Shown piece by piece: positions 1-53,409 of a stretch of 53,409 nucleotides of DNA (positions within the stretch are counted from its first letter, which is position 1; the number at the start of each line of letters is the position of its first letter). The position numbers and the translations under genes were made by a program. Under the pieces are notes generated by a model. It saw only the letters and a program-made list of their open reading frames with translations. It had not been told where the DNA came from and ran no database searches. This DNA comes from a bacterium (GTDB taxonomy: Bacteria > DUMJ01), in the NCBI GenBank assembly GCA_014360335.1, contig JACIXS010000123.1, forward strand, positions 1-53,409, written 5' to 3'.

Positions 1-1
1 A

Positions 2-1009
2 TTCTATGGTAGAACTGTAGAAGAGACGATAAAAAAGGTTAGAGAAAATTTAGGGGAAGATGCTACTCTGCTTCTGGTACAGAAAGTTAGAAAGAAGGGA
101 CTTAGAGGACTTTTAGGGGCTACAGAGATAGAAATTACTGCAGAAAAGGAGATATCTTTCGAACTTCAAGAGAAGGTCATTTCTCCATACGGGGAAGAAG
201 TTATATCAGAGTTGCCCGCTGTACATAAAATCAAAAAAATCCTGAAAGAGGAAGAAGTAAATGATGACATAATAGGTAATATAATCTCTAGCTATATAGA
301 ATCAGTAGGCGGTAATAGACTAAAGCTACAGGAATTAGATGTAGATATTTTTGAGTCTCTTATAAAGGGACTTATAAAGACAGATAAGGAACAGAATCCT
401 GTAGAGAAATTTCGTGCTATCTTTATAGGACCTCCTGGAGTAGGAAAGACTACAACTATCTTAAAGCTAGCGTCCCATTATGCTTTAGAGGAGAATAGAG
501 ATGTAGCTATAGTAACTACTGACATATATAGAAGTGGTGCTATAGAACAGCTTAAGATATATGGTAAAATATTAAATGTACCCATAGAGGTAGCATTTAA
601 TGTCAGAGAATTTGAAAGGATAATTCGTAGATTTGAATCTAAAGACGTAGTTCTTATAGATAGTGCAGGACGTAGTAGAAGAGATATGGAGTACGTAGAA
701 TTGCTGAGAAAGTTTATATACGTCATACCTGCGCAGAAACTTAAGACCTATTTAGTTATGAGTGCTGTGGATAATTTTAAGTATATAAAGGAGATATACG
801 AAAATTATAAGGTCTTATATCCGACATCAATTATCGTGAGTAAGCTAGATGAGTCAGTTTCTATGGGAAACTTGATAAACATACCGGTCTATACCAAACT
901 TCCTATATCATATGTAACAAATGGACAAAATATACCAGGAGATATAGAGATAGCTAGAAGTGATAAGTTAGCTAGTCTCTTTATAAAAAGGAATGTGACC
1001 TCAAAATGA
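2..1009 (+). CDS. flhF: FlhF, SRP-type GTPase for flagellar placement (5' partial)
   Basis: FlhF is an SRP-family GTPase that recruits early flagellar parts to the assembly site at the inner membrane. The frame is open from base 2, and its first residues (FYGRTVEETIKKVRENLGED) match the usual FlhF N-terminus just after the start, so only a few codons are missing. The NG GTPase domain follows: G1 GPPGVGKTTT at nt 428-457, then TTDIYRSGAIEQL, DSAGRS (most relatives have DTAGRS) and SKLDES. The linker between N-terminal and NG domains is short. The stop overlaps the flhG start in an ATGA, so the two are translationally coupled. Identity is clear from motifs and from the flhF-flhG order. Confidence 0.95.
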   Translation, partial: FYGRTVEETIKKVRENLGEDATLLLVQKVRKKGLRGLLGATEIEITAEKEISFELQEKVISPYGEEVISELPAVHKIKKILKEEEVNDDIIGNIISSYIESVGGNRLKLQELDVDIFESLIKGLIKTDKEQNPVEKFRAIFIGPPGVGKTTTILKLASHYALEENRDVAIVTTDIYRSGAIEQLKIYGKILNVPIEVAFNVREFERIIRRFESKDVVLIDSAGRSRRDMEYVELLRKFIYVIPAQKLKTYLVMSAVDNFKYIKEIYENYKVLYPTSIIVSKLDESVSMGNLINIPVYTKLPISYVTNGQNIPGDIEIARSDKLASLFIKRNVTSK

Positions 1010-1815
1010 GTGTTGGAGCTAGAACTATCTCAATCTTGAGTGGTAAAGGTGGAACAGGTAAGACAAATATATGTGTAAACTTAGGAGTAGCAATCCAGAG
1101 ACTTGGGAAAAAGGTATTAATAATAGATGGTGATCTGGGCCTTGCTAATGTGGAGGTGATACTAGGTTTAACACCGAAATATACACTCTACGATGCCATC
1201 TATAGAGATGTGGACCTTGAGTCCGTTGTTACTTATGGACCAGAAGGAATCCTTATAATCCCTGGAGGTTCAGGAGCGCTAGAGCTATCAAAGATAGAAG
1301 CCTACAAACAAGAGGTACTTATGGACCAGCTGATAAAACTTGGAAGTAATGTAGACTATATATTTATAGATGGTGGTGCAGGTATACATCAAGATGTCTT
1401 AACATTTGCTTCAGGTAGTGATGAGATTATAGTAGTTATGACTCCAGAACCTACAGCTTTAGCTGATGCCTATACCCTGATAAAAGCGGTGACCCTTTCT
1501 AATGCTCGAAAAGAGATAAAACTTGTAGTTAATAGAGTGAAATCTTCTGGTGAAGGAGAAGATGCGGTAAATAGACTGAATATTCTATTGGAGAGGTTCT
1601 TAAAAATTTCTATCACCTATTTGGGAAGTGTTCCTGATGATATTTGGGTAGAAAGAGCGGTAAAGGAACAATCGCTCTTTGTAACTAGATATCCTTTTTC
1701 AAAAGCTTCTAGAGCGATAAATGAGATTGCATTAAAGTTATTAGAGGTAGATAGAAGGGGAACAGGCTTTAGAGGATTTTTCCGTAATATCCTTGAGAGA
1801 ATAAATATAAGATGA
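1006..1815 (+). CDS. flhG: FlhG, MinD-like ATPase controlling flagellar number
   Basis: FlhG (YlxH/FleN) is a ParA/MinD-family ATPase that works with FlhF to set the number and position of flagella; in some species it also activates the FlhF GTPase. The 269-residue protein opens with a deviant Walker A, GKGGTGKT at residues 13-20, followed by IDGDLGLANVEVIL, typical of FlhG. FIDGGAGI is the switch region. A basic C-terminal helix (residues 250-269) could bind membrane. It overlaps flhF upstream by 4 nt and the PilZ gene downstream by 4 nt. MinD itself is the main alternative, but flagellar context and the LGLAN motif favour FlhG. Confidence 0.93.
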   Translation: MSVGARTISILSGKGGTGKTNICVNLGVAIQRLGKKVLIIDGDLGLANVEVILGLTPKYTLYDAIYRDVDLESVVTYGPEGILIIPGGSGALELSKIEAYKQEVLMDQLIKLGSNVDYIFIDGGAGIHQDVLTFASGSDEIIVVMTPEPTALADAYTLIKAVTLSNARKEIKLVVNRVKSSGEGEDAVNRLNILLERFLKISITYLGSVPDDIWVERAVKEQSLFVTRYPFSKASRAINEIALKLLEVDRRGTGFRGFFRNILERINIR

Positions 1816-2474
1816 GACACAAGGCATTTTTACCGAACAAAAAGGTTTCTATAAGAGTAATAGAGGGAGACTATCAAGGTTATTATAGTAGTAGGATAGA
1901 AGGGATAAATGATGAAGAATTCCTTCTGGCATTACCCTTTATAGGAACTGTCCCTGTTCCTCTAAGACTAGGAGAGAGGATATCTATTTACTCTGTTAGT
2001 GATGATGCAGTTTATAGAATAGATGGAGAAATAATAAAAAGACAATTAGAACCAGTTCCTCTTTTGCAAGTAAAGATAGATAAAGATATAGTAAGGGTCC
2101 AGAGAAGAAGATATGTAAGAGTTCCTATAGTCCTTAATATACAGTATAAATTAAAAGAGGTAGAGAAAATCTATTATACTTATTCAAAGGACATTAGTGG
2201 TGGAGGAGCAAGAATTATATTGCCAGAGCCTTTAAGAGTCCGTGATATAATCGATATGAGGATAGAGCTACCATCTCCAGAACTCCCCATAGATTGCGAA
2301 GGAGAGATTGTCTGGATTGATAGACAAGAGATATTAGTTAATAACAAAAGAGAAGAGATAATACATGCAGGTGTTAGATTTACTCTAATAGAGGAGAAGG
2401 AGAGGGAGAGATTAATAAAGTTTCTTTTTAATTATCAAAGAAATCTAATAAAGAAGGGATGGAAGCGTGGTTAA
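1812..2474 (+). CDS. YcgR-like flagellar brake protein with PilZ domain
   Basis: This 220-residue protein has a YcgR-N-like beta domain (about residues 10-90) and a C-terminal PilZ domain that binds cyclic di-GMP. Both PilZ signatures are present: the Arg-rich QRRRYVRVP at 97-105 and DISGGGAR at 127-134. YcgR-type proteins slow or redirect the motor when c-di-GMP rises. Its place between flhG and cheB supports that role. It overlaps flhG by 4 nt and cheB by 8 nt. An HD-GYP phosphodiesterase that would degrade the ligand is encoded on the other strand at 17642-18916. The name YcgR/FlgZ is by domain order and context, not a proven orthologue. Confidence 0.88.
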   Translation: MRHKAFLPNKKVSIRVIEGDYQGYYSSRIEGINDEEFLLALPFIGTVPVPLRLGERISIYSVSDDAVYRIDGEIIKRQLEPVPLLQVKIDKDIVRVQRRRYVRVPIVLNIQYKLKEVEKIYYTYSKDISGGGARIILPEPLRVRDIIDMRIELPSPELPIDCEGEIVWIDRQEILVNNKREEIIHAGVRFTLIEEKERERLIKFLFNYQRNLIKKGWKRG

Positions 2475-3483
2475 GGTTTTAATAGTAGATGACTCAGCCT
2501 TAATGAGAAGAATATTGAAAGATACATTAGAGAAACACTCTGAGATAGAAGTGATAGGGATGGCAGAAAACGGTAAAGAGGCAGTAGAAAAATTGAAAAC
2601 TCTAAATCCTGACGTTATAACGCTTGACGTTGAGATGCCTATTATGAACGGTTTAGAGACTCTAAAAAAGATAATGGCAATAAAACCTATCCCTACAATT
2701 ATGGTAAGTGCACTTACCACTAAGGATGCAGAAGTTACTGTAGAGGCACTAATGAATGGAGCAGTAGATTTTGTAACTAAACCGAAGAATCTAATTGGAG
2801 AGTTTGATTCTTTTGCTAAAGAGCTTCAAGTAAAGGTCCTTAGTGTAGCGAAATCAAAGGGTAAGAGTGTAATGCCTGTTGAGAGTCCCATTAGAGAGGT
2901 AAAGTCTCCAGGCAAGCCACCTAAGAAGTTAGTTATCATCGGGTCTAGTACTGGTGGACCACAGGCGCTCTATCAGGTAATGTCGAGGTTAAATACCCTT
3001 TATGATACCTCTATAGTTATAGTTCAACATATGCCCCCAGGTTTTACGAAGTCTTTAGCGGAAAGGCTTAATAGTGTATCGAAATATATAGTAAAAGAGG
3101 CGGAGGCAGGAGAATCTCTTAAAAGTGGAGTGGCTTATGTAGCACCTGGTGGTTATCATTTGATATTAAATGGAGAATCCTTCTCTCTTAGTAAAGACCC
3201 ACCAGTTCTTGGTGTTAGACCCTCAGTAGATGTAACTACATTTTCTCTGGTAAAAGTTTTTAAGAATAACATTGTAGGAGTTCTGCTAACAGGTATGGGA
3301 AGCGATGGCGTAAGAGGGTTAGAGGAGATAAAGAAGAATGGTGGAAAGACCATAGCTCAGGATGAAAAGAGTTGTGTAGTGTTTGGAATGCCTAAGTCTG
3401 CTATAGAGAGAGGAGTAGTTGATGTTGTTGCTGATCTAGAGGATATTCCAGTTGAGATAGAAAGGATGGTCTTAACATTATGA
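2467..3483 (+). CDS. cheB: CheB, chemotaxis receptor methylesterase/deamidase
   Basis: CheB removes methyl groups from chemoreceptor glutamates and deamidates glutamines, and is activated by phosphate from CheA. Residues 1-125 are a receiver domain with DD at 8-9, phospho-acceptor D54 in LDVEMP, and K106 in TKPKN. After a linker, residues 152-338 are the esterase domain with the Ser-His-Asp triad: S161 (GSSTGGP), H188 (QHMPPGFT) and D280 (GMGSDG). At 338 residues the length is normal. The start is GTG at 2467, overlapping the PilZ gene, and the stop overlaps cheR in an ATGA. All key residues are intact. Confidence 0.97.
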   Translation: MVKVLIVDDSALMRRILKDTLEKHSEIEVIGMAENGKEAVEKLKTLNPDVITLDVEMPIMNGLETLKKIMAIKPIPTIMVSALTTKDAEVTVEALMNGAVDFVTKPKNLIGEFDSFAKELQVKVLSVAKSKGKSVMPVESPIREVKSPGKPPKKLVIIGSSTGGPQALYQVMSRLNTLYDTSIVIVQHMPPGFTKSLAERLNSVSKYIVKEAEAGESLKSGVAYVAPGGYHLILNGESFSLSKDPPVLGVRPSVDVTTFSLVKVFKNNIVGVLLTGMGSDGVRGLEEIKKNGGKTIAQDEKSCVVFGMPKSAIERGVVDVVADLEDIPVEIERMVLTL

Positions 3484-4265
3484 ACTTACTAATAGATGAT
3501 TATACCCTCTTTAAGAAGAAAATAAAAGAATTAATTGGTATAGACCTAGATGGATATAAAGATGAGCAGATAAAGCGTAGGGTCAAGATACTTATGGATA
3601 GAGTAGGGGCTCATAACTTCTTATCATTCTATAAAGCAATAGAAAAAGACCAGCAGTTGAGAAAAGACTTTATAGATAAGGTCACTATAAATGTTTCAGA
3701 GTTTTTCAGAAATACAGATCAGTTTGATCTTTTAAAGAATAAGATTATTCCAGAGTTAAGAAATAGGTTTAAAAAACTTAGTATATGGAGTGCAGGATGC
3801 TCGTATGGAAATGAACCTTACTCTGTGGCTATAATTCTAGATGAATTGGGGATTAGAGAATTCAATATGTTAGCTACCGATATAGATATGGAGGCTCTAA
3901 AAAAGGCAAAAGAGGGAATTTATAAGTTAGAAGAGTTAAAAAATATAACCGAGGAAAGACTAAAAAGATATTTTACTAAATTAGATAATGACCATTATAA
4001 AATATCTGACAGGATTCGTCTTTCTGTTAGGTTTGAATATTTAGATTTACTGAAGGATAAATATCCGAAAGGTATGCACCTTATTCTCTGCCGTAATGTT
4101 ATTATATATTTTACTCAGGAAGCTAAGGATGGCGTCTTTAGAAAATTGGCAGAGAGTCTTGAAGAGGATGGAATCTTATTTTTAGGTAATACAGAGAGGA
4201 TATTCAATCCTCAAAACTATAAGCTAAAGCCGGTAGATTTATTCTTTTATAAGAAGGTGGTGTAA
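3480..4265 (+). CDS. cheR: CheR, chemotaxis receptor methyltransferase
   Basis: CheR transfers methyl groups from S-adenosylmethionine to chemoreceptor glutamates and opposes the neighbouring CheB. The 261-residue protein has the helical N-terminal domain (about 1-68), the hallmark NVSEFFRN at 71-78, the SAM-binding loop SAGCSYGNEPYS at 104-115, ATDID at 132-136, and LCRNVIIYF at 203-211. It has no C-terminal tether extension. The ATG overlaps the cheB stop by 4 nt, and 4 nt separate it from cheA. Confidence 0.97.
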   Translation: MNLLIDDYTLFKKKIKELIGIDLDGYKDEQIKRRVKILMDRVGAHNFLSFYKAIEKDQQLRKDFIDKVTINVSEFFRNTDQFDLLKNKIIPELRNRFKKLSIWSAGCSYGNEPYSVAIILDELGIREFNMLATDIDMEALKKAKEGIYKLEELKNITEERLKRYFTKLDNDHYKISDRIRLSVRFEYLDLLKDKYPKGMHLILCRNVIIYFTQEAKDGVFRKLAESLEEDGILFLGNTERIFNPQNYKLKPVDLFFYKKVV

Positions 4266-4269
4266 AAAT

Positions 4270-6225
4270 ATGGATTATAAAGATTATCTACCTATCTTTT
4301 TAGATGAGTCTAAAGAGAACCTGGTACAGTTAAATAAGCTCCTATTAGAGCTAGAAGCAAATCCAGATGATAAAGAACTTTTAAATGAAATATTTAGGAT
4401 AGCTCATACAATAAAAGGGATGTCAGCTACTATGGGATTCAATAATATAGCAACATTAACTCACAATATGGAAAATATACTGGATGACCTGAGGAAAGGA
4501 AAACTTAGAGCAGATAGAGATATTATAAATCTCCTTTTCTTTAGCTTTGATGCGTTGGAGAAATCTCTAGAATTAATATCTACCTCTGGAACAGACGATT
4601 CGCCTTTAGTCAGAGAGGCAATAGAGAAATTTAGTAATAAAGATAAGATCATAGAATCTAAGCCTGTCTATAAAGAATCATCTTCTAGTAGAGTTACTTT
4701 AGACCAGTACAATATGCTTGTTATAAAAGAGGCGATTCAGAAAGGCTTTAATGTATATGAGGTACATGTAAAATTAAGAGAAAATACTGTGCTCAAGTCT
4801 GTAAGGGCTTATATGGTATTTAAGGTCTTAGAGGAGAGGGGAGAGGTTGTCTATTCTGAGCCTTCTGCTACAGATTTAGAGAACGAAAAGTTCGATTTAG
4901 ATTTTACTGTAGTTTTTATAACAAGAGAAAAACAAGATACTATTAAGGAGTTGATACTCCAGATAGCAGAGATAGATAGTGTAGATATAAATCCTATTTC
5001 TTTAGAAGAGAAAGTAGAATCCCAAAAGGAAAAGGAAGAGGTTGCATCTAAGGTTCAAGAGGCTACAGTAGAGAAAGAAGGAATAAAAGGCTTGTCTAGG
5101 ATGGGACAAACCATAAGGATAGATGTTGAAAGATTAGATGAACTTATGAACTTGGTTGGGGAGTTGGTTATTCAGAGAACAAGACTAGCCCAGATAAAGG
5201 AGTTTGATAATACTACGGATGAATTAGCTAGAATAACTAACGAATTACAGAACCTTGTAATGAAGGTAAGAATGATTCCTATTGAGCAGGTCTTCAATAG
5301 ATTCCCTAGAATGGTGAGAGACCTATCTCAAGAGTCGGGTAAGAAGGTAAGGCTTGAGATATATGGAGCGGATACCGAGTTAGATAAAACTGTAGTGGAT
5401 GCTATGGGAGACCCTCTAATGCATCTTATAAGGAATGCAGTAGACCACGGTATAGAACCTCCTGAGGAGAGAATTAAGCTAGGAAAACCGGAGGAAGGGT
5501 TAGTAAAGCTTTCTGCCTATCATGAAGGTAATAACATATACATAGAGGTAGAAGACGATGGGGCTGGGATAAATATAGAGAAGGTAAAACAGAAGGCTAT
5601 AGAGAAAGGCTTAGTATCAGAAGAGATGATTAATAGAATGAGTGAGGAGGATATCTATAGTTTGCTTTTCATCCCTGGATTTAGTACCTCTGAAAAGGTT
5701 ACTGATATATCAGGTAGAGGGGTAGGAATGGATGTAGTAAAAAGAAGAGTAGAAGAACTGAATGGAACGATAAGAATTGAGAGTAAGTTAGGTAGAGGAA
5801 CCAAGGTTACAATTAGATTACCCCTTACTTTGGCTATTATACAATCCTTATTAGTAAAAGCCAGCGAAGAGATTTACGCGATACCTCTAAGTAATATAGA
5901 AGAGATAGTAAAATTAAAAGAATCAGAGATAAAAACGGTAAAGAATGTAGAGGTTCTATATTCACGTGGGAGAGTAATACCCCTATATAGACTTTCAGAA
6001 GTCTTAGGCCTTTCTAGTAATAATGAATGCAACTTTGCGGTTATAGTAAGAACTGGAGGTAAGCAGATAGGTATAGCGGTAGATGATTTGATAGGTGAGG
6101 AAGAGATTGTTATAAAGTCTATAGATAAGATGGTAAATCTGAATAGAAACTTTGTTGGTGCTACTATTTTAGGTAATGGAAAGGTTGCTTTGATCTTAGA
6201 TGTTAATACGTTAGCAAGTGTATAA
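4270..6225 (+). CDS. cheA: CheA, chemotaxis sensor histidine kinase
   Basis: CheA autophosphorylates in response to chemoreceptors and passes phosphate to CheY and CheB. Domains in order: HPt with phospho-accepting H46 in AHTIKG; a CheY/CheB-binding P2-like domain (about 150-235); a P3 dimerisation helix pair (about 285-345, with ELMNLVGELVIQRTRL); an ATPase with N-box HLIRNAVDHGIE, G1 EVEDDGAG and G2 GRGVGMDVV; and a C-terminal CheW-like domain (about 515-651). At 651 residues this is a normal class II-like CheA. cheW and cheY are not in the window and must lie elsewhere. cheC follows after 9 nt. Confidence 0.97.
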   Translation: MDYKDYLPIFLDESKENLVQLNKLLLELEANPDDKELLNEIFRIAHTIKGMSATMGFNNIATLTHNMENILDDLRKGKLRADRDIINLLFFSFDALEKSLELISTSGTDDSPLVREAIEKFSNKDKIIESKPVYKESSSSRVTLDQYNMLVIKEAIQKGFNVYEVHVKLRENTVLKSVRAYMVFKVLEERGEVVYSEPSATDLENEKFDLDFTVVFITREKQDTIKELILQIAEIDSVDINPISLEEKVESQKEKEEVASKVQEATVEKEGIKGLSRMGQTIRIDVERLDELMNLVGELVIQRTRLAQIKEFDNTTDELARITNELQNLVMKVRMIPIEQVFNRFPRMVRDLSQESGKKVRLEIYGADTELDKTVVDAMGDPLMHLIRNAVDHGIEPPEERIKLGKPEEGLVKLSAYHEGNNIYIEVEDDGAGINIEKVKQKAIEKGLVSEEMINRMSEEDIYSLLFIPGFSTSEKVTDISGRGVGMDVVKRRVEELNGTIRIESKLGRGTKVTIRLPLTLAIIQSLLVKASEEIYAIPLSNIEEIVKLKESEIKTVKNVEVLYSRGRVIPLYRLSEVLGLSSNNECNFAVIVRTGGKQIGIAVDDLIGEEEIVIKSIDKMVNLNRNFVGATILGNGKVALILDVNTLASV

Positions 6226-6234
6226 GGAGGAATA

Positions 6235-6837
6235 ATGAAATTAGATTCTATGCATTTAGATATATTAAAAGAGTTAGGGAACATCGGAGCTGGTAACGCT
6301 GCTACTAGTCTTTCACAACTTCTCAATCAAAGAGTAGATATGAGCGTTCCTGAGGTAAAATTACTAAAGTTAAGAGATGTCCCCTATCTATTGGGAGGTC
6401 CTGAGATCCCCGTAATTGGTATAACTGTTCTAGTCGAGGGGGACGGAGAGGGACAGATTCTGTTACTTTTTACTAAAGATAGTTCGGAAAAGCTTGTAAA
6501 GAATATTATGGCAGGATTTCCCCAAAGTGAAGTAAATGATGAAATGAAGCTCTCTGTTCTATTAGAAGTGGGGAATATTGTGAGTTCCACATTTCTAAAT
6601 GCCCTTGCTAGCTTCACTAATATGAAATTTATGCCTACAGTACCTGCAAGTGCCAGTGATATGGCTGGAGCACTTCTGGATACAGTACTGGCTATAGAAG
6701 CCTCAGAAGATGATATGATTATTACGGTAGTAACTGACTTTGTCGTTCAGGGAGAGATGATAGAGGGATATTTGGTATTTGTGCCGAATCCTTTGTCTTT
6801 AGCTAAGATATTCACTTCGTTAGGGGTAAGTTTATAG
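6235..6837 (+). CDS. cheC: CheC, CheY-P phosphatase with two active sites
   Basis: CheC dephosphorylates CheY-P and binds CheD, linking phosphorelay output to receptor deamidation. Both copies of the family signature (D/S-x3-E-x2-N-x22-P) are intact: D9, E13, N16, P39 and S107, E111, N114, P137. The 200-residue length is typical. A strong Shine-Dalgarno (AAGGAGG) precedes the ATG, in contrast to the overlapping starts around it. cheD follows at once, the usual functional pair. Confidence 0.95.
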   Translation: MKLDSMHLDILKELGNIGAGNAATSLSQLLNQRVDMSVPEVKLLKLRDVPYLLGGPEIPVIGITVLVEGDGEGQILLLFTKDSSEKLVKNIMAGFPQSEVNDEMKLSVLLEVGNIVSSTFLNALASFTNMKFMPTVPASASDMAGALLDTVLAIEASEDDMIITVVTDFVVQGEMIEGYLVFVPNPLSLAKIFTSLGVSL

Positions 6838-6839
6838 AT

Positions 6840-7319
6840 ATGGATAGGATAGTGGTTGGAATAGGAGAGTGGTCTATCTTAAAATTAAATGGGGTATTAG
6901 TCTGTCTAGGCCTAGGCTCCTGTGTAGGAATAGCTCTCTATGACACTAATAAGAAGATAGGAGGGTTAGTTCATATACTTTTACCCTTATCACAGAATAG
7001 TGATAATTCAAATCCAACCAAATTTGCAGATACTGGAATTCCGTTTCTGCTAGATGAAATGGTAAGGTTGGGAGCAAGCAAGCAGTCTATAGTTGCCAAG
7101 ATAGCTGGAGGAAGCCAGATGTTTAATATAAAGGGTAGAGAAGACAGGATAAACATAGGGGCAAGAAATGTTGAAGTAACTAAAGATACCCTTAGGAAAC
7201 TAAACATTCCCATCTTGGGAGAGGATACGGGTGGAAATTTTGGCAGAACTATGGAATTCTTTGTGTCTAATGGGATAGTAAAGGTCAAAACGATAGGAAG
7301 AGGAGAGAAAGAGATCTAG
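6840..7319 (+). CDS. cheD: CheD, chemoreceptor glutamine deamidase
   Basis: CheD converts receptor glutamines to glutamates and is controlled by binding CheC. The 159-residue protein has the nucleophile C28 in LGLGSC and the general base H45 in GGLVHILLP. In the T. maritima enzyme a Thr six residues before the Cys completes the triad. Here that position is C22 (CLGLGSC), an unusual substitution that may alter activity. The AGGSQMF and GGNFGRT segments are typical. The gene lies 2 nt after cheC and 2 nt before fliA. Confidence 0.93.
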   Translation: MDRIVVGIGEWSILKLNGVLVCLGLGSCVGIALYDTNKKIGGLVHILLPLSQNSDNSNPTKFADTGIPFLLDEMVRLGASKQSIVAKIAGGSQMFNIKGREDRINIGARNVEVTKDTLRKLNIPILGEDTGGNFGRTMEFFVSNGIVKVKTIGRGEKEI

Positions 7320-7321
7320 TT

Positions 7322-8014
7322 ATGAAACTAGACGGAAGGGAGAGGGAGGAGTTTGCCTTAAGATATCTCCCTTTAGTAAAGTATGTGGTTAGCCGATTCT
7401 ATATAAAGGAGACAAGTAGTATAACTAGGGAAGATTTATTCCACTGGGGAATTATTGGTTTGATGGAAGCAATTGACCGTTTTGACGAGAATAAAGGGGT
7501 TAAGTTTGAGACGTATGCTATAAGAAGAATAGAAGGTGCAATAAAAGATGCATTAAGAAGAGAAGATATATTTACTAGAGGACAGAGGGAGAAATATAAA
7601 AGACTGATGAATATTATCGATACATTAGAAGAGGAAGAAATTGATGAAAAAACTATAGCAGATAAACTTGGAATGGATCTAAACTCATATCAAGAATTCC
7701 TAGAAGAGATAAACCCAATAGTCATCTCTTCTGTAGAAGAGTTACTGGAGGAAAGAGGTCTTGAAATCTCCGATGAAAGGGAGTCTATAGAAGACCAGGT
7801 AGTAAATGAGGAGCTTTTAGAAAATTTAAAAAGGGCTATAAAAAGATTGAGCGATAGAGAGAAACAGATACTAAGTCTATATTATTATGAGGGATTAACC
7901 TTAAAACAGATCGGTTTAGTTTTAGGTATTACTGAATCTAGAGTTTCTCAACTCCATACCCAGATAATATTAAAGTTAAGAAGGATGGTAAGGAGTGAGT
8001 GGGAACAAGCTTGA
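7322..8014 (+). CDS. fliA: FliA/SigD, flagellar sigma-28 factor
   Basis: This alternative sigma factor directs RNA polymerase to late flagellar and chemotaxis promoters. The 230-residue protein has region 2 (YLPLVKYVVSRF, DLFHWGIIGLMEAIDRFD, FETYAIRRIEGAIKDALRRED), region 3, and region 4 (LSDREKQILSLYYYEGLTLK followed by an ITESRVSQLHTQ helix-turn-helix). Lack of region 1 is normal for the family. Its place at the end of the che cluster matches sigD/fliA of Firmicutes and relatives. An FlgM anti-sigma partner is not in the window. It overlaps fapA by 20 nt. Confidence 0.95.
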   Translation: MKLDGREREEFALRYLPLVKYVVSRFYIKETSSITREDLFHWGIIGLMEAIDRFDENKGVKFETYAIRRIEGAIKDALRREDIFTRGQREKYKRLMNIIDTLEEEEIDEKTIADKLGMDLNSYQEFLEEINPIVISSVEELLEERGLEISDERESIEDQVVNEELLENLKRAIKRLSDREKQILSLYYYEGLTLKQIGLVLGITESRVSQLHTQIILKLRRMVRSEWEQA

Positions 8015-9383
8015 GAAGATAAAAATAAGAGTGACTCCAGATAAATTAAAGGCATTTATTACAATATTACCTTTGGAAGAAGGAGAAATATTAACCAAAG
8101 ACGATATTAAGAGTGCACTGGAGAATGCGAAAATAAAATTTGGTATTAAAGACGAAGTAATTACTTCTATTGTTGAACTTCTATCAGTTGAGGATATACT
8201 TATAGCAGAGGGGATCCCTCCTGAGAATGGTGAGGACGCTAAGATTAAATATTTTGTATCCTTAGGTAATAAAGAATTAACCCCCAAAGAAAATCCAGAT
8301 GGAACTGTAGATTTTAGAGAGATAGGGTTTGTTGAGAATGTAAAGAAGGGAGATGTCTTAGCAGAGAAGATTCCTCCTACAGAAGGAAAACCCGGAACTA
8401 ATGTATACGGAGAATCGATTCCTCCTAGAAGGGGTAGAGATATTAGACTTCCTAAAGGGAAAAATACCGAGATATCAGAAGATGGGATGAAGCTGATAGC
8501 TAGCATATCTGGTATTCCTATAGGTTCAGAAGGTAATATATCTGTATCTCCCATATTAGAAATTCAGAGGGATGTTGATTTTTCTACCGGTAATATAGAC
8601 TTTGTTGGTAGTGTCCTGGTTAAAGGAACAATAAGGAGTCACTTTAAAGTTAAGTGTGAAAATAACTTAGAAGTTTGGGAAGACATAGAGAATGCTGATG
8701 TAGAAGTTGGTAGAAATCTCATAGTGAGAAGAGGAATATACGGTGAACCTGGTAGAAAGGTCATTGTCGGTGGAAACTTGATAGCTAAAATTATTAGAAA
8801 TGTGGAATTGGAAGTTCACGGAGATATACTAGTAGAGCAAGGAATAGTAGATAGCAATGTTAAATGTGGCGGAACTATCAGGGTAAGTTCTAATAGAGGG
8901 ATGATATCTGGAGGAAACATATGGGCACTTAAGTCTGTATATACTGCTCAGTTAGGTTCCCCCTACGGAACTAGGACTGTAGTAATAGTAGGGAAAGAAC
9001 CATGGAAATCAGAGGAGTTAGATAGACTTGTAGCAGAGAGAGAAGATATAAAAAAGAAACTAGAAGATGTAAATACTAACATAAAGTATCTAGCTGGTTA
9101 TGGAAGAGAAGAGAATCTACCCGATATAAAACGTACTCAGCTTAGTAAGCTTAGAGAGATTCAAAAATTACTAATTGAACAGCTAAATTTAAGAGATATA
9201 AGAATCAAAGAGTTAGGTAATGAGATTTTACAGTTAATAAAAGAGGCAAAGATTCAAGTTACAGGTATGGTCTATCCTGGTGTTAAGATATGGATTGGAA
9301 ACGAGAGTTATTTGGTAAATGATGAGTTACAAAGAGTATATTTTGTATGTAATGAGGGGAGGGTTGAGTTTAGGGCGATATGA
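7995..9383 (+). CDS. FapA-family (DUF342) protein
   Basis: The 462-residue protein belongs to the DUF342/FapA family, which commonly lies next to fliA/sigD. Family members have been linked to polar flagellar assembly and envelope processes, but the biochemical role is unresolved. The C-terminal half has the expected right-handed beta-helix-like repeats rich in V-x-V and G (about residues 195-320), then a coiled coil (about 340-420) and a short beta tail. PPTEGKPGTNVYG is a family hallmark. The start is GTG at 7995, inside the end of fliA, with AAGGA at 7981-7985. Family membership is firm; function is inferred from context. Confidence 0.85.
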   Translation: MSGNKLEKIKIRVTPDKLKAFITILPLEEGEILTKDDIKSALENAKIKFGIKDEVITSIVELLSVEDILIAEGIPPENGEDAKIKYFVSLGNKELTPKENPDGTVDFREIGFVENVKKGDVLAEKIPPTEGKPGTNVYGESIPPRRGRDIRLPKGKNTEISEDGMKLIASISGIPIGSEGNISVSPILEIQRDVDFSTGNIDFVGSVLVKGTIRSHFKVKCENNLEVWEDIENADVEVGRNLIVRRGIYGEPGRKVIVGGNLIAKIIRNVELEVHGDILVEQGIVDSNVKCGGTIRVSSNRGMISGGNIWALKSVYTAQLGSPYGTRTVVIVGKEPWKSEELDRLVAEREDIKKKLEDVNTNIKYLAGYGREENLPDIKRTQLSKLREIQKLLIEQLNLRDIRIKELGNEILQLIKEAKIQVTGMVYPGVKIWIGNESYLVNDELQRVYFVCNEGRVEFRAI

Positions 9384-9685
9384 GGACTGGAGATATACAA
9401 CCAATAATAATAAGAACCCAAGAGCTTGAAAAAGTTAAAGAGACTCAGAGGCAGACATCGGAAACTATTCAGAAACAATTCCAGATGTATTTTAGGCAGA
9501 TAACAGAACAACGACAGAGTGAGGTGGAGAATTCTAAAGAGAGTAGTAAGAGTAAAAGTATTGATGAACGAGAAGAGAGAGAAAATCCTAGAAGGGAACA
9601 TCCTCAAAGGGGTAATAGGTCTAAGGATAAGGCAGAAGATTTTCATCAACCTGGAGTAGGGGAAAATATAGATATAAAGATATAG
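9380..9685 (+). CDS. Small charged, glutamine-rich protein of unknown function
   Basis: This 101-residue protein has no membrane segment and no fold I recognise. Residues 1-55 are rich in Gln, Glu and Lys and probably helical. Residues 55-95 are almost entirely charged or polar (EREERENPRREHPQ) and likely disordered. The opening MRTGDIQPIIIRTQE resembles, from memory, small uncharacterised proteins that follow the fliA-DUF342 pair in some Clostridia, so it may be a conserved flagellar-cluster accessory. The ATG overlaps the fapA stop in an ATGA, and an AGGAGG for the next gene follows. It is probably real because of the tight spacing. Confidence 0.65.
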   Translation: MRTGDIQPIIIRTQELEKVKETQRQTSETIQKQFQMYFRQITEQRQSEVENSKESSKSKSIDEREERENPRREHPQRGNRSKDKAEDFHQPGVGENIDIKI

Positions 9686-9698
9686 GAGGATGGATCTA

Positions 9699-10391
9699 AT
9701 GCGTCCATTGAAAGAAATTATTGGACTTCCCGTCTTAAGCCATTTGGGCAGCAATTTGGGTGTGATAGAAGATTTAGTACTCGATAACAAAAAGATGCTT
9801 GGGGTAGGTTTTCTAGTAAAGGGTAAGGATTGGTATAAAGGAATAAAGTTTATATCTAGAGAAGAGATAGAGGTGATAGGAAAAGATACAGTTATAACTT
9901 CAGGTGATTCTCTCAGAAATGTTACAGAACTACCAGAAATTATCGACCTCTTAGATAACAGTATAGAGTGGAGAGGGCTTCCTGTGTACACTACTACAGG
10001 AGAAGTTCTAGGGAGGGTTGAAGAGCTATTTCTAGATGAAGAGACCCTAGAGATTAGCGGGATAAAAATAAGAGAGGAAGAACTTATAATTAACCGGGAT
10101 AGTCTGGTAGCTTTAGGGTCTTCTGCTGTCCTAGTAAGATTTAAAGCAGATCAGGTAGAGACTACAAAGGAGAAATTGACTTCAATAAAAGAAGAATCTA
10201 TTCCCTTAGAAGAGAAAGGATTTGAGGCAAAGCAGAGTGCCTTTCTTATAGGGAAAAGACTAGCTAGAGACCTCATAGCAGATGACGGAACTTTAATTGC
10301 TTCTAAAGGAGATGTAATAAATTGGCAGATTATCAGAAAAATGAAGAATCTTAATAGAATGCAGGAATTAATAAATTCTATAGAAAGTTAA
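9699..10391 (+). CDS. PRC-barrel domain protein
   Basis: The 230-residue protein contains two PRC-barrel-like modules (about residues 1-75 and 83-155). Each begins with a G-LPV or GLPVYT strand followed by a G-x-V/I-E-x-L-x-L-D segment, the usual PRC pattern. PRC barrels are small beta domains found in RimM and in many poorly studied proteins. The C-terminal 60 residues are mostly helical and unassigned. I chose ATG at 9699 because the perfect AGGAGG at 9684-9689 lies 9 nt upstream; the ATG at 9690 touches the Shine-Dalgarno and is unlikely. Sitting between flagellar genes and two unknown genes, its role is unknown. Confidence 0.8.
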   Translation: MRPLKEIIGLPVLSHLGSNLGVIEDLVLDNKKMLGVGFLVKGKDWYKGIKFISREEIEVIGKDTVITSGDSLRNVTELPEIIDLLDNSIEWRGLPVYTTTGEVLGRVEELFLDEETLEISGIKIREEELIINRDSLVALGSSAVLVRFKADQVETTKEKLTSIKEESIPLEEKGFEAKQSAFLIGKRLARDLIADDGTLIASKGDVINWQIIRKMKNLNRMQELINSIES

Positions 10392-10394
10392 GAT

Positions 10395-10937
10395 ATGAAT
10401 AACGAGCTACTGGGATATATAACTACTAGGGTATTTGAGGGACCTACCTATTTGGGAGGGATATTAATAGTTGATAAAAAGGGTATTCCTATAGAATTCA
10501 AATATGTAGAACCCATAAAACCCTCTAAACTACAGACTCTTTTATATGGAAATACAATGGATAGATATATCCGGGTGGAAAGTGTAGGTATCCCGCTGGT
10601 AGATGCAGTAGAACGTAAACCTGCTATACTCTTTATAAGAGAAGAACCATTTCTAGAAGAATCCAAATGGTCCTTTCCTATTATATCTATAAGTAGATAC
10701 AAAGGTGAGGTTTTGTCAAACTTAGGAGATTTTAAGGAATTAGAAATAGGAGAATACATTGTTAAAATAGACTCTAATCTTCCAGTACGAGTGAGAGTAG
10801 ATAAGAGATATAGAGAAAAGTTACAAGAGTTGGTTTCTCTTTTAATAGAAATAGGACAAAATTTTGATATAATGGAGCCGTTTACCAGATTAGAAGAGGC
10901 TATAAAGTTTATATGGAGAGAACAGAGAAAGTCTTAG
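10395..10937 (+). CDS. Uncharacterised protein in flagellar cluster tail
   Basis: I do not recognise this 180-residue protein. It has alternating beta strands, no signal peptide and no membrane segment. A motif near residues 25-52 (DKKGIPIEFKYVEPIKPSK, then LLYG) looks like a conserved core with a ligand- or protein-binding loop. The C-terminus (about 130-180) is helical. It begins 3 nt after the PRC-barrel gene and overlaps the next gene by 25 nt, so it is translated with them. No strong Shine-Dalgarno precedes the ATG. It may act with the next gene product; no function is proposed. Confidence 0.7.
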   Translation: MNNELLGYITTRVFEGPTYLGGILIVDKKGIPIEFKYVEPIKPSKLQTLLYGNTMDRYIRVESVGIPLVDAVERKPAILFIREEPFLEESKWSFPIISISRYKGEVLSNLGDFKELEIGEYIVKIDSNLPVRVRVDKRYREKLQELVSLLIEIGQNFDIMEPFTRLEEAIKFIWREQRKS

Positions 10938-11476
10938 AAGAGGTTTATAAAGTTCTAGGAATAGCCTTTACCCCTAAAATAATAGATATACCTATACACA
11001 GTACAGAGATCAATTCACTAGATGTAAATTTGGTTACCCGAATCTCTAAGTATGAGATAGGAAAGATATCTAACCCAGTGGTTGAAGTTACTGTGGCTTT
11101 AGACACAGAAGGGAAAATAAAGAGGAAAATAATTGATATCCCTATCTTTTTTCTTGTAAATATAGTTACCGATTTAGTTATTATAAATAGTATCTTTATC
11201 AAGAGATATCCTAATTCCTGGAGGAATTTACCCGAAGAGACAAAAGTAAAACTGCTAACAGAAATTAAAGCTAAGTGGCCTCAATATTTAGAAGGGATAA
11301 AAATAATAGGAGTATACAATGATATTCCCATAGGAAGAGTTAAAAGTATAAGGGTAGACGAAAGAACAGGGATACTATCTTTTAATTTAAAAGAAGAATC
11401 TGTAGAGGAAAATAGAGTAAATTTACTAGTATTTAAATTTTTAAAGGACGAAACATTGAGGTCAATAGCATTCTAG
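10913..11476 (+). CDS. Uncharacterised protein, last gene of flagellar operon
   Basis: This 187-residue protein matches no family I know. It appears to be a mixed alpha/beta protein with several Ile/Val-rich strands (IIDIPIHS near 23-30 and again IIDIPIFF near 73-80), which may be an internal repeat. There is no signal peptide. Its start lies 25 nt inside the preceding gene, so coupling is likely. The stop at 11474-11476 lies 2 nt from the stop of the convergent activase gene, and no intrinsic terminator is visible between them. Confidence 0.65.
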   Translation: MERTEKVLEEVYKVLGIAFTPKIIDIPIHSTEINSLDVNLVTRISKYEIGKISNPVVEVTVALDTEGKIKRKIIDIPIFFLVNIVTDLVIINSIFIKRYPNSWRNLPEETKVKLLTEIKAKWPQYLEGIKIIGVYNDIPIGRVKSIRVDERTGILSFNLKEESVEENRVNLLVFKFLKDETLRSIAF

Positions 11477-11478
11477 AC

Positions 11479-12444
11479 TCATAGAGAAGATGTATAGTCT
11501 AAATCTTCCCACTTCCCACATCTTCCACCAAGTCGTGCTACTAATTTGCCTTCAATAAAGACATTTGTAATCTCACAGAGGTTAGAACATCCCCTACACT
11601 CAAAACCCTTCGTAGTAATATCCTGTTCTGTAATATCGAAACCTTTAAATTTACTCTCTTTTATATTAGCTTCCTGAGCTAACAAGCCTGCTCCTATAGC
11701 TCCCATAAGTGAGAAATATGGTGGAACTATGATTTCGGTTCCTAAGGCTCTTTCAAAGGCTACTTTTATACCTTTATTGGCAGCAACTCCTCCCTGGAAA
11801 AGTATTGGAGGTAGTATCTCTTTCCCTCTCCCAACATTACTTAAATAGTTTCTCACTAATGCTTCGCACAATCCAAATAGTATGTCCTCTCTTTTATGTC
11901 CCAATTGCTGTTTGTGAATCATATCTGATTCTGCAAAGACAGTGCATCTTCCTGCAATCCTTACTGGTTTATGAGACCTCAAGGCAACATCCCCAAACTC
12001 TTCTATAGGTATACCGAGCCTCTGCGCTTGATGGTCTAGAAAAGAACCAGTTCCCGCAGCACATACAGAATTCATAGCAAAGTCAACCACTATGCCATCC
12101 CTTATGATGATGATCTTCGAATCTTGACCACCTATTTCTATTATTGTCTGAACTTTCGGATTATAGTGTAAGCCTGCAACAGCATGGGCGGTAATCTCGT
12201 TTTTTATAACATCAGCTCCAACTACTGCCCCTATCAAAAACCTAGCGCTACCTGTAACTCCAACTCCATCTATCTTTAGGTCACTCCCAAACTGGGATTT
12301 TATCTTGAAAAGTCCGTCCCTAACAGCCTTTATCGGGTCCCCAGCAGTTCTAAGATAAAGCCCTACTATGAGATTTCCGCTTTCGTCTATAACCGCTATA
12401 TCTGTACTTACAGAACCAACATCTATCCCTAGAAACCTTTTCAT
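11479..12444 (-). CDS. Acyl-CoA dehydratase activase-like ATPase (HgdC family)
   Basis: This is an ASKHA-fold ATPase of the BcrAD/BadFG/HgdC family. Characterised members use ATP to drive one low-potential electron into 2-hydroxyacyl-CoA dehydratases or benzoyl-CoA reductase. Signatures in the 321 residues: phosphate loop GIDVGSVSTD at 5-14, EIGGQDSKI, the cluster ligands in NSVCAAGTGSF and GRCTVFAES, and GGVAANKG. Unlike the roughly 260-residue HgdC, it carries a C-terminal extension (about 270-321) with four more Cys (ECRGCSNLC and GGRCGKW) that could bind a second metal site. It is the last gene of the minus-strand operon and overlaps the HgdB-like gene by 4 nt. The substrate system is unknown. 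Confidence 0.88.
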   Translation of the reverse strand: MKRFLGIDVGSVSTDIAVIDESGNLIVGLYLRTAGDPIKAVRDGLFKIKSQFGSDLKIDGVGVTGSARFLIGAVVGADVIKNEITAHAVAGLHYNPKVQTIIEIGGQDSKIIIIRDGIVVDFAMNSVCAAGTGSFLDHQAQRLGIPIEEFGDVALRSHKPVRIAGRCTVFAESDMIHKQQLGHKREDILFGLCEALVRNYLSNVGRGKEILPPILFQGGVAANKGIKVAFERALGTEIIVPPYFSLMGAIGAGLLAQEANIKESKFKGFDITEQDITTKGFECRGCSNLCEITNVFIEGKLVARLGGRCGKWEDLDYTSSL

Positions 12445-13526
12445 CCTGCCATCCTCCGTCTTTTCTTAGTTTTTAACATATCGATAAAGGCTTCAATCCT
12501 AGTTGTTATACCGGCTAATCCTGTCTGTTCATCTATGGAGAGTGTTAATACAGGTATATCGTAATCTTTACTTACCCTTTCTAAGATCCCCTCTGCCACT
12601 ATTTCAGGCATACAAGTAAACGGTGAAAGATGAATTACACCATCAAATCCTCTTTCTGCGAATTCTATCGTATGTGCCACTGTTCTCTGTCCTTCCCCTC
12701 CAACAGAACGTTTTATATATGGGAGAGCTACTCTAGTCCTTTCCTCGATATCTTTGTTTCTAAAAAGAGGCAAGTATATTCTGACAATATCTTCTATATA
12801 AAATGCATTTTCAGCCCAAACACCAAGTTCTCCTAGTCTTCGAGCTATCTCAAAGTTAGTAAAATGGTCTAATACGACATAGAATTCACCAACTATACCT
12901 ATCTTTACCAACTCTTCTAAACTATCCTCATCTATGATACTATCCATAGTTTCTCTGTATTCTGACAATACTTGTCTTACCTGTGAAATACTACCCGCTT
13001 GGTCTAGTTTTTTATGTGTTTCTCTTACTATATTATCCACTTCTCCTTTGTACCTCTCAAAAGGTCTTGCTTTTCTCGATATCTTTTCTATCTTATCAAG
13101 AGCTAATACTTTCTCCCAGGCAAGGCGAAGTGCTTTTATTACTTTAATAACACTATTACCATTTACTATTTTCTTTATACTTCTAAAAAGATTCATCCAA
13201 CCATTAGAGAGGTCTAAAACTATCCAATCCATATCGTATCCTAGATCCTTGAGTATACGCCTCTGAACCTCTGCATAATATCCAAAACGGCATGGTCCTA
13301 TTCCTCCTAACATAAGGATTGTATCTGCACCCTTTTCTATCGATTCTATGTAATTACCTAGAGTAATCTTTAAAGGAAGACATGCAAATTCGGGTGCGTA
13401 TTTTACCCCTATAGACAGGGTTCTATTTGTAGAAGGAGGAGGAGGGATCACCTCGTGCCCAAAATCTCTAAGAAAAGACTCAATGGCTATTCTAGCATCA
13501 CCAAACGGAGGATAGGTTATCTTCAT
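12441..13526 (-). CDS. HgdB/activase-associated protein (2-hydroxyacyl-CoA dehydratase-like)
   Basis: The 361-residue protein resembles the C-terminal part of large CoA-activase proteins and dehydratase D/B subunits. Conserved-looking elements are EFACLPLK (near 48-55), GGIGPCRFGYYAE (near 74-86), and LSPFTCMPE with DEQTG and TRIEAFIDML near the end. The three Cys are placed as in [4Fe-4S]-binding dehydratase-like proteins. The start overlaps the preceding gene by 29 nt, and the stop overlaps the activase gene by 4 nt. Together the three genes look like a split form of the very long activase/DUF2229 polypeptide seen in many anaerobes. The reaction is not known. Confidence 0.8.
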   Translation of the reverse strand: MKITYPPFGDARIAIESFLRDFGHEVIPPPPSTNRTLSIGVKYAPEFACLPLKITLGNYIESIEKGADTILMLGGIGPCRFGYYAEVQRRILKDLGYDMDWIVLDLSNGWMNLFRSIKKIVNGNSVIKVIKALRLAWEKVLALDKIEKISRKARPFERYKGEVDNIVRETHKKLDQAGSISQVRQVLSEYRETMDSIIDEDSLEELVKIGIVGEFYVVLDHFTNFEIARRLGELGVWAENAFYIEDIVRIYLPLFRNKDIEERTRVALPYIKRSVGGEGQRTVAHTIEFAERGFDGVIHLSPFTCMPEIVAEGILERVSKDYDIPVLTLSIDEQTGLAGITTRIEAFIDMLKTKKRRRMAG

Positions 13527-14475
13527 ACTGTTTCCTCCTGATTAACATATCTACAAAAGCCTCAAGTCTAGTAATAAGTCCCAATTCACTTGAATGCTCG
13601 TCAATAGTGATAGTTATCTCAGGGAAATTAATAGGCTTAGTTAGATCTCTCTCTATAAGTTCTCTTACAAGAGAGTCAGGACCACAGCCAAAAGCTACAA
13701 CCATAATAATGCCATCCACTAATCCTTTTCTTATGAAATACCTAGCGGTACCGTAAAGTTCCCTTCCAAATGTCCAAAATAGCTTCTTTGGAAGGACGTT
13801 GGCTTCTCTTAATATGGCTCTCCAATCTATCATCTCCATAGATAACACCTTTACACCAAGACGATTTAGTATCTTTATCATTCCACCACTTATAAATTCA
13901 TCATATATCTCATAACAGTGTCCAACAATGCCTATCTTTATATTGAAGTCCTCTCCTCCGTAGTTTTTTCCATCAAGTATATCTAGTGGGGTAATTCCCC
14001 TTCTCAGCTCTTCGTTATAAGATTTAAGTGCCTTCAGTCCCTCTGTATATGCCTGTATTATTTTTAGGCTGTTCTTGGTAAAAAGTCTACCTAGTTCTAA
14101 GAAACTTTTAAAAAATCCAGTTAAAGAATTTCTCTTATCTATGGTTGGATCTATAATAGGTGGTATATCTAGACTTGCATTTCTTATCATATCAGGGATG
14201 CCTATAAACTTCGGACACATATAAGTTCTATATTCTAAGCCAACTATTCTTGGTAAAAAAATAAAGTCGACCTTATCCTTTAAATCTAATATATGTCCAT
14301 AGACTAACTTTATAGGTATACAAGCCTCACTAACAGATTTCTCTACAGATATGTCCACTATCTCTTTATTTGTTATAGAAGAAGGAACAACTTCTAAACC
14401 TAAGGCTTCAAAGAAAGCTTTCCACATAGGATAGTATCTGTAAAATAGGAGCACTCTTGGTATTCCAATTCTCAT
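13498..14475 (-). CDS. DUF2229/HgdB-like protein linked to acyl-CoA dehydratase activase
   Basis: The 325-residue protein starts with MRIGIPRVLLFYRYYPMW, the recognisable opening of DUF2229 proteins. SEACIPIKLVYGH (near 49-61), MCPKFIGIPD, and FGCGPDSL with DEHSSELG and TRLEAFVDML follow. It is parallel to the next gene product, sharing the Cys-x-P-x-K motif near residue 50 and the TRLEAF ending, so the two are probably paralogues that could form a heterodimer like HgdA/HgdB. The start overlaps the LCP gene stop by 4 nt. Assignment rests on motif memory and on adjacency to the activase. Confidence 0.8.
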   Translation of the reverse strand: MRIGIPRVLLFYRYYPMWKAFFEALGLEVVPSSITNKEIVDISVEKSVSEACIPIKLVYGHILDLKDKVDFIFLPRIVGLEYRTYMCPKFIGIPDMIRNASLDIPPIIDPTIDKRNSLTGFFKSFLELGRLFTKNSLKIIQAYTEGLKALKSYNEELRRGITPLDILDGKNYGGEDFNIKIGIVGHCYEIYDEFISGGMIKILNRLGVKVLSMEMIDWRAILREANVLPKKLFWTFGRELYGTARYFIRKGLVDGIIMVVAFGCGPDSLVRELIERDLTKPINFPEITITIDEHSSELGLITRLEAFVDMLIRRKQYEDNLSSVW

Positions 14476-15431
14476 GGTATCAACTCTTTGGCTTGAACGG
14501 TATTAGATGAGGTTTCCAACTCAGTAAAGAGTAAACTTACAAGTTTATTTGTTTCCTCCAGATTAGGATACCAATAACCATTATTAGGTGAACCAGGTAA
14601 TGTAGTTGTCTTTAGCTGTATATCACTCTTTTCACGAGCAAAAAATGTCGCAAGACTAACCATTTCTGGTACTGGAAGATTTGTATGTACATACTTTGTT
14701 AACTCTTGAATTAATGTTGGCACTCGAATTATTACGTTAGGTTTTGTAACTTGTGATAGCAGTGCATAAAGGAACTTCTGTTGTCTTTCGATTCTTCCTA
14801 TATCTCCCATTGGGTCGTGTCTAAACCTTACGTATCCTTCTGCCTGTACTCCATTTAAACGTTGATATCCCTTTTTAAGGTCTATATAGAGTTTACCCCA
14901 GCTATCTTTATATTTCATATCCTTTTCAACATAAATCTCTACTCCACCTATAGCATCTACCATCTTTTTAAAGGCATCAGGGTCAAGGAGAACATAGTAA
15001 TCTATCTTTATCCCTAACAGATTTTCTATTACTTCTATAGCTAATGGAATACCTCCAAAGTGGTAAGCAGAGTTTATCTTATTTCTCCCATACCCAGGTA
15101 TGTCTACTACAGTATCCCTCGGAATCGAGATACCATTTACTCTTTTATTACTACAATCTACGTGGAAGACCATAATTGTGTCAGTTCTACCACTGTCTAG
15201 GCGCCTACCTCTATTATCGTAATCATAATCTCTCCCTAGAAGAACTATATTGAAGGAGGATGGTCCGTAGAAGATTTTATGTGTAAAGGACATTATCTCT
15301 GAGGGATTGTGTACTATGTCCTTTATGCTCTTTCCGCTTTTATAGTATAAGAATAACCATCCTCCAACTACAGTAGTTATACAAACAATAAGTATTATAC
15401 AGAAGAAGATAACAAGTTTCTTCTTTAACAT
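14472..15431 (-). CDS. LytR-CpsA-Psr (LCP) family phosphotransferase
   Basis: LCP proteins transfer undecaprenyl-linked polymers to peptidoglycan or other acceptors outside the inner membrane. The 319-residue protein has one N-terminal membrane anchor (about residues 7-29) and an extracytoplasmic LCP domain. Signatures: GRTDTIM (near 80-86), SIPRDT with VDIPGYGRNKINSAY, and the catalytic-region FRHDPMGDIGRIERQQ. Such proteins are typical of monoderm Firmicutes but also occur in diderm relatives, where the acceptor is less clear. It lies 8 nt after the EF-G-like gene in the same transcript. Confidence 0.92.
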   Translation of the reverse strand: MLKKKLVIFFCIILIVCITTVVGGWLFLYYKSGKSIKDIVHNPSEIMSFTHKIFYGPSSFNIVLLGRDYDYDNRGRRLDSGRTDTIMVFHVDCSNKRVNGISIPRDTVVDIPGYGRNKINSAYHFGGIPLAIEVIENLLGIKIDYYVLLDPDAFKKMVDAIGGVEIYVEKDMKYKDSWGKLYIDLKKGYQRLNGVQAEGYVRFRHDPMGDIGRIERQQKFLYALLSQVTKPNVIIRVPTLIQELTKYVHTNLPVPEMVSLATFFAREKSDIQLKTTTLPGSPNNGYWYPNLEETNKLVSLLFTELETSSNTVQAKELIP

Positions 15432-15439
15432 ATCTAAGA

Positions 15440-17515
15440 TTAAGCTTCTTCCTTTTCCTTTTCTTTCCTACTATTAGCTATGATCTCTTCTGCTATCTTA
15501 CTAGGAACTACATCGTAATGAGAAAATTCTACCTTGTACTTACCCCTTCCTTGAGTTATAGATTTAAGGTCTATAGAGTATCTAAGTATTTCAGCCATAG
15601 GAACATGAGCCTTTATAACTTGGTATTTACCCTGTGGTTCCATTCCAATAATCTTAGCCCTTTTACTATTTAGGTCCGCTATGCAATCACCCATAAACTC
15701 TTCCGGGACCATAACCTCGAGGTACATAATAGGCTCAAGTAGAACCGGGTTAGCTTCAGCTGCTCCCTTCTTTAATGCCATGGAACCAGCTATCTTAAAT
15801 GCCATATCGGAAGAGTCCACAGGATGGTAAGAACCATCTACTAGAGTAACCCTTATATCAACTAGAGGATATCCTGCTAAAACTCCTTCTTCCATAGCCT
15901 CTTTTATGCCCTTTTCAACAGAAGGTCTATAGTTTTGGGGAATAGCTCCTCCAAATATCTTATCTATAAATTCGTAACCTCCACCCCTAGGAAGAGGTTC
16001 TATCTCTATCCAGCAATCTCCATACTGTCCTCTACCACCGGTCTGACGCTTATACTTACCCTGAACTTTTACCTTAGTAGTTATCGTCTCCCTATAGGGA
16101 ATCTTAGGTAGTTCAGTATCTACTTCAACACCAAATTTTCTCTTAATCCTCTCTAGTATCACCTCTATGTGTAGGTCTCCTAAACCAGAGACTATAGTCT
16201 GATGAGTCTCCGTATTATAGTAGCTTATAAAAGTAGGGTCTTCCTCCTGAAGTCTACTAAGGGCATTACTAAGTTTCTCTTCATCACCTTTTGACTTAGG
16301 AATAACCGCTACAGAGTATAATGGATGGGGGAATTTGATTGGAGCATATCTTACAGGATAAGATTTGTCGCATAAGGTATCTGAAGTTCCTAAGGATTGA
16401 ACCTTTGCAACCACCCCTATGTCACCAGTGATTATTTCTCCTGTCGGTTCTTGTGTCTTACCCTTTGGGTAAGCTAAATGCCCTATCTTTTCCTCTACTC
16501 CTTTAGTTATATTCAGTAGAGTCGTATCAGATTTCAGTACTCCTGTATAGACCTTAAATAGAGCCAATTTCCCAACAAAAGGATCCGCTGTAATTTTAAA
16601 GACGAAGGCAGAAGGAGGCTTAGAGAAGTCAAGATTAGTTAAGGTAATACTTCCATCTTCATTTAGAACTTCTACCTTGCCTTCTTCAGGTGAGGGTAAA
16701 AGGTCTTTGATTGTATCTAGTAGTTGATGTACCCCTATATTTTTAATAGCAGATCCACATAGTAATGGAAATGCTTTGCCTTCTCTTATAGCGGTTCTCA
16801 TTCCTTTTAGTATCTCTTCATCAGAAATAGTTTCGCCCTCTAGATATTTTTGAAGTAATTCATCATCATTTTCTACTACAGCTTCTATAAGATGCTCCCT
16901 TAGTTCTTCTATTCTATCCTTATACTCTCCAGGTAGAGTAATCTCTTGATAAGTACCATTAGAGAATTTATAGGCCTTTTTAGTTAGTATATCAATTATA
17001 CCGGAAAAGTTTTCCTGCTCTCCAAGAGGGAATTGAAGGGCAAAAATCTTATTAGATAACTTTTCTCTTAGCTCATTATATACTTTGGAAAAATTTGCAC
17101 CTTCTCTATCTAATCTATTCAGGAATATTATTCTGGGTTTACCTTGCTCTTCCAATATGTCCCAGAGTATCTCTGTATTAACCTGGACCCCTGAAGATGC
17201 ACAGACTAGCATTATTGCACTTTCTGCTACTTTTATTCCAGATAGAATATCTCCGATAAAGTCTGAATACCCAGGGGTATCTATAATGTTTATCTTGCAT
17301 TCCTTCCAAGGTATAGGAAAGACTTTTAACATAATAGTAGTCTTTCTCTTTATCTCTTCTGGCTCTGAGTCTACATTGCTGTTTCCAGCATCTACGCTAC
17401 CTAATCTATCTACTAATTTAGCGTTAAATAGAATAGCATCAGCAAGTGATGTTTTACCCACTCCACCATGAGAGAGTAAAACCACATTCCTAATCTTCCC
17501 TGTTTCTAATTTCAT
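15440..17515 (-). CDS. EF-G-like translational GTPase (EF-G2 type)
   Basis: The 691-residue protein has all EF-G domains but carries the signatures of the paralogous EF-G2/EF-G-like branch: G1 SHGGVGKTS at 15-23 (canonical EF-G has AHIDAGKTT), G3 DTPGYSDF at 79-86 (canonical DTPGHVDF) and G4 NRLDRE. Domain IV follows near residue 470-600 (GGRGQYGD, PVDSSDMAFKIAG). Paralogues of this type are often non-essential and may act in ribosome recycling or stress, but their roles vary. The ordinary fusA is expected elsewhere. The gene is in one orientation with HPF and the RAMP gene. A Shine-Dalgarno (GGAGG) precedes the ATG. Confidence 0.92.
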   Translation of the reverse strand: MKLETGKIRNVVLLSHGGVGKTSLADAILFNAKLVDRLGSVDAGNSNVDSEPEEIKRKTTIMLKVFPIPWKECKINIIDTPGYSDFIGDILSGIKVAESAIMLVCASSGVQVNTEILWDILEEQGKPRIIFLNRLDREGANFSKVYNELREKLSNKIFALQFPLGEQENFSGIIDILTKKAYKFSNGTYQEITLPGEYKDRIEELREHLIEAVVENDDELLQKYLEGETISDEEILKGMRTAIREGKAFPLLCGSAIKNIGVHQLLDTIKDLLPSPEEGKVEVLNEDGSITLTNLDFSKPPSAFVFKITADPFVGKLALFKVYTGVLKSDTTLLNITKGVEEKIGHLAYPKGKTQEPTGEIITGDIGVVAKVQSLGTSDTLCDKSYPVRYAPIKFPHPLYSVAVIPKSKGDEEKLSNALSRLQEEDPTFISYYNTETHQTIVSGLGDLHIEVILERIKRKFGVEVDTELPKIPYRETITTKVKVQGKYKRQTGGRGQYGDCWIEIEPLPRGGGYEFIDKIFGGAIPQNYRPSVEKGIKEAMEEGVLAGYPLVDIRVTLVDGSYHPVDSSDMAFKIAGSMALKKGAAEANPVLLEPIMYLEVMVPEEFMGDCIADLNSKRAKIIGMEPQGKYQVIKAHVPMAEILRYSIDLKSITQGRGKYKVEFSHYDVVPSKIAEEIIANSRKEKEKEEA

Positions 17516-17583
17516 CTGCTTCCCTCCAATACCATTTTATAGTAAATAATCTCTTTGCAAAATTAGCAGCTCTTCTTCTAATA

Positions 17584-17613
17584 ATATTAGCATAGAATGC
17601 TATAGATAGCCAA
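17584..17613 (-). promoter_or_regulatory. Possible promoter upstream of EF-G-like gene
   Basis: On the minus strand TTGGCT (17613-17608) and TAATAT (17589-17584) are separated by 18 nt, about 70 nt upstream of the EF-G-like start. This is a modest sigma-70-type match in the 126-bp gap between the HD-GYP and EF-G-like genes. The sequence is AT-rich, so chance is possible. Confidence 0.3.
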
Positions 17614-17641
17614 GTACCAGCCCTATATCGTTTTTTAAAGC

Positions 17642-18916
17642 TTACTTTTCCTTCACTATCTTTTGATTGTCATCGTATAAACTTGAATTTTTCTCCAATA
17701 CCCTAAATAGGGCAGAAACTACTTTAGGGTCTAATTGTGTACCCATACTTCTAGAAAGTTCCGCCTTAGCCTCTTCTATTCCTCTTCTCCTTGAATAGGG
17801 TCTATCGGTAGTTATGGCATCAAAGGCATCTGCACAAGCTATTATACGACTTTCCAAAGGGATCTCTTCCCCTTTTAGATTATCTGGATATCCATTTCCA
17901 TTGTATCTCTCATGATGATGTCTTATCCAAAGAGGGACCTCTTTAAACCTAGAGACCTCTTTAGATATATCCGCACCTATAATTGGGTGTCTATAAATCT
18001 GTAACCATTCCTCTCTAGTAAGTTTGTCCGGTTTATTTAGTATGTTTAAAGGAAGTCCTATCTTACCTAAGTCATGTAATAAGGCTGCGTTTCTTATCCT
18101 TTCTACCTGGACTTCGCTAAGTCCCATTTCTCTTGCTATGTCTTCAGATAACTGTGCTACCCTTAGAGAGTGATTACTGGTATAGCTATCGAAGACCCCT
18201 AAAAGCTTTATAAGGGTAGATATGGCTTGGTCATATGTTCTACTTACTTCACTAGCCAGTATAAAGAGATATCTAGCGATAAATACAGGAACTATATATA
18301 TTGGCATAACTATAGGTCCTAATAATTTATAACTTTGTGCTATTACTAGAGCCAAGAAGAAGTGTAAAAGATATGTAATAATAGATATGTTTGATATATA
18401 GTAGACCCAAGTCCCTATAAATCCCCTCCCCTTGTCTATAGAAATCGCCAGACTTAAAAGAGTAACGTTAGAGAACCAATAAATAAGGGCTACAGATAGA
18501 GCTACTAAAAAATAACGCCATCCAAAATCGAGAGAGGGACCCTTTAGAATTTCATACATTAATCCGGATAACCCAGCGCATATCATTAAATTCGCCCTAT
18601 TAAATATGAATCTCCTAGGATCATGAGATTTAAAGTTAAGTTCCTCAGGACTTATCGAGCCTAGCCCATTCAATAGTATCCCTATAGGAGCTCCGAAAAG
18701 TAATATCCCTGCATAAGAAACTATGAAACCCATAGAAAGTGCAATCTGCCTGCCTGGTATTTCAACAGGAAAAGCCTCTAATATTAGAGCCAAAGCAAAG
18801 AATATAAGTACATCAGTTAGTCCTGCCCTAAAAGGATAGGACTTAATCACATATGTAGACAGAGCTATAGCAAGTACAGAAAGTACATAGATGAGTCTAT
18901 TTATCTCTTTTCTCAT
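17642..18916 (-). CDS. Membrane HD-GYP cyclic di-GMP phosphodiesterase
   Basis: The 424-residue protein has an N-terminal half with about six or seven hydrophobic helices (residues 5-215), probably a membrane sensor. A C-terminal HD-GYP domain follows with NAALLHDLGKIGLP, the HHERYNGNGYP signature and ADAFDAITTDRPY. HD-GYP enzymes hydrolyse c-di-GMP, the ligand of the PilZ protein at 1812-2474, so the two may share a motility switch. It overlaps HPF by 4 nt (ATGA). The substrate is inferred from the intact signature; the signal sensed by the membrane part is unknown. Confidence 0.9.
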   Translation of the reverse strand: MRKEINRLIYVLSVLAIALSTYVIKSYPFRAGLTDVLIFFALALILEAFPVEIPGRQIALSMGFIVSYAGILLFGAPIGILLNGLGSISPEELNFKSHDPRRFIFNRANLMICAGLSGLMYEILKGPSLDFGWRYFLVALSVALIYWFSNVTLLSLAISIDKGRGFIGTWVYYISNISIITYLLHFFLALVIAQSYKLLGPIVMPIYIVPVFIARYLFILASEVSRTYDQAISTLIKLLGVFDSYTSNHSLRVAQLSEDIAREMGLSEVQVERIRNAALLHDLGKIGLPLNILNKPDKLTREEWLQIYRHPIIGADISKEVSRFKEVPLWIRHHHERYNGNGYPDNLKGEEIPLESRIIACADAFDAITTDRPYSRRRGIEEAKAELSRSMGTQLDPKVVSALFRVLEKNSSLYDDNQKIVKEK

Positions 18917-19473
18917 GAGGTAACCTCTATAAGCCCGTATCCTCCTTCTTTTCTAGCATACACAACATTTACTTCTGAAGTATCTGCATTTATAAAGATA
19001 AAGAAATCATGGCCAAGAAGTTCCATCTGAAGTAATGCCTCTTCCACCGACATAGGGGTAATATTTAATCTCTTTCTCCTTACAATCCTGTCAGATAGAG
19101 CCCCTTCTTCGGACTCCTCTATTTGGATAACCTCTTCTGGTCCTTCGATTCTTTCACTTGGCTTCGATCTACTCCTATCTAATAATTTGCCTTTAAAAGT
19201 TTTTATCCTTCTTTCTAGTTTGTCTACTACCAGGTCTACAGATGCGTACATATCTGAGGTTGACTCTTGAGCCCTTATTATCTTACCATTTATTCTTGCA
19301 GTTACCTCAACTTTCTGTGTGGTACCTGAACTTTTACTGTTACCAGTGCTGAGTACTACCTGAATATCAGAGATTCGACTGAAAAATCTATCTAACTTGC
19401 CTAGTTTTTTCTTTATATAGCTTTCTAAAGCCTCAGTAACTTCTATGTTTCTTCCTTTTATAACTATATCCAT
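18913..19473 (-). CDS. hpf: HPF, long-form ribosome hibernation promoting factor
   Basis: HPF binds the 30S subunit and, in the long form, dimerises ribosomes into inactive 100S particles during stationary phase or stress. The 186-residue protein has the N-terminal YfiA/RaiA-like domain (about 1-100; MDIVIKGRNIEVTEALESYI, KLGKLDRFF) and a C-terminal dimerisation domain (about 125-186; PMSVEEALLQMELLGHDFFI, then a YARKEGGYGLIEV tail). AGGAGG precedes the ATG. The RAMP gene stop is 25 nt upstream, so they share a transcript, and the stop overlaps the HD-GYP gene. Confidence 0.95.
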   Translation of the reverse strand: MDIVIKGRNIEVTEALESYIKKKLGKLDRFFSRISDIQVVLSTGNSKSSGTTQKVEVTARINGKIIRAQESTSDMYASVDLVVDKLERRIKTFKGKLLDRSRSKPSERIEGPEEVIQIEESEEGALSDRIVRRKRLNITPMSVEEALLQMELLGHDFFIFINADTSEVNVVYARKEGGYGLIEVTS

Positions 19474-19498
19474 GAATATCTCCTCCTAAAAATGTTAT

Positions 19499-20386
19499 TT
19501 AAGATACATAATCTTTAATAGTCTCTTCCAAAACTAACTGATAGTTCTCACCCAATGCCTTCTCTAGAAGTTCCTTCTCTTGAGGTGATAGATTCTCACC
19601 TATAACATATATCGAATGACCCTGCTTACCAGAAAAACTCCTAACAATAACCTTAGACTTACCACCCATATAACCCATCAGCTTGCACACTGGACAGGGA
19701 ACATCCCTAGGACTACATACAGTAGTGCTTCCCTTATGTTTGATTCCTGTAATTTCCAACAGTTTTCTTCTCAATTCTCCCCTAAAGACATTAGAAGCTA
19801 TCTTTTTCTCTACGTTTATCTTGTAGTATGTCCTACTTACAAACGGACCTATATTGGCATATGCCCTCTTCCAACTGCCCCAATTTCTCTTTATACGGCT
19901 AAAGATACTCTGTATTAGTCTTACTAGGGATGGATTATAATATTTCTCCTCTTTGAAAAGTTCAGAAAACTTTTCTCTTAGCTTCTTGGGAATACCATCA
20001 GGATTTACTATTATTATCTGGTTATATCCAAATCCTTGAGATGTATTTGCACCGATTCCAGTATTCTGTAGTGACTTTAAGGCAGCTAGGTATATATCTA
20101 AATCTCTCTCGTTGACCTCTAATGAAAAATAGATGTCATTTTTGAAGAACTCTTGTCCCTTTATCTTTACTATGTTAGGTTCGTCAGGGGTTACGCCATC
20201 ACTTACCTTGGGAGGAGATATCTGTCTATTCAAAGGTATAGCAAATCTAAGAGCTTCTGAATATATCTGAGTAGCCAATATAATACTTGGTATATATGGT
20301 TTATTTCTAAAGTCTCTAACTTGAGCTCCAGTACCATACCCTATATGGCATGGGTTTTTGAACTTCAAAATACAACGTAATTCCAT
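19499..20386 (-). CDS. Orphan RAMP-superfamily (Csm3/Cmr-like) protein
   Basis: This 295-residue protein looks like a RAMP-fold RNA-binding protein of the type III CRISPR kind, but no cas gene or repeat array is near. The first module has LKFKNPCHIGYGTG (7-20), RNKPYIPS (27-34) in place of the usual IPGSSLKG, and a glycine-rich loop NTGIGANTSQGFG (108-120). A second module has VFRGELRRKL (200-209), then C224, C231 and C234 in PCPVCKLMG followed by SKVIVRSF, closely matching the CPxCxLFG...VRD pattern of Csm3/Cmr subunits. The ATG at 20386 is chosen because GGAGGT lies 10 nt upstream; an upstream TTG at 20404 is less likely. It precedes hpf in an operon. Function unknown. Confidence 0.75.
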   Translation of the reverse strand: MELRCILKFKNPCHIGYGTGAQVRDFRNKPYIPSIILATQIYSEALRFAIPLNRQISPPKVSDGVTPDEPNIVKIKGQEFFKNDIYFSLEVNERDLDIYLAALKSLQNTGIGANTSQGFGYNQIIIVNPDGIPKKLREKFSELFKEEKYYNPSLVRLIQSIFSRIKRNWGSWKRAYANIGPFVSRTYYKINVEKKIASNVFRGELRRKLLEITGIKHKGSTTVCSPRDVPCPVCKLMGYMGGKSKVIVRSFSGKQGHSIYVIGENLSPQEKELLEKALGENYQLVLEETIKDYVS

Positions 20387-20438
20387 TCCTATTTCTACCT
20401 CCAAACCAAACTATTTATATTATCTCTATGCATTGAAG

Positions 20439-20444
20439 ATTATA
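20439..20444 (-). promoter_or_regulatory. Candidate -10 element for the RAMP-HPF operon
   Basis: TATAAT on the minus strand, 53 bases before the chosen RAMP start, is a perfect -10 hexamer. No good -35 is visible at 16-18 nt; instead the upstream bases are the ATATCAT repeats, so transcription may depend on an activator there. AT-rich context makes this tentative. Confidence 0.4.
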
Positions 20445-20478
20445 TCATATTCTAAAATATCATTTTTATAAATATCAT
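20442..20478. repeat. Three ATATCAT direct repeats at exact 15-bp spacing
   Basis: The heptamer ATATCAT starts at 20442, 20457 and 20472, two exact 15-bp steps. The second and third copies extend to an identical 10-mer, AAATATCATT (20455-20464 and 20470-20479). They lie between the small membrane protein gene and the RAMP gene, just upstream of and touching the candidate -10. The arrangement resembles a tandem operator. The low GC content raises the chance background. Confidence 0.45.
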
Positions 20479-20485
20479 TACTATT

Positions 20486-20689
20486 CTATTCCTTTTTCTC
20501 TCTTTTTTCTTCTAGTGAACTTTTTAGGTCAGAATAGCCAAATATAGCTAGTATTACTCCTAGGATGATTAAGATTGGCGGGACTATAGCCATTAATCCC
20601 TTTATAAAGTAACTCCACCAAACAGAGATTCCCCATATACCTAAAATGAGACATACTATACCGCCTAATATAACCAGAATTTTACTCAT
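20486..20689 (-). CDS. Small two-helix membrane protein
   Basis: This 67-residue protein has two hydrophobic helices (about residues 4-24 and 29-50) and a highly charged C-terminal tail (SSLEEKREKKE), presumably cytoplasmic. I recognise no family. A near-ideal Shine-Dalgarno (GGAGGTGAT) sits 5 nt before the ATG, and a promoter with a perfect TATAAT lies upstream, so it is likely a real, well expressed gene. It precedes the RAMP operon on the same strand with a 99-nt gap. Confidence 0.75.
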   Translation of the reverse strand: MSKILVILGGIVCLILGIWGISVWWSYFIKGLMAIVPPILIILGVILAIFGYSDLKSSLEEKREKKE

Positions 20690-20735
20690 AAAATATCACC
20701 TCCAGATAGACATTAAAATTTAAGATTTCTTCTCT

Positions 20736-20764
20736 ATTATAGCATAGCGGTTGACAAGTGTATA
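20736..20764 (-). promoter_or_regulatory. Promoter of the small membrane protein gene
   Basis: On the minus strand a perfect -10 TATAAT (20741-20736) is preceded, after 17 nt, by TATACA (20764-20759), four of six matches to TTGACA. It overlaps the plus-strand livJ promoter, so the two polymerases would compete for the same DNA. Confidence 0.6.
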
Positions 20765-20779
20765 AAGCTCTAGTAGAAT
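20751..20779 (+). promoter_or_regulatory. Strong sigma-70-type promoter of livJ
   Basis: A perfect -35 TTGACA (20751-20756), a 17-nt spacer and -10 TAGAAT (20774-20779) lie 38 nt before the livJ start codon. This is the best housekeeping promoter match I found in the window. It may drive the long plus-strand run that follows, subject to the livJ-livH terminator. Confidence 0.8.
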
Positions 20780-20817
20780 TATAGAACAAAATTAATCCTA
20801 AATTGGAGGTGATATCT

Positions 20818-21966
20818 TTGAAGAGGGTATTTTTGATGTTACTGGTAGTTAGTTTGATCATTAGTGGAGTTACTTCGGTTTATGGAGCGGAGACTATTAA
20901 GGTAGGGCTTATCACCCCTCTAACAGGTCCTATAGCAACATTCGGACAATCAGTAGAAAAAGGGGTGAGGATGGCGGTAGATGAGATAAATGCTAAAGGC
21001 GGAGTGCTTGGTATGAAGATAGAGTTATTTGTAGAGGATAACCAAGCAAAAGCGGAAGAATCTGCTAATATAGCACGTAAGTTTATAGAACAGAATAAGG
21101 TAGTAGCTATATTGGGTCCCGTCATCTCTAGTAATACATTGGCAGCTGCACCTATAGCTCAGCAGAGTAAGGTACCCTTGTTATCCCCAACCGCAACTAA
21201 CCCCAGAGTCACTCAAGTCGGTAACTACATCTTTAGAGCCTGCTTCGTTGATGACTTCCAAGGAACAGTAATGGCAAGATTCGCAAGGACTGGATTGGGT
21301 AAGAGATTGAATACCGCAGCTATTTTATACGAGAAGACTAGTGACTATAGTATAGGATTAGCAAAATACTTTAAAGAGACCTTTATAAGTCTTGGTGGAA
21401 AGATCGTTGCTGAAGAATCGTTCAGTTCTGGTGACCAAGACTTTAGTGCCCAACTTACTAAGATAAAGGGTAAGAATCCAGATGTTCTTTATGTTCCTTC
21501 TTACTATGATACTGCAGGCCTTATAATAAAGCAGGCTAGAGAACTTGGAATCAATGTCCCTATCCTTGGTGGCGACGGATTTGATTCTCCTCAACTAGCA
21601 GAGCTTGCAGGAAAGGAAAATCTAAAGAACTGCTATTTCAGCGGCCACTTCTTTGCCGGTTCTAAATCTCCTGAGGTGAGAACCTTTGTTGCTAATTATA
21701 AGAAGAGATATAACGCAGTCCCTGATATGTTAGCAGCTTTGGGCTATGATGCAGTTTATATGTTAGCAGATGCTATAAAGAGAGCAGGCAAGGTAGATAG
21801 AGATGCTATAAGAGACGCTTTAGCTAATACAAAGAACCTAAAACTTGTAACAGGTACTATCACTCTTGACGAAAACAGAAATCCGAAGAAGAGTGCAGTT
21901 ATTGTCGGGTTTGATAGTAACGGTAATCAGGTGTATAAGACTACAGTAAATCCTCCTAAGAAGTAA
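20818..21966 (+). CDS. livJ: LivJ-type branched-chain amino acid binding protein
   Basis: This periplasmic substrate-binding protein captures branched-chain or related amino acids for the LivHMG transporter. The N-terminus is a signal peptide (KRVFLMLLVVSLIISGVTSV with cleavage near YGA-AE). The mature part is a type I periplasmic binding fold (VGLITPLTGPIATFGQ, GVRMAVDEINAKGG, VVAILGPVISSNTLA). I chose TTG at 20818 because GGAGGTGAT at 20805-20813 sits 4 nt upstream; an upstream in-frame TTG at 20803 overlaps that site. The length is 382 residues. A terminator follows, so this gene is probably transcribed more than the permease genes. Confidence 0.92.
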   Translation: MKRVFLMLLVVSLIISGVTSVYGAETIKVGLITPLTGPIATFGQSVEKGVRMAVDEINAKGGVLGMKIELFVEDNQAKAEESANIARKFIEQNKVVAILGPVISSNTLAAAPIAQQSKVPLLSPTATNPRVTQVGNYIFRACFVDDFQGTVMARFARTGLGKRLNTAAILYEKTSDYSIGLAKYFKETFISLGGKIVAEESFSSGDQDFSAQLTKIKGKNPDVLYVPSYYDTAGLIIKQARELGINVPILGGDGFDSPQLAELAGKENLKNCYFSGHFFAGSKSPEVRTFVANYKKRYNAVPDMLAALGYDAVYMLADAIKRAGKVDRDAIRDALANTKNLKLVTGTITLDENRNPKKSAVIVGFDSNGNQVYKTTVNPPKK

Positions 21967-21980
21967 ATATACATAGAAAG

Positions 21981-22013
21981 GGGAGAGGAAGTCTTTATAC
22001 CTCTCCCTTTTTT
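21981..22013 (+). terminator. Intrinsic terminator between livJ and livH
   Basis: A perfect 8-bp stem, GGGAGAGG (21981-21988) with CCTCTCCC (22000-22007), has an 11-nt loop and is followed by six T (22008-22013). It lies between livJ and livH and probably attenuates rather than ends transcription, giving excess binding protein. Confidence 0.85.
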
Positions 22014-22049
22014 GTGTTTAAATATGTTAAAATTACAAGGAATAAGAAG

Positions 22050-22949
22050 ATGATAACTGAGATATTTCAGCAAATTATAAATGGTATAGCATTGGGAAGC
22101 ATATACGCACTTATAGCTTTAGGATATACAATGGTCTATGGGATACTTAGACTTATAAACTTTGCCCATGGAGATATATATATGGTTGGGGCTTATGCTG
22201 GCTATTTTGCAATAGCCTCATTTAAATGGGGTATTCTTCCATCTTTTATATTTGCTATGTTGATATGTGCTATGTTGGGGATGAGTATTGAAAGGTTTGC
22301 CTATAGACCATTGAGGCTTCGAAATGCTCCACGTATAGCTGCATTAACAACTGCTATAGGTGTCTCTTTCCTTTTAGAAAATCTAGGTATTATCTTTTGG
22401 ACCCCAACTCCCAGAGCCTTTCCTCAAATAATACCCCTAAAGATATACCAAGGGATATATGAAAGATTTGGGATAATAGTTAATAATAGACAGTTAGTTA
22501 TTATCTCTGTCTCTATAGCTCTTATGTTACTCTTACAGTTCATAGTCAATAAGACCAAGATTGGAATGGCGATGAGAGCAGTTTCCTTTGATAGAGAGAC
22601 TGCTTGGATGATGGGAGTGAACATAGACTATGTTATATCCTTTACGTTCGCTATAGGCTCGATGTTAGCTGCAGCAGGTGGGGTTTTAGTAGGCATATAT
22701 TTTAATAGGATAGACCCACTTATGGGTGTTATGCCTGGCGTAAAGGCTTTTGTAGCGGCGGTCCTTGGGGGTATAGGTATAATACCTGGAGCTATGGTAG
22801 GAGGTTTTATACTTGGTATAGCAGAGATACTTGTTTCTGCCTTTATTGCTTCATCATATAGAGACGCAATAGCTTTTGCTATTTTAATTATCATACTTCT
22901 TGTAAAACCATCTGGGATTTTTGGTACTGCTACTAGAGAGAAGGTATAG
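22050..22949 (+). CDS. livH: LivH-type branched-chain amino acid permease
   Basis: LivH is one of two inner-membrane permease subunits of the HAAT-family ABC transporter. The protein (299 residues from ATG 22050) is strongly hydrophobic, with about eight helices. Typical motifs are NGIALGSIYALIALGYTMVYGIL at the start (split here over two helices) and AAVLGGIGIIPGAMVGG near the end. The start at 22050 is preferred because it follows AAGGA. The more upstream ATG at 22014 abuts the terminator T-run and adds a non-hydrophobic basic leader. livM follows after 2 nt. Confidence 0.93.
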   Translation: MITEIFQQIINGIALGSIYALIALGYTMVYGILRLINFAHGDIYMVGAYAGYFAIASFKWGILPSFIFAMLICAMLGMSIERFAYRPLRLRNAPRIAALTTAIGVSFLLENLGIIFWTPTPRAFPQIIPLKIYQGIYERFGIIVNNRQLVIISVSIALMLLLQFIVNKTKIGMAMRAVSFDRETAWMMGVNIDYVISFTFAIGSMLAAAGGVLVGIYFNRIDPLMGVMPGVKAFVAAVLGGIGIIPGAMVGGFILGIAEILVSAFIASSYRDAIAFAILIIILLVKPSGIFGTATREKV

Positions 22950-22951
22950 AA

Positions 22952-23884
22952 ATGGAAAATTTAAAGAAATTTAGATATCTATTTTTTATATTAGGAGTGT
23001 TAATTATCTACTTAGTTGATCTCATATCTCCCCGTATTAATCCTTACTATTTTCAGATAATTATCTTTGCAGGTATTAATATTGTGTTAGCAGTAAGTCT
23101 TAATGTGATTAACGGTTTATGTGGTCAATTTTCATTGGGTCACGCTGGTTTTATGGCTGTAGGAGCTTACTTTTCTTCGTTCTTGACCTTCTACTATCAT
23201 ACCTCATTCCCTTTAGCTCTTATAGCTGGGGGTATATTAGCAGGTCTAATAGGGCTTGGTGTAGGGATACCTACACTGAGATTGAGGGGAGACTATTTAG
23301 CTATAGCAACGTTGGGTATGGGAGAGATAATAAGGGTAATACTATTCAATCTTGATATAGTTGGAGGAGCCAGAGGCTTCCCTGGTATACCCAAATATAC
23401 AAATTTCTTCTGGGTATATCTAGTGGTTCTAATAGTTCTTGTAAGTTCTTACAATCTATTAAAAAGCCCTCAGGGTAGGGCTATTCTCTCTATAAGAGAG
23501 GACGAGATAGCCTCCGAAGCTATGGGAGTGAATACAACCCAGTTTAAAATATTTGCCTTTATCTTTGGTGCATTCTGGGCAGGTGTTGCTGGAGGATTGT
23601 GGGCACATTATTTGCAATTCCTTCACCCTAGTTCATTTACTTTTATGAAGTCTGTAGAGGTGCTCGTGATGATAGTTCTAGGAGGATTAGGGAGTATTAG
23701 TGGAGTAACTATTTCTGCTGTTTTTCTTACTATTCTGCCTGAACTCCTTAGATACGTAAAGGTGCTATTTAATACTACAGTAGACCCCCGTATGGTTATA
23801 TACTCTCTCTTGCTTATCTTGACTATGTTATTAAGACCTCAAGGTCTTTTGGGTGGTTATAGGAGGAAAGTTAGAGAGCAATGA
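22952..23884 (+). CDS. livM: LivM-type branched-chain amino acid permease
   Basis: LivM is the second permease subunit, pairing with LivH. The 310-residue protein has about nine hydrophobic segments and family motifs LNVINGLCGQFSLGHAGFM (near 50-68), GIPTLRLRGDYLAIATLG and IVLGGLGSISG. It also has the EAA-like loop that contacts the ATPase (REDEIASEAMGVN). It overlaps livG by 4 nt (ATGA). No anomalies seen. Confidence 0.94.
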   Translation: MENLKKFRYLFFILGVLIIYLVDLISPRINPYYFQIIIFAGINIVLAVSLNVINGLCGQFSLGHAGFMAVGAYFSSFLTFYYHTSFPLALIAGGILAGLIGLGVGIPTLRLRGDYLAIATLGMGEIIRVILFNLDIVGGARGFPGIPKYTNFFWVYLVVLIVLVSSYNLLKSPQGRAILSIREDEIASEAMGVNTTQFKIFAFIFGAFWAGVAGGLWAHYLQFLHPSSFTFMKSVEVLVMIVLGGLGSISGVTISAVFLTILPELLRYVKVLFNTTVDPRMVIYSLLLILTMLLRPQGLLGGYRRKVREQ

Positions 23885-24651
23885 GTCTTCTAAAGTTAGA
23901 AGGTGTTACAGTGGCTTTTGGTGGTCTCTTAGCGGTATCTAACTTTGATCTTGAAGTGAATGATAAAGAACTCGTAGGTCTAATAGGCCCAAATGGGGCA
24001 GGGAAGACTACGGTATTTAATGTAATTACCGGTTTTCACATCCCAATAAGAGGAAAGATCACGTTTACTAATATTAATATAACGGGTAAATCTCCAAGTT
24101 ATATAGCAAAACTTGGAATTTCAAGGACATTTCAGAATATAAGGCTATTTCCTAATCTTACTGTATTGGAAAATGTAATGATTTCGGCTCAGTTACACTT
24201 TAATATATCCTACTTACATACATTTTTTAGAACTCCCCTCTTCTATAAGGTAGAAAAGTCTATAGAAGAAAAGGCGCTCAGGTCGCTAGAATTAGTTGGT
24301 CTTAAAGGAGTAAAGGATGAGACAGCTAAAAATCTTCCATATGGAGATCAGAGGAAATTAGAAATAGCTAGAGCTATAGCTACAGAACCAAGGTTGATAC
24401 TGTTAGATGAACCGGCAGCTGGTATGAATCCAAGAGAGACAGACGAGTTGATGAAGATGATAAAATTCTTAAGAGATGAGTTAGACCTGACTATTATTCT
24501 TATAGAGCACGATATGAGGGTAGTAATGAACATATGTGAAAGAGTAGTGGTATTAAATTACGGAGAAATTATAGCGGAAGGAACTCCTAATGAGATAAAG
24601 ACTAAACCTGAAGTATTGGAAGCCTATTTAGGTAGTACTGCAGTAGGATGA
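23881..24651 (+). CDS. livG: LivG-type ABC transporter ATPase
   Basis: LivG is an ATPase subunit of the branched-chain amino acid importer. The 256-residue protein has Walker A GPNGAGKTT (near 37-45), Q-loop region SRTFQNIRLF, an atypical signature LPYGDQRKLEIARA, Walker B LILLDEPAAGMNP and the switch H in IEHDM, all as in LivG. The usual second ATPase, LivF, does not follow: metK starts 15 nt downstream. Either LivG acts as a homodimer or livF is elsewhere. Confidence 0.93.
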   Translation: MSLLKLEGVTVAFGGLLAVSNFDLEVNDKELVGLIGPNGAGKTTVFNVITGFHIPIRGKITFTNINITGKSPSYIAKLGISRTFQNIRLFPNLTVLENVMISAQLHFNISYLHTFFRTPLFYKVEKSIEEKALRSLELVGLKGVKDETAKNLPYGDQRKLEIARAIATEPRLILLDEPAAGMNPRETDELMKMIKFLRDELDLTIILIEHDMRVVMNICERVVVLNYGEIIAEGTPNEIKTKPEVLEAYLGSTAVG

Positions 24652-24666
24652 AATGGAGGTGTATAG

Positions 24667-25842
24667 GTGAAAAGACATATCAAATATTTTAATTCAGAAT
24701 CAGTAACAGAAGGACATCCTGACAAAATAGCAGACCAGATTTCTGATGCTATCTTAGATAGTTATTTAGAAAAAGACCCTGAGTCTAGGGTCGCATGTGA
24801 GACCTTAACCACACTTGGATTAGTTCATGTTACTGGTGAGGTATCTAGTAGGGCAATGATAGATATAAATAAGGTAATAAGAGATACTATAAGGGAAATA
24901 GGATATACCGATGCCTCTTATGGGCTTGACGCTGATAGTTGTGGAATACTTATCTCTCTTAAGGAACAGTCTCCAGATATAGCTATGGGGGTTATAAAAG
25001 AAGAGGATATAGGTGCAGGCGATCAGGGACTGATGTTTGGTTATGCGACTAATGAAGCTATGGATATTATGGACAGTGCATCATATATGCCTACTCCAAT
25101 AATACTAGCTCATCGCTTGGCGTACAGATTAGCAGAGGTTAGAAAATCTGGATTTCTTCCATATCTAAGACCCGACGGGAAAACACAGGTTACAGTTGTC
25201 TATGATGGGGATAAACCGGTAAGAGTGGATAGGGTAGTTATTGCTGCTCAGCATAATCCAGATGTAAGTATGGATAGGCTTAGAGAAGAGATAATAGAAT
25301 ATGTAATAAAATATGTAATTCCAAAAGAATGGCTAGATAAGGACACTAAATATTATATAAACGCCACTGGCAGATTTGTGATAGGAGGACCGGCAGGAGA
25401 TGCTGGGCTTACCGGTCGAAAGATTATAGTGGATACCTATGGTGGAATGGCTAGACATGGAGGAGGTTGTTTCTCTGGTAAGGACCCCACTAAGGTAGAT
25501 AGGTCTGCTGCCTATATGGCTAGATATACCGCTAAAAACATAGTAGCTAGCGGGTTAGCAGATAAATGTGAGGTACAGGTAGCCTATGTGATAGGGGTAA
25601 GTGAGCCTATCTCCCTCTATGTTGAGACATTTAATACAGAGAAGGTAGACCCAGAAAGGTTAAACAAAGTAGTAAGAGAGCTTTTTGATTTTAGGCCCAA
25701 GAGTATAATAGAAAACTTTGATCTAAGAAGACCTATCTACAAGAAAGTGGCTGCCTACGGACATTTTGGGAGGATAGATGTAGACCTACCTTGGGAGAGG
25801 CTCGATAAAGTAGATGAGCTAAAGAATGCCTTTAATATATGA
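24667..25842 (+). CDS. metK: MetK, S-adenosylmethionine synthetase
   Basis: MetK makes S-adenosylmethionine from methionine and ATP in the cytosol. The 391-residue protein has [13 protein letters not shown] near 12-24, [28 protein letters not shown] and the P-loop-like [19 protein letters not shown], all catalytic hallmarks. The start is GTG at 24667 with GGAGGTG 8 nt upstream. No SAM riboswitch could fit in the 15-nt gap after livG. SAM would feed CheR, RlmN and RsmB, all in this window. It overlaps priA by 17 nt. Confidence 0.97.
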
Positions 25843-27754
25843 TGTTCTTATAGATAGAAATGCCCCGAAAGATTTAATATTCTCTTACTCCTCAGATGAA
25901 CCTTTAAAGATAGGGGATTATGTTGCGGTCCCATTAAGGGGACATTTAGCTAAGGGTTATGTAATAGATAGAAAGGAAGTAACGTCTGCCCAAGATTATC
26001 TTAGAGTCTTGGGCAGAATATTTGATGTATCTTTACTTTTACCGCATCTTCTGAGTCTTGCCTATTGGATTTCTGATTATTACATATGTAACTTATCTCA
26101 GGCGCTATCCACTATAATTCCACCAGAGATAAGAGATATAAAGATTGTATATGACGGAGAATTGAAGGTCAAGGTCCCTAAACCTAGAAAGAAGAGAGTA
26201 GAGAAGAGTTATATAAACTATATAGAACTATGTGATTGTAGTGTTTCTCCCCCAGAGAATTTTGTTAGGCTTTTGGTGAAGTTTCCTATAGAAAAGAGAC
26301 TTAGTATATATCTTAAGCTCATAGAAAAAGAGATAAGTAGAGGTAAAGGAGTAATCTTACTCTTCCCAGAGTTAGATACACTGTTAGCAGTAGAAGATAT
26401 ACTTAGAAAGATATATGGAAAAGATTTAGCAGTGATTCACAGTAGACAAAGTCTAGCGGTAAAAAACGAGGAATGGTGGCGTATAAGGAATAATGATGTT
26501 AAGTTGATTTTGGGAACAAGGTCAGCGATATTTTCACCTATAGAAAATCTAGGTTTGATTATTATTGATGAGGAGGAAAATGACGGGTATAAAGACGAGA
26601 GTAGGCCTTTATATGATGCTAGAACAACTGCTTATAAGCTTCAAGAACTACTGGGATGTAAACTTGTATTTGGAAGTAGTACTCCTACATTGGAGTCTTA
26701 TAAAGATGTGCTAGAAAATAAGATGGATATTCTCACAGAGGAGGAAACAAAGGATTTAACTAATATAAAGCTAGTGAGTATGAGAGGAAGGAGAGGATTT
26801 ATAAGTAGAGAGCTCATACACCACTGTAAGGTTAACCTAGCTAGAAAGAAGCAGATACTTATACTGGTTAATAGGAAAGGCTACTTCACTCTAGGGATAT
26901 GTAAAAGCTGTGGGAATATAGTAAGATGTCCAAATTGTAATATAGCTTTGGTTTATCATAGAGATGAAGGATTTGTATGCCACTACTGTGGATACACTGT
27001 AGAAAAGATAGAGCAGTGTCCGCAGTGTGGGGGAAAGGTGAGTTCTTTTGGGTATGGAACAGAAAGGATATTGGAGATACTAGAGAAGATTTTCCCTAAG
27101 GCGAAGATTGCCAAGATGGATGCAGACCTTTCCGATAAGGAGATAGATAAGATATGGCAGAACTTTGTAGATAGGAATATAGATATACTGGTCGGAACGC
27201 AAATAATAGCTAAGGGTTTTCGGCTTCCGAATGTAGCATTAGCTGGAATCTTAGCCCCTGATTTGGCTTTGAATCTACCCGATTTTAAAGTTAGCGAGAA
27301 AGTATTTAGACTTATATATAACCTAGCAGAACAGGCAAAAGGAGACAAGTATCTGGTTATTCAGAGTATGCTTCCTAACTATTATACAATAAAGTATGCA
27401 AGTAAATTAGATTATGAAAGTTTTTATAAGTATGAGTCTCAATTACGAAGGTCTCTTGGATATCCGCCTTATAACCATATGGTAAGGATAGTAATCTCAG
27501 GGAAAAAGGAAGAAGAAGTAAAAGCTATATCTACCTCTTTAGCTGCAGATATAAAGAGAAGACTAGGTATAGATTATTCTGGACCTGCCAAATGCCCCCT
27601 TTATAAAATAAAAGGAACATTTCACTGGCATATCCTTTTAAAGGTAAAGGAGCTAAATAGGGATATATCAAAAGTTGTAAAAGAACTTGTAGAAGCTTAT
27701 AATTATAAAGATATTGATATAATGGTAGATGCAGACCCTATATCTACGGTATAG
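25826..27754 (+). CDS. priA: PriA-like primosomal protein lacking helicase motifs
   Basis: PriA restarts stalled replication forks and is normally a 3'-5' helicase. This 642-residue homologue keeps the N-terminal 3'-DNA-end-binding domain (about 1-105), GTRSAIFSP (230-238), and all eight zinc cysteines (359, 362, 368, 371, 385, 388, 398, 401). The Walker A GVTGSGKT is replaced by [10 protein letters not shown] (151-160), DEEH is DEEE (248-251), and motif VI GRAGR is EQAKG (502-506). It is about 90 residues shorter than usual, mainly before the helicase core. Actinobacterial PriA shows similar loss. It is probably a DNA-binding scaffold without ATPase. The frame is intact, so it is not a pseudogene. 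def follows after 21 nt. Confidence 0.9.
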
Positions 27755-27775
27755 ATTCACTAGGAGGGAATATTA

Positions 27776-28234
27776 ATGTCAGGATTAGCTATAAGGGTTT
27801 ATGGAGATCCGGTTTTGAGACAGAAGGCAGTCCCTATAGAGAAGATAGACAGAAGAGTGAAAAGACTTGCTAAGTATATGGAAGAGGCTATGGATAGGGC
27901 TAATGGAATTGGCTTGGCTGGGCCTCAGGTAGGAGTAAGTGAAAGGATTATTATAGTAAAGGTAAAATCTCTTGTAGTAGTGATAAATCCTATAATTGTA
28001 TATATGGAGGGCGAAGAGCTTGGAGAGGAAGGATGTCTAAGTATCCCCAATGTTGTTGGAGATGTAAGTAGAGCTACTAAGGTTGTAGTAAGAGGGTTAG
28101 ACCTAAATGGTAGAGAGATAGAAATTGAGGCGAATAATCTCTCAGCCAGGGCATTTCAACATGAAATAGACCACTTGGATGGTATCCTGTTTATAGACAG
28201 AGCTATTTCTATAAGGAAGGTGGAAAAATTCTAA
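27776..28234 (+). CDS. def: Def, peptide deformylase
   Basis: Def removes the formyl group from nascent proteins and is the functional partner of Fmt. The 152-residue metalloenzyme has all three motifs: GIGLAGPQVG (GxGLAxxQ; near 42-51), EGCLS (near 82-86) whose Cys binds metal, and HEIDH (near 123-127). A good AGGAGGG precedes the ATG. The last 7 nt overlap the proposed fmt start. Confidence 0.97.
   Translation: MSGLAIRVYGDPVLRQKAVPIEKIDRRVKRLAKYMEEAMDRANGIGLAGPQVGVSERIIIVKVKSLVVVINPIIVYMEGEELGEEGCLSIPNVVGDVSRATKVVVRGLDLNGREIEIEANNLSARAFQHEIDHLDGILFIDRAISIRKVEKF
28213..28223 (+). promoter_or_regulatory. Shine-Dalgarno that sets an ATT start for fmt
   Basis: AAGGAAGGTGG lies inside the end of def, 4 nt before ATT at 28228. 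It is among the stronger ribosome-binding sequences in this operon. There is no ATG, GTG or TTG in the fmt frame between an upstream TGA (28162-28164) and codon 1, which supports ATT as start. Confidence 0.7.
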
Positions 28235-29139
28235 GAGTAGTATTCTTCGGAACCCCAGAATTTTCTATACCATCCTTAGAAAGACTAAAGGATAAGATAT
28301 CCCTAGTTATAACTAAACCTGATAAACCTCAAGGTAGAGGTCTAAAATTAACGCCTACACCAGTCAAGTTAAAAGCGCAAGAGTTAGGTATACCTGTTCT
28401 TTCTCCAGAAAAGTTAAACGAGGTAAAAGATAAGCTTCTTGGTTTTGACCTTGGTGTAGTGGTTGCTTATGGACTTATTATTCCCAAGAGAATAATAGAG
28501 TTATTTCCAAAGGGAGTTATAAACCTTCATCCCTCCCTTCTTCCTAAGTATAGAGGACCTGCTCCTATACAGTGGGCAATACTAAATGGGGAAGAAGAGA
28601 CAGGGGTAAGTATCATATATCTTACTGAAGAATTGGATGCTGGAGACATCATCTTACAAGAAAAGGTTAAGATTCTCCCTGAAGATACTGCAGAAACTCT
28701 CTCTGCTAGATTGAGTATTATTGGTGCAGAGGCATTGGAAGAGGCTGTAAGATTAATAGAGATAGATAATGTAAATCCTATGCGTCAAGAAGTATTAGGA
28801 CTATCGACTTATGCTCCTAAGATTGAACCAGAGATGGGTGAGATAGACTGGAATGCTAAGAGTAGAGATATTATAAACAAAATTCGTGCCTTTATCCCCT
28901 GGCCTAAGGCATACTTCTATAGAGGTAGTATAAAGGTTGACGTCCTAGAGGCAGAAGCATCTTCTATAAAAGGAGAGCCCGGAAAGGTTATAGAGATAGG
29001 AGAAAAAGGGATATTAGTTGGTTCTCAAGATGGAGGCATATGGTTAAAAAAGGTTCAGCCTGAGAGTAGAAAAGCTATTAGTGGACTTGATTTTGCCAAC
29101 GGCTATAGGCTAAAGATAGGGGAAATATTAACTAAATGA
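28228..29139 (+). CDS. fmt: Fmt, methionyl-tRNA formyltransferase (ATT start)
   Basis: Fmt adds a formyl group from 10-formyl-THF to initiator Met-tRNA. From ATT 28228 the protein is 303 residues and begins (I/M)LRVVFFGTPEFSIPSL, exactly where Fmt proteins start. The first ATG-like in-frame start, at 28459, would remove about 77 residues including this motif. Other motifs: TKPDKPQGRG, the catalytic-region NLHPSLLPKYRGPAPIQWA (residues 99-117), and YFYRGSIKV in the C-terminal OB domain. It overlaps def by 7 nt and rsmB by 4 nt. An ATT start is rare; the known case is infC (IF3), which also serves initiation, so start-codon-dependent control is conceivable but unproven. Confidence 0.93.
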   Translation: MLRVVFFGTPEFSIPSLERLKDKISLVITKPDKPQGRGLKLTPTPVKLKAQELGIPVLSPEKLNEVKDKLLGFDLGVVVAYGLIIPKRIIELFPKGVINLHPSLLPKYRGPAPIQWAILNGEEETGVSIIYLTEELDAGDIILQEKVKILPEDTAETLSARLSIIGAEALEEAVRLIEIDNVNPMRQEVLGLSTYAPKIEPEMGEIDWNAKSRDIINKIRAFIPWPKAYFYRGSIKVDVLEAEASSIKGEPGKVIEIGEKGILVGSQDGGIWLKKVQPESRKAISGLDFANGYRLKIGEILTK

Positions 29140-30398
29140 GCGATATCTTAAAAGCCAAAGAGCTAGCTTACAGAATCCTTACATTAGTAGAGGAGAAAAA
29201 TCTCTATGCTAATGCATTAATGCGAGAAAAGCTGAATAATATACAAAATCAGTATCATTCTCTTATAACAGATATTGTGTATGGGGTCCTAAGGAGAAGA
29301 AATACATTGGATTGGTACGTATCAAACTTTATAAGGTTAAATAGGTTAGATATGAGGCTACTCAATATCCTTCGAATAGGGACCTATCAACTTCTATACC
29401 ACAGTATCCCTATGCCACTTGTGGTAAATGAAGCGGTAGAAATGGCGAAAAATCTGGTAAGTAGAAAGGCTGGAGGTTTGGTAAATGCGGTTTTAAGAAA
29501 AATAGCAACTGTCGATATAAAGCCTACAGAAAGATCAATCCTCTATTCCCACCCTAGTTGGCTGATAGATAAGTGGGAGAGAGAAATTGGAGAAGAGGAG
29601 ACTAAAAAGTTATGCGAGAGAAATAATAATCCTATGTCTCTTAGCTTTCGTATAAACATCCTAAAGACAAGCATAATTGATGTAGAAAATACCCTTTCTA
29701 AAAATGGAATAGCTATTGAAAGAGGTAAGTTTAGTAAGAATTGTCTTGTTTTGAAGGAAGGAAATTTAGATCTGATTTTAGGTTTAGAGGAAGAGGGTAA
29801 AATCTTTATACAGGCAGAACCATCTATGGTTGTGGTAGAAATGCTAGACCCTAAACCTGGGATGAGAATTCTAGATGGATGCTCTGGTGTTGGAGGTAAA
29901 ACTACATATATAGGAGAGCTTATGAGAAATGAAGGGGAGATTTTAGCGGTGGATAGAGCCAGAGTCAAATTAGATCTTCTTAGAAAAATGGCTGATAAAA
30001 GGGGTATATCTATAATCAAATATATAGAAAGTCCAATAGAGAATCTAAGACCTGAAGATATTGGGTATTTTGATAGGGTATTATTGGATGTCCCTTGTTC
30101 TGGTTTGGGCACCCTTTCCCGTAGGCCTGAGATAAAGTGGAGACTGAAACCAAAAGATATCACTAAATTGGCTAAAATACAGAAAAGTATACTTGATAAT
30201 GGTTCTAGATTCTTAAAGCCTGACGGAATTCTAGTCTATAGTGCATGCACAATCTCTAGGGAAGAGACTTATGATATAATAGAATCGTTTATAAATAATA
30301 ATAGAGATTTCCGTATAGTAGAAGAGAGACAGTTCCTTCCCCACATAGATGATGTGGAGGGTTTTTATATAGCAAAACTTCAAAAAGGATATGCGTAG
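29136..30398 (+). CDS. rsmB: RsmB, 16S rRNA m5C967 methyltransferase
   Basis: RsmB (Sun) methylates a 16S rRNA cytosine with SAM. The 420-residue protein has an N-terminal NusB-like RNA-binding domain (about 1-135) and a Rossmann methyltransferase domain with LDGCSGVGGKTTYI (SAM loop), LLDVPCSGLGTL with the PC motif, and YSACTISREE with the second catalytic Cys. The ATG overlaps the fmt stop by 4 nt, and the stop overlaps rlmN by 8 nt, as expected for the conserved priA-def-fmt-rsmB-rlmN order. Confidence 0.96.
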   Translation: MSDILKAKELAYRILTLVEEKNLYANALMREKLNNIQNQYHSLITDIVYGVLRRRNTLDWYVSNFIRLNRLDMRLLNILRIGTYQLLYHSIPMPLVVNEAVEMAKNLVSRKAGGLVNAVLRKIATVDIKPTERSILYSHPSWLIDKWEREIGEEETKKLCERNNNPMSLSFRINILKTSIIDVENTLSKNGIAIERGKFSKNCLVLKEGNLDLILGLEEEGKIFIQAEPSMVVVEMLDPKPGMRILDGCSGVGGKTTYIGELMRNEGEILAVDRARVKLDLLRKMADKRGISIIKYIESPIENLRPEDIGYFDRVLLDVPCSGLGTLSRRPEIKWRLKPKDITKLAKIQKSILDNGSRFLKPDGILVYSACTISREETYDIIESFINNNRDFRIVEERQFLPHIDDVEGFYIAKLQKGYA

Positions 30399-31410
30399 CA
30401 TACTTGGGATAAAGAGTGAAGAGTTAAGAGATATTATTGTAAAAGAGGGATACGAACCATATAGGGTTCGCCAAATATTAGAATGGATATATGAGAAGGC
30501 GGTATTAGACTTCTACTCAATGAGTAATCTTCCAAAAGAATTACGTAACTTTCTTTCCGGTAATTTTTCTATATTACCATTTGACCTTCTAACTTATGCT
30601 CAAGATGAAGAAACGATAAAGTTTCTCTTTAAGACTGAAGATGGTCTTACATTTGAGTCAGTCTTAATATTCCATCATAATAGAAGGACACTTTGCCTTT
30701 CTTCTCAGATAGGATGTCCTATACAGTGTAGATTCTGCGCAACTGGAGAATCGTTCTATAGGAATCTGACGTATGAAGAGATAATAGGTCAATATATCTT
30801 TGCTAAGAGTTACATAAAGAAGGATATTCGCAGTATAGTATTTATGGGGATGGGAGAGCCATTTTTAAATGAAGAAAATGTCTATAGAGTAATCGATACC
30901 CTTACAGAGGAAATAAAGATATCTCCTAGACATATAACAATCTCTACATCAGGAATACCTCAGGGAATAGTAAATCTTGCCTATAGAAATCCTAAGGTTA
31001 GACTGGCTTTTTCTATATGGACTCCAGACGAAGATAAGAGAAAGATATTAGTTCCGCTGGCAAGTAGATATAAGTTAAATGATATTTTAAAAAGTTTAAG
31101 AGAGTATGTGGATATAACTGGAAATAGAATCTCAGTTGAATATACATTGCTTAAAGGTATCAATGATAGTAATAATGATGCTTATAAACTTGTAAGGCTT
31201 TTCTCAGATATCCCGGTATTTTTCAATGTAATACTATACAATCCTAAGGACGAATCTACCACAATCTACAGAACATCTGTAGAAGAGGCACAAAAGTTTG
31301 TTGAGTTTTTAAGAAACCTGGGGAAAGAGGCGCATTTAAGGATAAGTAAGGGGTTAAAAATTTCTGGAGCTTGTGGTCAATTGAGGGGTGCATATGAGAG
31401 AGTTAAGTGA
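30391..31410 (+). CDS. rlmN: RlmN, radical SAM 23S rRNA/tRNA m2A methyltransferase
   Basis: RlmN methylates A2503 of 23S rRNA, and A37 of some tRNAs, at C2. The 339-residue protein has the N-terminal accessory domain, the radical SAM CxxxCxxC motif in GCPIQCRFCATG (near 108-119), GMGEPFLN, and a C-terminal catalytic Cys in SGACGQL. Gene order places it before the PASTA protein, where Firmicutes usually carry prpC then prkC. It overlaps the PASTA gene by 17 nt. Confidence 0.97.
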   Translation: MRSILGIKSEELRDIIVKEGYEPYRVRQILEWIYEKAVLDFYSMSNLPKELRNFLSGNFSILPFDLLTYAQDEETIKFLFKTEDGLTFESVLIFHHNRRTLCLSSQIGCPIQCRFCATGESFYRNLTYEEIIGQYIFAKSYIKKDIRSIVFMGMGEPFLNEENVYRVIDTLTEEIKISPRHITISTSGIPQGIVNLAYRNPKVRLAFSIWTPDEDKRKILVPLASRYKLNDILKSLREYVDITGNRISVEYTLLKGINDSNNDAYKLVRLFSDIPVFFNVILYNPKDESTTIYRTSVEEAQKFVEFLRNLGKEAHLRISKGLKISGACGQLRGAYERVK

Positions 31411-32878
31411 AAGATTTATCATTCTTGAAGAATCTAAAGGAGATAGATTTAGAGTTTATGACAAACTACTTATGAGATTTGTCTCTCTAAGACAGGTAAA
31501 GTCTAGTCTTAGTTTAGGGAAAGTTATAGCTATACTAGATAGACTTATGAATCTAGATAACGAATTTTTAAAGATTGTAGGCTATCAGGCGTTAGATAGT
31601 GGAGCGGTTTATGTTATAGAGGATTTACCACCACAGGAGATTGTAGATTTAAGAAGTGATGTAAGAGAATTACTACAAGTCACAAGATATATAGGTCAAA
31701 TGTTTGAGTATCTCAACAGTCGAGGTCTAAGGGTAAAATTACCTGAAGAGGACAAGATATACAGAGACGATAAGGGTAAATATTTTATATCTCCGATCGA
31801 CCTGATAGATATAAATAATCCAGATAAGGTACAGAGCAAAGAGGAATTATTAGATATGTTAGCAACATTCTTTATCTCTTTTGCCCCTAAGTCTTTAAAG
31901 GATATCTTGTCTTCACTGATAGAGAGAAACATAATACATAAACTTGATAATGCCGATGCCCTGGTTAATATGCTAAATACGTTTATACTTCAGGAGGAAA
32001 GAATGAAGCCGAAGCCAGAAGGTAAAAAAATAGATGTTGAATTTAGGCGGGAGAAGAAAAGAATAAGTCCTTGGGTTATTATTATACCAATCTTAGTTGT
32101 CTTATCAGGAGTTAGTGTGTGGATGTTATATTCAATAGGAGAGAGACTTCTCTTCTCGAATGGATCAATTCCCGATGCTATTGTTCCTGATATAGTAAAT
32201 AGGTCTCTTACCGAGGCTTACGGAATACTAAAGACCTCAGGACTTAGTATAGAAATTTCTGGGTTAGAGTATAGTAGTGCTATCCCTTCTGGGAATATAA
32301 TCTCTCAGGAGCCTATAGGTGGGTCAAAGGTAAAACAGGGAAGAAGTGTAAAGGTAATTGTTAGTAAAGGGATTGAACTTATCAATGTGCCTAATGTTGT
32401 TGGACAAGACCTAAATAATGCTAGAAGGATCTTAGAATCGGTAGGTTTAAAGATAGGAGACATAAGAGAAACACCAAGTAGGACCTATCCTGATGGTATA
32501 GTGATCTCTCAGAATCCAAAATACGGTAGTATCACAAGTAAAAATTCTCTAGTAGCTATAGAAATATCAAGGCATCTACAGAGTAATATGCCTAGATTAG
32601 TAGGTAAGCCTTTTGAAGACGTCGAAAGGATATTAAAACCCCTAGGCCCTTATATACTTATAGTCAAAGAAGAAGAAAGTGATACTCCTGGAGTTGTTAT
32701 ATCTCAATCTCCATCAACCAATACCACATTACTACAAGAGATTCCCAGGATAGAGATTGTAGTAGGGATTCCAAAGAAGGTAACTCCTCAGCCTGAAGTT
32801 ACCCCTCCTCAGGTTCCACTAGAAACTCCTATACAGGAAGAGACTCCTACTAATACTGAGACATCTCCGCCCGAATAA
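31394..32878 (+). CDS. PrkC-derived PASTA pseudokinase (membrane)
   Basis: The gene occupies the prkC position and keeps PrkC architecture: an N-terminal kinase-like domain (about 1-200), one membrane helix (about 227-247), and three extracytoplasmic PASTA repeats (about 261-325, 329-393, 398-458), then a Pro/Thr-rich tail. The kinase fold is traceable (VYDKLLMRFVSLRQVKSS resembles the N-lobe, KIYRDDKGKYFISPIDL the catalytic loop to DFG), but all catalytic motifs are lost: no Gly loop, the VAIK Lys is replaced (VSLR), HRDLKPEN becomes RVKLPEED, and DFG becomes PID. It should bind muropeptides or lipid II without phosphorylating. ATG 31394 follows AGGGG. No prpC phosphatase precedes it and no rsgA follows. 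Confidence 0.88.
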   Translation: MRELSERFIILEESKGDRFRVYDKLLMRFVSLRQVKSSLSLGKVIAILDRLMNLDNEFLKIVGYQALDSGAVYVIEDLPPQEIVDLRSDVRELLQVTRYIGQMFEYLNSRGLRVKLPEEDKIYRDDKGKYFISPIDLIDINNPDKVQSKEELLDMLATFFISFAPKSLKDILSSLIERNIIHKLDNADALVNMLNTFILQEERMKPKPEGKKIDVEFRREKKRISPWVIIIPILVVLSGVSVWMLYSIGERLLFSNGSIPDAIVPDIVNRSLTEAYGILKTSGLSIEISGLEYSSAIPSGNIISQEPIGGSKVKQGRSVKVIVSKGIELINVPNVVGQDLNNARRILESVGLKIGDIRETPSRTYPDGIVISQNPKYGSITSKNSLVAIEISRHLQSNMPRLVGKPFEDVERILKPLGPYILIVKEEESDTPGVVISQSPSTNTTLLQEIPRIEIVVGIPKKVTPQPEVTPPQVPLETPIQEETPTNTETSPPE

Positions 32879-32882
32879 ACCG

Positions 32883-33707
32883 ATGAGAACGTTAAATACG
32901 ATACTTATAAGCGATTATATAGAGAGACTCTGTAGAGAGATAAATTATAAATTGGATAAGAGGGTATTATCCTTGATTGAGGAATCAGCCAAAAGAGAGT
33001 CTTCTAATATAGGACGGGAAGTTTTTTCTCAGATGTTAGCTAGCTATAAAATGGCAGAAGAAGATAGAACTCCTTTATGCCAGGATACTGGAATGGTCTC
33101 GGTATTCCTAGATATAGGGCAAGAGGTATTACTGGAGGGAATACCGATAGAAGAAGCGATAAATATAGGGGTAAGGAGAGCCTATACAAGTTCATTTTTT
33201 AGAAACTCTATAGTAAGGGACCCTATAGGTAAAAGAGAGAATACGATGGACAACACCCCATGCATTATACATACAAAACTTAGCAAAGGAGAAAGGGTTA
33301 AGATTGACATTTTGATAAAGGGTTTTGGAAGCGAAAATGCTACAGCTCTAAAGATGTTTCCACCCACTGCGACCAGAAAGGATATAGAGAATTTTTTACT
33401 AGAATTAGTAAGAGAAAAAGGAATTAATGCCTGTCCGCCACTCTTTATTGGGATTGGGATAGGTGGAACTGCAGATTATGCCCTAAAGCTTTCCAAAGAG
33501 GCGCTCCTAGACCTTCAACCAATGGATGAGTGGGAGACTCATCTTCTAGAGAGAGTAAATAGCCTAGGTATAGGACCTGCAGGGCTTGGTGGAGATATAA
33601 CTGCAGTTTATTTAAAAATAAAGACATTTCCTACGCATATAGCTGGTTTACCAGTAGCTATAAATATTAACTGTCATATACTTAGAAAAGGGAGTGTAAT
33701 AATTTAA
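32883..33707 (+). CDS. Class I fumarase/tartrate dehydratase-type alpha subunit
   Basis: This is the alpha half of a two-subunit [4Fe-4S] hydro-lyase that interconverts fumarate and malate, or acts on tartrate. The 274-residue protein has PLCQDTGMVSVF (near 63-74), TPCIIHTKL, GFGSEN with LKMFPPTA and INACPPLFIGIGIGGT; Cys in PLCQ and ACPP are expected cluster ligands. Split subunits of this class are usual in anaerobes and thermophiles. The beta subunit follows after 5 nt. Fumarase is the likeliest activity, but tartrate dehydratase cannot be excluded. Confidence 0.92.
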   Translation: MRTLNTILISDYIERLCREINYKLDKRVLSLIEESAKRESSNIGREVFSQMLASYKMAEEDRTPLCQDTGMVSVFLDIGQEVLLEGIPIEEAINIGVRRAYTSSFFRNSIVRDPIGKRENTMDNTPCIIHTKLSKGERVKIDILIKGFGSENATALKMFPPTATRKDIENFLLELVREKGINACPPLFIGIGIGGTADYALKLSKEALLDLQPMDEWETHLLERVNSLGIGPAGLGGDITAVYLKIKTFPTHIAGLPVAININCHILRKGSVII

Positions 33708-33712
33708 AAGTT

Positions 33713-35954
<2,242 letters not shown>

Positions 35955-35971
<17 letters not shown>

Positions 35972-36170
35972 GAAGCCATATGCTGTATGGAAGTTTATAG
36001 GCCTAGCATTTTCTTTAGGATTTACCATAGTAGCTTCTATTGCTGTGGGATTATATATTGGAAGTTATCTAGATAAGAAACTCCTCACTGGTTATTCATT
36101 TAGGGTTCTTCTTATGTTTTTAGGAGCCTTTACTGGTCTAAGAAGCATATACAGGCAGTATAAGAAATGA
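35955..36170 (+). CDS. atpZ: AtpZ/AtpQ-like small membrane protein
   Basis: This 71-residue protein has two membrane helices (about 13-33 and 45-62), the second after a DKKLLTGYSF turn, as in the AtpZ/AtpI accessory family that precedes atpI or atpB. AtpZ has been linked to assembly and ion (Mg/Ca) supply of the ATP synthase. ATG 35955 lies inside the end of wecB; an in-frame TTG at 35934 is an alternative. It overlaps atpI by 4 nt. Confidence 0.8.
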
Positions 36171-36523
36171 CTAAGCCTCTAATCTATATTTTCAAAATCT
36201 ATATCTTGATTCTAATCTTATCTGGGACTGTAATATTAGTTAAGCTAGGTAGACACTACATTTTGGGTCTCCTATTAGGATCCTTTCTAGTCCTACTAGA
36301 TATTCTCCTTCTATCGGTAAGCTTTAGGGAGCAGAACTTAACCTATTCTAAAGCTATAATATATACACTTCTTAGGATTTTACTCCTAGGCTTAGTTGTA
36401 CTGCTAATGTTCATTTGTGGTATAATTAATAAGTTAAATATTATTGGATTATTTATAGCGTTACTGCTATATCCTTTAGCCTTGGTTATAGGAGGAGTTA
36501 GGATTTTAAAATGGAAGAGATAG
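36167..36523 (+). CDS. atpI: AtpI-like ATP synthase assembly protein
   Basis: This 118-residue, very hydrophobic protein has four predicted helices. It sits between atpZ and atpB, the place of atpI, which encodes a c-ring assembly factor. Sequence conservation in this family is low, so assignment depends on position, size and topology. The stop overlaps the atpB start by 13 nt. Confidence 0.75.
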   Translation: MTKPLIYIFKIYILILILSGTVILVKLGRHYILGLLLGSFLVLLDILLLSVSFREQNLTYSKAIIYTLLRILLLGLVVLLMFICGIINKLNIIGLFIALLLYPLALVIGGVRILKWKR

Positions 36524-37167
36524 CGCCGAGAGTTGTATTTAGTATATTTGGAATACCGGTAACAGATTCTGTTACCACTACATGGATAGTAATGTTATTT
36601 ATATTATTCTTAGGTTGGGTTCTCTCTAGGAGCCTATCTGAACGCCCGTCTAAAATTCAGTCGATATTAGAGAGTATTATAGAATTCTATGAGAATATAG
36701 CGGTTCAGATAATGGGAGAAGAGGGTAAACAGTTCGTTCCTTTGGCTGTATCCATAGGTTTGTTTATTCTGTTTTCTAATTGGATAGAGATAATACCAGG
36801 TTTTAATGCCCCAACAAGAGACCTAAGTACAACTATAGCGCTGGCTATAGTTGCAGTTTCTTCTACATATGTAGCTGGTATCAAGAGAAAGGGATTGAGA
36901 TACTTTAAAAAGTATATAGAGCCAAATCCAATCTTTTTACCCATAAATATTCTTGAAGAATTAGTAAGACCTATCTCTCTTAGCTTCCGTCTATTCGGTA
37001 ACATCTTAGGAGAAGAGATAGTTATAGCTATATTAGTAATGATAGTTCCTCTGATTTTACCTATTCCTATGATACTCTTAGGATTATTTACTGGACTGAT
37101 TCAGGCATTTATCTTTTCCCTTTTAACCCTTTTATACATAGCTGGTGCTATAGGTGAAGAAGTTTAA
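36511..37167 (+). CDS. atpB: AtpB, F-type ATP synthase subunit a
   Basis: Subunit a forms the ion half-channels beside the c ring in the inner membrane. The 218-residue protein has about five or six helices and the essential Arg in RPISLSFRLFGNILGEE (near 152-168), with GLIQAFIFSLLTLLYI at the C-terminus. It starts 13 nt inside atpI. The length is at the short end, as in many thermophiles. Residues that distinguish Na+ from H+ coupling in subunit a cannot be read with confidence. Confidence 0.95.
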   Translation: MEEIAPRVVFSIFGIPVTDSVTTTWIVMLFILFLGWVLSRSLSERPSKIQSILESIIEFYENIAVQIMGEEGKQFVPLAVSIGLFILFSNWIEIIPGFNAPTRDLSTTIALAIVAVSSTYVAGIKRKGLRYFKKYIEPNPIFLPINILEELVRPISLSFRLFGNILGEEIVIAILVMIVPLILPIPMILLGLFTGLIQAFIFSLLTLLYIAGAIGEEV

Positions 37168-37188
37168 AATTGGAGGTGAAGAATATCT

Positions 37189-37452
37189 ATGTTAACTAGT
37201 AAAGCCTTGGTAATCATAGCATCTGTCATATCGGCTGGATTTGGTATGGGTATAGCGGTATTGGGGGGAGCATTAGGTGAGGGAAATGCTGTTTCCAAAG
37301 CTATGGAGTCTCTAGGGAGACAACCAGAAGCCCAGAGTTCTATTATGACGGTGCTACTATTGGGTCTTGCCTTTATAGAATCATTAGTAATATTTATGTT
37401 AGTCGTGGCACTTGTTCTAATCTTTGTGAATCCTTTTGTAGGGATGGTCTAG
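37189..37452 (+). CDS. atpE: AtpE, F-type ATP synthase subunit c
   Basis: Subunit c forms the rotor ring. The 87-residue hairpin has helix 1 (about 6-30), the polar loop RQPEA (44-48) that binds gamma/epsilon, and helix 2 (about 52-80) with ion-binding E64. E31 replaces the Gln32 of classical Na+ rings, and S65 follows E64, giving the two-carboxylate E-E-S pattern reported for the Na+-driven Fusobacterium nucleatum ring. The usual next Thr is Leu here. A Na+-binding ring is suggested, not shown. GGAGGTGAAG precedes the ATG, fitting high-copy synthesis. Confidence 0.96.
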
Positions 37453-37455
37453 TGT

Positions 37456-37947
37456 ATGATAAGGTTTAGCTTTCCTACTTTTATTTTTCAGACAATAAAT
37501 TTCCTAGTTACTTTATATTTGATATACAGGTTTGTTTATAAACCTCTAGCCAATTATATATCTAAGAGACAGGAGACCATTCATAACGAACTTGAGCAAG
37601 CTAGGATGGAAAGAGAGAAAGCAGAAGCTTTAAGGATAGAGTATGAAGAGAAATTAAAAGAGGCACAGAAAAGGGCAGAGAGCATTATAGAAGAGGCTAA
37701 GCGTCAAGCAGAATTAGAAAGAGCTCAGATATTGGATAGGGCAAATAGAGAGGCACAGGCACTTCTAACAAGGGCTCAGAATGAGCTCTTACTTGAAAGG
37801 AGACATGCTATAGAGAAATTTAAGGAAGAGATTGTAGGTCTAATAATGGATTTAACTGCGAAACTTATAATAACTGAATTGAATAATAAGGACGAACTTA
37901 AAGAGAAGATACTGGAAGAGTATTTGGAGAGGGTAAAGAGTAACTGA
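37456..37947 (+). CDS. atpF: AtpF, F-type ATP synthase subunit b
   Basis: Subunit b is the peripheral stalk. The 163-residue protein has one N-terminal membrane helix (about 8-28) and a long charged coiled coil (about 35-150) with [22 protein letters not shown]. The C-terminus contacts delta. Only one b gene is present, so a homodimer is expected. The last base overlaps the first base of the fused delta-alpha gene. Confidence 0.95.
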
Positions 37948-39991
37948 TGAGAGCAATATCTTCTTCTAATACTATAGAGCTTTTGAGTGAAGAATTACTT
38001 AGAGTAGCAGTAAGAGAGGATAGAGAGGATGAATATAAGGTAATATTTAGGGACTTTCTAGATGAAATTACCTACAATCCTAAATTAAGCCTTATCTGGT
38101 TAGATAAAGACAGAGAAAGCAAAAAGAGGTTTATCGGGGAGAATCTTTCTAGTTTTCCTAAAAGATTCCTAGATTTTATTTTTAAAGTTATAGAGCTTCA
38201 ATTAGAGGATTCCCTTTATAATATATACCTTAGATTCATCGAGCTCTTAGAGAGTAACCAGTATCTAAAGGTAAGGGTTGAGTTGCCATTTTCAATCTCT
38301 GAAGAAAAGATAAGAGAACTTGAGCAGTATATAGCCGAACATCTTGGGAAAGAAGTCATATGTTCTATTCATATAAATGATAAGCTTATAAATGGGATCA
38401 AGATAGATATAGAGGAAGAGATAATAGACCTTTCAGTGAAGTCTCAACTAGATACACTAAGAGAAAGCTTAGAAGGTATAGAGATAGGAGATTCCTTCTA
38501 TGATATACTTGCCAAAGTCAAAGAGAAATTGAGTTCTTTTTCTGTAAAGCCTTTAAGACTTTCTCTAGGTAGGGTGGAGAGTATAAGAGACTGTGTGGTA
38601 AGCGCTTCTGGATTGAGGAATGCCAAGTATGGTGAATTGGTTATATTTCCCAATAACATCTACGGTATGGTGATGAATCTAGAAGAAAATTCCACAGGAA
38701 TTATACTCCTAGGACCATCAGATAAGGTCTCCGTAGGAGATACTATAAGAGCTACAGGAAGGGTGTTAGAGGTTCCTGTAGGAGAGAGTCTTATAGGTAG
38801 AGTAATAGACCCTCTTGGTAGGCCATTAGATGGAGGTCCTCCTATTGAAACTGATAGGGCCAGAAAGATAGAGGCTCTTGCACCTACCGTAGTTGAGAGA
38901 GAGCCAGTGAACACTCCTCTACAGACAGGTCTAAAGATTATAGATGCATTGTTCCCTATAGGAAGAGGACAGAGAGAATTAATAATAGGTGATAAACAAA
39001 CAGGTAAGACAGCTATAGCTATTGACACTATTCTCAACCAGAAAAATGAAGGTGTCATATGCATATATGTAGCCATAGGTCAGAAGGCAACATCTGTAGC
39101 TGAGATAGTAAAGATATTAGAAGAAAGAGGGGCTATGGATTATACAATTATAGTTTCAGCCTTTGCCAGTGAACCAGCTTCTTTATTGTACATAGCTCCA
39201 TACGCAGGATGCGCTATTGGGGAAGAGTTTATGTATCAAGGTAAAGATGTCCTCATAATATATGATGACCTTTCAAAACATGCAAAGGCTTATAGAGAAA
39301 TATCTCTACTCTTGAGGCGTCCTCCAGGTAGAGAAGCCTATCCTGGAGACATATTTTATCTCCATTCAAGACTCCTAGAACGCTCAGCCAAACTAAACAG
39401 CTACCTTGGAGGGGGATCTCTTACCGCACTACCGATAGTAGAGACCCAACAAGGGGATATATCTGCCTATATCCCAACTAATCTTATCTCTATAACTGAT
39501 GGACAGATATATCTAGATGCGTCCCTCTTCCATGAGGGGATAAGACCTGCAGTAGATGTGGGTTTGTCTGTCTCTAGGGTAGGGGGAAATGCCCAGATTA
39601 AAGCTATGCGGCAGGTAGCTGGAAGGCTAAGATTGGACCTCGCTCAATTCCGTGAAGTAGAGGCATTTGCTCAGATATCTACAGATATAGACCCAGCTAC
39701 TAGAAGTTTATTAGAAAGAGGCAGTAGAATAAGGGAGATACTGAAACAGCCTCAGTATAGCCCTATGGATGTAATAGACCAGGTTATTATACTATTTACT
39801 GTAACTAGAGGATATATGGACGAGATAATGCTCGATGAGATAGTTCACTTTCAAGATGAGTTATTAAAATATATAGATAGAAATTATAAGCACCTAAAAG
39901 ATAAGATAAAGATAGAAGGATTGACAGATGAAAATACTAGAGAGCTTACAAAGGCTATATTTGAATTTAAAAGGACATTTAGTAGTGAATA

Positions 39992-39992
<1 letters not shown>
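37947..39992 (+). CDS. atpA: Fused ATP synthase delta-alpha subunit (AtpH-AtpA)
   Basis: One 681-residue frame encodes delta and alpha in series. Residues 1-178 are a delta/OSCP subunit: a helical N-terminal domain, then [20 protein letters not shown] and [22 protein letters not shown]. Alpha begins near 180 and continues to 681: [16 protein letters not shown], the P-loop GDKQTGKTA at 348-356, IYDDLSKHA and a normal C-terminal domain. There is no stop, frameshift sign or in-frame ATG at the junction. An AGGAG at 38486-38490 lies just upstream of the alpha part but the nearest ATG (38500) is out of frame. The expected F1 has three alpha and one delta, so stoichiometry is puzzling. It overlaps atpF and atpG by 1 nt each. 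Confidence 0.93.
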
Positions 39993-42653
<2,661 letters not shown>

Positions 42654-42658
42654 AGAGG

Positions 42659-43906
42659 ATGAAACTGAAGATAGAAGGTGGAGTAAGGTTAACAGGAGAA
42701 GTAGATATAATTGGTGCCAAAAACTCAGCCCTCCCAATAATGGCTGCTACATTACTTACTACTGGAAAGAACATTCTACATAATATACCTGACCTTAAAG
42801 ATGTTCACACTATGATGAGTATGTTAGAGGTTTTTGGAGCTAAATTAAAACTCAAAAAGAATATTCTCCAAGTTACCATAGATGAACTAAATCATATAGA
42901 CCCACCAGAGGACCAGGTGAAACAGATGAGGGCATCATTCCTTGTTGCTGGTCCACTCTTGGCTAGACTTGGCAAGATTCGTATCCCTCTTCCAGGAGGC
43001 TGTCAGATAGGGTCTAGACCAGTAGACTTACATCTGAAAGGTTTCCAAGCCCTAGGAGCCAAAGTAGCTAGTGAACATGGCTATGTTGAGTTAGAAAGCA
43101 AAGGATTAAAGGGAGCATCTATATATCTTGACCTACCTACTGTAACTGGAACTGAGAATATTATGATGGCAGCTGTATTAGCCAAGGGAAAGACAGAGAT
43201 TATTAACGCTGCTAAAGAACCCGAAGTCGTTGATCTGGCAAATGCCCTGAATAAGATGGGAGCAAAGATAAAGGGTGCAGGAACAGACAGGATTGAGATT
43301 GAAGGGGTAGATGCTCTATCGCCTATAGAATACACTATAATTCCTGATAGGATAGAGGCAGGGACATTTCTTGTAGCTGGTGCGATTACCGGAGGAGAAG
43401 TTACTATTAGAGGAGCAAGAAAGGAACATCTTGGTGCTGTATTAGGTAAACTTGAAGAGATGGGGCATAAGATAGAGGCGGAAGATGATAAGATAACCAT
43501 TGTAGCAAAGAGTGTAGGAAAAGCATGTGACATTACAACTGCCCCCTATCCAGGATTTCCTACAGATATGCAGGCACTTTTCGCTAGTCTGTTAGGAGTA
43601 TCTAAGGGGACAAGCGTTATAACAGAGACGATATTCGATAGGAGATTTGGCTTTGTTGACGAACTTGTTAGAATGGGAGCAAATATGAAGGTGCAAGGGA
43701 ATACACTAATAGTAGTAGGAGTAAAGAGATACTCTGGTGCTAGCGTTACAGCTGGAGACCTAAGAGCTGGAGCTGCTCTTATAATGGCAGGACTAAATGC
43801 AGATGGGATTACAGAGATTTCAGGACTTGAGCACATAGAGAGAGGCTACGAGAGTATAGACAAAAAACTTAAGCTGTTAGGAGCTAAGGTCTCTATCGAA
43901 CTTTAG
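42659..43906 (+). CDS. murA: MurA, UDP-GlcNAc enolpyruvyl transferase
   Basis: MurA starts peptidoglycan synthesis by transferring enolpyruvate from PEP to UDP-GlcNAc. The 415-residue protein has the N-terminal GAKNSALPIMAA (near 19-30), active-site Cys in GGCQIGSRPVDLHL (near 114-127; the fosfomycin target), and DRIEAGTFLVAGA. It directly follows atpC, a Firmicutes-type link. 48 nt separate it from bamA, one of the larger gaps in this run. Confidence 0.97.
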   Translation: MKLKIEGGVRLTGEVDIIGAKNSALPIMAATLLTTGKNILHNIPDLKDVHTMMSMLEVFGAKLKLKKNILQVTIDELNHIDPPEDQVKQMRASFLVAGPLLARLGKIRIPLPGGCQIGSRPVDLHLKGFQALGAKVASEHGYVELESKGLKGASIYLDLPTVTGTENIMMAAVLAKGKTEIINAAKEPEVVDLANALNKMGAKIKGAGTDRIEIEGVDALSPIEYTIIPDRIEAGTFLVAGAITGGEVTIRGARKEHLGAVLGKLEEMGHKIEAEDDKITIVAKSVGKACDITTAPYPGFPTDMQALFASLLGVSKGTSVITETIFDRRFGFVDELVRMGANMKVQGNTLIVVGVKRYSGASVTAGDLRAGAALIMAGLNADGITEISGLEHIERGYESIDKKLKLLGAKVSIEL

Positions 43907-43954
43907 GTATGTTTAATTCATACATTCTGTATAGTTAAAAGAAGGAGGGCTAGA

Positions 43955-45859
43955 TTGTTTAGAAGGATAATATTAGTATTAGTTTTATTTGTGTTTTTAA
44001 ATTCTATTTTGATTAACTTTGCCTTATCAAGCGAAAAGATAAAAATATCTGGGGTTGAGATACAAGGAAATCGTAACATCTCTAAAGAAGAGATAATAAA
44101 AATTTTGGAATTACCCGAAGAGGTAGATGAAGATACAATAAGAGCAAGTCTACAAAAGGTATTAAATATGGGATACTTCTCTAATGTCGATGCTGGTATA
44201 AGGGTAGTTCAGGATAAGTATATCCTAGTAATAAATGTAAAAGAAGCTCCTATATTCAAAGGAGTCAAGGTGATAGGTAACAAGGAGATAACCACTGATG
44301 AGATAGTAAACCTAATCTCGCTAAAACCGGGGACTACTATAAATCTTATTACTCTGAATCAAGATTTGAGTAAAATTGCAGACCTATATAAGAGTAAAGG
44401 ATACGTTGGAGCTAATTTCCAAGTCAATGTAACAGAGGATGGATGGGTAATTATAAACATAAATGAGGGTCCAACTGTCTCTGGATTCAAATTTAAGGGG
44501 AATACGGTACTAGCTTCTACAGCTATAGAAAAGTCGCTAGAAGGTTATAAGGGGAAAACCTTATCTATAAATCTCTTAAGAGATATGGCTCTTAATATCC
44601 AAGAGCTGTATAATAAAAATGGATATCCTGCATGTGTTATCCTTAATGCCTATAGTGATGAAAAAGGGGTAGTAACATTTGAGATAGGAGAGGGTAGAAT
44701 CTCAAAGATAGTTCTCGAAGGCAATCAGAAGACTAAAGACTATGTAATCCTTAGAGAAATGGAAACTAAGGTAGGAGATATCCTTAATAAGAATAAGATA
44801 CAGAAGGACCTACAGAAGATATTTAATCTCGGTTATTTCTCGGATGTAAATGCAGATATAAGATCTGCAGAGACACCTGGAGAGATAGTCCTTACAATTA
44901 AGGTAGTAGAACAACTTACTGGACAAGCTAATGGAGGCTTAGCTTATAGCACTAGGGAGGGGGTTTCTCTAGTTTTAGGTATCAGAGATTCTAATCTATT
45001 TGGAACTGGGAGAAATTTAGGTCTATATCTAAATATAGGTTTTACTGCCCACGATGTAACGATAAACTATACAGAGCCTTATATCTTTGGCACAACAGGA
45101 ACTTTAAACAGTTCTCTAATATGGAGACAGGCAGATACTACAGATATTATAGAGAATACAGAGGTCAGTTATCTGGAGGATAGAAAGACCCTTGAATTAG
45201 TATTAGATAAGCCAATAAATAATGAACTAAAAGGTTCGATAGGTTTTTCCTACAATGACATAAATTATCAAGCTAAAGAAGGGGAAACTTTGCCGGATAT
45301 AATAAAATCTGGTATCTCAAGCGCTGTAGTATTAGGGATAGCAAAAGATACTAGGGATGTAATATTAAATCCTACAAAAGGAGACTACTATGGGTTAAAC
45401 CTAAAGCAGGGTGGAGGTATACTTGGTGGAGATTTTAATTTTACTAAGATTAATCTTGACTTACGTTGGTATTTCCCTATCTCCGATAAAGATACATTCG
45501 CCATAAATTATCTCTGGGGATTAGGGTTTGGTGAACTGCCCTATATAGAGAAGTTTAGTGTGGGAGGGGTAAATTCTGTAAGAGGACTACCAGAAAACTG
45601 GAGGAAGTCTGACTATGTAGAGCTACTAAGTCTTGAATATAGAAATAAGATACAGGATAATATATTTGGTGTAATCTTTATAGACCTTGGAAATGGATGG
45701 AAAACTGGAGAGACGATAAATCCTGTGGATTTGTATACAGGTATAGGGCTTGGATTAAGAATAATGATCCCTCCTATGGGTTTGTTGAGGTTGGACTATG
45801 GTTGGGGTAGCTATGACTGGCAGGGGAGATTCTATTTTAGTATAGGACAAAAATTCTAG
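43955..45859 (+). CDS. bamA: BamA/Omp85 outer membrane assembly protein
   Basis: BamA folds beta-barrel proteins into the outer membrane. The 634-residue protein has a signal peptide (about 1-25), four POTRA-like domains (about 30-98, 99-172, 173-247, 248-318; each with a V/F-x-G-N motif such as IQGNRNIS, VIGNKEIT, FKGNTVLA, LEGNQKTK), and a C-terminal barrel ending in F with VGGVNSVRGLPENW, the barrel-lumen VRG motif. The family norm is five POTRAs and about 800 residues, so this is a shorter form, common in diderm Firmicutes relatives. The start is TTG 43955 with GGAGGG upstream. This is strong evidence for an outer membrane. Confidence 0.94.
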   Translation: MFRRIILVLVLFVFLNSILINFALSSEKIKISGVEIQGNRNISKEEIIKILELPEEVDEDTIRASLQKVLNMGYFSNVDAGIRVVQDKYILVINVKEAPIFKGVKVIGNKEITTDEIVNLISLKPGTTINLITLNQDLSKIADLYKSKGYVGANFQVNVTEDGWVIININEGPTVSGFKFKGNTVLASTAIEKSLEGYKGKTLSINLLRDMALNIQELYNKNGYPACVILNAYSDEKGVVTFEIGEGRISKIVLEGNQKTKDYVILREMETKVGDILNKNKIQKDLQKIFNLGYFSDVNADIRSAETPGEIVLTIKVVEQLTGQANGGLAYSTREGVSLVLGIRDSNLFGTGRNLGLYLNIGFTAHDVTINYTEPYIFGTTGTLNSSLIWRQADTTDIIENTEVSYLEDRKTLELVLDKPINNELKGSIGFSYNDINYQAKEGETLPDIIKSGISSAVVLGIAKDTRDVILNPTKGDYYGLNLKQGGGILGGDFNFTKINLDLRWYFPISDKDTFAINYLWGLGFGELPYIEKFSVGGVNSVRGLPENWRKSDYVELLSLEYRNKIQDNIFGVIFIDLGNGWKTGETINPVDLYTGIGLGLRIMIPPMGLLRLDYGWGSYDWQGRFYFSIGQKF

Positions 45860-45872
45860 ATATAGGGAGTTG

Positions 45873-46346
45873 ATGTGTAAGATGAATAAAGGATTAATAG
45901 TTTTAGCGTTGATTGTAGGTATAGTTGGTATCGTCCTTTGGGGAGTAAGTATTCCAAGGTATGGCTTCGCTCTGGATACTCTTAAAGTTGGTTATATAGA
46001 TATAAATAGAGTCTTAGAAAATCATCCTAGGATAGAAAAGGCAAAGAAAGATATAAATGACTTTGCCCTAAAAACTAAAGAAGAATATCAGAAACAATTA
46101 GATGAAGCAGTAAAGAATAAAACAGCTGCTGAAGCTCAACAGTTGAAGACAGAGTATGAAGCCAGACTAAATCAGGTTGTAGCACAAAAACAGCAGGAAA
46201 TATTAAAACCTATACTTGATGATATAAAGTTGACAGTTAGGGATGTAGCTAAGAAAAAAGGGATAGATATAGTTCTAAGGGGTGAGATAGTGATAGTTGG
46301 TGGTGTAGACATTACTGACGATGTCATAAAGGCTATAAAGAAATGA
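45873..46346 (+). CDS. OmpH/Skp-like periplasmic chaperone
   Basis: Skp/OmpH holds unfolded outer membrane proteins for BamA. The protein (157 residues from ATG 45873) has an N-terminal hydrophobic signal (MNKGLIVLALIVGIVGIVLW), then VGYIDINRVLENHPRIEKAK, a long coiled coil (about 60-130) and a beta-rich end (GIDIVLRGEIVIVGGVDIT). A later ATG at 45882 is an alternative start; GGGAG at 45864-45868 fits neither perfectly. Immediate linkage to bamA and lpxD is the usual order. Confidence 0.9.
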   Translation: MCKMNKGLIVLALIVGIVGIVLWGVSIPRYGFALDTLKVGYIDINRVLENHPRIEKAKKDINDFALKTKEEYQKQLDEAVKNKTAAEAQQLKTEYEARLNQVVAQKQQEILKPILDDIKLTVRDVAKKKGIDIVLRGEIVIVGGVDITDDVIKAIKK

Positions 46347-47353
46347 GATATACCTTGAAAGAAATAGCTCAGCTTATAAATGGAAGATTATATGGACCAC
46401 CTGAGTTAGTTATAACTGGAATAAACTCACCAGACCTAGCAAAAGAGACAGATATATGTATCATCTACGATGAGAAATTCTTAGAGTTAGCAAAAGGGCA
46501 TAATGTAGGAGCGGTTGTGATTAAAGAAGGCTTAACAATTGATAAGCCTCATATAGTAGTAGATGACCCTAGAGCTGTTATGCCAACTCTTCTAAATCTA
46601 TTTGTTAAGAAGAAAGAACTTAGAGGAATAGATAATACTGCTATTATTGGAAATAACTGCACTATTCCAGAGAGCTGTTTTGTAGGTCCATACGTAGTTA
46701 TAGGGGATAATGTAAAGCTTGGAGAGAGAGTTGTCATTATGGCTGGAAGTAAGATAGGAGACGAAGTTATAATTGGAGATGACTCTGTTGTAGGATATAA
46801 TGTAGTAGTAGAAGATAGAACTATCATAGGTAAAAGGGTCAAAATACAGCCTGGTGCAGTTATAGGTAAAGAAGGTTTTGGGTTCTATAGAAGCAAGGAT
46901 GGTTATATTAGGATTCCTCATCTAGGTAATGTAATAGTAGAAGATGACGTAGAAATTGGAGCTAATAGTATAGTAGACAGGGCAACTCTGGGATCTACAG
47001 TTATCAAGAAGGGAACAAAGATAGACAGTCTAGTATTGGTTGCTCATAATGTAAAGATAGGCGAAGATACTGCGATAGCTGGACAGACTGGAATAGCGGG
47101 GAGTTCCGAGATAGGTAACAGGTGTATGCTTGGTGGACAGGTAGGAATAGTAGACCATGTCAAAATTGGAGATGATTCAATAATACTAGCCCAGGCAGGG
47201 GTTATAGGAGATATACCCTCTAACTCGATTTTTTCTGGCACACCAGCTAGACCTCACCGAGATTGGCTAAAGGCTCAGGCAATACTACTAAGATTACCTA
47301 GAATAATCAAGAGGTTGAAGTTAAAAGATGAAACAGACAACGATAAAGAGTAG
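46343..47353 (+). CDS. lpxD: LpxD, UDP-3-O-acyl-glucosamine N-acyltransferase
   Basis: LpxD adds the second acyl chain in lipid A synthesis, from acyl-ACP. The 336-residue protein has the N-terminal uridine-binding domain (about 1-100) and a left-handed beta-helix of hexapeptide repeats (about 105-310; IGDNVKLGERVVIMAGS, IGDEVIIGDDSVVGYN). The catalytic His is in LVLVAHNVKIGE (near 231-242) and EGFGFYR is conserved. The C-terminal helix overlaps lpxC by 26 nt. Confidence 0.96.
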   Translation: MRYTLKEIAQLINGRLYGPPELVITGINSPDLAKETDICIIYDEKFLELAKGHNVGAVVIKEGLTIDKPHIVVDDPRAVMPTLLNLFVKKKELRGIDNTAIIGNNCTIPESCFVGPYVVIGDNVKLGERVVIMAGSKIGDEVIIGDDSVVGYNVVVEDRTIIGKRVKIQPGAVIGKEGFGFYRSKDGYIRIPHLGNVIVEDDVEIGANSIVDRATLGSTVIKKGTKIDSLVLVAHNVKIGEDTAIAGQTGIAGSSEIGNRCMLGGQVGIVDHVKIGDDSIILAQAGVIGDIPSNSIFSGTPARPHRDWLKAQAILLRLPRIIKRLKLKDETDNDKE

Positions 47354-48146
47354 TGTTGAAATAAAAGGCATTGGATTACATACTGGGAAAGAGAGTAGAA
47401 TCATAATTTCTCCTGCTCCCGCGGATACTGGTATAGTCTTTAACTTTGCGGACAAGGACTCTTTAAAAGTTAACGTAGATAGTATGATTATATCTACGAA
47501 TAGAGGGACTATCCTAGCGCATAACGGATACTCTATATATACGGTAGAACATATACTTTCAGCCCTTAATGGATTAGAGATAGATAATGCAGAGATCATG
47601 TTAGAAGGTGAAGAGATACCATCCTGTGATGGAAGTGCTAAGGCTTTTGTAGAAAAGTTGAAAGATGCTGGTATAGAAATTTTAGGCAAAGCTAGAAATA
47701 TAATCCAGCTTCCAGAACCTATATGGATATTTAATGGAGATAAAGGTATATTTGCATTGCCAAGCGATAGACTTTCTATTTATTATGCTATAGAATTTCC
47801 TTGGATAGGAAAACAGTGGATATTTTACGAACACAGCCCTTCTAGGTATGAACAGGAGATTGCTCCTGCTAGGACATTTGGCTTTGAAGAAGAGATAGAA
47901 ATGTTGATGACCGAAGGTTTGGCAAAGGGAGGAAGTTTTCTGAATTCGATCATAGTTGGTAGGAATGGATATTCATCACCACTTAGATATCCCGATGAAT
48001 TTGTAAGGCATAAACTCTTGGACCTTATGGGAGACATCTATTTGTTAGGTAGACGTATTAATGCTACAATATTTGTAGTGAAGGGTGGACATAATCTTCA
48101 TGTAGAGTTAGTAAAGAGGATAAAAGAGGTGATTAATGATAGATAG
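47328..48146 (+). CDS. lpxC: LpxC, UDP-3-O-acyl-GlcNAc deacetylase
   Basis: LpxC is a zinc enzyme for the committed step of lipid A synthesis. The 272-residue protein has GIGLHTGKES (near 15-24), TVEHILSALNGL with the zinc His and neighbouring Glu (near 71-82), ARTFGFEEE, KGGSFLNSIIVG, and RHKLLDLMGD with the remaining zinc His and Asp. GGHNLH holds the C-terminal His. It is about 30 residues shorter than E. coli LpxC but complete. It is not fused to FabZ, as occurs in some phyla. It overlaps fabZ by 11 nt. Confidence 0.96.
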   Translation: MKQTTIKSSVEIKGIGLHTGKESRIIISPAPADTGIVFNFADKDSLKVNVDSMIISTNRGTILAHNGYSIYTVEHILSALNGLEIDNAEIMLEGEEIPSCDGSAKAFVEKLKDAGIEILGKARNIIQLPEPIWIFNGDKGIFALPSDRLSIYYAIEFPWIGKQWIFYEHSPSRYEQEIAPARTFGFEEEIEMLMTEGLAKGGSFLNSIIVGRNGYSSPLRYPDEFVRHKLLDLMGDIYLLGRRINATIFVVKGGHNLHVELVKRIKEVINDR

Positions 48147-48627
48147 AGAGGTTTCTACCTTAAACATATATGACCTATTGAATATACTCCCCCATAGATA
48201 TCCATTTCTTCTAGTAGATAAGATTATAGAGTATGAGAAAGGGAAAAGGGTAAAGGGGATAAAAAATGTAACTATAAATGAACCTTATTTTCCAGGGCAT
48301 TTCCCAGAGATCCCTATAACCCCTGGAGTTATCATTATAGAGACCATGGCTCAGATAGCTGGAATACTCCTATTAGAAGAGGCAAAAGAAAAGGACCAAT
48401 TAGCTATACTAAGTGGAGTAGATAAGGTAAGATTCCGCAGGATGGTAAGACCAGGGGATCAGATAGTTATAGAGGCAGAGATTCTTCAGAAAAAGATTAA
48501 TTTCTGTAAGATGAAGTGTACCGCATATGTGGAGAATTATGTGGTAGCAGAAGGAGAGTTATTGATAGCTTTATATAAGGAGGATTCTATCCGTGACATA
48601 TATACATCCAACAGCAATAATAGATGA
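48136..48627 (+). CDS. fabZ: FabZ, 3-hydroxyacyl-ACP dehydratase
   Basis: FabZ dehydrates 3-hydroxyacyl-ACP in fatty acid elongation and competes with LpxA for the same substrate, which explains its location. The 163-residue hot-dog-fold protein has LPHRYPFLLVDKI with catalytic His (near 19-31), GHFPEIPITPGV, and ETMAQIAG with catalytic Glu. It overlaps lpxA by 35 nt, so the two levels are probably linked. Confidence 0.96.
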   Translation: MIDREVSTLNIYDLLNILPHRYPFLLVDKIIEYEKGKRVKGIKNVTINEPYFPGHFPEIPITPGVIIIETMAQIAGILLLEEAKEKDQLAILSGVDKVRFRRMVRPGDQIVIEAEILQKKINFCKMKCTAYVENYVVAEGELLIALYKEDSIRDIYTSNSNNR

Positions 48628-49417
48628 GTCAGTAAAATTAGGGGACGATGTAGAGATTGGTCCATATGTAATAATAAAGCATGATACTGTGATAGGTGCT
48701 GGAACGAAGATTGACTCTCACTGTATCATAGGTCCATGGGTCACTATAGGTAGGAGATGTGAAATATATGGAGGCTGTTCTATAGGGGCTCCTCCACAGG
48801 ACGTTCGATATAGAGGAGAGAGAAGTTTTGTTATCATTGGAGATAATAATATACTAAGGGAGTTTGTCACTATACACAGGGCATCGGGTAAAGATAAAGC
48901 CACTATAATAGGAGATAATAACTTTCTTATGGCGTATTCCCATGTAGCTCATAACTGCAAACTCGGGAATGGTATAACTATGGCTAACTCTTCGAACCTA
49001 GCAGGTTATGTAGAGGTTCACGACAAGGCGGTTATAGGAGGGATAGTAGGGGTTCATCAGTTTGTAAGAATAGGCAGACTAGCTATGGTAGGAGCTTGCT
49101 CTAAGGTTGTCCAGGATGTTCTCCCTTTTTCTCTTGTTGATGGTCATCCCGCAAAAGCCTATGGGATAAATGTAGTTGGTCTTAGAAGGGCAGGGTATCC
49201 ACCAGAGATAAGAAGTATCATCCAGAAGGCTTTTAAGATCTTTTACTTTTCTCATCCAGGTAGGGTGAAATCGCTAATAACCTTAGAAGAGGAGCTGGAG
49301 GATATACCTGAGATAGAAGAGATGGTAGAATTCATTAAAAATAGCAGGAGGGGAATAGTAAAGGCTGCTAGAGAAGCTCTACAATGGGACGTTCAAACAT
49401 TCTTAGAGAGCATGTGA
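48593..49417 (+). CDS. lpxA: LpxA, UDP-GlcNAc O-acyltransferase
   Basis: LpxA transfers a 3-hydroxyacyl chain to UDP-GlcNAc, the first step of lipid A synthesis. The 274-residue protein starts at GTG 48593. It has a left-handed beta-helix (IHPTAIIDESVKLGDDVEIG, then VIGAGTKIDSHCIIG), YRGERSFVIIGDNNILREF, the catalytic His in MAYSHVAHNCKLG, and a C-terminal helical domain (about 190-274). It is slightly longer than the usual 262 residues. The stop overlaps lpxB. Confidence 0.96.
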   Translation: MTYIHPTAIIDESVKLGDDVEIGPYVIIKHDTVIGAGTKIDSHCIIGPWVTIGRRCEIYGGCSIGAPPQDVRYRGERSFVIIGDNNILREFVTIHRASGKDKATIIGDNNFLMAYSHVAHNCKLGNGITMANSSNLAGYVEVHDKAVIGGIVGVHQFVRIGRLAMVGACSKVVQDVLPFSLVDGHPAKAYGINVVGLRRAGYPPEIRSIIQKAFKIFYFSHPGRVKSLITLEEELEDIPEIEEMVEFIKNSRRGIVKAAREALQWDVQTFLESM

Positions 49418-50556
49418 AGATAGCTATCTTAGCAGGAGAAGTATCTGGAGATGTTCAGGGTGCTTATCTAGCTGGAGGTCTATTAAATAATGATTATGGT
49501 ATAAAGGTTTCACTCTGTGGTGTTGGTGGAGAGTATATGAAGAGTAGGGGGGTTAAGTTATGGGAGGAAGCCTCTAGATATGGTTCAGTTGGCTTCTGGG
49601 AACCTATAAAGTTTTTACCCGGTTGGCTAAAGATTTATGGCAGAGTTAAGGAGAGGATAAAGGGTGAAGATTTAGATGCTGTTATTTTTATCGACAATCA
49701 AGGATTTAACCTTCAGATAGCTAAATTTATCAAAAAGGAAAGACCTAATCTACCTATGTTTTACTACTTCTCTCCCCAGGCATGGCTTTGGGGAAGTGGG
49801 ATAGCTAAACAGGTAAGAGACCTTGGTATTAAGGTCTTAGCTGTCTTTCCTAAAGAAAGAGATGTATATAAAGCCAACGGAGTAGAGGTGTACTTTGTTG
49901 GACATCCCCTTTTAGATATAGTAGAGGCTAAAGTCCCACCTGAGAAGATAAGAGAGACTTTAGGTATACAAGATGACCTTCCTTTGGTAGGATTATTTCC
50001 AGGTAGTAGACAGCAAGAGATCACTTCTCTATTACCTATTATGCTAGAAGGTGTGTCTCCTTTGATAAATAGAGAGGCATACTTTTATGTAGCTAGTGCA
50101 TCACAATTTGCCTATGAATTGATTGTAAAGATTTTAGAAAAGAACAATCTATATCTGCCAATTATTTCTGCAAATAGATACGACTATATGAATGCTTCTA
50201 AACTCTTAATTATGGCTTCTGGAACAGCAGTTCTAGAATCTGCCTTGGTAGGTGTACCTGTCATAGCTCTATATAAACTCTCTTGGATTTCTTGGAACAT
50301 AGCAAAGAGGATAGTCCACTATCCCTATGCTACTATGCCGAATATCCTACTTGAGAAACCTGTTGTTATAGAATTATTACAGAAAGATGCTAATCCTATA
50401 AAGCTTAGAAATACGCTGAGGGAATTACTATCTGACGATCAAAAGTTAGAAGCCATAAAGGATGATTTTAGGAAGATAAATGAGATTCTAGGAGAGAAGG
50501 GAGCTATTAAAAGGGCCGTTGAATGTATTTTTAGGGGGTTAAATTGTATTGAATAA
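49414..50556 (+). CDS. lpxB: LpxB, lipid-A-disaccharide synthase
   Basis: LpxB is a family GT19 enzyme that joins UDP-diacyl-GlcN and lipid X. I place the start at GTG 49414 (overlapping the lpxA stop), giving 380 residues that begin VKIAILAGEVSGD, as in other LpxB; an in-frame ATG at 49384 is an alternative. Motifs: AGEVSGD, GVGGEYMKSRG, YYFSPQAWLWG, LFPGSRQQEI and MASGTAVLESAL, all diagnostic. LpxI or LpxH, needed to make lipid X, is not in the cluster. An LpxB-like paralogue follows. Confidence 0.96.
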   Translation: MKIAILAGEVSGDVQGAYLAGGLLNNDYGIKVSLCGVGGEYMKSRGVKLWEEASRYGSVGFWEPIKFLPGWLKIYGRVKERIKGEDLDAVIFIDNQGFNLQIAKFIKKERPNLPMFYYFSPQAWLWGSGIAKQVRDLGIKVLAVFPKERDVYKANGVEVYFVGHPLLDIVEAKVPPEKIRETLGIQDDLPLVGLFPGSRQQEITSLLPIMLEGVSPLINREAYFYVASASQFAYELIVKILEKNNLYLPIISANRYDYMNASKLLIMASGTAVLESALVGVPVIALYKLSWISWNIAKRIVHYPYATMPNILLEKPVVIELLQKDANPIKLRNTLRELLSDDQKLEAIKDDFRKINEILGEKGAIKRAVECIFRGLNCIE

Positions 50557-51676
50557 ATTGATTATGCTTACCAATAGCCCTGGGGAGATAAGTGGATGGT
50601 TTCTTCCCTTAGCTAAGATTATAAAAGAGACATACCCTAAATTAGAGATAATAGCAGTTCTATTGCCCTGTCAATATGCCAGCGGGACAGAGGTCGAGGT
50701 TTTAGCTAAGTCTAAGGTATTTTTCAAAGTAGTGGATAGGAAAGAATTACTAAAATTTCTATTATCCCCTCAGATAAATGATGAGAAGGTTCTTATCTTA
50801 CAGCTTGGGGGAGACCCTTATTGGGGGACTCTATTTAAGTTAAGGTTAAGAGGTAAGCTGTTCGTATATTCAGATAGTTTAGTCCATACAAACAGATGGG
50901 CAGACAAGGTCCTTTTGGCGGACCCAAGATTTTCTAAAGGAGAAGATAATGAGATAGCAGTTGGGAATTTGATACTTGACAGTATAGATACAAATGTCTC
51001 CATTGATGGTTCTAGTATAGCCTTTTTACCTGGCAGTAGACCCTATGGGTTTAAACTGGTTTTACCATTTATGCTTGAGACAGGAGAGATATTAAGGAAG
51101 AAGTTAGATAATAGTATAAAATTTATTATCTCACCATTTGTACCGGTTGAAACTCTTGGTAAATATATTCCAGAAGGTTTCAAGTTAGAAAAAGATAAAA
51201 TAATCTCTAGCTCTGGCAATATATACTATATCGAGAAAGGAGAACATTGGGGATGGGTAAGAGATGTAAAATTAGCTATAAATATCCCTGGAACTAATAC
51301 CTTACAGTTAGCTCTCTTAGGTGTGCCTCAGATAACGATATTACCTCTGCAATGGGCTGAATATATTCCCTTAGAAGGTATAGTAGAGTGGATAAGCAGG
51401 ATACCTATAATTGGTAAGCCTATAAAAAGGTCTATAGTTTATAAACTTCTTCCTAAGGTCAAATTTATAGCTCTTCCCAATATAATCTCAAAGAGAAAGA
51501 TTACAGAGGAGCTTATAGGTTTAATAACTCCAGAGATTTTAGCAGACAAGATAATGGAACTTTTAAATAATGAGCAACTATTAGACAATATGAAAAAAGA
51601 ATTAAAGGCTATAAGGTTTTTAGGAGGGGCGGGAAGAAATATAGCAAAACTCGTTGGGGATGAACTTTGTGAATAA
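50549..51676 (+). CDS. LpxB-like GT-B glycosyltransferase paralogue
   Basis: The 375-residue protein is a distant LpxB relative and probably arose from it: the N-terminal MLTNSPGEISGW matches the AGEVSGD region, FLPGSRPYG matches FPGSRQQE, and IPGTNTLQLALLGVP matches SGTAVLESALVGVP. Catalytic-region residues of LpxB (for example SPQAWLWG) are missing, so the acceptor or even the activity may differ. Similar LpxB-related proteins occur in cyanobacteria. TTG 50549 starts 10 nt after AGGGGG. It overlaps lpxB by 8 nt. It may modify lipid A or another glycolipid. Confidence 0.75.
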   Translation: MNKLIMLTNSPGEISGWFLPLAKIIKETYPKLEIIAVLLPCQYASGTEVEVLAKSKVFFKVVDRKELLKFLLSPQINDEKVLILQLGGDPYWGTLFKLRLRGKLFVYSDSLVHTNRWADKVLLADPRFSKGEDNEIAVGNLILDSIDTNVSIDGSSIAFLPGSRPYGFKLVLPFMLETGEILRKKLDNSIKFIISPFVPVETLGKYIPEGFKLEKDKIISSSGNIYYIEKGEHWGWVRDVKLAINIPGTNTLQLALLGVPQITILPLQWAEYIPLEGIVEWISRIPIIGKPIKRSIVYKLLPKVKFIALPNIISKRKITEELIGLITPEILADKIMELLNNEQLLDNMKKELKAIRFLGGAGRNIAKLVGDELCE

Positions 51677-53078
51677 TCTAGACTGGACACTTGTTGTATT
51701 TCTTATAGTAATAAGTGGAGTAATAGCCTTCGTTGGTAACTATGTAGGGAGAAGGGCAGGGAAGAGAAGAGTTTCTATACTTGGTTTAAGACCATACTAT
51801 ACATCTATGATTATTACTGTTCTTACAGGCATCACTATTACCGCTGTTACTTTGATTATCTTGGTTAGCGTATCTTCCAGTATGAGAAGTGCCTTGGAGA
51901 ATAAGGCACAACTTCAAGAAACTGTAAGACTTCTCTCTCAGAGATTAAGCACTACTCAATCAGAGCTTTCTATAAGGGCAAGTGAGTTGAATGCAGCTAT
52001 AGAGTATCAGAAGAAGTTGGAAGAAAATATAAAAGAGCAAAGTAAAAAGGTAAAGCAATTAGAAAAGCAGATAAAAGAGATGGAGTTCGACCTGAAGAAT
52101 AAAGAGAGAGCACTAGAAGAAAATAGAGCTCATTTAAAAGAACTAGAAAGACAGCGAGAAAGGCTTACTAATACAATCGCTGAATTAAGTAGAGATAGGG
52201 AAAAGCTTAAAAAAGAGGCAGATCTACTTAAAGAAGAGAGAGAAAAACTTTTAGAAGAGAGTAAACAATTAAAAGACAGACTGGGTAAATTAGAAAAAGA
52301 TGTGTCTGAGCTTGAGAAACAGCGGCAAATTTTAAATAGTAAGTTGGAATTATATAATTTAGAACTATCTGAATTGAAAAAGGAAGTAGATAATTATAAG
52401 ATTCAGGCAGTAGAACTTAAAAAAGAGATAAAATTTAAAGAAGAACAGTTAAATTTATTGAGGCATCAAAAGATTCTTTTCCATGGTGGAGAGACGATAA
52501 TAGCAGAAACTATTAATGGTCCTAAAAGTGAACAGGAAGCTAGAGATAGTTTGGGTTATCTATTGGATAGAGCTAATGAGATAGTTAGATCTAGATATGT
52601 TCAATTAGGACTATCTCCACCGGATAAAGACGCTATTATAACATACGATTCAGATGATTTAGGATTTGCTATCAGATCTTTAAAAGAGGAGCAGAGATTG
52701 ATACGTATAAAAATCAAGAATAATACCTTTATAAGAGAGCCGGCCCAATTGACAATAGAATCTCTGAAGAGCAAACTTATCTTTAATAAAGATGAGACTA
52801 TAACTTTTAGATTTATATCTTCCAAGTTACCAAGGAATAAGATTATAGAAGAGTTAGATTTGCTCTTAACCGAAGCAGTGAAAGAAGGCATTAGAAGAGG
52901 AATGATTATAGACCACTTAACTAATCCAATTGCCAATGTCTCTTATGAAACACTTCTCAGTTTGTCGGTAAGAATAAAGGTCAAATACTCAAAGGTTGAT
53001 AGCGCCTTGGTTTTGGTTAAGGCTGAAAGAGAGATATATACTGGAGGACCTTTAAGAGTAAGATTTGAGGTTCGTTAG
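51660..53078 (+). CDS. DUF3084 coiled-coil membrane protein
   Basis: The 472-residue protein has two N-terminal membrane helices (about 8-27 and 49-70) separated by the basic loop NYVGRRAGKRRVSILGLRP, a long Lys/Glu-rich coiled coil (about 75-265), and a C-terminal globular domain (about 270-472). This is the layout of DUF3084 proteins known from cyanobacteria, Synergistota and related diderms; function is unknown. Lying at the end of the lipid A operon, it may be an envelope factor. ATG 51660 has no spaced Shine-Dalgarno; GTG 51669, 8 nt after GGGGAT, is also possible. It overlaps the preceding gene by 17 nt. Confidence 0.82.
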   Translation: MNFVNNLDWTLVVFLIVISGVIAFVGNYVGRRAGKRRVSILGLRPYYTSMIITVLTGITITAVTLIILVSVSSSMRSALENKAQLQETVRLLSQRLSTTQSELSIRASELNAAIEYQKKLEENIKEQSKKVKQLEKQIKEMEFDLKNKERALEENRAHLKELERQRERLTNTIAELSRDREKLKKEADLLKEEREKLLEESKQLKDRLGKLEKDVSELEKQRQILNSKLELYNLELSELKKEVDNYKIQAVELKKEIKFKEEQLNLLRHQKILFHGGETIIAETINGPKSEQEARDSLGYLLDRANEIVRSRYVQLGLSPPDKDAIITYDSDDLGFAIRSLKEEQRLIRIKIKNNTFIREPAQLTIESLKSKLIFNKDETITFRFISSKLPRNKIIEELDLLLTEAVKEGIRRGMIIDHLTNPIANVSYETLLSLSVRIKVKYSKVDSALVLVKAEREIYTGGPLRVRFEVR

Positions 53079-53220
53079 GTAGATATAATTAGTCGGATAA
53101 TGTATCTTATGTAAAGTAAAAGAAAAAACTAGTTTTAAACCCAAAATTCTTGTATCTCTTGCTACTATATCTTTCCTTATGATATTCTTATAAAAAATAA
53201 CAAGGATAAATTTTTACTTT
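53079..53220. other. Short gap after the envelope operon
   Basis: This 142-bp gap is the largest in the region from livJ onward. It contains an AACTAGTT palindrome but no GC-rich hairpin with a T-run. A weak promoter-like pair, TTGCTA (53159-53164) and TATTCT (53183-53188) with an 18-nt spacer, lies before the last partial gene. Nothing stronger is visible. Confidence 0.4.
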
Positions 53221-53409
53221 ATGAGCATAAAGAACTTTTACAGTAGAAACATATACAAAATTTTAAATTCGCTTGGAATTTTTGTTATTATACTATTCTC
53301 CTCTTATCTCGCCTGGGGAACCCTAGAATTCTGGAAAGTAAAAGAAGGCATAATTATGGTTTCTCTAATATTGATAGCTCATATCATTTCCTCTCTAGTT
53401 ATCTCAAGA
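53221..53409 (+). CDS. Membrane protein start (3' partial)
   Basis: From ATG 53221 the frame is open to the window end for 63 codons. It encodes a short basic leader (MSIKNFYSRN) and two hydrophobic helices (about residues 17-32 and 42-60). AAGGAT lies 14 nt upstream, a little far. The short leader with two early helices occurs in many membrane proteins, including polyprenyl sugar phosphotransferases and transporters, so I cannot assign a family. It is read in the same direction as the envelope genes before it. Confidence 0.55.
   Translation, partial: MSIKNFYSRNIYKILNSLGIFVIILFSSYLAWGTLEFWKVKEGIIMVSLILIAHIISSLVISR

Follow-up and report, generated by a model that had tools for sequence, protein, structure and literature searches.

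The window, that is, the whole 53,409-nt stretch of DNA analysed here, contains an open reading frame for a 494-aa protein (positions 31394–32878, + strand) at a locus with the gene order priA-def-fmt-rsmB-rlmN-[494-aa gene], which is that of prkC. The priA-def-fmt-rsmB block marking this locus (25826–30398, + strand) adjoins the full prpC-prkC-rsgA set in genome G053, where it precedes a PP2C-like gene, an intact PASTA kinase gene, a gene for an RsgA-like GTPase and rpe. In the window, rlmN (30391–31410, + strand; NCBIfam TIGR00048, above the cut-off) overlaps the 494-aa frame, which starts within the final 17 bases of rlmN, and the same 17-base overlap occurs in the sister genome G001. Only 4 bases separate the stop codon of this frame from a class I fumarase gene, and the two genes for the subunits of this enzyme (32883–34231, + strand; Pfam PF05681 and PF05683) occupy the place where rsgA/rpe would be expected. 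Neither prpC nor rsgA is present at the window's locus, and an earlier note made from the sequence alone had already reported their absence and the adjacent fumarase genes.

The window has several other features. There is no in-frame ATG, GTG or TTG ahead of the conserved N-terminus of Fmt, either at 28228–28458 of the window or at L032:4777–4890 (ILRVVFFGTPEF); the gene appears to start at an ATT that overlaps def at its end and is preceded by GGAAGG, as it does in G001. A start codon this rare could have a regulatory role in fmt, whose product formylates the initiator tRNA. On the − strand, positions 11479–14475 contain three overlapping genes with a 2-hydroxyacyl-CoA dehydratase-type activase (BcrAD_BadFG) and DUF2229/HGD-D parts, and positions 19499–20404 encode a lone RAMP/Csm4-like protein (weak match, 1e-5 to 1e-6); no further cas gene turned up among the scanned neighbours.

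The deduced 494-aa product comprises a cytosolic domain of ca. 205 aa (residues 1–205; 31394–32008, + strand), a single membrane helix and three PASTA repeats. The cytosolic domain is followed by a basic juxtamembrane linker and the membrane helix (ca. residues 206–258; 32009–32167, + strand); hydropathy places the helix at ca. residues 227–246, just after the sequence RREKKR, so that by the positive-inside rule the N-terminus is predicted to lie inside the cell. As in PrkC/Stk1 proteins, the PASTA repeats (residues ca. 262–456; 32180–32764, + strand) are extracytoplasmic and follow a single transmembrane helix. They matched Pfam PF03793 in three stretches (1.1e-38), and their best PDB matches were the PASTA regions of PASTA-kinase ectodomains. 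The protein ends in a Pro/Thr/Glu-rich tail of low conservation (32765–32878, + strand; identity 54–67 %). The NCBIfam model for Stk1-family PASTA kinases, NF033483, covered only the transmembrane and PASTA part (residues 206–456, model positions 314–561), with a score of 120.5 bits where the cut-off is 450, and thus left the kinase half unrecognised. The open frame, the Pfam, NF033483 and PDB matches and the hydropathy profile agree with the clean frame, intact membrane helix and three intact PASTA repeats described in the earlier note.

Residues 1–205 gave no kinase match in Pfam, nor in PDB searched with phmmer and hmmsearch. A local hhalign comparison with kinases suggested a register and was not significant (P 0.018; 4 of 200 shuffles equal or better), and two AlphaFold2 runs with only three orthologues as input yielded models of very low confidence (pLDDT 37–38), leaving the fold of this domain unproven. 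No more distant orthologues of the domain were found in 386 genomes. Three weak matches to it (IspH, an AAA/PrkA-type protein and a FlaG-like protein) were rejected as chance, and matches to SMC6 by phmmer (E 0.011) and to Pfam Tra1_central (0.005–0.04) as noise due to helix composition.

Since ordinary searches were silent, we built a profile of 255 positions from 31 bacterial Ser/Thr-kinase domains and forced its alignment with residues 1–205 from end to end. The scores of the three species known to carry this gene exceeded those of shuffled sequences with z values of 5.0, 4.0 and 3.8, none of 87 real non-kinase stretches reached them, and a specificity control with 13 unrelated profile windows gave a mean z of −0.1. 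The signal came from two non-overlapping segments, the N-lobe and the stretch from helix E to beta-9, each of which at the median surpassed all 400 of 400 shuffles; the segment with helices F–I fitted the kinase profile weakly (10 of 400 shuffles). The register of the alignment was that expected for a kinase (ERFIILEESKGDRFRVY / RFVSLRQV / NLDNEFLKIVGYQALDSGAVYVIEDL / LLQVTRYIGQMFEYLNSRGL / DKIYRDDKGKYFISPIDLID). To judge from these scores, the resemblance to kinases appears to be real and visible only by end-to-end alignment. Together with the locus and the architecture, they make descent of residues 1–205 from a kinase highly probable.

On this same alignment rest all motif assignments. The glycine-rich loop GxGxxG reads SKGDRF, with a single Gly left; the position of the beta-3 Lys is occupied by Arg33 in the window and in G002, and by Lys33 in G001; HRD is replaced by VKL or IRL, the catalytic-loop Asn by Lys121, and DFG by an invariant Pro-Ile-Asp. 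The stretch from the activation segment to helix G is largely deleted (ca. 50 residues), the domain having 205 aa versus the 255 positions of the profile. The Asp residues of HRD and DFG and the catalytic-loop Asn are lost in all three known species, such conservation of the loss being a general trait of pseudokinases; of the signature of an active Hanks kinase (beta-3 Lys, HRD Asp and DFG Asp), only the beta-3 Lys persists, and only in G001. The kinase half of the 494-aa protein is thus predicted to be catalytically dead. The alteration of the Gly loop, HRD and DFG noticed earlier holds in all species, but that of the VAIK Lys does not extend to G001. Alignment, locus synteny and motif loss support the earlier proposal that the protein is a PASTA pseudokinase derived from PrkC and preserving a kinase pattern, a pattern that local searches miss; we regard its origin as a pseudokinase from a PASTA kinase as very likely.

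The phylum is barely sampled, with three genomes (G000, G001 and G002, 97–99 % complete), all of which contain the 494-aa gene. Among the three species, dN/dS was 0.09–0.10 for residues 1–205, 0.05–0.07 for the PASTA repeats and 0.28–0.49 for the linker (ca. 0.3) and the tail, values that are approximate because dS is near 1; residues 1–205 showed no indels. A dN/dS of about 0.09 indicates that the cytosolic domain is maintained by purifying selection.

The gene for the cognate phosphatase, of the PP2C type, was found neither at the locus nor elsewhere in the three genomes, which did not give any match to the PP2C_2 and SpoIIE phosphatase families at E 0.1, nor to the Hanks kinase family PF00069 even at E 1; control genomes were positive in both cases. 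The survey for another active PASTA kinase or a PP2C phosphatase that the earlier note had proposed thus comes out negative in all three genomes, and its missing phosphatase is missing genome-wide; with Hanks kinases also absent genome-wide, the pseudokinase reading is stronger than that note could know. Each genome encodes a single PASTA protein. RsgA, a widely conserved GTPase of ribosome assembly, was likewise undetected in G000, G001 and G002; the candidates were discarded as weak cross-matches, one being Era and the other a GTPase of 426 aa that matched in two stretches and that we read as Der. Three penicillin-binding transpeptidases were found, indicating that peptidoglycan is made and that a wall exists, and a LytR-CpsA-Psr protein encoded in the window (14472–15431, − strand) suggests that glycopolymers are attached to this wall.

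A dead PASTA kinase is not unique to the genome of the window. PASTA proteins at such loci form a series from intact kinases (G053 and G077), through full-length dead kinases still detected by Pfam (G017/G164 and family f5 of the G006 phylum) and the shrunken dead domain of the window, to an N-lobe-like remnant and, finally, to proteins with PASTA repeats only. In G017/G164, the predicted pseudokinase (L085:7556–9274 and L086:7382–9100) has HGH for HRD and DFS for DFG, and its gene has rlmN and rpe as its immediate neighbours, no gene for PP2C or RsgA being seen between them. In f5, the beta-3 Lys is replaced by Arg and DFG by LAG, VPG or LPG, whereas sister families in the same phylum retain the Lys and, mostly, DFG; the losses in the G006 phylum and in the genus of the window are clearly separate events. 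The PASTA kinases of this phylum (L105–L134) decay stepwise, most families having HGD for HRD and often missing the helix C Glu. The short cytosolic part of a protein from the Thermus-like G021 (L087:8307–9719) resembles only the N-lobe of a kinase (z 4.0, 0 of 400 shuffles), and PASTA-only membrane proteins occur between rsmB or fmt and rpe in many phyla. From their motifs, PASTA pseudokinases are therefore predicted at loci of this type in at least two lineages besides that of the window.

The best explanation, and in our view a probable one, is that the 494-aa protein is a non-catalytic, wall-anchored scaffold that descended vertically from a PASTA kinase of the PrkC/Stk1 type, whose kinase domain would have shrunk to a compact, catalytically dead pseudokinase. 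Extrapolating from the family, the extracellular PASTA rod would still bind peptidoglycan, lipid II or wall enzymes, and the cytosolic pseudokinase may offer a non-catalytic docking or dimerisation surface, through which contact with the wall would be tied to a partner in the cytosol or the membrane that belongs to the machinery for wall synthesis or division. Such a link would work without phosphotransfer and would fit a genus without detectable Hanks kinases or PP2C phosphatases. The operon reveals no readable partner for the pseudokinase, and we give the scaffold role itself about an even chance.

The main rival explanation sees the cytosolic domain as a vestige, an intermediate on the way to PASTA-only proteins, and gives importance only to the PASTA rod anchored in the membrane. 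The graded series across bacteria is what such decay would produce, and the occurrence of PASTA-only proteins at the same locus in many phyla suggests that, as a rule, a cytosolic half may not be needed; against this, residues 1–205 have kept a dN/dS of ca. 0.09 and zero indels over a synonymous divergence near 1 in three species, and we consider this explanation rather unlikely. It is improbable that residues 1–205 represent a new domain, unrelated to kinases, that became joined to the transmembrane and PASTA parts, as the silence of Pfam, phmmer, hmmsearch and hhalign and the low pLDDT of the AlphaFold2 models built from three sequences might suggest, because the end-to-end alignment is specific to the kinase profile (z 3.8–5.0), each of two separate segments surpasses its 400 shuffles, and locus and architecture are those of PrkC. 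Still less probable is an atypical active phosphotransferase or nucleotidyltransferase, for which the persistently basic beta-3 position (Arg/Lys33) could speak, with displaced catalytic residues such as those used by WNK and SelO, since the HRD Asp, the DFG Asp, the catalytic-loop Asn and the activation segment are missing and one loop Gly is left.

This genus is a natural experiment on the standing question of which functions of PASTA kinases serve signalling and which are structural, and the graded series in other phyla provides a comparative route to the same question. That purifying selection retains a PASTA protein whose kinase half is dead, in a genus with neither a Hanks kinase nor a PP2C phosphatase detected, suggests that some function of PASTA proteins is independent of phosphorylation. 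More tentatively, and with a confidence somewhat short of even, PASTA kinases may since ancient times have served wall synthesis in a structural role for which phosphorylation is not required; the catalytic half would have been lost repeatedly in separate phyla at the rsmB/rlmN locus, and the phylum of the window would have lost the whole Hanks kinase/PP2C system, a dedicated pseudokinase scaffold being the only PASTA protein left. Pseudokinases and PASTA kinases are each already known. We found no description of PASTA pseudokinases in the openly accessible literature, and in a review of seven bacterial pseudokinase families (ActPs1–3, DLHK, GLW, CP1 and DYD) PASTA occurs only in the title of a reference.

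Among known systems, the PASTA Ser/Thr kinases PrkC, Stk1, StkP and PknB (NF033483) share with the window protein the locus, the N-in cytosolic domain, the single transmembrane helix and the three PASTA repeats, whereas the window protein has lost the catalytic residues and most of the activation segment and occurs without prpC and rsgA. A scaffold with a phosphorylation-independent link has precedents, since the septal position of PBP2x depends on the extracellular domain of StkP (PMC12077195), and the pseudokinase domain of MviN (MurJ) recruits FhaA, regulating the wall (PMC12599244). The MviN domain, of the ActPs3 family, is likewise membrane-linked and involved in cell-wall control, with a deletion in the activation loop and all motifs degraded; however, it is fused to a lipid II flippase, lacks PASTA repeats and is regulated by phosphorylation by PknB (PMC12599244), the recruitment itself needing this kinase, whereas the genus of the window lacks such a kinase. 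The EssB/YukC pseudokinase of type VII secretion is also a membrane protein with all motifs lost and a structural role, although its locus and ectodomain are different and it has no PASTA repeats (PMC12599244). The PASTA-only proteins between rsmB/fmt and rpe share the locus and the combination of transmembrane helix and PASTA repeats, but have little or no cytosolic domain. The pseudokinases of f5 and G017/G164 differ in that their kinase domain is of full length and detected by Pfam, and that their genomes encode further kinases; like the window protein, they combine PASTA repeats with a degenerate kinase at the same type of locus, and f5 also shares the change of the beta-3 Lys to Arg.
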